46,652 bases of DNA from Treponema sp. UBA3813 (GTDB lineage: Bacteria > Spirochaetota > Spirochaetia > Treponematales > Treponemataceae): positions 1-46,652 of the forward strand of contig DFEB01000022.1 of NCBI GenBank assembly GCA_002368605.1, in the 5' to 3' direction. Each line of letters opens with the position of its first letter. Within the stretch, counting starts at the first letter, position 1. Position numbers and translations under genes: made by a program. The notes beneath the pieces are model-generated. The model worked only from the letters and a program-made list of their open reading frames with translations, ran no database searches and was not told the origin of the DNA. This document shows positions 1-46,652 of this stretch, in pieces.

Positions 1-2
1 TC

Positions 3-806
3 GAAAACTGGGACGATTTTGCCCTTGCCATCATGCGATTGCCGGTCTTTACGCCAAATTCTGAGGTCGCTTACTCAACGGCTCCGGTGGGTGCGGTCAT
101 CTATCCAGATAAAATCATCACAATCTGCTGGACTGACTGCGAAGTTCTCAAGGATATGAGTGCAAACCGAATCAAAGGTCTTTCCCTCATGGATTTTCCG
201 GCCTTTTTAATCAAAATTCTTTCCCGCAGCGACATAATGTTCCTTCGCTACCTCAAGGAAATCAGCCGCCGGGTCACTTCCATTCAGAACGAGTTGCACG
301 AACAAATCGAAAACGCCGAGCTCATCCAGTTGCTTAACCTTGAGAAGTCCCTCACCTACTTTACGACTTCCCTTAAGTCAAACCAGCTTTTGCTGGAAAA
401 AATCCGCCGTACCCGCATACTCAAACTGGACAGTGATGATCAGGAATGGCTGGACGATGTTGAAATTGATAACAGGCAGGCTATGGAAATGGCTGACACC
501 TACAGCTCAATCACCACGGGCGTCATGGATGCTTTCGCAAATGTCATCTCCAACAACATGAATGTCGCCATGAAAAAATTGGCCGTCATCAACCTTGTCA
601 TGATGGCACCGACCTTCGTAACGAGTTTCTTCGGCATGAACTTCAAGCTCCCCTTCGACACAATGAACGGTTATGTTCCTGTATCGATTGCAGCTTTAAT
701 TTGTTTAATTTCTGTACTGCTCAGCTGGTGGCTTTTAAGCTTCAACAAAAACGCACGCACGCTAAAGAAGTTCAAAAAAGCCAAAAAGCGTAAAAAAGTA
801 AGTTGA
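3..806 (+). CDS. corA: CorA-family magnesium/cobalt transporter, 5'-partial
   Basis: Inner-membrane divalent cation channel of the CorA/MIT family. The reading frame is open to the left edge of the window, so the true start lies outside; 267 residues are visible and the first in-frame ATG at 33 is probably internal. The C-terminal half shows the family signature: a first membrane helix ending in the GMN selectivity motif (633-641, in the context SFFGMN), a short periplasmic loop, then a second helix (about 680-735) and a very basic cytoplasmic tail rich in Lys and Arg. The upstream part is helical and charged, as in the CorA cytoplasmic funnel. The family and the GMN motif are clear; whether the ion is Mg, Co or Ni cannot be told from sequence. 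Confidence 0.93.
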   Translation, partial: ENWDDFALAIMRLPVFTPNSEVAYSTAPVGAVIYPDKIITICWTDCEVLKDMSANRIKGLSLMDFPAFLIKILSRSDIMFLRYLKEISRRVTSIQNELHEQIENAELIQLLNLEKSLTYFTTSLKSNQLLLEKIRRTRILKLDSDDQEWLDDVEIDNRQAMEMADTYSSITTGVMDAFANVISNNMNVAMKKLAVINLVMMAPTFVTSFFGMNFKLPFDTMNGYVPVSIAALICLISVLLSWWLLSFNKNARTLKKFKKAKKRKKVS

Positions 807-864
807 AAATAAATATAATTCGTAAAATTAGTGCAATTCGCCTCTATATTTTAGGAGTTTAATC

Positions 865-1827
865 ATGAAAAAATATATCTTTGCCACGCTCACTTTTCTT
901 ATTACGGGAATCACCTTTTCTCAAAGTTTCAACTCCCTTTCTCCAGTCAGATTGGGACCTGTCGCTCCAGCCCAATATGATGTTTATGTAATCGGTGACG
1001 GAAGCCAATCTTACACGGCAAGCCGCTGGATAACCCCCTTTGAAATCAACCGCTACGAAACGACTTACGAACTTTGGTATGAAACAAGGGAAATTGCAGA
1101 GGCTTTGGGCTACAAATTCATAAATCCAGGTCAGGAAGGCTCCATAGGGAAACGTGGAGCAGAACCAACAAACGAAAAAGAGCAGCCCGTCACAATGATT
1201 TCATGGTACGATGCCGTAGTCTGGTGCAACGCCTTTTCAGAAATCCACGGACTCAGCCCATGTTACAGTCTTAACGGCAAAATCCTCAAAGACGCAACCG
1301 ACACAATCAGCCTGGATTTGTGCAAGTGTGATTTCAACGCAGACGGCTACCGTCTTCCCACCGAAGCCGAATGGGAATATGCCGCCAGAAAAACAATTTC
1401 CGGAATGCAAAGCGGAAGCACGGCCAGCGGTCAGGTGGATAAATACGGAAAGGAAGATGATTCGATTCCTGAAGAAGAAGTAGCCTGGACTGCATCCAAT
1501 TCAAGGGGCACTCACAGGGTTGGCACTGCCGGCACGCCTTTTAAGGATGACGCCCCACCCGAAGCTGGAAGCGGAAACCCCAACGGCATGGGGCTTTTTG
1601 ATATGAGCGGAAATATCTGTGAATTCACCTGGGACTGGAATGGCCGCTACATAGACACGGATCCGGGAGCAAGGGCTATTGGAGCCGAGGCTGGAAGCGA
1701 ACGGGTTAGCCGGGGAGGCAGCTGGAGTGAATACACGCCCTTCATCTACACCGGCGACCGCTACAGCTACGACCCCAACGAGTGCTACAACTACCTTGGC
1801 TTCAGATTCGCGCGAACGGTAAAATAA
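865..1827 (+). CDS. Secreted formylglycine-generating-enzyme-like (SUMF1/FGE domain) protein
   Basis: 320 residues beginning with a signal peptide (about 20 residues, hydrophobic core FATLTFLITGITF). The rest is one SUMF1-type fold: WYDAVVWCNAFSE, the hallmark GYRLPTEAEWEYAAR near residues 159-173, GLFDMSGNICEFTWDW, RGGSW near 282 and a terminal GFRFAR. The start is supported by AGGAG seven bases upstream of ATG 865. In spirochaetes this domain is often used in exported proteins of unknown role rather than as a true sulfatase-activating enzyme, and I see no sulfatase gene nearby. It stands alone downstream of the CorA gene and faces a convergent phosphoesterase gene, with a nested inverted repeat between them. 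Family assignment is firm; the substrate is unknown. Confidence 0.88.
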   Translation: MKKYIFATLTFLITGITFSQSFNSLSPVRLGPVAPAQYDVYVIGDGSQSYTASRWITPFEINRYETTYELWYETREIAEALGYKFINPGQEGSIGKRGAEPTNEKEQPVTMISWYDAVVWCNAFSEIHGLSPCYSLNGKILKDATDTISLDLCKCDFNADGYRLPTEAEWEYAARKTISGMQSGSTASGQVDKYGKEDDSIPEEEVAWTASNSRGTHRVGTAGTPFKDDAPPEAGSGNPNGMGLFDMSGNICEFTWDWNGRYIDTDPGARAIGAEAGSERVSRGGSWSEYTPFIYTGDRYSYDPNECYNYLGFRFARTVK

Positions 1828-1852
1828 GCAGAGTTGTAAAACACCTGATAGC

Positions 1853-1946
1853 AAAAAAACAGGCTCCCAGCGTGAACCTGCCAAAAAGTTCGCGGTGAAC
1901 AAGTTCAAGCGAACTTTTGTCAGAACCACGCTTCCGCCTGTTTTTT
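1853..1946. terminator. Nested inverted repeat, probable bidirectional terminator
   Basis: Between convergent stops. The outer arms (AAAAAACAGGC at 1854-1864 and GCCTGTTTTTT at 1936-1946) are perfectly complementary, a middle pair AGCGTG/CACGCT (1869-1874, 1927-1932) also matches, and an inner 10-bp stem pairs 1884-1893 with 1909-1918. A/T runs on both flanks suit termination in both directions. It is much larger than an ordinary terminator hairpin. Confidence 0.65.
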
Positions 1947-1949
1947 CAC

Positions 1950-2645
1950 CTACAAGCTCAGCAACTCAGCTTTCGTTACCGACCACTTTCCATTTGCGTC
2001 TTTTTGAGCCTCGACCCAGCCGTATTTTCCTTCGGCAAGGCTTCCAGGATTGATTACCGTTGACTCTCCGATTTTTGAGAGACCAGAGCTTTCGTGAATG
2101 TGCCCCGTAACAACCAGAAATGGAGCGCGTTTTTCAATGTAGGCACGGAGTTTTTCGCTTCCCACATGGACATCGCCGGGAATTTTGTCACATTCAGTGT
2201 CTTTTGGCGGATTATGCATGATTAAGACAAGATTTGACCAGTGCCCATTCTCATCTGCACATTCTGCGCTTGAAGACTCAACAACATTGTAATCAGAGAG
2301 AATTTCGTCCTCATCCCGCTCAAAAGGAGTGGTTCCCGTGAATTTAGTTCCGCCGCCGCTTCCGCAGATTGCGATTCCTTCGTGGAAGGCAAGGCTCCCT
2401 TCAACGGAAATGTCCGCGCTTTCAATCTCCGAAAGAAAATCAGGATTGTCACAGTTTCCGATTACAGAGAAAATTGAATCGTGCTTTTTGAGGAGTTTTT
2501 CAAGAACTGGCTTTCCTGTCTCCTCGTGCTCGAATTTCGCGAAGTCACCGCCAAAAAGAACCGCGTCGGCCTCATTAAAGCGGGAATCCAGCTTGTCAAG
2601 ATTGTCCAAATCACCATGAATGTCAGAAAGAACCAAAAATTTCAT
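1950..2645 (-). CDS. Calcineurin-like metallophosphoesterase (YfcE/MJ0936 type)
   Basis: 231 residues with the complete metallophosphoesterase motif set: LSDIHGD (D8, H10), FGGDF (D34), GNCDNPD, a mid-protein MHNPP, and VVTGHIHES followed by INPGS near the C-terminus. These residues bind the dinuclear metal centre that hydrolyses phosphate esters or phosphodiesters. No signal peptide, so it should be cytoplasmic. GGGAGG lies well placed upstream of the ATG. It follows hisC with a gap of only 12 bases and is very likely cotranscribed with it; this spacing does not by itself prove a role in histidine synthesis. Small single-domain members of this family act on cyclic nucleotides or small phosphoesters, and the substrate here cannot be predicted. 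Confidence 0.9.
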   Translation of the reverse strand: MKFLVLSDIHGDLDNLDKLDSRFNEADAVLFGGDFAKFEHEETGKPVLEKLLKKHDSIFSVIGNCDNPDFLSEIESADISVEGSLAFHEGIAICGSGGGTKFTGTTPFERDEDEILSDYNVVESSSAECADENGHWSNLVLIMHNPPKDTECDKIPGDVHVGSEKLRAYIEKRAPFLVVTGHIHESSGLSKIGESTVINPGSLAEGKYGWVEAQKDANGKWSVTKAELLSL

Positions 2646-2657
2646 AATTATCCTCCC

Positions 2658-3827
2658 TTAAATTTCTTCCATTACATCGCGCAAAGCCTGCATTTGCTCG
2701 TGGGTGCCCACCGTGATGCGAAGATATTCTTCAATGCCTGGGGTGTCAAAGCGGCGAACCAAAATACCCTCTTTTTTGATTCTTCTGTAGGCTTCCTGAC
2801 CGTTCACCCCGTCTTTTTTGCAGAAGATGAAGTTGGTCTGGCTGTCAAGGACGAACCAGCCCTTCTCCCGCAAAAAGTCGATGAATTCGTCACGCTCAAA
2901 TGCAACGGACTGGGCACATTTTGCGTAATATCCCGCGTCACGGCAAGCAGCGATTCCTGCAGTCTGTGCCAGGAAGTCAATCGGGAAGTGATTGAGGGAA
3001 TTTTTTACCGTTGTGACGGCCTCAACAAGTTCTTTGTTGGCCACGAGATAGCCTAATCGCTGCCCCGCCCCGCAAAGGCTCTTTGAGGTCGTCCGCACAA
3101 TCACAAGATTCTGGAATTCAGCGAGAAGAGGAATGCAGCTCTCGCCACCGAAATCAACATAAGCTTCGTCCACGACAAAAACCCGGTCTTTTGGGGCTTT
3201 TTCAAGCATTTTACGGACTTGGTCCCGCGTCAATCCCAAGGAAGTGGGCGCGTTGGGGTTGGCAAAGATGATTCCAGAATTTTCTTTATTAGCCGCTTCA
3301 AGCATTTTTTCTGTGTCCAGAGTCCAGTCTGCCTTCAAGGGAATTTTTTCCAAGGGAATGTCATAAAATCCGCCGTAAACCGGATAGAAGGAATAAGTAT
3401 GCTCAGGCATAACCAGTTTGCGGTCTGAGTCGAAGAAAGCGTAAAAGACAAAGCTCAAAACCTCGTCGCTGCCGTTTCCCGCGTAAATCATGTCGGGAGT
3501 GACGACGAAAGGAATTTTGTCAAATTCGCTGGGACTTACGATTGCCCCGCTGCCATTTTTTTTGCCTTTCTCAAGGTTTGCCCGGCAGAGGACGCCGCCA
3601 GATTTGTTGAGCATGTCAGCGATGGCTTCTTTAAGCTCGTTTGAGTCAGGGTCAGGATAAAGGGCCATTTTTTCTGGATGAGCCTTTGCCGCCGCCCGCA
3701 CGGCCTTGATTACTTTTGGGGAAGGCGGGTAAGGATTTTCGTTGGCGTTGAGTTTTATGTAGATTCTGTCCTTGGGCTGCTCGCCGGGAACATAAGGATG
3801 AAGATTTGACATTCGTGAAGAAAGCAT
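2658..3827 (-). CDS. hisC: Histidinol-phosphate aminotransferase (HisC)
   Basis: 389-residue PLP-dependent class I/II aminotransferase. It transfers the amino group between glutamate and imidazole-acetol phosphate in histidine synthesis. Visible landmarks are LNANENPYPPSP (substrate arm), YAGNGSDEVL, FANPNAPTSLG, VVDEAYVDFGG, and TTSKSLCGAGQRLGY, in which K249 is the expected Schiff-base lysine. CGGAG precedes the ATG. No other his genes are in the window, and a lone hisC can also serve aromatic amino acid transamination, so the pathway is inferred rather than shown by context. The segment near residues 75-100 (ANLEKGKKNGSGAIVSPSEF) looks like a small insertion relative to the usual 350-370 residue HisC. 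Confidence 0.9.
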   Translation of the reverse strand: MLSSRMSNLHPYVPGEQPKDRIYIKLNANENPYPPSPKVIKAVRAAAKAHPEKMALYPDPDSNELKEAIADMLNKSGGVLCRANLEKGKKNGSGAIVSPSEFDKIPFVVTPDMIYAGNGSDEVLSFVFYAFFDSDRKLVMPEHTYSFYPVYGGFYDIPLEKIPLKADWTLDTEKMLEAANKENSGIIFANPNAPTSLGLTRDQVRKMLEKAPKDRVFVVDEAYVDFGGESCIPLLAEFQNLVIVRTTSKSLCGAGQRLGYLVANKELVEAVTTVKNSLNHFPIDFLAQTAGIAACRDAGYYAKCAQSVAFERDEFIDFLREKGWFVLDSQTNFIFCKKDGVNGQEAYRRIKKEGILVRRFDTPGIEEYLRITVGTHEQMQALRDVMEEI

Positions 3828-3841
3828 TTTTTAACTCCGTT

Positions 3842-3896
3842 TTGACTTTCGCTTTTTAATTTACTACTTTATTTTATGACAAATTGCTGATAAAAT
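3842..3896 (+). promoter_or_regulatory. Candidate promoter(s) for the 645-residue protein gene
   Basis: TAAAAT at 3891-3896 ends six bases before ATG 3903, which would place transcription start on the ATG itself; its -35 (TTTATT, 3868-3873) is poor. An alternative is TTGACT (3842-3847), 17 bases, TACTTT (3865-3870). No convincing Shine-Dalgarno sequence precedes the ATG. Confidence 0.4.
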
Positions 3897-3902
3897 AAAG
3901 AC

Positions 3903-5840
3903 ATGGCAACCACAACAAGTATCATTGTTTTATTAAAATTTTTTGCATCACGACAGAAGAACGCTATCGTTGATTACACAGATTTTTGCGAATATTTGAA
4001 ACGCTATTCAGAACATCACCTGGAGGAACAACCAAGCCTCGCCTGCTATCTTGAAGACCCGGTTCCAGCACTGCAGACAGAACTTGACAAACTCATCGAC
4101 TCAAAACTTATCATGATTGTAAACACAACTCCTGATAAGCAGGGAATTGTAGTCGTTCCTTTTTACATTGAGCGATTCACTGAACGCTACAAGGATATCG
4201 CCGTCACTCCTAGTCTTCCTTTTCCATCTGAGGCTGATTTACCAAAGGGAACTCCAAAAGAAATCATAACGAGAGAAAATGCGGCAGATCTCATTGGCCG
4301 CCTGCTCAAGCATCAGGATTTAAACGAAAAAACTCTGTACGGACTCATGTTGCCAAATAATGCTCCGTCAATTCTCCTTCCGTCAACTGTTTCCGTCGTC
4401 ACATTCATAGAAGATGCAGTCGGAAAGATTCAGAATATGCTCAAAAAAGAAGAGCATCACGATTACTTTCTTAAAAAACTCACGGTCTCAAATCCAGGTC
4501 GAGAGATGATTGTAAAAAATTTCTTCAACGCATTTGTAGACAGACCTGACCATTCCCTTGAAACATTGAGCCAAACAACAGAAAGTTTCTATCTTTGGAA
4601 TCAGCTATGCTTCTTCATAAAGCAAGATTATGAAAAAATCAAGGATTACACTCAGGAAGATTTGTCTTGCTTGCAGGCCGTCTACATAACTGAGGTAGGG
4701 GCAAATTACTTCAAGAACGAAGCCGCAGAAAGTGCTAAAAAAGAAGGCGCAATCAAAGCACTCGAATCTCTTCTGTTGAAACCGCCCTACTATTTTACTT
4801 TTGACGAAATTATTAAATTCACTGACAACAAAGGGCTGCCTCTTCTTGGACAATACAGCGAAGAGGAACTCAAAGAATATCTCCATAAAAAAACCCAAGA
4901 CGCCCCGGTTCAGGAATTGCCTGAGCTTCTTGTATTCAAAACCTATGATGACACACGCTACTTCATATTTAAAAGCAAGGTTTTACAGCTAATTCTGCGA
5001 CTTTGTACCGATGCCAGAGTTTCTGTCCTTGAGGCCATCAAAAATCACTGGTCGGAAGTGCTGCGACAGTTTGACTTCTTGCCCGAAATGAAAGACCAAA
5101 AGGCATTTGAGTCTCGTCTCGAAAAAGAAATACGAATTCAATCTCCAATTTTAAGCGCGCTACTCCACTCTTCATTCCTGCCACTCTTGAGCTATGACGC
5201 TTCGGGCGGTGACGACACAAGCAAGATAAGTCTCTTTGTAAACGGTCACTTGCTTCCATATAGCGACATTCTCCTTATGAGCCGTCAGGAATTGCTGAAT
5301 GACGCAAAAATAATGCTTCCTTTCTGGTATTCAATGCCCGTAGTCTCATGGATTGCAAAAATGCTCTTCAGACCTCCAAAAAGCAAGCGCAATAAAACTC
5401 AAAAAACAAAAGCAGAGAAATACCGAGAGGAAGAAGAAGCAAAACGAAAGGAAGACGAAACGACGGCCATGCTCTCACAAAATGCAACTGTCTCAAAGAA
5501 AGTCGCATTCCGAGAAGCCGCAAGAAACGCAGAGCAATCTTTTGTCCCTACAAGTTCAACCCTTAACCGTGAGCTTGATTCTTACGAGAAAATTTGGAAT
5601 CAACGGCTCGGAAAGGAAACACACAACAACCTCACCGAGGATGTCAATTCTCTCATACGAGATTATATCCGAAAAACTCTCCGCACAATGAAGGTCGAGA
5701 GTTTTACAACCGAGCGAATTCACAGTCTCGCAGAAAGCCTTATGACAGCCCCTGGATTACAAAAAATACGGGAAAGAGACGCGCTTCTTATGTACATTCA
5801 GTTGTATATGGTCAAATTAGTCAAAAACATTCCGATGTAA
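3903..5840 (+). CDS. Conserved-looking large protein of unknown function
   Basis: 645 residues and no family that I recognise. There is no signal peptide; composition is that of a soluble, mostly helical cytoplasmic protein. A hydrophobic stretch near residues 465-490 (MLPFWYSMPVVSWIAKMLF) is followed directly by a highly charged Lys/Glu segment (about 495-525, KAEKYREEEEAKRKEDE) likely to be a coiled coil or flexible linker, and then a second helical domain of about 110 residues. The N-terminal 60 residues read like a small helical DNA- or protein-binding module, but I cannot name it. The gene is monocistronic: divergent from hisC, with its own hairpin terminator at 5852-5881. Codon use resembles its neighbours, so I see no sign of recent transfer. 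Confidence 0.85.
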   Translation: MATTTSIIVLLKFFASRQKNAIVDYTDFCEYLKRYSEHHLEEQPSLACYLEDPVPALQTELDKLIDSKLIMIVNTTPDKQGIVVVPFYIERFTERYKDIAVTPSLPFPSEADLPKGTPKEIITRENAADLIGRLLKHQDLNEKTLYGLMLPNNAPSILLPSTVSVVTFIEDAVGKIQNMLKKEEHHDYFLKKLTVSNPGREMIVKNFFNAFVDRPDHSLETLSQTTESFYLWNQLCFFIKQDYEKIKDYTQEDLSCLQAVYITEVGANYFKNEAAESAKKEGAIKALESLLLKPPYYFTFDEIIKFTDNKGLPLLGQYSEEELKEYLHKKTQDAPVQELPELLVFKTYDDTRYFIFKSKVLQLILRLCTDARVSVLEAIKNHWSEVLRQFDFLPEMKDQKAFESRLEKEIRIQSPILSALLHSSFLPLLSYDASGGDDTSKISLFVNGHLLPYSDILLMSRQELLNDAKIMLPFWYSMPVVSWIAKMLFRPPKSKRNKTQKTKAEKYREEEEAKRKEDETTAMLSQNATVSKKVAFREAARNAEQSFVPTSSTLNRELDSYEKIWNQRLGKETHNNLTEDVNSLIRDYIRKTLRTMKVESFTTERIHSLAESLMTAPGLQKIRERDALLMYIQLYMVKLVKNIPM

Positions 5841-5851
5841 ATTATCTTAGT

Positions 5852-5881
5852 CCCCACTTCAAATCGTGGGGATTATTTTTT
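5852..5881 (+). terminator. Rho-independent terminator
   Basis: Perfect 6-bp GC-rich stem CCCCAC (5852-5857) / GTGGGG (5866-5871) with an 8-base loop, followed by a T-rich tract, 12 bases after the stop codon of the 645-residue protein gene. Confidence 0.8.
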
Positions 5882-5946
5882 ATCTTTCAAATATAACAAA
5901 AAATTATATTTCTGCATTACCAAAATTTTCTTTTTTTCTCAAATAT

Positions 5947-6006
5947 ATAAGTGAACGAGGAAGAGAACTTGTTCACTTATAAAAACGACGGCCGCGTTTT
6001 TATAAT
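5947..6006 (+). promoter_or_regulatory. ssb leader: two tandem hairpins and a TATAAT box
   Basis: A perfect 10-bp inverted repeat (ATAAGTGAAC 5947-5956 / GTTCACTTAT 5971-5980) abuts a second stem (AAAAACG 5981-5987 / CGTTTTT 5995-6001) that ends in a T run and is followed at once by TATAAT (6001-6006). The first could be an operator and the second an attenuator or an upstream terminator; no good -35 box is visible 17 bases before the TATAAT. Confidence 0.45.
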
Positions 6007-6029
6007 CATTTTATTTTTTGGAGAATCTT

Positions 6030-6494
6030 ATGAATCAAATGAATCAAGTCGTAATTGAAGGTAATGTTGTTCGTGACACAACCGTAAGGGAAACAGCAAG
6101 GGGAACAAGAGTTTGTATCGTCCCCATTGCCACAAACCACTTCTACCGAAACGCAAATGGCGAAACACAAAAAGAAGTAGCCTTTTTTGATGTAGAGGCT
6201 TGGGGAGACAATTTCTGTACGAGAATGGCACAGATGGCAAAAAAAGGCCGGGGCTTGCGCGTTGTCGGACGGCTGAAACAAGACCGTTGGAAAAATCAAG
6301 AAGGCAAAAGTGCCTCAAAGATTTACATCCTTGCAGAACATATTGATTTTCAACACCCCAAAACAGAAGAAAAATCTGACTCCGACAGTGAGGCAAGAAC
6401 AAACGCTAAAAGTGCCGCAGAGGGAATCCGAGCCGAGTCAGAATTTTCCGATACGAGCGGTGAATTCGCCGACGGGGGTGAGACGGTCTTTTAA
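6030..6494 (+). CDS. ssb: Single-stranded DNA-binding protein (SSB)
   Basis: 154 residues. The first 115 form the SSB OB-fold: VVIEGNVVRDTTVRET, a central VAFFDVEAWGDNFCTRMAQ, GRGLRVVGRLKQDRW and the strand KIYILAEHIDF. The rest is a short Ser/Glu-rich linker. I place the start at ATG 6030 because GGAG at 6020-6023 is correctly spaced; a longer frame from TTG 6018 would overlap that ribosome site. SSB coats single-stranded DNA during replication, recombination and repair and recruits partners by its C-terminal tip. That tip here is GGETVF: the final Phe is kept but the usual Pro and the run of acidic residues are not. The gene is monocistronic with a structured leader and converges on the U32 gene. 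Confidence 0.92.
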   Translation: MNQMNQVVIEGNVVRDTTVRETARGTRVCIVPIATNHFYRNANGETQKEVAFFDVEAWGDNFCTRMAQMAKKGRGLRVVGRLKQDRWKNQEGKSASKIYILAEHIDFQHPKTEEKSDSDSEARTNAKSAAEGIRAESEFSDTSGEFADGGETVF

Positions 6495-6496
6495 AT

Positions 6497-6519
6497 CAGA
6501 TAAGCCTTAATATTATCTG
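6497..6519. terminator. Weak inverted repeat between ssb and the U32 gene
   Basis: CAGATAA (6497-6503) and TTATCTG (6513-6519) are complementary across a 9-base spacer and lie between convergent stop codons, overlapping the U32 stop. The stem is AT-rich with no clean T run, so termination is only a possibility. Confidence 0.3.
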
Positions 6520-8780
6520 CGACGCTTTTTTCGATTTTTGCCGTTCTGTGAACGATAAAGACTAGCCGCTTTTTCGGCCTCGGCTTTTTCGTTCATGGCA
6601 CGGTAAATTTCGATTTTTTCGGGACTGTAGAAGCCGTCCTTCCAATTAAAGCGGGAACTTTCTGGAACAGGCTGCTTTTTTATCATTGAATTCGTTACCA
6701 TTTTGAGTTCTTGACGGGTAACATGGGTGCGTGAGAAATCAAGCAAGATTCTCTTGAATCCGTTTGAATTCAACAGCTCAACCTTATCAACGACTGAGAA
6801 GGGAGCTTCCGGCATAACGACGGAACCGTCAACGGTAGAATTCACCTTAAAGAGCGTCTCTTCTTTATCCTTAAAATAGAGGAAATCATAGTTTTCAGGA
6901 AGTTTAAAACGCATTCGGAACAAGGCAGGATACGCATAGGCGGTTACCAGAACTCTGCTGCGCACACTTTCTTCCCATGTCATTTTGAGATTATCCCAAG
7001 AATTTTCAAGCGGAGTGATAAAAGCCCCGATATTCTGATTCTCAAACCATGAAGCAGCCCATCGGTTGAATGTGTACAAATATGGACCTGCAATGAGATT
7101 AGCCCCCTTTCCACGAAGCATGGAGATATGAGCGATATTATTTACGACGAAAGTTTTGTACCCCTCGGCAACAAGTTCCGTTAAATCAGAGAGAATTTGC
7201 TCCTCGCGGGAAGCCGGACAATAAGGATCCAGTGAAATGATAATCTGCTTTTTTGAAAGAGGAAGTTTTACTTTTTTTTCAATCAAATCAACTCTGGTCT
7301 CGGAATTGTACTCAACAATCATGCGGACAGGATTTTTTGAAATGGCTGTGTGCAAATCAGATATAGTAGAAACCTGAATGTAAAGCCCTTCTGGGAAATA
7401 TGAAAGCTCATTCTTTTCGACAGGCGTTAAGTCCAGCACAGGAAGGACTTCGGCACCCGGCTGCTGGCGGTATTTGCCGATGTCATTGGGAAGAACTCGC
7501 GGATAACGCTTGGACATCGATTTTGTCTGCAAGAGATAAACCGAGTCACCCCGCTTAAATCCGAGAGGAATATCGATAAAACGACGACCTTCTGAATCGA
7601 CGGAGACAGTGCGGACTTTGTGGCTGACTCGGCCCGTATCGTCCTGACGGTGCAAGCGGATTGAGTCGCCCGGATCGGGATCGTAGTTTCCACCCTTTAA
7701 ATGCGCCATTGCGACATAAAAATCAGACTGCTTTGCCTCAGGATTTGTACGAAGGGCCTCCTGATAGGCGTTATATGACTTTTCTTTTTCTTCGTCAGGG
7801 ATTTCGCCAAAAGTGTCGATTGTACCCAGATAAATTCCCGTGCCACCTGCCTGTTTTGGATTTAAGATAAGGCTTCCTGCCTTTTGAACGCCCTCTTCGT
7901 TTGTCTTGAAATTATACCAATAAGATGTTTTTGCCCTGGCAAAATCTGTTGAGAGAAGGCGTTTTGCCGTTGCCAGCGCACCTTTTTTGTCCTTTTCCCA
8001 ATTATCCATGAGATAGCGGTAAGCGGCAACAACCGAACCGACATATTCCGCGCTCTTCATTCGGCCTTCGATTTTAAATGACTCAACGCCAAGCTGCATT
8101 AAGTCAGGAATTTGCTCGATAAGCTGCAAATCACACGGAGAAAAATAATAGCCCTGCTGCTCGCCCTCTGACTCAGAATCAACTGTATAAAAACGGCGGC
8201 AAGCCTGAGTACACATGCCCCGGTTCGCGCTCTTTCCCCCCAAGAAACTTGAGAAAAGACACAAGCCCGACTCACTTACGCAAAGGGCTCCGTGTACGAA
8301 AATCTCAATCTCGGCATTTGTGTGAGACTTGATGTATTTGATTTCTTCCAGGCCAAGTTCCCTTGCAACTACGACTCGTTTTAAGCCAGCCTTACTCAGC
8401 AAGTTAACGCCAGCGGCGCTCTCCACATTCATCTGCGTAGAGCCGTGAAGCTCCAGCTTAGGGAAAAACTCCTGGCACATACGGATGACGCCGAAATCCT
8501 GAACGATGAGGCCGTCCGGGCCGATTTTGTTGAGATAAGAAAGGAAACGGTACAATCGCTCAAGGTCACGCTCCTCGCTGACCGTATTTACCGTTACATA
8601 GATTTTTTTGTTCTGGCGGTGAAGAGAGGAAACGGCTGCCTCAAACTGATTCCATGCAAAATTTGAAGAGCGGAGTCGCGCATTAAAACTTTTTAGACCA
8701 AGATAAACTGCGTCGGCTCCCTCGCCGATTGCCGCATCCAATGCTTCGATATTGCCGGCAGGTGCTAATAATTCAGACAT
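6513..8780 (-). CDS. U32 peptidase-family protein (RlhA/YdcP-like)
   Basis: 755 residues. The N-terminal TIM-barrel-like U32 domain begins MSELLAPAGNIEALDAA and contains the family signature EIFVHGALCVSESGLC and the later GVESFKIEGRMKS. Cysteines at 167, 174, 190 and 194 (and 216) match the conserved set used for iron-sulfur binding in RlhA-type members, which carry out rRNA or tRNA hydroxylation; others of the family were called collagenases. The C-terminal half is the extra region seen in long members, ending in a basic tail (KNRKKRRR). I chose ATG 8780, not the upstream GTG at 8798: the family begins at this motif, and a TATTAT box (8787-8792) lies between the two codons. No Shine-Dalgarno is visible. 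The exact substrate is not predictable. Confidence 0.88.
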   Translation of the reverse strand: MSELLAPAGNIEALDAAIGEGADAVYLGLKSFNARLRSSNFAWNQFEAAVSSLHRQNKKIYVTVNTVSEERDLERLYRFLSYLNKIGPDGLIVQDFGVIRMCQEFFPKLELHGSTQMNVESAAGVNLLSKAGLKRVVVARELGLEEIKYIKSHTNAEIEIFVHGALCVSESGLCLFSSFLGGKSANRGMCTQACRRFYTVDSESEGEQQGYYFSPCDLQLIEQIPDLMQLGVESFKIEGRMKSAEYVGSVVAAYRYLMDNWEKDKKGALATAKRLLSTDFARAKTSYWYNFKTNEEGVQKAGSLILNPKQAGGTGIYLGTIDTFGEIPDEEKEKSYNAYQEALRTNPEAKQSDFYVAMAHLKGGNYDPDPGDSIRLHRQDDTGRVSHKVRTVSVDSEGRRFIDIPLGFKRGDSVYLLQTKSMSKRYPRVLPNDIGKYRQQPGAEVLPVLDLTPVEKNELSYFPEGLYIQVSTISDLHTAISKNPVRMIVEYNSETRVDLIEKKVKLPLSKKQIIISLDPYCPASREEQILSDLTELVAEGYKTFVVNNIAHISMLRGKGANLIAGPYLYTFNRWAASWFENQNIGAFITPLENSWDNLKMTWEESVRSRVLVTAYAYPALFRMRFKLPENYDFLYFKDKEETLFKVNSTVDGSVVMPEAPFSVVDKVELLNSNGFKRILLDFSRTHVTRQELKMVTNSMIKKQPVPESSRFNWKDGFYSPEKIEIYRAMNEKAEAEKAASLYRSQNGKNRKKRRR

Positions 8781-8786
8781 TCTGAA

Positions 8787-8792
8787 ATAATA
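8787..8792 (-). promoter_or_regulatory. Candidate -10 box directly before the U32 gene
   Basis: TATTAT on the minus strand ends six bases before ATG 8780, so transcription would begin on the start codon. No clear -35 box is seen, so confidence is modest; it is listed because the same geometry recurs elsewhere in the window. Confidence 0.35.
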
Positions 8793-8842
8793 ACACACTT
8801 TCCGACAAATTACTAGACAGATTGCTTAGCCTTACAAAGAGC

Positions 8843-9958
8843 CTACTTGTTTTTATATCCAGGTGTCGCTGACGAGGCAACAGCCCAATCACAAGCATTG
8901 GCAGGAATAACATCGGGGATTTCCTCACTCTCAGGATATTTTTCCGCCAGAAGCAGAATATTCTGTCGCGCAAGTGATTTCACGGCAGAAGATTTTATGG
9001 TCTCAGTACGAAACGCATTTTCTGGACTAAGGGCATTTTCCCAAAATCCAGCGATCTGAACTTCTTCAGCAAGCTCTTTTAAATTTTTTGACCATTCGCT
9101 TCCTTCAACAGAAGTCCATAAAAGAGCATCCATAATTTTGTTTTTACAAGAATCTCTTAAAAGAATCACATCTGTTTTGGAAACAAATTTGTCCGTAAAT
9201 TTTCTCCACAGTTCTCTACCTGTATCACAGCTTTCTGTAGCCGTTGATAAAGTAAGGTCATTTTCTAACTCATCAATCGCATTATATTCCATGCCATCAT
9301 ATACTTGTCCATGAAGGGCAATATATTCACCCCTCTTCACCTCAATCGCAGGGAAAACATATTTTCTTTTTGGATTCGCCGCACTCACAAATTCCAGTCC
9401 TGACAGATTTCCAGATTTTAAGACATAGAACTCAACGAACTCTGTTTTTTTAGGCTTACTAGAATTATAGCGCACTTCACTGAGCACAAGTCTGGCCGGA
9501 TTTGCATTGAAACCTGAAAATTGCTGTGAAAATTCCAGGCTGTTGCCTGACCTGTCATAAACAATACCTGAAAGGACATATTCCTTTCCAACACGAGTGC
9601 TTTCAGAAAGATAAATCTCTGCGTCCATCATATTCTCACTGTAGGTAATACAATCCGCATAAGCATAAGGCTCTTCCTCAAGCAAAAACAAATCCCCCTC
9701 ATCGGAAGATTCCCCTTGAAACTCACGGACAGTTAACTGGTCAAGGACAATTTTCTCAGAACAGGAAAGATTCAGCAGACGCTCACCTGTTACGGAAAAT
9801 GAAAGAATTGAAGGAGCATTCGTATCAGCCGGAATGATTTCAATTCCTTCCTCAGTAAGCCTACAGGAAATTGGAGAGACTATCATGAGTACGATAAAAC
9901 ACAAGATGCCAGAAATCAGGAGACTTTTGGCATAATCATTTTTAAAAACTTTTTTCAT
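8843..9958 (-). CDS. Lipoprotein with lamin-tail-like (LTD) domain
   Basis: 371 residues. A long N-terminal hydrophobic segment ends in SPISC (C32), a plausible lipoprotein signal, so the protein should be acylated and anchored in an envelope membrane. Residues about 45-145 look like an Ig-like beta domain; from about 150 the pattern LVLSEVRYNSSKPKKTEFVEFY with later YIALHGQVYDG and DALLWTS resembles the lamin-tail domain used by bacterial surface proteins. The C-terminus ends SSATPGYKNK, a typical close of LTD modules. A ribosome site (GGAGGT on the minus strand) precedes the ATG. Function unknown; the domain suggests adhesion or binding at the cell surface. The LTD call is by eye and less certain than the lipoprotein call. 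Confidence 0.8.
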   Translation of the reverse strand: MKKVFKNDYAKSLLISGILCFIVLMIVSPISCRLTEEGIEIIPADTNAPSILSFSVTGERLLNLSCSEKIVLDQLTVREFQGESSDEGDLFLLEEEPYAYADCITYSENMMDAEIYLSESTRVGKEYVLSGIVYDRSGNSLEFSQQFSGFNANPARLVLSEVRYNSSKPKKTEFVEFYVLKSGNLSGLEFVSAANPKRKYVFPAIEVKRGEYIALHGQVYDGMEYNAIDELENDLTLSTATESCDTGRELWRKFTDKFVSKTDVILLRDSCKNKIMDALLWTSVEGSEWSKNLKELAEEVQIAGFWENALSPENAFRTETIKSSAVKSLARQNILLLAEKYPESEEIPDVIPANACDWAVASSATPGYKNK

Positions 9959-10041
9959 TGAATACCTCCAGATTTATTTCAAAATCTATAAGTGTATTCG
10001 TAAAAAAAATCACTTTTCGGCAACTTTTAGAGAAAAAAAAT

Positions 10042-10078
10042 AAAAAAAAATCCGACTATGCAAAGGCACAATCGGATT
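10042..10078 (-). terminator. Rho-independent terminator after the DUF2259 gene
   Basis: On the minus strand AATCCGA (from 10072-10078) pairs with TCGGATT (10049-10055) across a 16-base loop and is followed by a long U run (plus-strand A tract 10042-10050). It lies about 20 bases past the stop codon at 10097. Confidence 0.7.
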
Positions 10079-10096
10079 CACAAAAAATATACAAAG

Positions 10097-10798
10097 TTAC
10101 AGGCGAATTGTCTCTACCATATAACGGATAGAAGAGCCGTTCACATCAGAAAGAGTCTTTTCAACAACAAAGACAAGATTTCGCCCGGTCTTATCGGAGA
10201 AGATTCTGTCAATGCGGTAATCCGTCACTTTTTTTCGTTTAATGTCAGGAGAGCCGACGATATTACGACTGATGACATTTCCGTCTCCGTCTTTTTTCTC
10301 AAGGGTGATAAAAAAAGAAGAACGAAGATTATCGCCGCTTCCCTCAACAGTCTTCACAAGCTGAATATGATAAAAAACGCTTTGTTCTACAGTTGAGCCT
10401 TCAAAATCCTTGAAGACAATCTCGCTTTCTCCAGCCTTTTTATCATCACGAACATATAGCAAATTATCGACTGGAGCAGGTTTGAAATCATATTTTTTTA
10501 ATGACCATGAAGCTTTTTTCAGAAGTTCATCATAGATTTCTTTTCCGCTTTTTGAAGTCGTATTTGCAGAAGGATTTGTCTTGAAAACAGCACCATCCAC
10601 GAAATCATTTTTTGCAATATCTACAGTATAAATTTCAGCATAGCCCTGAAATGTCTTGTCCATCTTTCCATATTCGGCAAATGCGTATGTCGTACCGTCT
10701 TTTGAAATTCCCAAGTCAACAAAAGCAGCAGCATCACCGGCGAAGACATTAAGTCCAGCAAAAAGAAGTATCATTCCGGATAACAGAAGCTTTTTCAT
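10097..10798 (-). CDS. Predicted secreted protein, DUF2259 family
   Basis: 233 residues. I take the start at ATG 10798 because GGGAGG sits just upstream and the protein then begins with a clean signal peptide (MKKLLLSGMILLFAGLNVFA); a frame extending to 10909 would add 37 unlikely residues. The mature N-terminus GDAAAFVDLGISKDGTTYAF is the start I associate with DUF2259, a family of exported proteins found in spirochaetes with no known function. The body alternates beta-strand-like stretches (VFKTNPSANTTSKSG, SVFYHIQLVKTVEGSG, YRIDRIFSDKTGRNLVFVVE), so a periplasmic beta-rich fold is likely. It is divergent from the membrane protein gene at 10910 and has its own terminator. Confidence 0.82.
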   Translation of the reverse strand: MKKLLLSGMILLFAGLNVFAGDAAAFVDLGISKDGTTYAFAEYGKMDKTFQGYAEIYTVDIAKNDFVDGAVFKTNPSANTTSKSGKEIYDELLKKASWSLKKYDFKPAPVDNLLYVRDDKKAGESEIVFKDFEGSTVEQSVFYHIQLVKTVEGSGDNLRSSFFITLEKKDGDGNVISRNIVGSPDIKRKKVTDYRIDRIFSDKTGRNLVFVVEKTLSDVNGSSIRYMVETIRL

Positions 10799-10874
10799 AA
10801 GTCCTCCCAAAGTCAATTGCCAACAAGTCAGCAAATCAGACTTCTTTATTATTTTCGGCTTTTGAGATAAAGTC

Positions 10875-10903
10875 TTTACATATTTTTGTCTTCCGTTTAA
10901 GAT
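10875..10903 (+). promoter_or_regulatory. Promoter for a leaderless membrane-protein mRNA
   Basis: TTTACA (10875-10880), 17 bases, TAAGAT (10898-10903). The -10 box ends six bases before ATG 10910, so the predicted +1 is the A of the start codon; no Shine-Dalgarno sequence is present. Confidence 0.6.
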
Positions 10904-10909
10904 TTTCAC

Positions 10910-11734
10910 ATGACATTAAAAACAAGAAATCAATTTATAAAAACTTTTCTTTTCGCAAGTCTGGCAATCGTTGCATTAAATCTCATTACCTTCCTTTTTG
11001 CCTTAAAATTCGGCACTATTCTCACGCCACCAGATTTTCGGATTCCTGCTTTCCTCTCTCACATTCCCTTCGCTAAGCAGAGCTTTATAGCCCTCATGAT
11101 TTCATTTGCAGTCATTATTCTCTATGTTCCATTTTGTTTTTTTCTTCTCATCCGATATTTTGAAAACACACAAACTAGTGAAATAATTTTTTTCACGGGA
11201 TTCTTATTCGCCTGCCTTGCGGAAACAGCCCGTTTCGTGACAATCTGCCTCGGACTCTGGCAATCTTTTTCCAATATTCTTATATTTATGGGAAATGTCG
11301 TTCTTTTTGGACGGACACTCGCACCACTTAGTTTTCTCTGCGCGGCCCTTCTCAGTGAAACAGTTCAAAGACAAGATATAGAACGAAATTATATAATCAT
11401 GACAACAGTATCCGTCGTATTTGCGGCTGTAATTCCAATGAACACGGCAAGAATATCGTCAACAGGCCTCGTTACAGAAGGCTTCATGTCCCTCATTAAT
11501 ATCATGAGATTTTTACTTTTGGCGACTACGGTCATCTCATTTTTCATTCAGGGCATAAAAAAGAACAGTTCTGAACACAAAATTCTCGCACTCTCAGCTT
11601 TTATTACGCTTCTGGGATACAGTATGCTGGTAAGCTGCGACAGTTTCTTCTTTTTGATTTCGGGAACACTTGCGCTTCTGGCAGGCAGTTACAGATATTT
11701 ACTATGCCTGCACAAAATGTACATGTGGAGCTAA
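10910..11734 (+). CDS. Multi-pass membrane protein of unknown function
   Basis: 274 residues with about seven or eight hydrophobic helices spread along the whole length (for example residues 11-35, 55-80, 92-112, 120-145, 160-180, 195-215 and 230-265) and short charged loops. No catalytic motif is visible. The layout recalls small 7TM sensor-like or transporter-like proteins of spirochaetes but I cannot assign a family. The start is set by the promoter geometry: a -10 box ends six bases before the ATG and there is no ribosome site. Its stop codon overlaps the stop of the convergent lipid-kinase-like gene within the four bases CTAA (11731-11734), so the two genes are packed end to end with no terminator between them. 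Confidence 0.82.
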   Translation: MTLKTRNQFIKTFLFASLAIVALNLITFLFALKFGTILTPPDFRIPAFLSHIPFAKQSFIALMISFAVIILYVPFCFFLLIRYFENTQTSEIIFFTGFLFACLAETARFVTICLGLWQSFSNILIFMGNVVLFGRTLAPLSFLCAALLSETVQRQDIERNYIIMTTVSVVFAAVIPMNTARISSTGLVTEGFMSLINIMRFLLLATTVISFFIQGIKKNSSEHKILALSAFITLLGYSMLVSCDSFFFLISGTLALLAGSYRYLLCLHKMYMWS

Positions 11735-12348
11735 GCGAAATATGAAACGATTCCACCTAACAAAATAGGAATAAGCAGATTATCAAAATCTTTAAGGGGA
11801 AGAACCTCAATAAGAGCGCCAGCAGTAGCAACCAGCAGTGAAATCATACAATTTTCTGTAACAAAAAAAGTCGAACAGAAAATCGCCGCAAAACAAGTAA
11901 GGCTACCTTCGACAGTCTTTCCATTTGTGTAGGGAACGCGGATTTTTCCGAATGTCTTACCTGCAAGGCTGGCCAATCCGTCACCGAAAGCAAGAGCAAG
12001 AATTCCGACAGTAGCCGAAGACTCAGTCCAAAGAATCGCAGAAGAAATAATACCCGCCACCAGTGTAACAGGACCGAGAACGAATTTATTTTCATCCCGC
12101 TTTCGGGCAGCGGCAGCAGTAATATCAGAAATAAGGGGAATTTCATGGCCGTTGGTTCGAAGGGATTCCGCAATGATGTAAAGGATGCCCGCAACGCAAA
12201 GACATACAATCGTCGTATTATGAGCAAAAGATAAAAAAATAGGTACGAATGCCGTACAGATATGAATTGTCTTACGGAAAAACTCTTTTCTAAGAGAAAC
12301 AAGCTGATTCTTTAATTCGATTCCTATTTGATAGCAGAAATACTTCAT
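11731..12348 (-). CDS. CTP-dependent lipid kinase-like membrane protein (dolichol/phytol/diacylglycerol kinase family)
   Basis: 205 residues with six or so membrane helices. The family signature is clear: RKTIHI near residues 25-30, ALAFGDGLASLAGKTFGK (GDG at 122-124) and NGKTVEGSLTCF (KTVEGS at 144-149). Related proteins (SEC59 dolichol kinase, VTE5 phytol kinase, yeast DGK1) use CTP to phosphorylate a lipid alcohol at the membrane; short bacterial members are often labelled phosphatidate cytidylyltransferase by similarity. The start codon overlaps the stop of the large TPR gene as TAATG with AAGG upstream, so translation is probably coupled to that gene. The lipid substrate cannot be decided from sequence. 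Confidence 0.82.
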   Translation of the reverse strand: MKYFCYQIGIELKNQLVSLRKEFFRKTIHICTAFVPIFLSFAHNTTIVCLCVAGILYIIAESLRTNGHEIPLISDITAAAARKRDENKFVLGPVTLVAGIISSAILWTESSATVGILALAFGDGLASLAGKTFGKIRVPYTNGKTVEGSLTCFAAIFCSTFFVTENCMISLLVATAGALIEVLPLKDFDNLLIPILLGGIVSYFA

Positions 12349-15300
12349 TATTCGAGACCTTTTTCTCCTGCTAAAAGACGGGGAATATCCGTATAAATGG
12401 CAGGCTCAAACTCCGGGTAAGGATGCGTTATGTACTTTGAATTCTGGGCAGCAAGATTGCTTCCTTCCAGGCGAATCATAGTGTTAGGATTGCGCGTTAA
12501 AGAATCCCAAGCCCTAATTGAATCTGAAAGACGCACCATCGCCTCGGCATTCATGTTGCTGTTACCTGTCTGCTGGGCAAGTCTGTAAAGAGTAACCCCA
12601 AGATTGTTATTTGCCTTCAAATATAAGTCAACGATTTCGTAATCATCTCCGTTTTCTTGCGGAGTCAGGATTTTCGGTCGTTCTTGATCAAGCACCGAAA
12701 GTAAATCAGCATAATAGCTTTCAGCAGCAAAATTGTCTCCGCGGAGTGAAAGAACATTTCCCAATGAAAGCAAAACATTCGGATCTTTCGGCTCTTTTTC
12801 AGCAACTTTTATGAAAGAAACGAGGGCGTTATCATAATTTTTCCGATTATAATAAATAGAGCCAACCCTATAATTGATAGAGGGAGTATCGTTTTTAATC
12901 TCGATGGCTTTTTCGTAATTATAGAGGGCATCATCCATCTCTCCAGAAATAAAGTAATCCAAATCTCCCATATCGGCAAAGAGTTTTCCGGTGTTTTCAT
13001 CTCCCTCAAGATTTGAATTTTCATGTTCCTCATTGTAAAGGTTGATTCCCCGCGTATAAACAGTCTGAGCCTTGAGATATTCCCGATTTCCAGAATATAA
13101 TTCGCCCAAAACACGAGTAGCATTTATTTCCCGATAAACATTCTTTTTAGTTCGGACAGGAACTCCTGAAAACAAATCAATGCTTCGTTCAAGCTCCACT
13201 TTAGCCTGCTCAGTGTTTCCGTTCTGAATGAAATATCTGGCGAGGTTATAGCGGGCAATTGGATTAGAAGGATCTGCCTTAATTGCAAGATTGAGCATAG
13301 CAAGAACATCTTCTATAGAAGAGCGAAGATATTCATCATTTTTGCTCAGAGTACCGTAGAGTTTATCAAGAAGATAACCGCTAAGCTCCGTCCAGTCAGA
13401 TGCGCCGAGATTCTTAAGATTCTGCCGATCCTGCTTGCTCACATAGAACATATTCTTATAAGTAAGGACATCACGAAGTTTATCAGTGCGAATGTTATAA
13501 CGCAACATTCGTGAAAGGTAGACATTGTTACTTCCGTAACGCTGAATCAAATCGAGGTACTCTTGTTTTGCAAGTTCATATTTTTCTGGCTCGACTTCCG
13601 CCCACTCTAGGAAAACATCGCCGAGCATAAGGATACCGTCCGCATCATTTATATGATAGTCAAGGACTTCTCGGCGCACAATTTCCTCTGCCCGCTCATA
13701 ATTAGCCCTCTCATATAATTCCATTTCTGCGTAATCAAGACCTGCCTGCTTGTCATGATTGAACATGGCGAGAGTATTTTTGTACATTTGGGCAGCACGA
13801 TCAAACTGTTTTTTGCTTCGATATCCATCAGCATACTTAAAGAACCATTTTCTGACAGGTTTATAGGTAACAGCCGTAACGAATTCTTTTTCTGACTGAG
13901 GGAATTCATTTGCCTCAAGAAGCGTGTAACCCTGCTTGTAGTGAATGTTTGCCATGACAGGGTTATAGATAAAATGTACGCCAGCTCTGAAGAGTCCGAC
14001 ACAGACAAAGGCAATTACGATTCCAACGACAGCCGCCGGAATAATACGGTTTTTGAGCTGATATTGGAAAGATTGCTTGTAAGCCTCATATTCTGCAAAA
14101 GAACGGCGTTCAAAATCCCTAGGAATATTAATAGAAATATCAAGAATTTTTTCGAGTTGAGTCGCAAGCTGTCGTGCAGAAGCTTTTTTGAGAACCTTTT
14201 CGATGATTTCAAATACCGCATCATCAGTGAATTCATCCCGTGCGATGAAATCCTCAAGAGCAATACGGAGATTCAGCGGATAATTTGAGAGATTTTTCTT
14301 GAATTGGACATATTCTTCTTCTGTAAGAGAATTTTTCGGACGGCCTTCTTTTCCTTTTGAGAAATCAACGGTATCAAGAACCGGTTTTTTCTTTCCCATG
14401 TCAGCCGTTTCTGTATCAGAAAAGCCCGGAATCTCAAAACTTGAATCAAGGATGAAATCATCGTCATTTCCAAGCCCATCGTCAGTCGCAGGGAATTCAT
14501 CCCCAGAAGCAGACGGACTCGGCCCGAAATCAACGCCATCCATATCAGATGTATCAAAAGACTCGACAGAGAAATCCTCTCCGCCAGCTGATTCAGAAGG
14601 ACTATCAGGAACCTCGTCAGACGCATCGGGAATAGATTCGTCTGGAGAAGGAGCATCGGATGCGGATCCAGAAAAAGAGTCAAAATCCATGTCCATGTCA
14701 GGCAAATCACCCATACCGGCGAAAGGATTCTCGCCACCAAGACCAGAATCTGAGTCTTCACTTGCTTCCGATGTAAAGTCGCCTTCAGGACTTGCAGCGA
14801 CATCAGCAGTTAAACCAGTATCAAAGTCAGAAACAGTATCAGTAGGAGAATTATCATCAACCGTGCTTTCTGCTCCCAAATCAGAGCCGCTATCATCTCC
14901 ATCAATCAGAGAATCAATATCAAAACCACCTAAATCCAGATCGCCGCTTAAATTAGGCGTATCTTCGGTTGAAAAATCATCGGGTTTGACAGGAGGTATG
15001 CCATCGTTTTCGAGAACAGAAGGTGGCAAATCTTCGTTAAGGTTAATTTCTTCGCTTGTAAAATCATCTCCTGCAGGAAGATTGTCCGGAATATCAAAAG
15101 ATGTATCAGAAGAATCAAGGCTGTCAAGAGAATCTGCTGTCTCCGGTGAATCTCCCTCTTCAAGAGAATCCGCTGTCTCCGATGAATCTCCCTGTCCAAG
15201 AGAATCCGCTGTCTCCAGAGCATCTCCCTCTTCAAGAGAATCGTCAGGATTACTTGACGGCTGCAAGAGAGAATCCAAATCCATATCCTCAAGAGGAGTC

Positions 15301-15722
15301 TCTTCAGCCTTTCCAGTCTCTTCAGCCTTTCCAGCCTCTTCAGCAGGGCTCGGCTCATCAGCGGCAAGAATCTCAGCAACGGCCGCATCTGTTGCATCAG
15401 AATCAGGATTATCATCAAGGAAATCCGCTAAATCGGCATCATCAGCGGAGAATTGAGGGTCAAGGATTGAGTCCAAGCCAGAAACATCGATATCAGAACC
15501 AAGATTATCGTCGAGAAGATCAAGGGCATCGTCTGGTTTTTTATCCGTAGCGCTACCATCAGGCATACCAATGAGAAAGTCATTTGAATCATCTGCCTCG
15601 GAAATCCCCTCTGGCAAAGGAAGTTGTGGCGTTTTCTCGCCTCTTTGAGCACGAATCTTTACTTCGTCGCCCAATTCGCGCATATCATCGCTGAATTTTT
15701 TAAGCTGATTTAATCCTGGCAT
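12348..15722 (-). CDS. Large membrane-anchored TPR protein with acidic repetitive N-terminus
   Basis: 1124 residues in three parts. Residues 1-500 are low-complexity and strongly acidic (Asp, Ser, Glu, Pro), including three 12-residue tandem repeats (about 164-199, pattern SLEEGDSPETAD) and a shorter AEETGK repeat. Residues about 478-555 form a compact helical domain (EEEYVQFKKNLSNYPLNLRI onward). A single membrane helix at about 559-581 (AAVVGIVIAFVCVGLF) precedes at least eight TPR-like repeats to the C-terminus, which should be periplasmic. Such proteins are conserved in spirochaetes; the layout recalls the Borrelia flagellar-collar TPR protein FlcA, but I cannot confirm orthology. GGTGGGA lies upstream of the ATG. 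It heads a two-gene unit with the lipid-kinase-like gene. Confidence 0.85.
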   Translation of the reverse strand: MPGLNQLKKFSDDMRELGDEVKIRAQRGEKTPQLPLPEGISEADDSNDFLIGMPDGSATDKKPDDALDLLDDNLGSDIDVSGLDSILDPQFSADDADLADFLDDNPDSDATDAAVAEILAADEPSPAEEAGKAEETGKAEETPLEDMDLDSLLQPSSNPDDSLEEGDALETADSLGQGDSSETADSLEEGDSPETADSLDSLDSSDTSFDIPDNLPAGDDFTSEEINLNEDLPPSVLENDGIPPVKPDDFSTEDTPNLSGDLDLGGFDIDSLIDGDDSGSDLGAESTVDDNSPTDTVSDFDTGLTADVAASPEGDFTSEASEDSDSGLGGENPFAGMGDLPDMDMDFDSFSGSASDAPSPDESIPDASDEVPDSPSESAGGEDFSVESFDTSDMDGVDFGPSPSASGDEFPATDDGLGNDDDFILDSSFEIPGFSDTETADMGKKKPVLDTVDFSKGKEGRPKNSLTEEEYVQFKKNLSNYPLNLRIALEDFIARDEFTDDAVFEIIEKVLKKASARQLATQLEKILDISINIPRDFERRSFAEYEAYKQSFQYQLKNRIIPAAVVGIVIAFVCVGLFRAGVHFIYNPVMANIHYKQGYTLLEANEFPQSEKEFVTAVTYKPVRKWFFKYADGYRSKKQFDRAAQMYKNTLAMFNHDKQAGLDYAEMELYERANYERAEEIVRREVLDYHINDADGILMLGDVFLEWAEVEPEKYELAKQEYLDLIQRYGSNNVYLSRMLRYNIRTDKLRDVLTYKNMFYVSKQDRQNLKNLGASDWTELSGYLLDKLYGTLSKNDEYLRSSIEDVLAMLNLAIKADPSNPIARYNLARYFIQNGNTEQAKVELERSIDLFSGVPVRTKKNVYREINATRVLGELYSGNREYLKAQTVYTRGINLYNEEHENSNLEGDENTGKLFADMGDLDYFISGEMDDALYNYEKAIEIKNDTPSINYRVGSIYYNRKNYDNALVSFIKVAEKEPKDPNVLLSLGNVLSLRGDNFAAESYYADLLSVLDQERPKILTPQENGDDYEIVDLYLKANNNLGVTLYRLAQQTGNSNMNAEAMVRLSDSIRAWDSLTRNPNTMIRLEGSNLAAQNSKYITHPYPEFEPAIYTDIPRLLAGEKGLE
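15125..15232 (-). repeat. 36-bp tandem repeat, three copies, inside the TPR protein gene
   Basis: Three adjacent 36-bp units (15125-15160, 15161-15196, 15197-15232) differ at a few bases and encode the 12-residue SLEEGDSPETAD-type repeat; a fourth copy is cut short after about ten bases. A separate pair of 18-bp units lies at 15301-15336. Both keep the reading frame, so copy number could vary without breaking the gene. Confidence 0.85.
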
Positions 15723-15794
15723 TTAAATCCCACCCTACTTAGTATACTCTAATTTCGGCATTTTGAATACTGCGCTTTATAATAAAAAAACACT

Positions 15795-15800
15795 TATAAT
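15795..15800 (+). promoter_or_regulatory. Candidate -10 box (TATAAT) for the glycogen-binding-like gene
   Basis: TATAAT about 40 bases before ATG 15841. No strong -35 is seen. It supports starting the protein at 15841 rather than at the TTG at 15763, which would lie upstream of the promoter. Confidence 0.35.
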
Positions 15801-15840
15801 AGTATTTAATTTTTCCTCTAAAAAAACCGATACAAGAAGT

Positions 15841-16569
15841 ATGAAAAAGATTTTTATGTTGATTGGCTCAATGCTTCTCTTTGCAACTTCTTTCGCACCG
15901 ATTTCAGCAAAAGATGCCGCTCCTCAAAAAGACACTTACGAATACGACCTGGCGCTCACAGAAATATCAGGAATTCGCGAGCCTTACATCAGCAACAATT
16001 ATGTCGTCTTTACGGCACCTATTACATCAAATTCAATCGGAATTGCCTTTGATTTTGAGGAATTCCGAAAGATTCATTATTTTAAAATCAAAAAGAACTA
16101 CGGGTACGAGGGAGACATCACTTCATCATATTATTTTTACATTCTTGAAATACCAAAAAAAATCCCGCGAATCAGCTACCGTCTCGTTATTGACGGACTT
16201 TGGACGGTTGACCCGCGAAACCCCAATGTCACCTATAACGAAATTGAAAATTACTCACTCTCATACATCGACTTGCCGCCGGTGGAGTTTGAAATAACCG
16301 AAAAACTCGACAACGGAATGACTCATTTTGTCTGCCATGCAGAAAGCGGTCAGAAAATCCGTCTTGGCGGTACTTTCACGAACTGGGACAGCTGGGTTTA
16401 CGAAATGAAAGAAACAGTTCCAGGAAAATACGAAATCAATATTCCCCTTCATCCGGGAACTTATTATTACTCTTACTACAGCGGAATCACATCCTTCCTA
16501 GACGAAACAAATCCGTCCAGGGGCTACTCCACAGACGGACGGATTGTAAGCTGCATAACTATTAAATAA
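15841..16569 (+). CDS. Secreted glycogen-binding-like (CBM48/AMPK E-set) protein
   Basis: 242 residues from ATG 15841, which begins a signal peptide (MKKIFMLIGSMLLFATSFA, cleavage near ISA). The C-terminal 80 residues match the early-set glycogen-binding fold: FVCHAESGQKIRLGGTFTNW, MKETVPGKYEINIPLHPGTY and YYSYYSG, with the Trp and Gly-Thr-Phe pattern used to bind alpha-glucan. A first, more diverged copy of the same kind of domain occupies residues about 50-140 (ITSSYYFYILEIPKKIPRIS, then YRLVIDGLWTVDP). No catalytic domain is attached. In related spirochaetes such proteins are periplasmic and of unknown role. The gene is divergent from the TPR gene and is followed by a GC-rich repeat. The domain call is good; function is inferred. 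Confidence 0.8.
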   Translation: MKKIFMLIGSMLLFATSFAPISAKDAAPQKDTYEYDLALTEISGIREPYISNNYVVFTAPITSNSIGIAFDFEEFRKIHYFKIKKNYGYEGDITSSYYFYILEIPKKIPRISYRLVIDGLWTVDPRNPNVTYNEIENYSLSYIDLPPVEFEITEKLDNGMTHFVCHAESGQKIRLGGTFTNWDSWVYEMKETVPGKYEINIPLHPGTYYYSYYSGITSFLDETNPSRGYSTDGRIVSCITIK

Positions 16570-16680
16570 GGGCACTTCCCGCGCAAGCGCGGGTCGGGTC
16601 TTTCGGGGTTCCGCGCAAAAGCGCTTCATTGCTTCGCTTCGCTTCGCTGCGCAACTTACGCCCCTACACCCCCTAGTGCG
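16570..16680. repeat. GC-rich palindromic intergenic element
   Basis: About 110 bases filling the gap between convergent genes. It is far more GC-rich than its surroundings and holds a perfect CCCGCGC/GCGCGGG hairpin (16578-16593), further GCGC half-palindromes, and a tandem CGCTT run (about 16630-16650). It looks like a dispersed REP-type element and may also end transcription of both genes. No second copy exists in the window. Confidence 0.6.
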
Positions 16681-18105
16681 TCAAAATTTGCCGAATTTAC
16701 CGGCCAATTTGCTCAAATCTCCAAGCTTGCTCAAATCGCCGAGGCCGCCTAAGCCACCCATTCCGCCGCCCGACATGCCACCGAACTGCTGCATGAGTTT
16801 TGACTGCATACCCTTGTTACGGGTAAGTTTTTTCATGGTGAGCTTTGTTTTCTCGAACTGCTTCAAAAGCTTATTGACTTCAGCGACGCTGGTTCCGCTG
16901 CCCTGAGCAATTCTCTTGCGGCGGCCAGGCCCGATAATCAGGTGATTAGCCCGCTCTTTTTTTGTCATTGACTGAATGATTGCCTTCTGATGGGCGATTC
17001 CTGACATATCCAGCTTGCTTGGGTCAAGCTGACCGGCAAGGCCCGGAATCATCTCCATGAGGGAAGAAAGATTTCCCATTTTGCCGACGCTCTCAAACTG
17101 AGCCAGCATGTCGTCCAAAGTGAACTCATTGCGAGCCATCTTCTGCTCAAGTTTTTTTGCTTCCTCAATGTCAACGGTTTCCTGAGCCTTTTCGACCAAA
17201 GAAACAATATCGCCCATACCCAGGATTCGGCTTGCGATTCGCTCCGGATGGAATGGCTCAAAGTCCTCGGTTTTTTCGCCGGTACCGATAAAGAGAATTG
17301 GCTTACCGGTGATTGATTTGAGAGAAAGAGCCGCACCACCACGGGCATCAGAGTCGAATTTGGTGAGGATAACGCCGGAAAGACCGAGCTGCTCGTCAAA
17401 AGATTTTGCGATGTCAACCGCATTCTGACCAGTCATTGAGTCGGCGACAAGGATTGTCTCCACCGGGTCAACGGCTTTTTTGACATCAACCAGCTCTTTC
17501 ATCATGCTTTCGTCAATCTGCAAGCGGCCTGCCGTATCGATGATTATGGTGTCGATTCCGTTCTTTTTTGCATAAGAAATACCGTTTTTGGCGACTTTTA
17601 CGGCATCCTTTGCACCTTCTTCAAGGTAAACAGGAACGCCAATTTTTTCACCAAGCTGCTTCAACTGCTCGATTGCAGCAGGACGAACCAGGTCACAGGC
17701 AACGAGAAGAGGTTTACGCCCGTTTTTGGTAAGGCGGGCAGCCAATTTGTGAGCCGCCGTGGTTTTACCAGCACCCTGCAAACCAAGCAAAAGAATAACA
17801 GACTGAGTGTCAGGGCCTTTAAGCTGCAAATCGACTTTTGTGTCGCCTAAAAGTTTGACGATTCGGTCGTAGATGATTTTCGTGAACTGCTGGCCCGGAT
17901 TTACGGCACGAAGAACCTTCTCGCCCTTTGCCTCTTCGATTGTGGCGTTTACGAAACGGCGCACGACACGAAGATTGACATCGGCTTCGAGCAAAGCCAT
18001 CTTAATCTGCTCAACGGTCTCTTCGATATTTTTTTCAGTGATTTTTGACTTGCCGCTTAAAGTGCGGGTAATGTCACTGAAAGTATTTGTGATTTTCTCA
18101 AGCAT
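16681..18105 (-). CDS. ffh: Signal recognition particle protein Ffh (SRP54)
   Basis: 474 residues with the standard three parts: N domain, SRP-type GTPase domain (P-loop GLQGAGKTT near residues 108-116, DTAGRLQ, TKFDSDARGG) and methionine-rich M domain (GPGRRKRIAQGSG, which binds SRP RNA). The C-terminus ends in a Gly/Leu/Lys-rich tail (GGMGGLGGLGDLSKLG). Ffh binds signal sequences at the ribosome and hands nascent membrane proteins to FtsY and the Sec channel. GAGG is well placed before the ATG. It is the last gene of the minus-strand run and follows gpsA by 34 bases. Assignment is secure. Confidence 0.98.
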   Translation of the reverse strand: MLEKITNTFSDITRTLSGKSKITEKNIEETVEQIKMALLEADVNLRVVRRFVNATIEEAKGEKVLRAVNPGQQFTKIIYDRIVKLLGDTKVDLQLKGPDTQSVILLLGLQGAGKTTAAHKLAARLTKNGRKPLLVACDLVRPAAIEQLKQLGEKIGVPVYLEEGAKDAVKVAKNGISYAKKNGIDTIIIDTAGRLQIDESMMKELVDVKKAVDPVETILVADSMTGQNAVDIAKSFDEQLGLSGVILTKFDSDARGGAALSLKSITGKPILFIGTGEKTEDFEPFHPERIASRILGMGDIVSLVEKAQETVDIEEAKKLEQKMARNEFTLDDMLAQFESVGKMGNLSSLMEMIPGLAGQLDPSKLDMSGIAHQKAIIQSMTKKERANHLIIGPGRRKRIAQGSGTSVAEVNKLLKQFEKTKLTMKKLTRNKGMQSKLMQQFGGMSGGGMGGLGGLGDLSKLGDLSKLAGKFGKF

Positions 18106-18139
18106 TTTTATCCTCTGTTATTCCGGGCTTTTTTGAATC

Positions 18140-19210
18140 TCAGTCTTCTGAGTCCATTTTGCCCTGCATCATAAGCTCCTGAAGCAAGGCCATTGGCTCA
18201 ATCTCTTTGTTAAGGATTCGGTAAAGGCTGTCACAAATCGGAAGCTTTAAATTGTGGGCTTCGGCGATTTGATGGACGAATTTACAGGCCACCGCACCTT
18301 CTGACAGATAACCGATTTCACCGATTCGGGCAATCAAGTCATCAAGATTTTTGAATTTTGAGAGGATGTCAGTTTTGATGATATCCTGACCAAAGCGTCG
18401 GTTTCGGCCGTATTTTGAACGGCAGGTAACATCCAAGTCACCCACACCTGCGATTGAAGTGAAAGTCTCGGCGTGAGTCGCTCCCATGGCAAAACCAATC
18501 TGCTGGATTTCGTTAAGACCTGCGGCAAGCAAAAGACTCTCGGAATTGTCGCCGAAAATGTCTGAATGCTCGCTCACTGCATCGAGAGAACCGTACATAA
18601 CGGCGATGACATTCTTTGCGGCGGCACAAATCTGAACGCCCACCACATCAAGGGAAGAATAGACCATGAGGCCTGGAACTCGAAGCAATTCACGGAATTT
18701 AATTGAATTAAGGGCATGCTCACTGGCTGCGATAAGGCCTGTGAGCTTGCCCATGGCGACTTCCTCTGCGTGAGAGGGGCCTGAAATGTAAACGAGAGAG
18801 CCTTTGTAGCAATCAGGAAGGACATCTTCCAAAGTCTCAAGGATAAGGCGGGGGCCCTTTTCGGAAGAAACAAAGCCTTTTGTAAGGACTCCGATTACAG
18901 TCTCGCCGTTTTTAATAGAAGGAACATTGGCAATCTGTTTTGCCGTTGAGGCAATAAAGAGAGATGGAGATGCCAAAATGAGATATTCCTTGCCGTTTGC
19001 GACTTCTTCAATGTCGATGGAAGCCGTGAGATTCTCTGAAAGCGGGTATCCCGGCAAATAGCGTTTATTTTCGTGTTCTTTATTGATACCGTCAACCACA
19101 TCCTGCTCGCGGGCCCAAATCTGAACTTTGTGACCACCACGGGCAATTGCCTGAGCCAAACCTGAGCCCCATGCACCAGCACCAATTACACCTACATTCT
19201 TTGGTTTCAT
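18140..19210 (-). CDS. gpsA: Glycerol-3-phosphate dehydrogenase [NAD(P)+]
   Basis: 356 residues. Reduces dihydroxyacetone phosphate to sn-glycerol-3-phosphate for phospholipid synthesis in the cytoplasm. The Rossmann dinucleotide motif GVIGAGAWGSGLAQ (GAGAWG at 10-15) opens the protein; YISGPSHAEEVAMGKLTG and AAKNVIAVMYG (with the catalytic Lys) and AGVGDLDVTCRSKYGRNRRFG (substrate binding) follow. Length is slightly above the usual 330-340. GAGG precedes the ATG. Sits between ndk and ffh with short gaps, so probably cotranscribed with both. Confidence 0.96.
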   Translation of the reverse strand: MKPKNVGVIGAGAWGSGLAQAIARGGHKVQIWAREQDVVDGINKEHENKRYLPGYPLSENLTASIDIEEVANGKEYLILASPSLFIASTAKQIANVPSIKNGETVIGVLTKGFVSSEKGPRLILETLEDVLPDCYKGSLVYISGPSHAEEVAMGKLTGLIAASEHALNSIKFRELLRVPGLMVYSSLDVVGVQICAAAKNVIAVMYGSLDAVSEHSDIFGDNSESLLLAAGLNEIQQIGFAMGATHAETFTSIAGVGDLDVTCRSKYGRNRRFGQDIIKTDILSKFKNLDDLIARIGEIGYLSEGAVACKFVHQIAEAHNLKLPICDSLYRILNKEIEPMALLQELMMQGKMDSED

Positions 19211-19260
19211 TCTTAACCTCGATAAACTGTAATTACCGACCCAAAGCCGATAATCTTATT

Positions 19261-19710
19261 TTAGAACCAGCAAGCAGCCTCGTCTTTCCAATCGATAAGC
19301 TCTTCCGGTTTAAAAAATAGATTTATTTCGCGTTGGGCGCTTTCATCGCTGTCCGACGCATGAATTATGTTATGATTTGTGTGCGAGCAGAAGTCTCCGC
19401 GGATTGTGCCGGGAAGAGCCTCGCTGGGTTTTGTAGCCCCTACAACCTTTCGCACCAGGGAAACGCAATCTTCGTTGTCAAGCTGCCAGACCATGGCAAC
19501 AACAGGCGCGCTGGTAATATAAGAAACAAGGTCATTATAAAAAGACTTTCCGGCATGCTCGGCATAATGCTTGGCCGCAAGCTCCGGAGAAATGTTCATG
19601 AGTTTTAAACCAACCAACTTCAGGCCTTTATTTTCAAGGCGAGTAATTACCTGACCCACAAGCCTGCGGTTTAATACGCCAGGCTTGCACATAGCAAAAC
19701 ATCTTGTCAT
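19261..19710 (-). CDS. ndk: Nucleoside-diphosphate kinase
   Basis: 149 residues. Transfers the gamma phosphate of ATP to nucleoside diphosphates by way of a phosphohistidine. H117 in NHNIIHASDS is the active-site histidine; GLKLVGLKLMNIS, HYAEHAGKSFYNDLVSYI and GTIRGDF are further hallmarks. The N-terminal motif reads MCKPGVLNRR, lacking the Asp of the usual KPDGV, a variant I associate with spirochaete-type and eukaryote-like enzymes but cannot verify here. There is no Shine-Dalgarno; a good promoter (19720-19748) ends nine bases before the ATG, so the message would be nearly leaderless even though the gene also lies within the sec-ffh run. Confidence 0.95.
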   Translation of the reverse strand: MTRCFAMCKPGVLNRRLVGQVITRLENKGLKLVGLKLMNISPELAAKHYAEHAGKSFYNDLVSYITSAPVVAMVWQLDNEDCVSLVRKVVGATKPSEALPGTIRGDFCSHTNHNIIHASDSDESAQREINLFFKPEELIDWKDEAACWF

Positions 19711-19719
19711 AGTCTTATT

Positions 19720-19748
19720 AGTATATAACAGTCTGCTGAATTTTACAA
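19720..19748 (-). promoter_or_regulatory. Promoter for ndk, nearly leaderless
   Basis: Minus strand TTGTAA (19743-19748), exactly 17 bases, TATACT (19720-19725). Predicted start of transcription is near 19713, three bases before the ATG. The -35 box abuts the ispH stop codon. Confidence 0.6.
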
Positions 19749-20651
19749 CTAAGAATATTTTTTCAGCAGATTTTCCACAGCCTCAATCGTATCGTCAGGT
19801 GTGCTGGCACCCGCCGTAATCCCAACGCTTTTAAGCGAGAAAAATTCTTCCGGGATTTCTTCGGGAGTCTCGATAAGGGCGGCTTTTTTGCATGATTTTT
19901 CCGCACTGACAAAAAGGCGGTTCGTGTTGGCGCTGGTCTTTCCGCCTATAACAAGGATGCCCTCGACTTTTTCGCAAAGTTCCTTAAGCGCGTTCTGCCG
20001 CTCGTGGGTCGCCGGGCAAATAGAGCTGATTACCTTCGCACAAGGGAAGCGATTTGTAAGTTCATTTTGAAGCAAATCAAAGACCTTGATGCTGAATGTG
20101 GTCTGGGAAAGAAGAACGATTTTTGAGTCAGCGGAGATTTCGCCATTCTGAGAAAGCTGATTTATAGAAGAATCAAGCTCGGCCAAATCTTTTACGAGGA
20201 TAAAATGAAGATTTATGCCGGCATTTTTCGCCGCTTCTCTTGCATAACCTTCAATTCCAATTACTTCACCGTGATTTTTATCCCCGGCAAAGAAAATAAT
20301 ATAGCCCTGCTCTGCATATTCTGCAGCCCTCTTCTGGCTTTGGGTAACTAAGGGGCAGGTGGCATTGATAAGATTCACGCCCTTTTCCCGCAAGGCATTT
20401 TCTGTCTCCGGTGGAACGCCGTGAGCGCGGATAATCACCGTGTCTTCATTTTTGAGAGAAGGAATTTCTTTTTCGGAAAGGATTTTAAGATTCCGCTCAG
20501 CAAGTTTTTCAAGGGCGACGGGATTATGAATCAAAGGACCTAGGGTGTAAACCTGCCCTGCTCCATTCTCAGAAAGAGCCTTGTCCGCCGCATTCACCGC
20601 CCGGCGCACACCGGCACAAAATCCCAAAATTTTCGCACGAATAATTTCCAT
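19749..20651 (-). CDS. ispH: 4-hydroxy-3-methylbut-2-enyl diphosphate reductase (IspH/LytB)
   Basis: 300 residues. Last enzyme of the MEP (non-mevalonate) isoprenoid pathway, giving IPP and DMAPP. The three iron-sulfur ligands are visible: C12 in LGFCAGVRRAV, C99 in INATCPLV and C212 in SSICPATHERQ; RAHGVPP and GITAGASTPD are also typical. I start at ATG 20651 because the family begins with this motif and AGGTG lies upstream; an 11-residue extension to 20684 would run into the intergenic repeat. Separated from secF by that repeat (20671-20782), so cotranscription with the sec genes is likely but not certain. Confidence 0.96.
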   Translation of the reverse strand: MEIIRAKILGFCAGVRRAVNAADKALSENGAGQVYTLGPLIHNPVALEKLAERNLKILSEKEIPSLKNEDTVIIRAHGVPPETENALREKGVNLINATCPLVTQSQKRAAEYAEQGYIIFFAGDKNHGEVIGIEGYAREAAKNAGINLHFILVKDLAELDSSINQLSQNGEISADSKIVLLSQTTFSIKVFDLLQNELTNRFPCAKVISSICPATHERQNALKELCEKVEGILVIGGKTSANTNRLFVSAEKSCKKAALIETPEEIPEEFFSLKSVGITAGASTPDDTIEAVENLLKKYS

Positions 20652-20670
20652 AAAGCACCTAAAAAATAAT

Positions 20671-20782
20671 CCACAGATATGCACAGAGCAACACAGATTA
20701 TAATTATATAAAAATCTGTGAAAATCTGTGTTAATCTGTGGACAAATAATTATCCGCGTTTATCTGTTATATCCGCGTCTTA
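20671..20782. repeat. Decamer-period intergenic repeat, locus A
   Basis: Between the secF stop and the ispH start. Three adjacent 10-bp units ending in AATCTGTG occupy 20711-20740, inverted copies (CACAGAT) lie at 20672-20698, and a second block with ATCCGCG, TATCTG and ATCCGCG runs from 20748 to 20782. CCACAGAT (20671-20678) and ATCTGTGG (20734-20741) could close a long hairpin. The second block closely matches locus C at 34721. Confidence 0.7.
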
Positions 20783-20785
20783 ATT

Positions 20786-22027
20786 TTACTCAGCGTCGTC
20801 AGTTTCGTCTTCAGCAGGCTTGAACTGGCTGATGTTTGACTTAGAGGCGATTGTCATGAACTTCTGGTTCTTGCGGACAGAAAGAATGAATGCGCCTGCA
20901 ATGAAGATAGAAGAATAACAACCTGAAATCAAACCGACAGTAAGGGCCAGAGAGAAGTCGTGGATCGTTCCCGTTGTGAAGAAGAACAATGCCAAAACTG
21001 CGAACAATGTTGTGAGTGTGGTGATGACAGAACGGCTCAATGTTGAAGTAAGGGCTGAGTTCAAAATTTCTTTGAAAGTCTTTGCCTCAACGACCTTGAT
21101 GTCGCTTCGGACACGGTCAAGAATAACGACAGTAGCGTTGATTGAGTAACCGATAATCGTGAGGATTGCCGCCAAAGTCGTGGTGCTGAATTCCATCTGA
21201 ATGAATGAGATGAAAGAGACCATAATCAATGCGTCGTGAATGATAGCGATAACTGCCGCAAGAGCGAAATCCCAGTGGAATCGGATTGCAGAGTAGATGA
21301 AAATCAAGACCAATGTTGCGAGAACGAGGAGGATTGAATCGCGGATCAAAGATTGTGAATACTGAGCGCCGATGAAATCAGATTTTGAAATTGCGATTTT
21401 ATCAGCACCAAATGTATCAGTAAGAGCCTTGTTTGCGTCTCCCTGCATTGTTTTGCTTTCTTCGCCGGTAACACCCATACGAATCTGGAAAGCGCGCTCT
21501 GTATCTGAGCCAACTTCTTTTACATCGACACTTGAGAAGTCTTTGAGAGCTGCACGAATATCGTCTGCCGTAACTGTTGATGACTCGTCCGCAACAAACA
21601 AGCGAAGCGGATTCTCGCCGAGGTTTTTAGATGCGCCAGAAGTGACATAAACACCACCTGACGGTAAAGCCTGTTCTTTTTTAATATGAGCAGATACGCC
21701 GTTTACAGAATTGATTTTTGCGGCAAGTTCTGAAACTGTCGAAACACTGTCAAAAGAAATTGACTCTGTGCGGTTCTCTTCGCCAATACCGCTTACAACC
21801 ACATCAACACCATTCTCAGTAACATCAAGAGAGACCGTTGCTGTTCCATTGTAGGTGACTTCAAGAACTGTATTTGAAATCTTGATTTCTTCAATCATAC
21901 CTGGCTTGAAATCAAGACCAAAGTTAATTCCGCGAGTTGTAACGGAAATAATTCCCGAAATAATGATTACTGCGCTCAAAATGACAGCGACAGGGAAAAA
22001 TTTACTAAATTGAATAAGTTTTTTCAT
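20786..22027 (-). CDS. secF: Protein translocase subunit SecF
   Basis: 413 residues, longer than the usual 300-320. An N-terminal membrane helix (about 12-31) leads to NFGLDFKPGM, the SecF version of the conserved GLDFxGG motif with KPG in place of TGG. A large periplasmic region of roughly 170 residues follows, then five C-terminal helices, including YSAIRFHWDFALAAVIAIIHDALIMV and GYSINATVVILDRVRSD, the signature of the RND-like SecDF export motor. The start codon overlaps the secD stop as TAATG, with GGGAG inside the end of secD, so translation is coupled. Works with SecD and YajC to pull proteins across the inner membrane using the ion gradient. Confidence 0.96.
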   Translation of the reverse strand: MKKLIQFSKFFPVAVILSAVIIISGIISVTTRGINFGLDFKPGMIEEIKISNTVLEVTYNGTATVSLDVTENGVDVVVSGIGEENRTESISFDSVSTVSELAAKINSVNGVSAHIKKEQALPSGGVYVTSGASKNLGENPLRLFVADESSTVTADDIRAALKDFSSVDVKEVGSDTERAFQIRMGVTGEESKTMQGDANKALTDTFGADKIAISKSDFIGAQYSQSLIRDSILLVLATLVLIFIYSAIRFHWDFALAAVIAIIHDALIMVSFISFIQMEFSTTTLAAILTIIGYSINATVVILDRVRSDIKVVEAKTFKEILNSALTSTLSRSVITTLTTLFAVLALFFFTTGTIHDFSLALTVGLISGCYSSIFIAGAFILSVRKNQKFMTIASKSNISQFKPAEDETDDAE

Positions 22028-23814
22028 TATTTTACTCCCCAGCCGATGCTCATTTCTTTTTTATGCATAACCTCAGTATTGAAGTCAAACATAAGTCGAG
22101 AAACTACGAGAGCTGTAAATACCGATGAAATGACACCGATTGCCAACGAAACGGCAAAGCCCTGAATTGAGCCAGTTCCAAGCTGTGAAAGGAACATTGC
22201 GGCAATGAAAGTTGTGATATTTGAGTCCATGATTGCCCAAAAAGCATTGTCAAAACCTGCCGAAATTGCAGCGGCACGACTCTTTCCGTTTTTGAGTTCT
22301 TCTTTGATTCGTTCGAAAATAATTACATTCGCATCGACAGACATACCGACTGTAAGAATCATACCAGCGATAGAAGAAAGTGTAAGCGTATAGTTGAATG
22401 CACTCAAAATCGCGAACATGATGTACATGTTAAGGACTTGCGCGACTACGGCATTGAAACCTGCGCCAAGATAGTAGAAAATCATGAACACAAGAACCGC
22501 AACCAAGCCCCAAAGCAAGGCATTAATACCCTGTTTAATAGCCGCTTCTCCAAGTGACGCGCCGACAACCTGCTGACTTTCAACTTCAAGAGGAACTGAA
22601 AGCGAAGCGGTCTGCAAGACTTTCTGAAGATTCTGAGCTTCTTCAATACTGAATCCGCCAGAAATGCGAACCTGTCCATTGTTAATTGCACTCTGAATCG
22701 TTGGTGCTGATTTAACTTTATTATCGCTTACGATGGCAAGCTGCTCTCCAATGTGAGAACTTGTGAATTCACCGAAAATGACGGCTCCTTCAGTATCAAG
22801 TCCGAAAACAACTTCCGGCTGATTCGTTGTCTGATCAGCAGTTACATCAGCAGATTTAATATGCTCGCCTTCAAGTGCGATTTCTTTTTTAACAGCGATG
22901 AAACCTGTTCTCTCATCAAGACCGTAATCATCTTTTACATAATATCCCATGACTTCTGTGTCAGCAGGGATAATCGACGGGTCAATAAGTTTTCCATCAG
23001 AATTGAAAGTATTTGCAGGATTCTGTGCGTAATAGGCATTGAAAGCATTTGTCGCATTTCGGTCAACGAGACGGAAATTCAAAATTCCCTTACCCATGAT
23101 GATTGTGTTGACGCTCTCACGGTCTGCAGCACCCGGAATCTCAATGTAAATACGGTCTTCACCCTGCTGGCGAACAACAGGAGAAGTAAGTCCGAATTTA
23201 TCAATACTTCCTGTAAGGGTTTCAATGGTTTGAGCCATTGCATCTTTTTTCCACTGAGCCTCATCAACGATTTCATTTCCCTCTGCCTTTTTAGCAGCGA
23301 GAGCCTCATCAAGATTCGCGCGAACAATAATGTTCATACCACCGCTCAAATCCAAACCAAGTTTTACAGATGAATTGTAGCGTTTTTTTGCGTCAAGGAT
23401 TTCTTCGCGATATTTCTCTTCAATTACAGAACGAAGATTATCGCTTGCATTTGAACCTGCAAAAGAATCCAAAATGGCTCCGACTGTCATGACAGCTGGA
23501 GTTTCTGGGGCTTCCATTCCTGCGGTCTTATAGGCTTTTTTGATTTCTTTGTAGTTCTTTTTTGAAGCTTTTACAAGGTAATCATAAGAAGAATCAAGAA
23601 TCGTATCAGGATTTTCCCTAGCGATGGCAATCAGTTTGTCTGACTCTTCTTTTGCTTTTACGACTGTGTAGTCCTTGATTTTTTCAAGAGAACCGAGCGC
23701 AAGGCTCTGCTGGTCTTTTGGTGTTCGTGCATACCAACTGATTGAAGGCCAAAGGAATGCAAAACAAACAGCAAGAACTACCAGAATAATGATAAAACGA
23801 CTTCGTTTGTTCAT
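22027..23814 (-). CDS. secD: Protein translocase subunit SecD
   Basis: 595 residues. One N-terminal helix (7-27), a large periplasmic part and five C-terminal helices. Landmarks: GLDLSGGMNIIVRANLDEAL (D1 motif), VVRQQGEDRIYIEIPGAADR (P1 region), VRISGGFSIEEAQNLQ, and in the membrane part GMSVDANVIIFERIKEEL, diagnostic for SecD. Residues 35-130 hold a charged helical extension (KAKEESDKLIAIARENPD and similar) not present in short SecD proteins. GGAG precedes the ATG. With secF and yajC it forms the SecDF-YajC operon. Confidence 0.97.
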   Translation of the reverse strand: MNKRSRFIIILVVLAVCFAFLWPSISWYARTPKDQQSLALGSLEKIKDYTVVKAKEESDKLIAIARENPDTILDSSYDYLVKASKKNYKEIKKAYKTAGMEAPETPAVMTVGAILDSFAGSNASDNLRSVIEEKYREEILDAKKRYNSSVKLGLDLSGGMNIIVRANLDEALAAKKAEGNEIVDEAQWKKDAMAQTIETLTGSIDKFGLTSPVVRQQGEDRIYIEIPGAADRESVNTIIMGKGILNFRLVDRNATNAFNAYYAQNPANTFNSDGKLIDPSIIPADTEVMGYYVKDDYGLDERTGFIAVKKEIALEGEHIKSADVTADQTTNQPEVVFGLDTEGAVIFGEFTSSHIGEQLAIVSDNKVKSAPTIQSAINNGQVRISGGFSIEEAQNLQKVLQTASLSVPLEVESQQVVGASLGEAAIKQGINALLWGLVAVLVFMIFYYLGAGFNAVVAQVLNMYIMFAILSAFNYTLTLSSIAGMILTVGMSVDANVIIFERIKEELKNGKSRAAAISAGFDNAFWAIMDSNITTFIAAMFLSQLGTGSIQGFAVSLAIGVISSVFTALVVSRLMFDFNTEVMHKKEMSIGWGVK

Positions 23815-23835
23815 TTTTTACTCCGGTACTATTAT

Positions 23836-24228
23836 TTACTCAGCTTTTTCTGAATCAGCAGAAGCTTCTTCCTTTTTTGCTTCTTTTGACTCATCAGCTT
23901 TTTTATCTGATTTTGAAGACTGTGTCTGATCAGTAATGACCCCTGCAATTGCGGCACGGTTAAATTCGAGTTTTACACCCTCATCGACTTTTACGATAAC
24001 GGTCTTTTCTTTTGTTGCAGAAACGATTCCGTGGATGCCACCGATAGTTACGACTTTGTCGCCTTTTTTAAGAGCATCAATCATTTTCTGAGTTTCTTTC
24101 TGTTTTTTATTCTGCGGGCGAAAAATAAAAAAATAGAAAATTGCGATGAAAAGAGCAAGCATGATAACGGTTAACATAGTCTGCTCGCCCTGCTGTGACT
24201 GGGCCTGAAGTAATGGTAAAAAAGACAT
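23836..24228 (-). CDS. yajC: Preprotein translocase subunit YajC
   Basis: 130 residues: a single membrane helix (about 18-36, ending FYFFIFRPQNKK, the YajC hallmark) and a small cytoplasmic domain (GDKVVTIGGIHGIVSATKEK, then FNRAAIAGVI). The C-terminal 30 residues are a Lys/Glu/Ser-rich tail likely to be disordered. AGGAAG lies upstream of the ATG. Sits 21 bases before secD and belongs to that operon. Confidence 0.96.
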   Translation of the reverse strand: MSFLPLLQAQSQQGEQTMLTVIMLALFIAIFYFFIFRPQNKKQKETQKMIDALKKGDKVVTIGGIHGIVSATKEKTVIVKVDEGVKLEFNRAAIAGVITDQTQSSKSDKKADESKEAKKEEASADSEKAE

Positions 24229-24301
24229 TTTTGACTTCCTTATATAAATTTAAAAAATTAGTGCTAAGAGAATATCATTAAATTAAGTCAAAATCAACTA
24301 C

Positions 24302-26038
24302 TTAATTTCGCTTTAGGATATCTTCCAGTTCTTTATTTAGTCCGAGAAGATACTCATCTTTTGAGGAAAGCGCAACGACCTGTTTGAGATAATACTGGGC
24401 TTTACGGTATTCTTTTTTATTGTAGTAAATGCGGTAAAGGCGAAAAAGCGAATCTTTATTGCGGGGGTTTGCAGTAAGGCTTGAGCGCAAGTCAGCAAGA
24501 ATCGCACTCTCCCCCCCAGAGATAAAACTCCTTTCATAATAGAGGAAACTTTTCAATTTTGCACTTGCGTTCGGAAGCAACTGAGCGATAAGACGGGAAG
24601 CCTCTTTCGTCCGTCCAGTTGAGACAAGCACATCAATATAAGACTGGAGAACTTCCTCATTAGTGCTATCTCCTGCATACAAGTCAGATGCATAACGCCA
24701 AGCCTCATCCTTTCGACCGGCAGAAAGACAAATTTGTATATGAGTAAACAGAGCTGAGCGGGGAAGATTTTCCATTTTAAGAAGCTCTGAGCTCGCTTTA
24801 TAGGCAGCCGCCCACTTTTTGTTCTGAACCATAGAGGCAATTTTTATCTGAAGAGCTCTAGAATCACCAGGTCTTTTTTCGAGAATTTGATCAGCAAGCT
24901 CCTCGCCGCTTTTTTCGGCAATTTTCTCCCCCGTCTCAGAAGCAAGTTCAGCCGCCTCAAGAATAATTTCCTCATCATCAGGGTAAAGGACAAGGGCTTT
25001 TTCAATTGTTGACCGTGCGGCCGAAAGATTTTTATTCCAGTTTTTCTGAACCGTAAAACGAAGTACCAGATAATCGCGGGAATCTGAATCTTTACGGGCA
25101 TAGGCATCAAGCAGAGAAGCCGCCCTGATGTACTCTCCCCTCTTAACGAGAATCCTCGCCCGGAACAAAAGATAATAGGAATTCTCAGGCTCGATTTGAA
25201 GCAAGCGTCCTACATAAACCTCGGCGCTGTCAAAATTTCCAGCCGAAAAAGAAGACTCTGCGCACAAAGCCAGCAATTCTTTTTTTTGGGGATACAAGGA
25301 TAGTAAGTCTTCGGCAAGGGAAAAAGCAGAATCATAGTCAGTCAATTTCACAAAACTATCCGCATAAGCGTATGCGCATTCAAAACAATTCTTGTCAATC
25401 TCATAAGCACGAGCAAAATATTTGTTCGCCCCCTTAAAATCTGACATACGACGCAGGAGCAATCCCATTAGATAATTCGCAGGAAGAGAGTCAGGGCGCA
25501 ACTCAAGGGCTTTTGTAAGGGAGGCAAAGGAATCCTCGTAGTAATCACTCCTTGTTTCTGAAGCCGCAAGAACCAGAGAAGGCAGCATATAGCTGAAAAA
25601 ATCATCAGGTGACGGAAAAGAATCATAAAAGCCGTTTCGTGAAGATGTAATCGCCCCAGTGTAATTATTTTTTATGAACTGTCCGCTGGTCTCCTCGGTA
25701 AGATTCTGGGATTTCCAGCAGACCTGCATGATTGAGACGGCAATATAGTGAAGAACCTGCTCACTCTCGCTCATACTCTCATGCCGTCGTTTCAAATAGG
25801 TAATAGCAGAACTAAGGGATTCGGGAGTTCCCTTCTCGACATTATCAAGGACTGATTTTTCAATATTACGGAAATATGAAGTATTTCGTTTTTCGGGAAG
25901 GGAAAGTTTTACGGCATCAGAAGGATTTGCGACATATTCAGGCTGGGCTTCCGCCGCTTTCTTCTTAGCGCAAAGACTAGAAAGAGAAAAGAAAAAAATA
26001 CAAGCAAAGGCAGAGACTTTCCGCCACGAAAGCCGCAA
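24302..26038 (-). CDS. Exported TPR-repeat protein
   Basis: 578 residues. The start is a TTG at 26038; GGAG ten bases upstream overlaps the end of the preceding gene, and no ATG near it would keep the signal peptide. The first 27 residues (MRLSWRKVSAFACIFFFSL onward) are a signal sequence ending SSLCAKK: either a signal peptidase I site after Ala or an atypical lipobox. The rest is a TPR superhelix of at least ten repeats, e.g. YLMGLLLRRMSDFKGANKYF and YLVLRFTVQKNWNKNLSAA. Such proteins scaffold envelope complexes. A run of seven G (24511-24517, coding strand) lies in frame. Upstream of yajC by 73 bases and five bases after the preceding membrane-protein gene. Specific role unknown. Confidence 0.85.
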   Translation of the reverse strand: MRLSWRKVSAFACIFFFSLSSLCAKKKAAEAQPEYVANPSDAVKLSLPEKRNTSYFRNIEKSVLDNVEKGTPESLSSAITYLKRRHESMSESEQVLHYIAVSIMQVCWKSQNLTEETSGQFIKNNYTGAITSSRNGFYDSFPSPDDFFSYMLPSLVLAASETRSDYYEDSFASLTKALELRPDSLPANYLMGLLLRRMSDFKGANKYFARAYEIDKNCFECAYAYADSFVKLTDYDSAFSLAEDLLSLYPQKKELLALCAESSFSAGNFDSAEVYVGRLLQIEPENSYYLLFRARILVKRGEYIRAASLLDAYARKDSDSRDYLVLRFTVQKNWNKNLSAARSTIEKALVLYPDDEEIILEAAELASETGEKIAEKSGEELADQILEKRPGDSRALQIKIASMVQNKKWAAAYKASSELLKMENLPRSALFTHIQICLSAGRKDEAWRYASDLYAGDSTNEEVLQSYIDVLVSTGRTKEASRLIAQLLPNASAKLKSFLYYERSFISGGESAILADLRSSLTANPRNKDSLFRLYRIYYNKKEYRKAQYYLKQVVALSSKDEYLLGLNKELEDILKRN

Positions 26039-26043
26039 TTCAG

Positions 26044-26649
26044 TTAATCTCCGTAGAATCCTTTTTCATCTTCATCTGTCAAATCAGAAAGCTCGTCTTT
26101 ATCGTAGGGGAAAAATTCATTGAAATTCCTTTGCCAGAAAAACACACCGACAAGGGCAGCACCCGCAAGAATGAGCATAAGAGGCCCCCACTTGGCCACA
26201 AAAAGTGAAAGAGAAATCTTTATGACATCAAGAGAGAACAAGAGGAAGGCGATTCCGAGAACTTCTATAAGCAGACTGGGAAAAAGGTAGACTCCACGGA
26301 TTTTTCTGTGCTTAAAAACGCAGGTCAGGATAAGGCATATTCCGCACAAAATGACACAAATAGGCCATAAATGCTCCGTCGTAAATGGAAGCACATTTGT
26401 AAAGATAAAAGTCATGCACAAGCCCATACAGAAGACAAAAAGCCCCGTAAAGAAAAAAACAGCCCAGTGGATCAATGTCATCGCGACATAAAAAACTGCC
26501 GCTCCGAAAACCATAATCGCTATGGAAAAAGCAGGAATTTCAGAGCCCCAGCCAGCGGAAAGGCGCGAAATAAGCAGCAACCCCACAATAATCAAGATAA
26601 CACCCGCCGCCAGCAGGGCATTGAGCACAGGAACAGTAATTTTTTTCAT
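26044..26649 (-). CDS. Six-helix membrane protein of unknown function
   Basis: 201 residues. About six hydrophobic helices fill residues 8-175, the second and third pairs resembling small LiaF/HdeD-like membrane modules; the C-terminal 30 residues are hydrophilic and acidic (DKDELSDLTDEDEKGFYGD) and probably cytoplasmic. No catalytic motif is seen. A GGGGG stretch lies about 12 bases before the ATG, a weak ribosome site. It is the first gene of the minus-strand run that continues through the TPR protein into yajC-secDF, which suggests an envelope role but proves nothing. Confidence 0.78.
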   Translation of the reverse strand: MKKITVPVLNALLAAGVILIIVGLLLISRLSAGWGSEIPAFSIAIMVFGAAVFYVAMTLIHWAVFFFTGLFVFCMGLCMTFIFTNVLPFTTEHLWPICVILCGICLILTCVFKHRKIRGVYLFPSLLIEVLGIAFLLFSLDVIKISLSLFVAKWGPLMLILAGAALVGVFFWQRNFNEFFPYDKDELSDLTDEDEKGFYGD

Positions 26650-26689
26650 AAAAGACAGCTACCCCCAAGCATACCGTAAAATTTAGAAG

Positions 26690-26733
26690 ATACTAAATCA
26701 GAATAGGATACTACAGAATTCGATAAAATACTA
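26690..26733. repeat. Three ATACTA direct repeats between divergent genes
   Basis: ATACTA occurs at 26690-26695, 26708-26713 and 26728-26733, spaced 18 and 20 bases (about two helical turns), each followed by an A-rich stretch. It sits in the 150-base gap between divergent transcription units, so it could be a regulator binding array; the sequence is AT-rich and chance is possible. Confidence 0.3.
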
Positions 26734-26822
26734 GAGAAATTAGAGAAATCAAATTTTGACTATTCAGACAAGAATTATCATCTTTCACTAAGACGAATTT
26801 TATGCTATCCTTTTTTAAGTTT

Positions 26823-27872
26823 ATGAATAAACTTCTTTTTTTCCGGACAGCAACAATACTCTGCGCACTATGCGCGATTTTTTTCACTTCATGTGCAAAA
26901 ATCAGCTCACAAGATTCATCCACGGAGACACTTGAAGAGTACATGAGTATGCTTGACGACACTTCAATCTCACCTCAGAGCCGATATGCGGTCATCAACC
27001 GAATTGCAAGTTTTTATTACTCTCAGGGCAAATCCGATGACATGGTGCTCTTTCTCACCGACTGGGTTGAAACTCACCCCGGAGACAGTTACAACGCCTA
27101 CTGGCTTTTCATGGTCGCCTCCCATTATCTAAAACTTAATGAAGAGCCCATTGCTGAATATTATTACGAACGGATTATTACGAATTTTCCGGATTTGCTC
27201 GTAAACGGAAAATCAGTGCATTTTTCATGCCTCCAGCACCTTATCCAAATCAGCAAGAGATCCGCCAACAGAATCAATTATTTCAACCGAGTCATTCACG
27301 ACTTTCCCCAGCAGGTAAGCATCACCGAAATGTACATGCGCATTGCCCTTGAATACGAAAAAGTCGGTGACTGGGACGCGGCTCTCAAATCATACGAACT
27401 TTTTCTGGAACAGCCCGACAGTTCGACGATTCAGATTGCAGGTCTCCCGAACGCATACACAAAAGCCCGGCAAACGGTAGATTTTTCAAAATCATCAAAA
27501 GACTGGACATTCGAGACCCTCGACGAACTTGAAAACGCCGTTAAGAAAGGCATAACAAGCTACAACTGGCGGGCACTCGACCGCTACCGCTCAAAAGTAA
27601 ATTTCTTCGCCATGAGCTGGAAGTCCAGTGAATCTGACCCGAACGCTCTCGAAAACTTTTCCATGCACAACTTCATGCTGGGAAACAGAATCCGCTATCT
27701 AGACACACTCGATGAAAGTTCTACGCCAACAGAAGCATACCTGCGCACATGGGGCTGGACTTCTTATGTCAATGTCTGGTACTTGTATTTCCGAAAAGTA
27801 GACTTCCCTGCAGATCCCGAAATCCACGGTCGCTGGGAATGGGCAGGAATCTATTTTGGCGAAAAGTTATAG
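26823..27872 (+). CDS. TPR-containing lipoprotein
   Basis: 349 residues from ATG 26823. This start gives a compact lipoprotein signal (MNKLLFFRTATILCALCAIF, then FTSC with C24 as the acylated residue); an upstream in-frame ATG at 26802 would add seven residues and cannot be excluded, as neither has a clear ribosome site. Residues 45-220 contain TPR-like helical pairs (YAVINRIASFYYSQGKSDDM, MRIALEYEKVGDWDAALKSY). The C-terminal third is Trp/Tyr-rich and unassigned, ending HGRWEWAGIYFGEKL. It heads a plus-strand envelope cluster and overlaps the lytic transglycosylase gene by 17 bases, so the two are probably made together and may act on the same complex. Confidence 0.83.
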   Translation: MNKLLFFRTATILCALCAIFFTSCAKISSQDSSTETLEEYMSMLDDTSISPQSRYAVINRIASFYYSQGKSDDMVLFLTDWVETHPGDSYNAYWLFMVASHYLKLNEEPIAEYYYERIITNFPDLLVNGKSVHFSCLQHLIQISKRSANRINYFNRVIHDFPQQVSITEMYMRIALEYEKVGDWDAALKSYELFLEQPDSSTIQIAGLPNAYTKARQTVDFSKSSKDWTFETLDELENAVKKGITSYNWRALDRYRSKVNFFAMSWKSSESDPNALENFSMHNFMLGNRIRYLDTLDESSTPTEAYLRTWGWTSYVNVWYLYFRKVDFPADPEIHGRWEWAGIYFGEKL

Positions 27873-28926
27873 GATTGCACGGCAATTTTTTCTCGTCCTT
27901 TTCATTTTTTCGCTACTTTCCCTGCACTGCCAGGAAGGTTCCAGCAATGAAGACGATTTGTCTCTTTTCGAAAAAATCGAACTCGAAGAGTTGCCCCCAG
28001 CAGATGAATATTATATAGATGATTCCCCTCTCAACCAAATATTAAAACTCTTTGATGAAGAAGATTATGAGCGGCAAAAAGCCTACCTTGAACAAAAAAA
28101 AAGAAAAATCATAAAAAGCGCTGGCGGAATTGCCGTATCCGAAAGCAGCTATGCGCAAACAGTCATACATGACTACATAGCCCGATACATGACAAATTTC
28201 GGTAAACAGAACCTCTATAAAATCCTTGACGATGGCGAATACTACCGTCTCTATATAAGAGAGGAGCTAAAAAAAAGGGGAATGCCGGCCGCTCTCGAAT
28301 ACCTGCCCCTGGTCGAAAGCGAATACAAGGCAACGGCAAAATCCAGGAGCGGAGCCATAGGACTATGGCAATTCATGGAAAATTCCATGTCCCCCTTTCT
28401 CCAAAAAAACGAATGGTTTGACGAGCGATTAGACCCATGGAAATCCACAAATGCCGCCCTCTCAAAACTTCAAGACAATTACCGCATGTTTAACGACTGG
28501 CTGATTGCCATCGCCGCCTATAACTGCGGGGCCGGCGCAATGAGAAGAATTCTAAAAAATGTGCCCGAAAAATCCTTTTGGTACATAGCCGAGCATGGAC
28601 TTCTAAGGGACGAGACCATTAATTACATTCCGAAACTGCTCGCGCTTGCAGAAATAGCCGAAAACGGTGACGAATATAAAATTCCGCTGCCTGAAGTCAC
28701 CGCTTCCCCAAGATATGCGGATTTTGACTATCTGGAAGTAAACAACAAAGTCTCTTTAAGCAGGCTGGCGGGAGAGCTCAGGCTTGAAGCAGAAACTCTC
28801 AAAAAACTCAACCCCGCCTTACTTTTGAACACGACTCCCCCAAAAACCAATTATTCTATCCGCCTTCCCATGGGAATGAAAAAATCCGCCGAAGAAGCTT
28901 TAAAAGAAATCTTAACAAACAAATAA
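27856..28926 (+). CDS. MltD-like lytic transglycosylase (SLT domain)
   Basis: 356 residues starting at TTG 27856, with AGGA eight bases upstream inside the preceding gene. An N-terminal hydrophobic signal (FFLVLFIFSLLSLHC) may be a lipoprotein signal, though His before Cys is unusual. The SLT domain covers about 140-290: LEYLPLVESEYKATAKSRSG (catalytic Glu is E154), GAIGLWQFM, AIAAYNCGAGAM and YIPKLLALAEI. The C-terminal 75 residues (VNNKVSLSRLAGELRLEAET) look like a degenerate LysM-type wall-binding module. It cleaves the glycan strands of peptidoglycan in the periplasm, forming 1,6-anhydro ends. The neighbouring OmpA-domain and TPR lipoprotein genes support a role in envelope remodelling. 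Confidence 0.9.
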   Translation: MAKSYRIARQFFLVLFIFSLLSLHCQEGSSNEDDLSLFEKIELEELPPADEYYIDDSPLNQILKLFDEEDYERQKAYLEQKKRKIIKSAGGIAVSESSYAQTVIHDYIARYMTNFGKQNLYKILDDGEYYRLYIREELKKRGMPAALEYLPLVESEYKATAKSRSGAIGLWQFMENSMSPFLQKNEWFDERLDPWKSTNAALSKLQDNYRMFNDWLIAIAAYNCGAGAMRRILKNVPEKSFWYIAEHGLLRDETINYIPKLLALAEIAENGDEYKIPLPEVTASPRYADFDYLEVNNKVSLSRLAGELRLEAETLKKLNPALLLNTTPPKTNYSIRLPMGMKKSAEEALKEILTNK

Positions 28927-28974
28927 AAATCTGCCGAAAATCAAAATGAAGAACTCTATAAAAAGGAAAAAGTC

Positions 28975-30315
28975 GTGAGAAGTAGAATATTATCTTCATT
29001 GATTTTATATGCAGGCATGTCGGCTGGAATTTTTGCCGCAGAAAGCAGACCACTCATCTCTTCTGAAAGCAGAATCGACTGGTCTAAATCAAGTTTCATC
29101 TCTGATGTGCGCCTCGACACCGAAAAGGCAGGAATCAGCATGCCTTCAGGAAAACGAGCAGCCCTGAATTTTGTGGAGACAAAACTCCCCGACCTCATCA
29201 AGGATCCGCTTCTCTCCCTTTATGTCAACTCAAGCCAGCAGCTGGGCGATTTAGTTCTCGCGAACGACATCACACTTGAACAACTCACGAAAATCATCGA
29301 CGAAGGCAAAAAAACACCGGGAATTTTCACTGACGGTACCCTCACGCTTCTTACGACCCACACAATCAATCTGAGGGAAATTTCATCTCTTATGATTAAG
29401 CACCATTTTCCCTACAAAAATGCGAAACCTATTGAGAACATTGCTTCCCGCGTTTACTCAGGCATTATCATTGACGCAAGGGGAGAGCTTGATGTTCACG
29501 GTGAATTCATGAGCGATGAAGTTTACCCCTGCTTTTTCCCTCAGATTTGGGACGAGCAGATGAACCTGATTTACGAGCGCAACATGGGAGACCCGGCTTC
29601 AGAATTCAAGAACGGAATGATTCACTATGACTGGAGAGACGATGAAAGCGCATATCAGTCAAGAATCGGAAGCGACCCCCTCCACATAAAGGCAAGGAAG
29701 GTCTATGGTCATCTCCGGACTGATCCCGTAATCTCAAGGGAAGACGCACTGAAAATTCTTTCGGTACCAGAAAATCTGAAACTTCTTCAGGAAGGCAAGG
29801 TCGTCATTCTTTTGGATAAAGAGAATTTAACCTACCCGATAGAGGCTGAGCAGGAAGAAAGCGAATACTACGCGCCATTCCTGGATATTAAAAAATATTT
29901 CGGCTCAGATGAAGAGGCTCCGATTATCCTCCCCCGCGGTCCAGAGTGGCAGATTCTTTATGATTTGAAATTCGTCGCTGACAGCCCTAAACTTCTTGAT
30001 TCAGAATTGCCTAAACTCGCAAAACTCGCCGAAGCCCTCAAAGATTTCAACAAAGACGACGCATACACGATTCTTATTGAAGGTCACACAGCAGATGTTA
30101 ACAAACCTGTCGGCCAAATGAACCTCTCCGTTGCCCGCGCTGAAACCATTGTCAACGAACTTATCCGTAACGGAATCAGCCGCTCTCTTCTGAGCTACAA
30201 GGGATACGGAGGCACTCAGCCAATCGCATCAAACGACACGCCGGAAGGACGCGCCATGAACCGACGCGTTATCATCACAGCCCGCCCAAAAGCGACCTAT
30301 ATTCAAAGAAACTAA
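28975..30315 (+). CDS. OmpA-family peptidoglycan-binding protein
   Basis: 446 residues from GTG 28975 (AAGGA seven bases upstream). A signal peptide (about 21 residues, ending IFAAES) is followed by about 300 residues I cannot assign, then a C-terminal OmpA/MotB-like domain (about 320-440): ILIEGHTADVNKPVGQMNLS, RAETIVNELIRNGI, SYKGYGGTQPIAS and EGRAMNRRVIITA. The Asp of GHTAD and the Arg pair of NRRV are the diaminopimelate-contacting positions known for this domain. It should tie an outer-membrane or periplasmic structure to the wall. Lies 48 bases after the lytic transglycosylase and 12 bases before the barrel protein gene, in one likely operon. Confidence 0.9.
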   Translation: MRSRILSSLILYAGMSAGIFAAESRPLISSESRIDWSKSSFISDVRLDTEKAGISMPSGKRAALNFVETKLPDLIKDPLLSLYVNSSQQLGDLVLANDITLEQLTKIIDEGKKTPGIFTDGTLTLLTTHTINLREISSLMIKHHFPYKNAKPIENIASRVYSGIIIDARGELDVHGEFMSDEVYPCFFPQIWDEQMNLIYERNMGDPASEFKNGMIHYDWRDDESAYQSRIGSDPLHIKARKVYGHLRTDPVISREDALKILSVPENLKLLQEGKVVILLDKENLTYPIEAEQEESEYYAPFLDIKKYFGSDEEAPIILPRGPEWQILYDLKFVADSPKLLDSELPKLAKLAEALKDFNKDDAYTILIEGHTADVNKPVGQMNLSVARAETIVNELIRNGISRSLLSYKGYGGTQPIASNDTPEGRAMNRRVIITARPKATYIQRN

Positions 30316-30327
30316 GGAAGAGGATTT

Positions 30328-31530
30328 ATGAAAAAGATACTATCATTAATATTGCTTGTCGCAAGCACGCCCCTCTTCGCTACGCCTTATTTTTCGGGCG
30401 AAACGGGAGCGGTCGCAAAATTCGCAAATACCGAAACAAGCGAATTTAAGCCCTCTCTAAGATTCGATGCCTTTATAGCAGGGCAATTCTCCCTCAACAA
30501 CAAGCTTTTGCTGAGAGGAGAAGCATCCCTTCAAACAGAAGACTTGTACGAAAACGGCTCAACGAACGAAACTTTGTCAGTTTTCAGAGTGAATGAAATT
30601 TCGGCGACTTATACCACGAGCAGCTACGGAACGACAAAAAGCCTTAGTTTTTTCAAGGGAAATTTCGAGAATATCGGCACACAGCAATTCGTGCAAAGAA
30701 GGCTGGGCGCACAAAACTATGCAAGCTCACTTACTGAAAATTATCTCGGACAAAACGGAGTGTCAGCTTATCAAGTCTACGGATACGGTGGAAGCGCTTC
30801 ACTTACATTTAAAAGTATTCCAATAAGCACGGGACTTGTAATCAGCAGAAACGATGAAAAAGACGACAGAGAATATCAGATAAACTTTGACTGGCGCTTT
30901 GCGACCGCATTCCGCTACCTGACGATGGACTTACTCGCAGGATGCTGCGCCCCAGTCACGCGAAAGAACAGTGACGGAGAGGATGTATACCTGCTCATTG
31001 AGACTCTTTACCTCCACGGCGGAATCGACATGCTGCTTGGAAACAGACATTCGCCAATTGCGCTCTACATATTAGGCGGTTTCGATGACTATCCCGTAAA
31101 AGAAAAAAAAGACGGTTCTGATAAACTCAAGTTGGAAGATGTATTCGCCCTTGCGGAACTTCGCTTCAATCTCAACGGAGCGCGAATACACATAACAGGC
31201 TACAATGTTCCATCCGCAAGTCTTGAGAAAATGCTCTTTATCAACGAGAGTTTCGGATTAAATTATCGCTTTATTTGCGACAAACTCCACACATCAAAGA
31301 GAAATTTTTCAGTCGGATTTGACTTTACGATGGGTTACGAAGGAAAATATGTGAAAGATTACTTCGACAAAGACTTGAACGATGTTCTTAATGTAAAAAT
31401 CAGCCCATTTACAGAAATTGACGCAATGGACGGAAAATTAAAAATTTACGGACAGATTAATTTAACGAAAATCAGCGACAAAAAACCTGAGTCAGCGAAA
31501 TTATTCATCGGTTACAAAAAAGACCTGTAA
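30328..31530 (+). CDS. Putative outer-membrane beta-barrel protein
   Basis: 400 residues with a signal peptide (MKKILSLILLVASTPLFA) and a ribosome site (GAAGAGG) before the ATG. The mature protein is a succession of amphipathic strands with short turns (RFDAFIAGQFSLNNKLLLRG, LSFFKGNFENIG, RFNLNGARIHITGYNV, SVGFDFTMGYEGKY), Gly, Tyr and Phe alternating with polar residues, as in porin-like barrels; it ends AKLFIGYKKDL rather than with a terminal Phe. I recognise no named family, but such proteins are common in treponemal outer membranes. It ends the TPR-lytic transglycosylase-OmpA cluster and is followed by a terminator. Confidence 0.82.
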   Translation: MKKILSLILLVASTPLFATPYFSGETGAVAKFANTETSEFKPSLRFDAFIAGQFSLNNKLLLRGEASLQTEDLYENGSTNETLSVFRVNEISATYTTSSYGTTKSLSFFKGNFENIGTQQFVQRRLGAQNYASSLTENYLGQNGVSAYQVYGYGGSASLTFKSIPISTGLVISRNDEKDDREYQINFDWRFATAFRYLTMDLLAGCCAPVTRKNSDGEDVYLLIETLYLHGGIDMLLGNRHSPIALYILGGFDDYPVKEKKDGSDKLKLEDVFALAELRFNLNGARIHITGYNVPSASLEKMLFINESFGLNYRFICDKLHTSKRNFSVGFDFTMGYEGKYVKDYFDKDLNDVLNVKISPFTEIDAMDGKLKIYGQINLTKISDKKPESAKLFIGYKKDL

Positions 31531-31534
31531 ACAC

Positions 31535-31568
31535 AAAAAAAACGCCGCAAAAGCGACGGTTTTTTTTT
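31535..31568. terminator. Bidirectional terminator between barrel gene and dapL
   Basis: An A8 run, a short GC stem with one mismatch (CGCCGC 31543-31548 / GCGACG 31553-31558, loop AAAA) and a T9 run. It reads as a terminator on both strands and overlaps the dapL stop codon. Confidence 0.75.
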
Positions 31569-32790
31569 ACATAGAAAATTTGCTCAGACGAGCACAGGCT
31601 TCTTCGATGTCAGCCTTGTGACCGAAAGAGCTGAAGCGGATGAAGCTTTCGCCACTTGGGCCAAAGCCGCTTCCCGGCGTGGTGACGATGTGGCACTTGT
31701 CGAGAATGGCGTCAAAGACATCCCAGCTCTTTTTGCCAGGGAATTTTGCCCAGACATAAGGACCGTTTCCCGTAAAGTAAGCCTCAACTCCCATCTTTTT
31801 GAAGTTCTCGCCGTCCAGGGTTTCCTTGATTTTGTGACCGTTGGCAAGATAGTAATCGACCTGAGCCTTCATGTCCTTTAAGCCCTGCTCGTCCAAAGCG
31901 GCTAAGCCACCGGCCTGGGCGATGTTTGACGCTCCGTTGAAGAGAGTGGTCATGACCCGGTTCCAGTCCTTGTTTACGCTACTTCCGTCCTCGAATTTAA
32001 GCTCGTTGGGAACGATGCTCCAGCCCAAGCGGACTCCAGTGAAGCCTGCAGGCTTTGAGAATGAGTTCACTTCGATGGCGCAGGTTTTTGCACCTTCGAT
32101 TTCATAAATCGTCTTCGGAAGATTCTTGTCGCGGATAAATTCGCAGTAAGCGGCGTCAAAGATGATTATGCAGCCGTTAGCATTGGCAAAATCGACCAGT
32201 TTTTTAAGCTGCTCTTTTGTGGCGCAAACGCCTGTCGGATTGTTTGGCGAGCAGAAATAAATGAGGGTGTTCTTTTCGATTTTTGACAAATCAGGGAAGA
32301 AGTCATTTTTTTCGGTGCAAGGAAGATATGTGATTCCCTTGTAGCCGCTTCCATTGTTCTCGCCGGCAGCCCCCACAACTACAGAGCCGTCAACATAGAC
32401 TGGATAAGCCGGATCCTGAACTGCGACTTTTACATCACGGCCAAAAAGGGTCTGGATTCTGGCGATGTCGCATTTTGCTCCGTCAGAGATGAAAACCTCG
32501 CTGGCGTCAGCCATACCTTTATAGAAGACTTGAGCGATTTTCTCGCGCAAGGCAGTGTTACCCTGCTCGTCTCCGTAGCCAGAATAGCCGGCAGGTGTGG
32601 CAAGAGCAAGGGCATAATCGCTCATGGCAGTGGCAATGTGTTTTGAGAGAGGCTCGGTGGTATTTCCGATTCCGAGAGAAATAATCTTTGCTTCCGGGTG
32701 AGAAGCAGCATATTCGCGGCGGCGGCGGGCAATCTCAGGGAAGAGATAGCCTGCGGTCAAATTTGCAAAACCAGTGTTTCTTTTAATCAT
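31567..32790 (-). CDS. dapL: LL-diaminopimelate aminotransferase
   Basis: 407 residues. Converts tetrahydrodipicolinate directly to LL-diaminopimelate using glutamate, the short route to lysine and wall diaminopimelate. The N-terminus IKRNTGFANLTAGYLFPEIA and GIGNTTEPL are characteristic of DapL; YFCSPNNPTGVCAT, IIIFDAAYCEFI and VNSFSKPAGFTGVRLGW (PLP lysine K246) complete the class I fold. Known from plants, chlamydiae and spirochaetes. A short TAGG lies before the ATG. It follows sufS across a 70-base gap filled by repeat locus B. Assignment is secure. Confidence 0.96.
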   Translation of the reverse strand: MIKRNTGFANLTAGYLFPEIARRRREYAASHPEAKIISLGIGNTTEPLSKHIATAMSDYALALATPAGYSGYGDEQGNTALREKIAQVFYKGMADASEVFISDGAKCDIARIQTLFGRDVKVAVQDPAYPVYVDGSVVVGAAGENNGSGYKGITYLPCTEKNDFFPDLSKIEKNTLIYFCSPNNPTGVCATKEQLKKLVDFANANGCIIIFDAAYCEFIRDKNLPKTIYEIEGAKTCAIEVNSFSKPAGFTGVRLGWSIVPNELKFEDGSSVNKDWNRVMTTLFNGASNIAQAGGLAALDEQGLKDMKAQVDYYLANGHKIKETLDGENFKKMGVEAYFTGNGPYVWAKFPGKKSWDVFDAILDKCHIVTTPGSGFGPSGESFIRFSSFGHKADIEEACARLSKFSM

Positions 32791-32814
32791 AATGAGCCTA
32801 TTTTAATGAAAAGC

Positions 32815-32866
32815 GGATTTTTTATCCACAGATTAGCAGAGATTAACAGCAATTATTTGCTAATCC
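32815..32866. repeat. Decamer-period intergenic repeat, locus B
   Basis: Between sufS and dapL. On the minus strand TTAATCTCTG and CTAATCTGTG follow each other directly, then GGAT, an A run and ATCCGC. It shares GATTAGCAAA with the tail of locus C and TAATCTGTGGA with locus A. The sufS stop codon (32860-32862) lies inside GATTAGCAAA. Confidence 0.55.
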
Positions 32867-34098
32867 TTAAATCCGCTCCATGAGCGCAATTTTGCCACAT
32901 TCTCCAAGAGGGCGTCGATTTCTTCTTCCGTATTGTAGAAATAAAGGCTTGCCCTTGCCGTGGCCGGAACTCCAAGATAGGCTCCCAAAGGCTGGGCACA
33001 GTGATGGCCTGCCCTGATTGCAATGTTCTCCTCGCTTAAAAGAGTGGCTATGTCGTGGGGATGAACTCCGTCCACCGTAAAGGTGACGATTCCGCACCGC
33101 TTCCTGCCGTCTTTGTTTCCGATGATGTTCACATGGGGGATTTTTTTCATTCCCTCGATAAGGCGGACTGCAAGAGCATTGTCGTGCTCAGTGATAGTAT
33201 CCAAGCCCACAGACTGAATATAGCGGATTGCGGCTGCCATTCCCACAGCGTCTCCCGCGCTCACGGTTCCCGCTTCGAATTTGTGGGGAACTTCCGCCCA
33301 AGTGGCACTTTCTTCGGTGACATACTCAATCATCTCGCCGCCGCGGAGGAAGGGCGGCATTGCCTCTAAAAGCTCAAGCCTTCCCCAAACCGCGCCGATT
33401 CCCATGGGGCCGCAAAGCTTGTGCCCGCTCATGGCGAAAAAGTCCGCGCCCAAGTCTTGCACATCCACTTTGATATGGGGGGTTGACTGGGCTCCGTCCA
33501 CAACCATAATCGCGCCGTTTTTGTGGGCAATCTCTGCGATTTTTTTGATTGGGTTGGTGGTTCCGAGGACATTTGAAACATGAGTCAGCGAGACGATTTT
33601 TGTCTTTGGAGTGATTTTTGCGTACTCGCTTTCGGGAATTTCGCCGGTCTCCTTGTCAACATACATGAATTTTAAGACCGCTCCCTTTGTGTCACGGATA
33701 AACTGCCAGGGAAGAATGTTTGAGTGATGCTCCATGATTGAGATGACGATTTCATCCCCCGCATTCACATTAGCCATGCCGTAAGTGTTGGCGATTAAAT
33801 TAAGACCTTCCGAAGTGTTCCGGGTGAAAATGATTTCTTTTGCAGACGGGGCATTGATAAATCGCGCAACAGTTTCCCGCGCATCTTCATAAGCCTTTGT
33901 CGCCCTCTCGCTCAAAGAATAAAGCCCGCGAAGGGGATTTGCGTTCTGCGTGGCGTAAAAGTGAGTCATGGCGTTCAAAACGATATAAGGCCGCTGAGCC
34001 GTAGCCGCCGTGTCAAGGTAAACGAGGCCTGAGTTGTCTACAGAATTTTTTTCATCAATCGCCTTAAAAAGCGGAAAATCATTTCGGAATTTGTTCAT
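32860..34098 (-). CDS. sufS: Cysteine desulfurase, SufS/CsdA type
   Basis: 412 residues. PLP enzyme that takes sulfur from cysteine as an enzyme persulfide, feeding iron-sulfur cluster assembly. Group II features: VYLDTAATAQRP, RNTSEGLNLIANTYG, MEHHSNILPW, MSGHKLCGPMGIG (PLP lysine K227) and IRAGHHCAQPLGAYLG with catalytic C367. No sufB, sufC, sufD or sufU gene is in the window, so the scaffold partner is elsewhere. There is no Shine-Dalgarno; a TATAAT box ends seven bases before the ATG. Confidence 0.95.
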   Translation of the reverse strand: MNKFRNDFPLFKAIDEKNSVDNSGLVYLDTAATAQRPYIVLNAMTHFYATQNANPLRGLYSLSERATKAYEDARETVARFINAPSAKEIIFTRNTSEGLNLIANTYGMANVNAGDEIVISIMEHHSNILPWQFIRDTKGAVLKFMYVDKETGEIPESEYAKITPKTKIVSLTHVSNVLGTTNPIKKIAEIAHKNGAIMVVDGAQSTPHIKVDVQDLGADFFAMSGHKLCGPMGIGAVWGRLELLEAMPPFLRGGEMIEYVTEESATWAEVPHKFEAGTVSAGDAVGMAAAIRYIQSVGLDTITEHDNALAVRLIEGMKKIPHVNIIGNKDGRKRCGIVTFTVDGVHPHDIATLLSEENIAIRAGHHCAQPLGAYLGVPATARASLYFYNTEEEIDALLENVAKLRSWSGFKD

Positions 34099-34105
34099 AG
34101 AGAGA

Positions 34106-34134
34106 ATTATAGAGATTTTCGCCCAGATTGAGAA
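34106..34134 (-). promoter_or_regulatory. Promoter for sufS, nearly leaderless
   Basis: Minus strand TTCTCA (34129-34134), 17 bases, TATAAT (34106-34111). Predicted +1 is one base before ATG 34098; no ribosome site is present. Confidence 0.55.
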
Positions 34135-34174
34135 GTGGTTTTACCTAGAATTTTAGTAGGTTTTTATTTTTGCC

Positions 34175-34180
34175 GATAAT
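34175..34180 (+). promoter_or_regulatory. Candidate -10 box for the small secreted protein gene
   Basis: GATAAT ends six bases before the second of two adjacent ATGs (34187), predicting a leaderless message from that codon. The -35 (TTTAGT, 34152-34157) is weak. Confidence 0.35.
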
Positions 34181-34186
34181 TAGATG

Positions 34187-34735
34187 ATGAAGAAAATTTT
34201 TCTCACGATTTTTGCTCTTCTCTCTCTTTTTTCGGTTTCCGCTGATTCAGGCCTGGAGAGCGTGAAGCACAATCCCTGGGAACTCATAATTTATCGTCCT
34301 GAAAACAAGACCGACTTCAACTATGTGCGTTGTTTCCTCCGAATCGAGGACGAAAACGGCAATGATGTGAGCAAATCTAAGGTAAAGGCGACTTACGAAT
34401 GGGCGACTATTCCCAATGTGGTAAATTACTATAAAAATCAGCTCTACCTTGACGGCGGAATGGCCATGCACTTGAATTTAAAGCCCGGAAAATACCGTTT
34501 TTCAGTCTACACTCCCATCGACAAGCAGGGCGGCTTTGAAGTCACAAAAAGCATAGCTGGAAAGAAGATTTGGGAGTCAAATGTCTTCGAATACGACACC
34601 CAAAACCCCGCCAAAGTGATTTTCGTCACCCCGGTCATGAACGACAACGGCTTTTTTGCGGGCGCCTGGTGGATTGACTACAAAGCCCCGCGCTTCTTCA
34701 AATGGAGCGAGGGGAAAATTTTAGACGCGGATTGA
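34187..34735 (+). CDS. Small secreted protein of unknown function
   Basis: 182 residues from ATG 34187 (an adjacent ATG at 34184 would add one Met). A signal peptide of about 19 residues (MKKIFLTIFALLSLFSVSA) is followed by a compact, Trp- and Tyr-rich beta domain: NPWELIIYRPENKTDFNYVR, TYEWATIPNVVNYYKNQLYL, LKPGKYRFSVYTP and WWIDYKAP. The middle looks like a carboxypeptidase-regulatory or Ig-like module, but no family is certain. The last codons (ILDAD plus stop) come from the intergenic repeat at 34721, so the native C-terminus may have been replaced or extended. No Shine-Dalgarno is seen. Stands alone between sufS and the convergent metalloprotease gene. Confidence 0.78.
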   Translation: MKKIFLTIFALLSLFSVSADSGLESVKHNPWELIIYRPENKTDFNYVRCFLRIEDENGNDVSKSKVKATYEWATIPNVVNYYKNQLYLDGGMAMHLNLKPGKYRFSVYTPIDKQGGFEVTKSIAGKKIWESNVFEYDTQNPAKVIFVTPVMNDNGFFAGAWWIDYKAPRFFKWSEGKILDAD

Positions 34736-34777
34736 CGCAGATAAACGCGGATAATTTCTAATCGCTCTTTGCTAATC
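34721..34777. repeat. Decamer-period intergenic repeat, locus C
   Basis: On the minus strand TTATCCGCGT, TTATCTGCGT and CAATCCGCGT follow one another at an exact 10-base period (34723-34752). The block matches 20748-20782 of locus A with only a few differences and in the same orientation relative to the gene upstream. It covers the final five codons of the secreted protein gene and reaches the stop of the convergent gene. Confidence 0.7.
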
Positions 34778-37535
34778 AATAAGCCATGCTAAAGGTGATT
34801 CCGTAGGCGATTTTTTTCTCGCTTGATTTGGGGTTGGGGCGGAAAATCATGGCATAGCCCAGGCTGAACTGAATGTCGCCGCTAGCCAAAAAGCCCGTGT
34901 TGGGAGAAAGGTACAAGTCTGCGCTCAGGCGGATTTCATCGGAATAGTCTTCTTTTTTTGCGTCCTTAAAAATCTCGTCTGTATAACGAATGTTCCATAA
35001 TTCATCGTAGTCACGGTATCTGTAGGCAATTTTTCCTGAATATGTGGTACTCAAAACAAGGCGCTGGGCAAAAAGCGAGACGGCTGGTATTCCCTTGTGA
35101 ATCTCAAGGTCAAACAAAATCACTTTCACGCTTCCGTTGGCGGCATATTTTGACGATGGGAAAAGGCTCGCCGTAAAAATAAAAGGAAAAAAAACAGGAA
35201 AGCAGAGCTGGGTCTTTACGCCTGCGTTCAAATATTTATCCTCAATTGAGAATTTTTGAAGGAATTCGGAAGTACGGTAAGAGCCATGCACGAAGGGCTG
35301 GAGCAAAAATCCCGCACGACTGTACACTCCAGGTGCGATTTTATGAATATTCGAGAACTGAACAAATGCAAGGGCATCCGCACTCTTTCCATCTGACTCA
35401 TCCCAGTTATCCTTTAGTTTTTCGTCCTCTTTATCCTCTGAAATAAGCTGCCTGCCGTAGAGAAAAGCACCTTGTGTGCCCGCAGAAAAGGCACTAACCT
35501 TCCCGCGCCAGAGAATTTGCGTAAGTTGCAGAGTTTCTGCGGTCTGCATAAAACCGTCTTTGTCAAAAAGACAACTTCCGTCCAGAGCATATTGAAAACT
35601 GTCGTCACCACCAGAAAAGGAAAGCTTAAATCCACCCCATTCATAACTTGTATCATAGCCTGCACTTAAGGAAAGCCTTTTATCCCCCCAGGGATTAGTG
35701 GAAACAAAAGTCGCGCCCAAAAGAGCAGTTGAGTCGGTTTCTAAATCATGATTAAAAACAGGGACAAAAGAAAGCCCCGGAATCAAAATTCCTCTTGGGT
35801 AATAACGGAAAGGATTATATGAGATTTCAACTTGTTTTTTCTCAGATGCAGTTTCCTCTGTAAATGATTTTTCAATTTTTTTTGCAAGGATTTGAACAGT
35901 CTCAAAATCTTCCTGATTCATCTCAAGTCTATAAAGTGGATTTTTTTCATATTCAGCAAAAACCGAGTAAAGAGAAATTCCCTCATCATCAAAAATTGGA
36001 AAAGAATCAATCACGCCGGCAAAGGAATTCTCTTTATGCAGATAAGCCGTCGCCGATCCGTCTTCACGATTGATTTTAAAAAATCCCGGCCGAGAAAGCA
36101 TTTTACCGCCCATTCCCAACTCTGCCCAAGAAAAAGAAAGCGCGAGCGAGTCAGAATCCTCACTGACAAAATGAAGATTATGTAAAATCAAATTCCGCTC
36201 AGAGTCCGCAGATTTCAAAGAAGAAAAATCATAATCAGCAAGAGTTTTTTCAGAATCAAAAATCTTTATATGCCATGAAAGGCCATCCTTTACGATTGTG
36301 GCAAAAAGATTGCCAGGAATTTCAATCTTTGAAAATATAAGCTCAGAATCGTCAAAAACAGCCGCATTTTTGGGAAGAGGCTTTGATTCAGTATATTTTT
36401 TTGATTTGAATTCATAAGTAGCAGAGACTTTTTTGTAATTTCTCTTGTCGATGTAACGGCTCATCAAAAGTCGCTCACCATCGGAAGAAAAGCGCAGGCT
36501 TGTAATTCCCGTAATCGCCAGCAGTTTTTTGTTCTTTTTTTTGCCGTCCTTGTTTATGGTAAGCAGGCGAAGGGAAGATGAGAGGCGGTCATAGTAAGCG
36601 ATTTTTTTCTCTCCGGTCTCAGAGTCCAGCCGAATATCAAAGGAAGAAACCAGTGATTTTTTGTGAGAGAGAAGTTCGGCGGATTTTTCGGCAGAATCAA
36701 CAGTGAGCGTTTTTTCAAATTCATCCCAAACATCAGAAATCGATTTTCCGTAAGTTCTTTCAAAAACGCCTGCGATGAAGCTGAAAGTAAACCGGGAATT
36801 CGCCGTCTTCCAGAATTCAGCGTACTTGATCATTCCGTAAGTTTCCTGCAAGTATGCGGCGAACATCGAGCCGAACATGTAGCCGTCAGTGCCGCCGGGA
36901 TAAGTGTCCCTCGCTCCAGTGACATCCCGCCAAGAGGGAAAATGCCCCTCAATGACCGACTGATTCACTATCTGCGTGGAAAAAGGATCGTTCAGGCGGC
37001 CTCCCCTTCCCTTGCTCTCAAAAGAAACCGTGGCTCCCTCTGCCCAGAAGGTCGTCACCGAAAGCCAGGCTGGAGTCAGCGCATCTGCGAAAAAAGAAAG
37101 CTTTCTGAGCACAGGACCTTTCATGTTGTAAGTAACCGCGTGAGTCAGCTCATGGTAAAAAACCGACTGAATCGTGTCCTCGTACATGTCCAGACTCTCA
37201 TCCGGAGTTGTATCATAAAGAACGATTCTATTGTAGGGAACTGCCGTGTAATAGGCATTAAGCATTTCCACGGAACTGGTAATCGTCACTGGAAAACGCT
37301 GGTAGGCATCAGTCTCAAGAAGCGAAGTGATTTGAAGATAATAATCATCACAGACGGCGGCAATTTTATCTGCGGCAGGTCGGGACTCTTCGGGGAAAAT
37401 GATATCAAAATACTGGGTTTGAATCACATGAAGAGGTGAAGAAGAATCGGCAAGCGCCCCACCGAGAGAAAAGGCAGGTAAAATCAGCAAATGAATGAAA
37501 AGAATAGCAAGGAAGAACCGTGTATGATGAAACAT
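34776..37535 (-). CDS. Outer-membrane zinc metalloprotease: peptidase MA-like, beta-propeller and barrel
   Basis: 919 residues with a signal peptide (about 23 residues). Residues 35-280 form a gluzincin-type metalloprotease: VFYHELTHAVTY gives the HELTH zinc site at 128-132, and WAEGATVSF supplies a third ligand at E166. Residues about 295-530 have repeated strand patterns such as SLRFSSDGERLLMSRYIDKR, like a TolB/WD40-type propeller. The last 330 residues are strand-rich and amphipathic, ending AYGITFSMAY with a terminal aromatic residue, as outer-membrane barrels do. The likely product is a surface or periplasm-facing protease tethered to the outer membrane. A promoter ends six bases before the ATG and no ribosome site is seen. 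The zinc motif is certain; propeller and barrel are read from pattern. Confidence 0.85.
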   Translation of the reverse strand: MFHHTRFFLAILFIHLLILPAFSLGGALADSSSPLHVIQTQYFDIIFPEESRPAADKIAAVCDDYYLQITSLLETDAYQRFPVTITSSVEMLNAYYTAVPYNRIVLYDTTPDESLDMYEDTIQSVFYHELTHAVTYNMKGPVLRKLSFFADALTPAWLSVTTFWAEGATVSFESKGRGGRLNDPFSTQIVNQSVIEGHFPSWRDVTGARDTYPGGTDGYMFGSMFAAYLQETYGMIKYAEFWKTANSRFTFSFIAGVFERTYGKSISDVWDEFEKTLTVDSAEKSAELLSHKKSLVSSFDIRLDSETGEKKIAYYDRLSSSLRLLTINKDGKKKNKKLLAITGITSLRFSSDGERLLMSRYIDKRNYKKVSATYEFKSKKYTESKPLPKNAAVFDDSELIFSKIEIPGNLFATIVKDGLSWHIKIFDSEKTLADYDFSSLKSADSERNLILHNLHFVSEDSDSLALSFSWAELGMGGKMLSRPGFFKINREDGSATAYLHKENSFAGVIDSFPIFDDEGISLYSVFAEYEKNPLYRLEMNQEDFETVQILAKKIEKSFTEETASEKKQVEISYNPFRYYPRGILIPGLSFVPVFNHDLETDSTALLGATFVSTNPWGDKRLSLSAGYDTSYEWGGFKLSFSGGDDSFQYALDGSCLFDKDGFMQTAETLQLTQILWRGKVSAFSAGTQGAFLYGRQLISEDKEDEKLKDNWDESDGKSADALAFVQFSNIHKIAPGVYSRAGFLLQPFVHGSYRTSEFLQKFSIEDKYLNAGVKTQLCFPVFFPFIFTASLFPSSKYAANGSVKVILFDLEIHKGIPAVSLFAQRLVLSTTYSGKIAYRYRDYDELWNIRYTDEIFKDAKKEDYSDEIRLSADLYLSPNTGFLASGDIQFSLGYAMIFRPNPKSSEKKIAYGITFSMAY

Positions 37536-37541
37536 AAGGCA

Positions 37542-37570
37542 ATTATAAGAAGAAAAGATTTCATGGGCAA
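37542..37570 (-). promoter_or_regulatory. Promoter for the metalloprotease gene, leaderless
   Basis: Minus strand TTGCCC (37565-37570), 17 bases, TATAAT (37542-37547). The predicted +1 falls exactly on the A of ATG 37535. Confidence 0.65.
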
Positions 37571-37580
37571 GAAAAAAAAC

Positions 37581-37608
37581 TTGAATTACTCAGATTCTAC
37601 ATTATACT
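37581..37608 (+). promoter_or_regulatory. Promoter for the poly-G lipoprotein gene
   Basis: TTGAAT (37581-37586), 16 bases, TATACT (37603-37608), followed by GAGG (37616-37619) and ATG 37626. It lies back to back with the metalloprotease promoter, ten bases away. Confidence 0.6.
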
Positions 37609-37625
37609 ATATTATGAGGTTATAT

Positions 37626-38437
37626 ATGAAACATTCATTTATAAAAAGTCTTTTTTATTTCGTGGCATTACTTCCATTTAGTTTCACATTAGATTCCTGC
37701 TCTGACCTGGAGACGGGGGGGGGACGGTCTCCTTTGAAATTTCTCCATCTCTTTATTCAAATGCCCGTGATGCAATAATACAGAATCCAGACAGCCCTCT
37801 TGTATATATTCCTGTCATTCTCCGGGGAGATTATTCTGCGTCGCAAGTCATTTCTTTTGAACTAGATTCTGATAGCCCCAACTGTAGAGCAACATTTGAC
37901 TCTGTTCCAGTCGGCTCAAATGTTTACCTTGAGGCAAACTGTTTTTTGCCTGACGGAAGTTGGTATTACACAGGAACAAGCTCATCGTTTACCGTAGAAG
38001 CAGGCGAAAATACGGTAACTGTCAAAATGAAAGAAATCAATAACGATGTAGAAAATATTCCGATTTCAGTGACCTCTGCTTATTGTCCTAACCCAAGCGA
38101 GCCTTCCAATTTAGTAGGAATTGGAGGACTAGACACAACCGGAAATTTAATAATTGATAACGACGGATTTTTTGAGCTTATGACAAATGACGTATCAATC
38201 TCAAAAGGAAAATGGCGGGGGTCAGCAAACCAAGGCGGAACGCTCTACCTTACGGAATACATTTACTCATCTATCGTCCCCCCAGACACCTCTGAACCAA
38301 GCATACAAATGGTCTATCTTGACAAGACAATCATCGTCACCTCACTAAGCGAGATTCCTGTTCAAATAAATAGCGACGGGTACTTCAGATTTACCCTGAA
38401 AAATGGCGCAATTATCAGCGGCAATGTCGCCCCATAA
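37626..38437 (+). CDS. Lipoprotein gene interrupted at a poly-G tract (candidate phase-variable)
   Basis: ATG 37626 has a good ribosome site (GAGG, six-base spacer) and promoter. It opens with a lipoprotein signal ending LDSC (C25), then SDLET and a run of nine G. As written, the frame stops after 50 residues at 37778. Beyond the tract the frame one base away is open from at least 37724 to the stop at 38437 and reads as a normal exported beta-rich protein (SPLVYIPVILRGDYSASQVI, VGSNVYLEANCFLPDGSWYY, DNDGFFELMTNDVSISKGKW). Ten G would join the parts into 270 residues and seven G into 269. So the gene is off here by slippage, or the tract was miscounted. Function unknown; composition suggests a surface lipoprotein. 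Confidence 0.82.
37715..37723 (+). repeat. G9 homopolymer tract in lipoprotein coding sequence
   Basis: Nine consecutive G, the longest G or C run in the window, five codons after the lipobox cysteine. Its length sets which of the frames continues. Confidence 0.95.
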
Positions 38438-38466
38438 CCGCAGACATTTTCAAGCCTTTCTCCTGA

Positions 38467-38495
38467 TTGCTCATTTCTCATCAGTCATTTATAAT
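38467..38495 (+). promoter_or_regulatory. Promoter for the helicase gene, nearly leaderless
   Basis: TTGCTC (38467-38472), 17 bases, TATAAT (38490-38495). Predicted +1 near 38502, four bases before ATG 38506; there is no ribosome site. Confidence 0.6.
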
Positions 38496-38505
38496 TCTAC
38501 TTCCA

Positions 38506-40665
38506 ATGACCGATTTATCAGACTTAAAGAACGAACTCAACCCTGAGCAGTACGAAGCCGTCATGACCATTAACGGCGCCATTCTCATAATTGCAGGAGC
38601 CGGAAGCGGAAAAACCCGCGTAATCACATTCCGAATCGCCCACATGCTGGACGCAGGCGTTCCCCAGAGCGCGATTCTTGCCCTCACCTTCACCAACAAG
38701 GCCGCAAAGGAAATGAGCGAGCGAATCAAGGAACTCACTGGCAAAAAACTGCCCCTTCTCACCGTCTCCACTTTCCACGCTTTCGGAGTGAGGATTTTGC
38801 GGCAGGAAATCGGGCTTTTGGGCTACCGGGAAAATTTTTCGATTTACGACGAGACTGACCGGGCTTCACTCATAAAAGAGACCGGCCGGGAACTCGCATA
38901 TTCTCCAGATGCTCTGGATGTCTATCAGGTGGGAATTTTAATCTCCGACATAAAGACCGGGCGCAAGCACTGGACAATCGAAAACGAAATGTACAAGGAG
39001 CTTTACGAGGGCTATCAGGAGGGTCTAAAACTCTACAATGCGGTGGATTTTGACGACCTCATCACCCTTCCCATTAAGATTTTCCGTGAATTCCCCGAAG
39101 TCCTGGCAAAATACAAGGAACGCTACAAGTACATCATGGTGGACGAATTTCAGGACACCAGCCACCAGCAGTACGAATTCATGCGTCTTCTGGCCGAGAA
39201 CAATGTTGCGGTAGTCGGTGACGATGACCAATCCATCTATTCATGGCGGGGAGCTGACTACCAGAACATCATAAATTTTGAAAAAGATTTTAAGGACGTA
39301 AAGGAAATCCGCCTTGAGCAAAATTACCGCTCAACAGGCACAATCCTTGCGGCGGCAAACGGAGTCATAAAGCACAACACCAACCGCAAGGACAAGGAAC
39401 TCTGGAGCGGAAACGGCGACGGAAAGCCCATTGAAATCTACATGCCCGACAACGAGACGGCAGAAGCGGCTTTTATCGTGGAGTCAATTCAGGCCACTTC
39501 AATTACCGAAAAACGCAAATACGACGATTTCTGCGTTCTCATGCGGGCAAACACCCAGTCCAGGGCAATAGAAGAAGCTTTTTTGGCCGAGAACATTCCC
39601 TACACGATGAGTGGCGGCACTTCATTTTTCCAGCGCAAGGAAATCAAGGACATAATAAGCTATCTCCGTGTCATTTCAAACCACGACGATGACGTGAACC
39701 TGCTTAGAATCATAAACACGCCCCGAAGGGGAATCGGCCGGGCGACCATCGAAAAACTAAACGAAATCGCAAAGAACCTCTCCTGCTCCCTCTGGGAAGC
39801 CATCAACGCCCTTTTGGAAGTGGGCGACAACGAGGCGGATTTATTCATGTCAGGCCGCTCGTACACTGCCAGTAACAGCTCGCACATTGCCAGTAACGGA
39901 GCACACCCTGTCATTGCCGGGCTTGACCCGGCAAACTCCCCCGGCAAGTATTCTGACTTCGACGACGAGGATTTTTCGGAAGGCACCAAGCAGAACCTCA
40001 AGGCCTTCGTTGACATAATCGAATCGAACAAATCAATGCTGGGCGGTCACGGACTTTCAAAAAAAGTGCGAACTATGGTGGAAAATATCCGCTACATGGA
40101 CTATCTGATTGGCGAAAATCCAAAGTCAGAAAAAGCAGCCCGCTTCAAAATGCTCAACATCGAAAGCCTGATTGGCTCAATCGAACGCTGGGAAAACAAT
40201 CCGGAGTCCGGCGAGCCAACCCTTTACAACTACCTCAACCGAATCACCCTTTTAAGCCGGGACGACATGGACGATGACGAGAATCTTGGAAAAGTGAACC
40301 TGATGACCATTCACGCCTCAAAAGGCTTGGAATTCCCGGTGGTTTTCATTGCGGGATGTGAAGAAGGTCTCATTCCCCACGGGCGTGCCGTTGACGAGGG
40401 AGGAGACGCTGCTGTAGAGGAAGAGCGAAGGCTTTTTTATGTTGCAATCACGAGGGCAAGGGACAAACTTTTTATTTCAAGCTGCCGAAGCCGCCGCCGT
40501 CAGAACAGCGTTGTCGAAAGCCAGCCCAGCCGCTTTTTGGACGAGATTCCGTCTCATCTGGTTCAGTACCACGAGCCACAAAAAGAAGTCAGCGCGGACA
40601 TGGCCATTGATTTGCTTCAGCAGATGAAAAAGAAATTCTCCGCACCGAAAGTTCCTGGATTTTGA
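38506..40665 (+). CDS. UvrD/PcrA/Rep-family superfamily 1 DNA helicase
   Basis: 719 residues, a normal length for the family. ATP-dependent 3'-5' DNA helicase for repair and replication restart. All motifs are visible in order: IIAGAGSGKTRV (I), TFTNKAAKEM (Ia), VDEFQDTSHQQYE (II), VGDDDQSIYSWRGAD (III), EQNYRSTG (IV), LMTIHASKGLEFPVVF (V) and FYVAITRARDKL (VI). I start at ATG 38506; an upstream TTG at 38467 is the -35 box of the promoter. Residues about 448-485 hold a foreign-looking segment (two TASNSSH-like heptads and HPVIAGLDPAN) encoded by an inserted palindromic repeat in the 2B region. Which family member it is (UvrD, PcrA or Rep) I cannot settle. Confidence 0.93.
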   Translation: MTDLSDLKNELNPEQYEAVMTINGAILIIAGAGSGKTRVITFRIAHMLDAGVPQSAILALTFTNKAAKEMSERIKELTGKKLPLLTVSTFHAFGVRILRQEIGLLGYRENFSIYDETDRASLIKETGRELAYSPDALDVYQVGILISDIKTGRKHWTIENEMYKELYEGYQEGLKLYNAVDFDDLITLPIKIFREFPEVLAKYKERYKYIMVDEFQDTSHQQYEFMRLLAENNVAVVGDDDQSIYSWRGADYQNIINFEKDFKDVKEIRLEQNYRSTGTILAAANGVIKHNTNRKDKELWSGNGDGKPIEIYMPDNETAEAAFIVESIQATSITEKRKYDDFCVLMRANTQSRAIEEAFLAENIPYTMSGGTSFFQRKEIKDIISYLRVISNHDDDVNLLRIINTPRRGIGRATIEKLNEIAKNLSCSLWEAINALLEVGDNEADLFMSGRSYTASNSSHIASNGAHPVIAGLDPANSPGKYSDFDDEDFSEGTKQNLKAFVDIIESNKSMLGGHGLSKKVRTMVENIRYMDYLIGENPKSEKAARFKMLNIESLIGSIERWENNPESGEPTLYNYLNRITLLSRDDMDDDENLGKVNLMTIHASKGLEFPVVFIAGCEEGLIPHGRAVDEGGDAAVEEERRLFYVAITRARDKLFISSCRSRRRQNSVVESQPSRFLDEIPSHLVQYHEPQKEVSADMAIDLLQQMKKKFSAPKVPGF
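39850..39957 (+). repeat. Palindromic repeat inserted in frame in the helicase gene
   Basis: Two 21-bp near-copies around CATTGCCAGTAAC (about 39865-39906) are followed by a perfect 8-bp palindrome TTGCCGGG/CCCGGCAA (39914-39921, 39927-39934). The sequence around it, coding for HPVIAGLDPAN, matches what I remember as a very common translated intergenic repeat in many bacterial genomes. It keeps the frame open. Confidence 0.7.
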
Positions 40666-40688
40666 CAAAACAACTTTTGTCAAAATCC
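40657..40688 (+). terminator. 14-bp perfect hairpin spanning the helicase stop codon
   Basis: GGATTTTGACAAAA (40657-40670) pairs perfectly with 40675-40688 across a CAAC loop. The stop TGA (40663-40665) lies within the left arm. No T run follows, so it may protect or block an RNA end rather than be a classical terminator. Confidence 0.55.
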
Positions 40689-40691
40689 TTA

Positions 40692-40730
40692 CGAGAATTT
40701 TCCACCGCCAAAGTCGCTGAAAAATTCTCG
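40692..40730 (-). terminator. 10-bp inverted repeat after the GH18 gene
   Basis: CGAGAATTTT (40692-40701) pairs with AAAATTCTCG (40721-40730). It lies just past the stop of the minus-strand GH18 gene and next to the helicase hairpin, so the two convergent genes are separated by tandem hairpins. Confidence 0.5.
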
Positions 40731-40736
40731 CAGTTT

Positions 40737-41726
40737 TTAATCTGCAATTTCGATTTTATCCCAGAATTCGGGAATTTCCTGTCCGATTCTCCAGAAAGAC
40801 AATCGCTCTATTCCACTATCAGCATACATTTTGCAGCGGGCAATGGCGGAATCTATCGTGTCATAAAAAACGGTAACGCGCGTTTTCTTCTCAAAATAAA
40901 AACTCAAGTCACCATCGGCTGATTTATTAAATATGGAAACCTTATTGTCTTTAATCAAACCATCGATTTTATACATGCGGTAGGCTTTTCGTCCCACATC
41001 CTCATTGTTCCATGCCCTGGCGTAAAAATGACAGCCCATCACGAGTTTTTCTTCAGGAATCACGGTTTTAGCATAATCAGCAATTCGCTTGCACCATGCA
41101 ACAGATGCTATTGGACCTGGAGCACTGGTTGACCAATGCTCGTCGTAAGCCATTACGATTATCTTATCCACAATTTTTGACAGAGTAAAATAATCATACG
41201 CATCTTTTTCAAGAGTTTTTAAACGGGCAGGAATCGCCACCGTGAGCATTTTTCCTTTGAGTTTTTTCTTTAATTGCTTTAGGAAATTCCAAAAATTCTC
41301 ATCATCATTTTTTAGCACAAGCTCCCAGTCAATCTGTACTCCGTCATAATCCTTTGCCTGTGCAACGAGTTGTTTGATGATTTTATTACGCAAAGGAAGT
41401 TTTGGATCAAGGAGAAGATGTGTCTGTGCCGTTGAGTCTACGCTTGAAACTAAATGAACCCGACCTTTGTAATCAGGAAATTTTTCGTATCTGTTTGGGA
41501 CTTCAGGAAAATCACTGTAATTATTGATTGCACTGACAAAATATCCAATATCCGTGACGGGGTAATCATTTGAGAAAGATTTTTCCTCACCAATCATAAC
41601 ATAGCCCCACACTTCTTTAAGCGGAAGTTTTGAGTCTGCTTCTGTTTGTGAGAAAATCGGAAATTGAATCAAGATATCAAAAACAAAGAAAAAAAGAAGT
41701 GAACGAAAGAAATACTTTTTATTCAT
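40737..41726 (-). CDS. Secreted glycoside hydrolase family 18-like protein
   Basis: 329 residues with a signal peptide (about 27 residues, ending PIFSQ). The GH18 barrel is recognisable from the strand-4 motif DYDGVQIDWELV: D128, D133 and the catalytic acid E135 are kept, but the second Asp of the usual DxxDxDxE is Gln (Q131). Further motifs are KIIVMAYDEHWSTSAPGPIA (strand 6 Tyr-Asp) and ERLSFWRIGQE (strand 8 Trp). GH18 members of this sort (YaaH/SleL-like) act on N-acetylglucosamine polymers such as peptidoglycan or chitin. The start codon directly abuts the stop of the preceding lipoprotein gene, so translation is probably coupled. Substrate unknown. Confidence 0.88.
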   Translation of the reverse strand: MNKKYFFRSLLFFFVFDILIQFPIFSQTEADSKLPLKEVWGYVMIGEEKSFSNDYPVTDIGYFVSAINNYSDFPEVPNRYEKFPDYKGRVHLVSSVDSTAQTHLLLDPKLPLRNKIIKQLVAQAKDYDGVQIDWELVLKNDDENFWNFLKQLKKKLKGKMLTVAIPARLKTLEKDAYDYFTLSKIVDKIIVMAYDEHWSTSAPGPIASVAWCKRIADYAKTVIPEEKLVMGCHFYARAWNNEDVGRKAYRMYKIDGLIKDNKVSIFNKSADGDLSFYFEKKTRVTVFYDTIDSAIARCKMYADSGIERLSFWRIGQEIPEFWDKIEIAD

Positions 41727-42338
41727 TTACTTTATTTTCTTAAATGAGATGTAATCGATTGTCATGCCGTCATGCCCATTGTTAGCGGCATTTTTAATGT
41801 CATTCTTTTGGATTTTTACAGTAACAGTGGTCGGAACATCAAGGGTAAAACTTGCGGGAGAGCGCGTCGTCAACTCGTACTTTCCAATCGGCGGCTCTGA
41901 ACCATACAGAAGATATGAATCCCGGTTTACATAAAGATTGAAGCGCGTATGATTAGCAGAAGGAGCAAGAACATTTGCCACAGCCTCGTAACTTCCTGCC
42001 GGGAAATTAACCTCGGCGATTGCCCATGAAGAGTCATTCAAGAGTTTAAGGGCGTAAGATTTTGATGCAACAGCGTCACCAACAAGCTGGAAACCATCAT
42101 AATACATATTCTCCGCTTCAATCTGAAGCTTTTCACCGCTGAATTCATATTTTGGAGCCTCACCTGCCCGGACAGGCGGCGGCGGAAGTTTATCACCCGA
42201 AGCAGGGATTTCTTCACCTGAAGAAATTCGCTTTTTTAAGTCGCGAGAATCCATGTTTCCAGCTGATGCGCAAGAAAAAAATAAGGCAACAGAAAGAAGG
42301 ATGAGTGCAGTTATGAAATGATTTTTAAAAAATCGCAT
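41727..42338 (-). CDS. Lipoprotein with carbohydrate-binding-like (CBM6/35-type) domain
   Basis: 203 residues from ATG 42338, chosen because AGGAG lies just upstream and a longer frame (to 42371) would run into the tRNA terminator. The signal ends LFFSC (C23), so the protein is probably lipid-anchored. A short Pro-rich linker (KLPPPPVRAGEAP) leads to a domain of about 125 residues with the pattern LQIEAENMYYDGFQLVGD, ASKSYALKLL, AIAEVNFPAGSYEAVANVLA and a final MTIDYISFKKI, which fits the CBM6/CBM35 jelly-roll fold. Cotranscribed with the GH18 gene (stop and start abut), suggesting that one protein binds and the other cleaves the same glycan. Confidence 0.82.
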   Translation of the reverse strand: MRFFKNHFITALILLSVALFFSCASAGNMDSRDLKKRISSGEEIPASGDKLPPPPVRAGEAPKYEFSGEKLQIEAENMYYDGFQLVGDAVASKSYALKLLNDSSWAIAEVNFPAGSYEAVANVLAPSANHTRFNLYVNRDSYLLYGSEPPIGKYELTTRSPASFTLDVPTTVTVKIQKNDIKNAANNGHDGMTIDYISFKKIK

Positions 42339-42353
42339 TGTGTTCTCCTTACA

Positions 42354-42383
42354 TAAAAAAAACCGGCTCAAAAGAACCGGCTC
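42354..42383 (-). terminator. Terminator of the tRNA-Arg gene
   Basis: On the minus strand two GAGCCGGTT-type arms (42374-42383 and 42360-42369) pair over 10 bp, three of them G-U, with a TTTT loop, then a U run. The upper arm touches the tRNA 3' end. Confidence 0.75.
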
Positions 42384-42458
42384 TGAGACTGGCCTGACTC
42401 GAACAGGCGACCCTCTGCTTAGAAGGCAGATGCTCTAATCCAGCTGAGCTACAATCCC
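42384..42458 (-). tRNA. tRNA-Arg (anticodon UCU)
   Basis: 75 nucleotides folding as a standard cloverleaf on the minus strand: acceptor GGGATTG/CAGTCTC (with G-U pairs), D stem GCTC/GAGC, anticodon stem TCTGC/GCAGA with loop CTTCTAA, and T stem GCCTG/CAGGC with loop TTCGAGT. The anticodon TCT reads AGA and AGG. Discriminator base A; CCA is not encoded. It has its own promoter and terminator. Confidence 0.95.
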
Positions 42459-42467
42459 GTGGAAAAT

Positions 42468-42496
42468 AATATAGCAAAAAAACATGAATTTTGCAA
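42468..42496 (-). promoter_or_regulatory. Promoter of tRNA-Arg
   Basis: Minus strand TTGCAA (42491-42496), 17 bases, TATATT (42468-42473), ending nine bases before the tRNA 5' end. Confidence 0.7.
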
Positions 42497-42501
42497 TAGA
42501 C

Positions 42502-43260
42502 TTATTCACCTTTGCGAATGGGGACAGAGCCTAAATTGAGAACAAGACTGTAAGAACGTGCAACTGTATTAGGATCTGTCGCAACACCGACGGCAAACAT
42601 CTGTACATAATAGCAGTTGGATTCAGAAAAACCTGACTCCGAATAACAATAATCAGTGTCTCCGCTTGAAGGCTCAACATTCAGTTGCAGTGGGTCATCT
42701 GTATCATTGTAATTGAAAAAATCAAATGTTTTTCCATTGGTTCTACGCGGACTATCATTATTAGAAGTTAAAGTTCCCACACCTGCATTAAATGAATACC
42801 ATGCGCTGTCAGGGTCTGTAGAGCCGTTTTGATATGTCTTTAAGCGAATAACAACCCTCTCGCCGCTTGAAGAAGGATAAAAAACTACATCAGAACCAGC
42901 TGCCTTTCCCAAAGGTTGATAAGAGTAAGCCTCAATCATTTGTCTCGCAGAAGCAGAACCGTTCGAGGATGAATTCACGGCAAGAATCGCGGCTCTCTGG
43001 CTGTTCAAGTCATTGTAATTATTGTAGATTTTATAATATACATCAGTACCCAAAAAAGAGTCGCCGCTATCTTTGACAGTTTTGAAACTGAAATACCATG
43101 TCAAAGGGTCGGAGCTTGAATAAAGAGGATCATTATAAGTCGTCGTCGGATCAGAAACAACGATAACTTCTTCAAGTCCACAAGAAAAAACAAAAATGCC
43201 GGCCAAAAAGCAAAAGACAAGTGGGGAAATTCTTTTGATTTTAACACCGGCATTATTCAT
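42502..43260 (-). CDS. Lipoprotein of unknown function
   Basis: 252 residues. The signal ends FVFSC (C27), a good spirochaetal lipobox. The mature part is Ser-, Asn-, Asp- and Tyr-rich and beta-like (DPLTWYFSFKTVKDSGDSF, VVFYPSSSGERVVIRLKTYQ, SWYSFNAGVG-type patches), with a short Cys pair near the C-terminus (DYCYSESGFSESNCYY). I recognise no family; similar small surface lipoproteins abound in treponemes. A TATATT box (43268-43273) ends seven bases before the ATG and there is no Shine-Dalgarno, so the message may be leaderless, although the -35 is poor. It is the gene upstream of the tRNA-Arg promoter. Confidence 0.8.
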   Translation of the reverse strand: MNNAGVKIKRISPLVFCFLAGIFVFSCGLEEVIVVSDPTTTYNDPLYSSSDPLTWYFSFKTVKDSGDSFLGTDVYYKIYNNYNDLNSQRAAILAVNSSSNGSASARQMIEAYSYQPLGKAAGSDVVFYPSSSGERVVIRLKTYQNGSTDPDSAWYSFNAGVGTLTSNNDSPRRTNGKTFDFFNYNDTDDPLQLNVEPSSGDTDYCYSESGFSESNCYYVQMFAVGVATDPNTVARSYSLVLNLGSVPIRKGE

Positions 43261-43303
43261 AGATATAAATATAATAATTAAATATCGAAAAAGTTTCAGA
43301 AAA

Positions 43304-43981
43304 TTACTGAATGTTTCCAGCAGCTTTTAAAGCGATAAGGCGAGATTTTGCAAGCAAGCCCCAATTTGATGTTGAGTGCAAGTCATATAACTTCTGATAA
43401 GTTTCTTTCGCCTCTTCGTATTTCTGAGCAGTCTCATTCACGCGACCAAGAGAAAAAAGAGCATGATCAATCAAGAGGAAATTTTCGTCCTCAGAAGCAA
43501 GCTTGTAATAGGCAATAGCATTTTCACTGTCATTCAATTCTTCACTACAGAGAGCCGCATTAAAAAAACAAACTGAAGCTGTATAAGCCTTTTTGTTAAG
43601 ATTTGCAGCTTTGAGCCATGCAGAACGAGCTTCTTCATAGTTTTTCTGAGCGAATTTAATTTCTGCTATGAGCATATTTGCCCGCAAACCGACGATGCCG
43701 CTTTTATCTCCCAGTGAAACAAGTTCTTCAAGAGCTTTGTTCTGGCGAGCAGCAATATCAGAATCAGAAAGTTCTTCAGATTCATTTGTTAAAGCATAAG
43801 AAATAGAATCAACACGCTCGATTCCATTTGAAATTGATTTCGCACGAACAGTCGCAAAAACCAGAACCGCAGCCACAAGAACAAGGACAATCGCACCAAC
43901 CGTAAGCACAAGTCCCTTTGATTTTTCTAATTTTGCGCTCAAAGAAGTTGCAAGCGTCTCGTTTTCTGATGTATTAGCCAT
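43304..43981 (-). CDS. Membrane-anchored TPR protein (YfgM-like layout)
   Basis: 225 residues: a short cytoplasmic N-terminus, one membrane helix (about 24-45, GLVLTVGAIVLVLVAAVLVF), then TPR helices in the periplasm (MLIAEIKFAQKNYEEARSAW, CFFNAALCSEELNDSENAIA, ALFSLGRVNETAQKYEEAKE). This is the arrangement of YfgM, which assists newly exported proteins near the Sec translocon, but orthology is not shown. AGGAG precedes the ATG. It follows the sigma-54 activator by 67 bases in the same direction and may be cotranscribed with it and rpsA. Confidence 0.85.
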   Translation of the reverse strand: MANTSENETLATSLSAKLEKSKGLVLTVGAIVLVLVAAVLVFATVRAKSISNGIERVDSISYALTNESEELSDSDIAARQNKALEELVSLGDKSGIVGLRANMLIAEIKFAQKNYEEARSAWLKAANLNKKAYTASVCFFNAALCSEELNDSENAIAYYKLASEDENFLLIDHALFSLGRVNETAQKYEEAKETYQKLYDLHSTSNWGLLAKSRLIALKAAGNIQ

Positions 43982-44048
43982 TTTTTACTCCTATAGAATG
44001 CCTTTTAGCACAATAATCATTTTTTGATTCAAATATTTTAATGAATTT

Positions 44049-45599
44049 TTACCGTATATTCAACTCGTTAAGCAGGCGCGAGACATAAGTTCGTTGAATA
44101 CCCAAAACCTTTCCAGCCTCAGTTTGATTCCATGAAGTCTCACCAAGGATTTTTTTAAGATAGGCCGCCTTAAAACGATTGAGCGCTGTTTTAAGAGTCC
44201 TATCATCGCTGTCTGCTATCTCACTGGCAATCGTATCAAATTCAGAACTTGAAGAATTTGTCTTAGGAGAGGAAGGAACCGAATTAATTCGCAAATCCTC
44301 AGCCTGAATCATGGGTGGTCGCCCAAGAACGCAAGCCCTTTCGATTGAATTTTCCAATTCACGGACATTTCCAGGCCAGTAATAGTCATACAAGGCCTTC
44401 ATTGCGGTTTGGGAAAATCCGGTGAAATTCTTTTTTGTCTCACGACTGAATTTATCCAGGAAGAAAGAAGCAAGGCTCTCAATATCGTCCTTTCTCTCCC
44501 TGAGAGGAGGAATATTAAGAGGAACTACATTCAATCGATAATATAAATCACTTCGGAAAAGACCGTCACTGACCATTTGCTCAAGATTACGGTTGGTAGC
44601 CGCTACAACGCGAACATCCACTGAAATAGTCTTGTTTGAGCCGACCCGCTCGAATTTATGCTCTTGCAAGACACGCAAAAGTTTTGCCTGCAAATCAAGG
44701 GAAAGCTCACCTATTTCATCAAGGAAGATTGTTCCGCCATCACTGGCTTCAAAACGACCGATTCTATCGCTCACAGCATCAGTAAAAGCCCCCTTTACAT
44801 GACCAAAAAGCTCGCTCTCAAGAAGGCTTGGTGAAAGAGCAGCGCAATTCACACGAACAAAGGGCTTGTCTCGACGAGTACTCTTCGTGTGCAACTGCTC
44901 AGCAAACAATTCTTTGCCAACGCCACTTTCGCCAGTAATCAAAATAGTAGTATTTGTTTTGGCAACTTCATCGATTACGCGAAGCAAATCAAGAACCACA
45001 GAACTCCGCGCTACAAAAGGATGATACTCAGACCCATTCTCGATTTTTGAGGTAAGCACAGATATCCTATCTTTAGCACTGCGGTATGAATCGGCATTTA
45101 TATAAGCAATTCCCGCCTGGTCAGCGAGACTTTCAAGCACAGCCAAATCATCATCATTAAAAGGAAGCGCCTCAGCCTTGTTTATTAGCTCAATAACTCC
45201 GATACATTTTCCTTTAATTCGCATGGGAATCGCAATCATATTTCGGCTTACATATCCGGTTTTGTTCTGTACAGTAGTAGAAAAGCGTGGGTCAGAAGCA
45301 ACATTGTTTAAAATAAGGGATTTATTATGCTCGGCAACCCAACCAGCGATGGAATTTTTTGCAACCGGGATATTCTGAGCTTCGGCGCCTTTTGGCCCCA
45401 ATGCAACCACAAAACGAAGAGTATCATCTTCGTTATGCAAGAGAAGAAGAGAAGATGACTCACAATGAACTAAACGCATTGCCGATTCAAGAATATAAAC
45501 CAACAATGCGTTTATGTCAGAGTAATTAGAATTAATTCGTCCGTTGATTTCGATGAGTGTTTTAAGTTGTTCAAGTGAAAGAGAATTTAAATCACCCAT
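44049..45599 (-). CDS. Sigma-54-dependent activator: GAF, AAA+ and Fis-type HTH
   Basis: 516 residues. Residues 15-170 form a GAF sensor domain; 195-435 the AAA+ sigma-54 interaction domain with Walker A GESGVGKE (223-230), Walker B IFLDE (291-295) and arginine-finger region FRSDLYYRLNV; the end is a Fis-type helix-turn-helix (NQTEAGKVLGIQRTYVSRLL). The protein should bind upstream sites and drive sigma-54 RNA polymerase open by ATP hydrolysis. The sigma-54 contact loop reads GAFTDA at 270-275 where almost all relatives have GAFTGA (G to D at 274). There is no receiver domain, so control is through the GAF ligand. It starts 21 bases after rpsA; only a weak GGTG ribosome site is visible. Confidence 0.93.
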   Translation of the reverse strand: MGDLNSLSLEQLKTLIEINGRINSNYSDINALLVYILESAMRLVHCESSSLLLLHNEDDTLRFVVALGPKGAEAQNIPVAKNSIAGWVAEHNKSLILNNVASDPRFSTTVQNKTGYVSRNMIAIPMRIKGKCIGVIELINKAEALPFNDDDLAVLESLADQAGIAYINADSYRSAKDRISVLTSKIENGSEYHPFVARSSVVLDLLRVIDEVAKTNTTILITGESGVGKELFAEQLHTKSTRRDKPFVRVNCAALSPSLLESELFGHVKGAFTDAVSDRIGRFEASDGGTIFLDEIGELSLDLQAKLLRVLQEHKFERVGSNKTISVDVRVVAATNRNLEQMVSDGLFRSDLYYRLNVVPLNIPPLRERKDDIESLASFFLDKFSRETKKNFTGFSQTAMKALYDYYWPGNVRELENSIERACVLGRPPMIQAEDLRINSVPSSPKTNSSSSEFDTIASEIADSDDRTLKTALNRFKAAYLKKILGETSWNQTEAGKVLGIQRTYVSRLLNELNIR

Positions 45600-45620
45600 C
45601 GATGCACCAACAAAACAAAA

Positions 45621-46652
45621 TTAGTTATTTTTCTGAGATTTAATCATGTCGCCGAGAGTATATGCTCCGTCATCATCATTCTCAGAAGATGTCATATACT
45701 GAGAAATCTCTTTGCGTGCCTGAGCTTTTTTGTACTCTTTTACAGAGAAAGCAACTTTCTCTTTTTCGACATTGATGTCTACAACAAATACATTGAGTTT
45801 GTCACCGACATTGTATTTTTTAACAGCCTCTTCATAAGGAACCTCACGATCATCGCTCAAGTTTGCCTTATTTACAAGACCTTCGATTCCATCCGGAGCT
45901 TTTACAAAGATACCGAAATCAGTGATTGAAGTGATTTCACCTTCAAGAGTTGAGCCCGGTTTGTAATCCTCTGCGAATTTTTTCCAAGGATTGTCTGTAA
46001 GCTGCTTGATTCCAACACGGATGCGGTGATTTTCAGCATCTGACTCAAGAACGACAACTTCAACTTCCTGATCGACTTTGAGTTCGCTTCCGGCATGTTT
46101 AACTTTCTTTGTCCAAGAAATGTCTTCTGCATGAAGGAATCCATCAATTCCGTCCTCAAGCTGAATGAATGCGCCTGCATTAGTAAGCTTGACAACTTTT
46201 CCAGAAAGTTTTGTTCCCTCTGGATATTTTTCTGAGATAGAATCCCAAGGATTAGCAGTAACCTGTTTGAGACCGAGAGAAACACGGCCAGCAGGAATAT
46301 CGTAGCCCAAAATCATACATTTGATTTTGTCGCCGATTTTTACCATGTCAGAAGCCTTGTTGACTTTTTTAGTCCAGCTGAATTCAGAAATGTGAGCAAG
46401 ACCTTCGATTCCCTCTTCAAGTTCGATGAATGCGCCGAAGTCAGTGAGTTTTGTAACAGTTCCTTCTACGATGTCATCAACATGATATTTATCCTCGAAG
46501 TGTACCCAAGGATCTTCAGTGAAGTGCTTGAGAGAGAGATTGATTCGTTTTTCGTTTGGCTCAAGGCGGATAACTTTGAGTTCGACTTCCTGACCTTTTT
46601 TGACGAAATCTTTCGGCCGTGTGACATGCCCCCAAGACATATCGTTGATATG
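45621..46652 (-). CDS. rpsA: 30S ribosomal protein S1, 5' part outside window
   Basis: The frame is open to the right edge (HIND precedes MSWGHV), so the N-terminal part is missing; 343 residues remain. They contain the end of one S1 domain and three complete S1/OB domains (VEGTVTKLTDFGAFIELEEG, LSGKVVKLTNAGAFIQLEDG, LEGEITSITDFGIFVKAPDG), each spaced by the NPW-type linker. S1 binds mRNA upstream of the start codon and helps the ribosome load messages with weak or no Shine-Dalgarno sequence. The C-terminal tail is acidic and short. Followed after 21 bases by the sigma-54 activator gene. Confidence 0.95.
   Translation of the reverse strand, partial: HINDMSWGHVTRPKDFVKKGQEVELKVIRLEPNEKRINLSLKHFTEDPWVHFEDKYHVDDIVEGTVTKLTDFGAFIELEEGIEGLAHISEFSWTKKVNKASDMVKIGDKIKCMILGYDIPAGRVSLGLKQVTANPWDSISEKYPEGTKLSGKVVKLTNAGAFIQLEDGIDGFLHAEDISWTKKVKHAGSELKVDQEVEVVVLESDAENHRIRVGIKQLTDNPWKKFAEDYKPGSTLEGEITSITDFGIFVKAPDGIEGLVNKANLSDDREVPYEEAVKKYNVGDKLNVFVVDINVEKEKVAFSVKEYKKAQARKEISQYMTSSENDDDGAYTLGDMIKSQKNN

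What the first reader, a model, noticed from the sequence alone, without database searches (positions are those of the whole stretch)
37626..38437. Poly-G switch in a surface lipoprotein gene
A G9 tract lies just after the lipobox of an otherwise intact lipoprotein gene with good promoter and ribosome site. As written it is out of frame: 50 residues, then stop. One more G or two fewer joins it to a long open frame of normal protein composition (269-270 residues). Poly-G tracts are a known on/off device in treponemal surface genes, so this is a candidate phase-variable lipoprotein caught in the off state.
Basis: partly seen in the sequence, partly recalled or inferred. Interest (0 to 1): 0.75.

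Follow-up and report, generated by a model that had tools for sequence, protein, structure and literature searches.

The report
Poly-G switch in a rumen-Treponema lipoprotein
A run of nine Gs breaks a surface-lipoprotein gene of a rumen spirochete out of frame, and similar runs sit at the start of many lipoprotein genes in its relatives, so it is most likely an on/off switch caught in the off position, of a kind already known from the syphilis spirochete and other bacteria.

Summary
A G9 run (37715-37723) follows a signal-peptide-like start; the start frame stops after 50 codons; a 237-codon frame follows that has no start codon of its own before 37946. An intact paralog and a relative show that the two pieces are one gene; mismatches to the paralog by codon position (63/46/101) show that the downstream frame evolved as protein.

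G runs of 9 or more are in excess in this genome (9 seen, about 0.6 extrapolated) and occur in 185 of 196 genus genomes. In eight genomes lipoprotein N-termini were detected at 25 of 113 tracts and 42 of 1336 control positions. A hand-picked set of 28 in-gene lipoprotein tracts reads 17 in frame, 11 out. In Treponema ruminis RU1, a complete genome, four of six such runs lie at lipoprotein 5' ends.

Best reading: phase-variable lipoprotein, off in this assembly. Not shown: length variation at this very tract (no reads, no second strain). Against: atypical lipobox, weak promoter, gene absent beside the same neighbours in relatives. The kind is known; the lipoprotein-centred repertoire in rumen Treponema was not found in the papers searched.

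The parts
37581..37608 (+). promoter-like site TTGAAT-16-TATACT (weak, 9 of 12)
   Evidence: consensus match only, region total not clearly above shuffles
37616..37619 (+). ribosome-binding site GAGG, 6 bases before the start codon
   Evidence: sequence
37626..37778 (+). 5' piece of the lipoprotein gene as it reads in this assembly: 50 codons and a stop
   Evidence: residues 1-29 align with the N-terminus of the intact paralog, SCSDLE identical
37626..37700 (+). signal peptide ending at the presumed lipidated Cys25 (codon 37698-37700; lipobox TLDSC, atypical)
   Evidence: paralog has FYSC, other family members FVSC, FASC, LFSC and similar
37715..37723 (+). G9 tract, out of register with the downstream frame
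   Evidence: aligned with GGAGGGTGG in the intact paralog
37724..38437 (+). downstream frame, 237 codons and stop: body of the lipoprotein
   Evidence: 47% identical to intact paralog C38:1431-1907; mismatches by codon position 63/46/101 over 151 codons
34776..37535 (-). divergent neighbour, 919 aa, no Pfam hit (HELTH motif seen by eye)
   Evidence: with the next gene it marks the empty site in relatives
38467..40665 (+). downstream neighbour, UvrD-type helicase
   Evidence: Pfam PF00580, PF13361

Best explanation
This is an accessory lipoprotein gene of a rumen Treponema (T. ruminis clade) whose translation is switched by slipped-strand changes in a poly-G tract just after the presumed lipidation site. 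With nine Gs, as assembled, ribosomes run out of frame and stop after 50 codons, so no mature lipoprotein is made: the off state. Cells whose tract has a length in register would make the full protein. It is one locus of a repertoire in which long G/C tracts sit in signal peptides, after lipoboxes, or between -35 and -10 of lipoprotein genes, and also in a glycan-type gene cluster. Shown: the tract, the split gene, its single-gene origin, the excess of such tracts in this genome, their association with lipoprotein starts in relatives, and both frame states among relatives. Inferred: slippage at this tract, reversibility, and exposure of the protein at the cell surface.
For: Single gene: intact paralog MKSH...SCSDLETEGGKVNLSF and a G023 relative SCSDFSDKETGSVSFSLSPSL (L239) match the two pieces end to end. 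Coding constraint downstream: 63/46/101 mismatches by codon position. Excess of long runs: 9 v 0.6. Own genome: a second lipoprotein-like gene with a C11 tract out of frame (C70), and on C32 a methyltransferase with G10 out of frame plus two in-frame G9 genes (FkbM-type methyltransferase, SIS protein) beside an epimerase and a TPP enzyme. Association with lipoprotein N-termini: 25 of 113 tracts v 42 of 1336 control positions, odds ratio 8.75, p = 1.7e-12 (controls are up to 20 positions per locus, so not independent, and at least one tract hit, L115, looks false). States: 17 in frame, 11 out among 28 hand-picked tracts. Length differences between like copies: G10 v G11 in two G061 stretches otherwise identical over about 170 bases, and G10 v G9 in neighbouring G061 lipoprotein paralogs with opposite frame states. 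Related proteins, different tract positions (read by eye): G107 G9 in frame, G059 G8 at a frame break, G015 G8 inside TTGACG-17-TATAAT, G129 G7 in the signal peptide. T. ruminis RU1: 4 of 6 runs at lipoprotein 5' ends, two in frame, one out, one in a promoter-like spacer.
Against: No reads and no second strain of this species were available, so length variation here is untested. Of 30 loci with relatives of the paralog (of 66 matches listed) only 3 had a G/C run of 7 or more. The gene is absent between the same neighbours in G023, G113, G107 and G109, and no relative of P0002 was found in 25 Treponema/Spirochaetaceae loci around this helicase gene (at most 2 kb upstream, less or none in a few, some from the same genomes), so a conserved switch at this place is not supported. 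Atypical lipobox, weak promoter. The detector fired at 0 of 9 own-genome tracts; it missed this gene and the C70 gene. Seven of the nine own runs of 9 or more are not in lipoprotein genes, and 11 of 196 genus genomes have no 9-G match. The AC..TA context of many G061 tracts is absent here.
Confidence: 0.72

Rival explanations
1. Decaying pseudogene: the gene arrived recently, lost its frame at a G-rich codon stretch, and is drifting; the G run is incidental.
For: Accessory gene with an empty site in relatives, atypical lipobox, weak promoter. The tract aligns with GGAGGGTGG of the paralog, so it could have formed from existing glycine codons.
Against: No stop in 237 codons of the downstream frame, codon-position pattern of a constrained protein, and the break falls in a 9-G run, a class in strong excess in this genome and associated with lipoprotein starts in relatives.
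Confidence: 0.14
2. Assembly or consensus error: the true tract has another length and the gene is constitutively intact.
For: The genome is a fragmented draft of 83 contigs, 88.5% complete, and homopolymers are error-prone (recalled); some tracts in related drafts lie at contig ends.
Against: Nine bases are usually within short-read accuracy (recalled). Out-of-frame lipoprotein tracts also occur in T. ruminis RU1 (L337) and in the single-contig genome G143 (L171). An error would not explain the excess of the tracts, and a tract of another length would still be a candidate switch.
Confidence: 0.08
3. Programmed slippage: RNA polymerase or ribosome slips on the tract so that some full-length protein is always made from the out-of-frame allele.
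For: Long homopolymers can cause transcriptional slippage (recalled); the tract is at the right place to give two products.
Against: Relatives carry such tracts in frame as well as out of frame and at promoter-like spacers, where frameshifting has no role. Not tested directly; no frameshift-stimulating structure was sought.
Confidence: 0.06

Closest known systems
Treponema pallidum poly-G phase variation (tpr genes, tp0126, tprL)
   Same: Poly-G tract of similar length (8 and 10 in the tprL constructs), surface-protein genes, treponeme; for tp0126 a 17-base -35/-10 distance is described as optimal (PMC7864442, passages read). Tracts inside 17-base promoter-like spacers also occur in this genus (G015, by eye; G061 L135 and L137).
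   Different: The window tract is in the coding sequence and would act on translation; the protein has no Pfam or NCBIfam match that passes, so there is no sign that it is a Tpr protein; the organism belongs to a rumen clade.
Translational homopolymer contingency genes of Campylobacter, Neisseria and Helicobacter
   Same: Coding homopolymer near the 5' end, frame decides expression, several loci per genome, glycan genes among them (general knowledge; large SSR repertoires in these and in T. pallidum are named in review PMC11868660, passages read).
   Different: Here lipoprotein signal peptides and the stretch after the lipidated Cys are prominent targets.
Homopolymeric-tract counts in cultivated treponemes (PMC8049484)
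   Same: Counts tracts of seven or more in treponemes including T. ruminis RU1 (12 of 34 passages read).
   Different: It reports T. ruminis with the fewest tracts and, in the passages read, does not place tracts in lipoprotein genes; here four of its six G/C runs of 9 or more lie at lipoprotein 5' ends.

Membership tests
Simple-sequence contingency (phase-variable) locus | homopolymer long enough to slip, in excess over chance | tested here: met
   G9; genome run lengths 9 v 0.6 expected; within the window alone only mildly unusual
Simple-sequence contingency (phase-variable) locus | tract placed so that its length decides frame or promoter spacing | tested here: met
Simple-sequence contingency (phase-variable) locus | length varies between cells or strains at this locus | not testable with these tools
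   no reads, one genome per species; only like copies elsewhere differ
Simple-sequence contingency (phase-variable) locus | reversible on/off expression | not testable with these tools
   needs culture or proteomics
T. pallidum tpr-type promoter poly-G switch | tract between -35 and -10 | tested here: not met
   tract begins 89 bases after the start of the coding sequence; not among the 12 promoter-spacer hits
Bacterial lipoprotein | signal peptide with lipobox | tested here: inconclusive
   MKHSFIKSLFYFVALLPFSFTLDSC: charged start and hydrophobic stretch present, Asp at -2 atypical; detector missed it; paralog FYSC, several relatives closer to consensus
Known Pfam/NCBIfam/PDB protein family | profile or sequence match | tested here: not met
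   P0002: best Pfam hit E = 0.11, 13.1 bits against a cut-off of 27; none in NCBIfam. Paralog: none in Pfam, NCBIfam or PDB sequences

The most novel reading that the evidence does not exclude
Rumen and gut Treponema carry a large phase-variable lipoproteome: G/C tracts of 9 or more are repeatedly set into the signal peptide, the post-lipobox linker or the promoter spacer of lipoprotein genes, so each cell shows its own combination. In part of the clade the tracts stand in a preferred context (AC-Gn-TA: 16 of 36 in G061 against 1 of 66 short runs, 4 of 22 against 0 of 34 in G113), which hints at a sequence-guided way of making new switches; the AC half is rare in four single-contig genomes (2 of 38) while TA is common there (26 of 38).
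Probability: 0.45. Interest if true: 0.65.

Novelty: new member of a known kind. Interest (0 to 1): 0.5.

Why it matters
A 2025 review speaks of a restriction of multi-locus phase variation to pathogens that may reflect database bias (PMC11868660; a passage cut at its start). A clade of rumen Treponema with such tracts on many lipoproteins would suggest that the device serves life in the gut (phage, competitors, mucosal immunity, substrate surfaces) and not only disease. T. ruminis RU1 is a named strain with a complete genome, so the claim is directly testable.

Tried and rejected
Same-locus comparison: the gene is missing between its neighbours in G023, G113, G107 and G109 and no relative lay in the 25 helicase loci, so no ortholog could show another tract length. 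The genome-contig scan with P0002 found nothing (very near genomes may be left out). The C70 lipoprotein search gave only distant relatives (the best match outside the own genome 40% identical), useless for tract length. Hairpin idea: the tract is flanked by GGAGAC/GTCTCC; re-paired flanks reached the observed mean stem in 0 of 300 trials for own plus G023, 24 of 300 for G113, 268 of 300 for G061, 132 of 300 for four single-contig genomes and 14 of 300 pooled, so it is not a general rule and was dropped. Automated frame calls were poor near short N-termini (the window gene itself was missed) and were replaced by reading from start codons. The 28 genes there were picked by hand, are not exhaustive, leave out the G059 gene (run of 8), and the two G107 genes were scored by an open frame across the tract without a start-codon check.

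Full report
WHERE IT IS. The window is contig C19 of a draft genome of 2.60 Mb in 83 contigs, 88.5% complete. Its helicase is 94 to 91% identical (best segment) to Treponema MAGs, mostly from roe deer and goat forestomach, and 91% to Treponema ruminis RU1 (nearest genomes may be left out there, and no T. pallidum record is among the 77 loci listed). So this is an uncultivated rumen-type Treponema of the T. ruminis clade.

THE OBSERVATION. The G9 tract, the 50-codon product and the 237-codon downstream frame are as described. The ribosome site is fair, the promoter weak, the lipobox TLDSC atypical. The downstream frame has no start codon before 37946, so without the 5' piece it has no signal peptide.

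ONE GENE. The own genome holds an intact paralog of 274 codons on C38. Its N-terminus matches the 5' piece (29 residues, SCSDLE identical; 2 of 1000 shuffles score as high) and its body the downstream piece (47% identity). At the DNA level the tract aligns with GGAGGGTGG in the paralog, where the protein reads ETEGGK; the window is out of register there. Over 151 aligned codons mismatches are 63, 46 and 101 at positions 1, 2 and 3, and 43 codons with the same residue differ. A relative in G023 reads SCSDFSDKETGSVSFSLSPSL, again joining the two halves of the window gene.

GENOME-WIDE TRACTS. From overlapping counts (233, 53, 26 matches to 6, 7, 8 G) the runs of at least 6, 7, 8, 9, 10, 11 number 180, 27, 13, 9, 3, 1. 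The step from 6 to 7 predicts 0.6 runs of 9 or more; nine are seen (P = 2e-8). Two of the nine are in lipoprotein-like genes, both out of frame: this one, and one on C70 with a C11 tract 28 residues after the Cys of MFKKLFPIAILFCLFFPSC. Three are in one cluster on C32: a methyltransferase with G10 out of frame, and in-frame G9 in an FkbM-type methyltransferase and a SIS protein, beside an epimerase and a TPP enzyme. The other four are in frame in other genes or between genes.

RELATIVES. In 196 genus genomes 185 have at least one 9-G match, from 0 to 218 matches per genome. I fetched the runs of 9 or more of G113 (23), G061 (36), G023 (7), G143 (8) and G067 (16), all that the counts imply, and 7 each of G072 and G132, where the capped place list left a few out (20 of 23 and 23 of 25 matches covered); with the 9 own ones that makes 113 tracts. 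A detector of lipoprotein N-termini fired at 25 of 113 tracts and 42 of 1336 control positions of the same loci. It is strict and missed both own-genome lipoproteins; at least one hit (L115) looks false. By hand I listed 28 in-gene lipoprotein tracts: 17 in frame, 11 out: own 0/2, G113 2/1, G061 8/5, G023 0/1, G143 0/1, G072 2/0, G132 1/0, RU1 2/1, G107 2/0 (in frame/out). In G061 two neighbouring lipoprotein paralogs have G9 in frame and G10 out, and two stretches identical over about 170 bases carry G10 and G11. Tracts also sit between -35-like and -10-like hexamers: 12 of 224 tract-strands against 4.7 in flank shuffles.

RELATED PROTEINS. Among 30 loci with relatives of the paralog (66 matches listed), 3 have a run of 7 or more, each in a different place: promoter-like spacer in G015, signal peptide in G129, a frame break in G059. 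Two neighbouring G107 genes carry G9 in frame about 33 residues after the Cys; one of them is in the list, the other resembles it by eye. Tracts thus come and go at different points of related genes.

COMPLETE GENOME. T. ruminis RU1 has six runs of 9 or more. Two lie in frame in signal peptides of two similar lipoproteins, one out of frame in a third lipoprotein, and one within a 19-base spacer between TTGACA and TATAAT upstream of a fourth; two are elsewhere (read by eye). This answers the draft-assembly worry for the phenomenon, though not for the window tract.

WHAT REMAINS OPEN. Nothing here shows that this tract changes length. The gene is an accessory insertion: four relatives have its two neighbours with only a short gap between them. 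A young gene with an atypical lipobox could be decaying; I give that 0.14.

LITERATURE. From the listings of searches in the held open-access library, the treponeme work on poly-G phase variation concerns T. pallidum and its subspecies, and one paper counts tracts in cultivated treponemes (PMC8049484, passages read). I read passages of three papers only. Subscription papers and preprints are mostly not held, so this is no proof of novelty.

SCORE. The mechanism is a known kind; this locus is a good new member. The wider pattern in rumen Treponema, with a named strain at hand, lifts the interest to 0.5.

Noticed in passing
G061 loci L125-L155, G113 loci L105-L124, L163, L164: Long G tracts have a preferred context AC-Gn-TA: 16 of 36 in G061, 4 of 22 in G113, 1 of 7 in G023 and 0 of 6 in the own stretches looked at, against 1 of 66, 0 of 34, 0 of 21 and 0 of 14 short runs. 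No explanation.
   Followed up: partly
L071 (own genome C32:25000-41215): Three tracts (G10, G9, G9) in one glycan-type cluster, one of them out of frame at the start of a methyltransferase gene.
   Followed up: partly
L070:5300-7038 (own genome C70): Second lipoprotein-like gene with a C11 tract 28 residues after its Cys, out of frame.
   Followed up: partly
L173, L174, L179 (G072) and L186 (G132): Four similar places in two species with a tract of 10 or 15, in two of them seen at the start of a short ORF, each near a long protein that looks like a chemotaxis receptor by eye.
   Followed up: partly
L123, L125, L156: Similar regulator-like proteins in three species carry a tract mid-gene; in G113 the best frames on its two sides differ, in G061 and G023 they agree.
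   Followed up: partly
window 37709-37714 and 37727-37732: Six-base inverted repeat GGAGAC/GTCTCC around the G9 tract; not a general rule.
   Followed up: yes
L106, L137, L146: Three tracts lie within 150 bases of contig ends, as might be expected if length mixtures or repeats break assembly.
   Followed up: no
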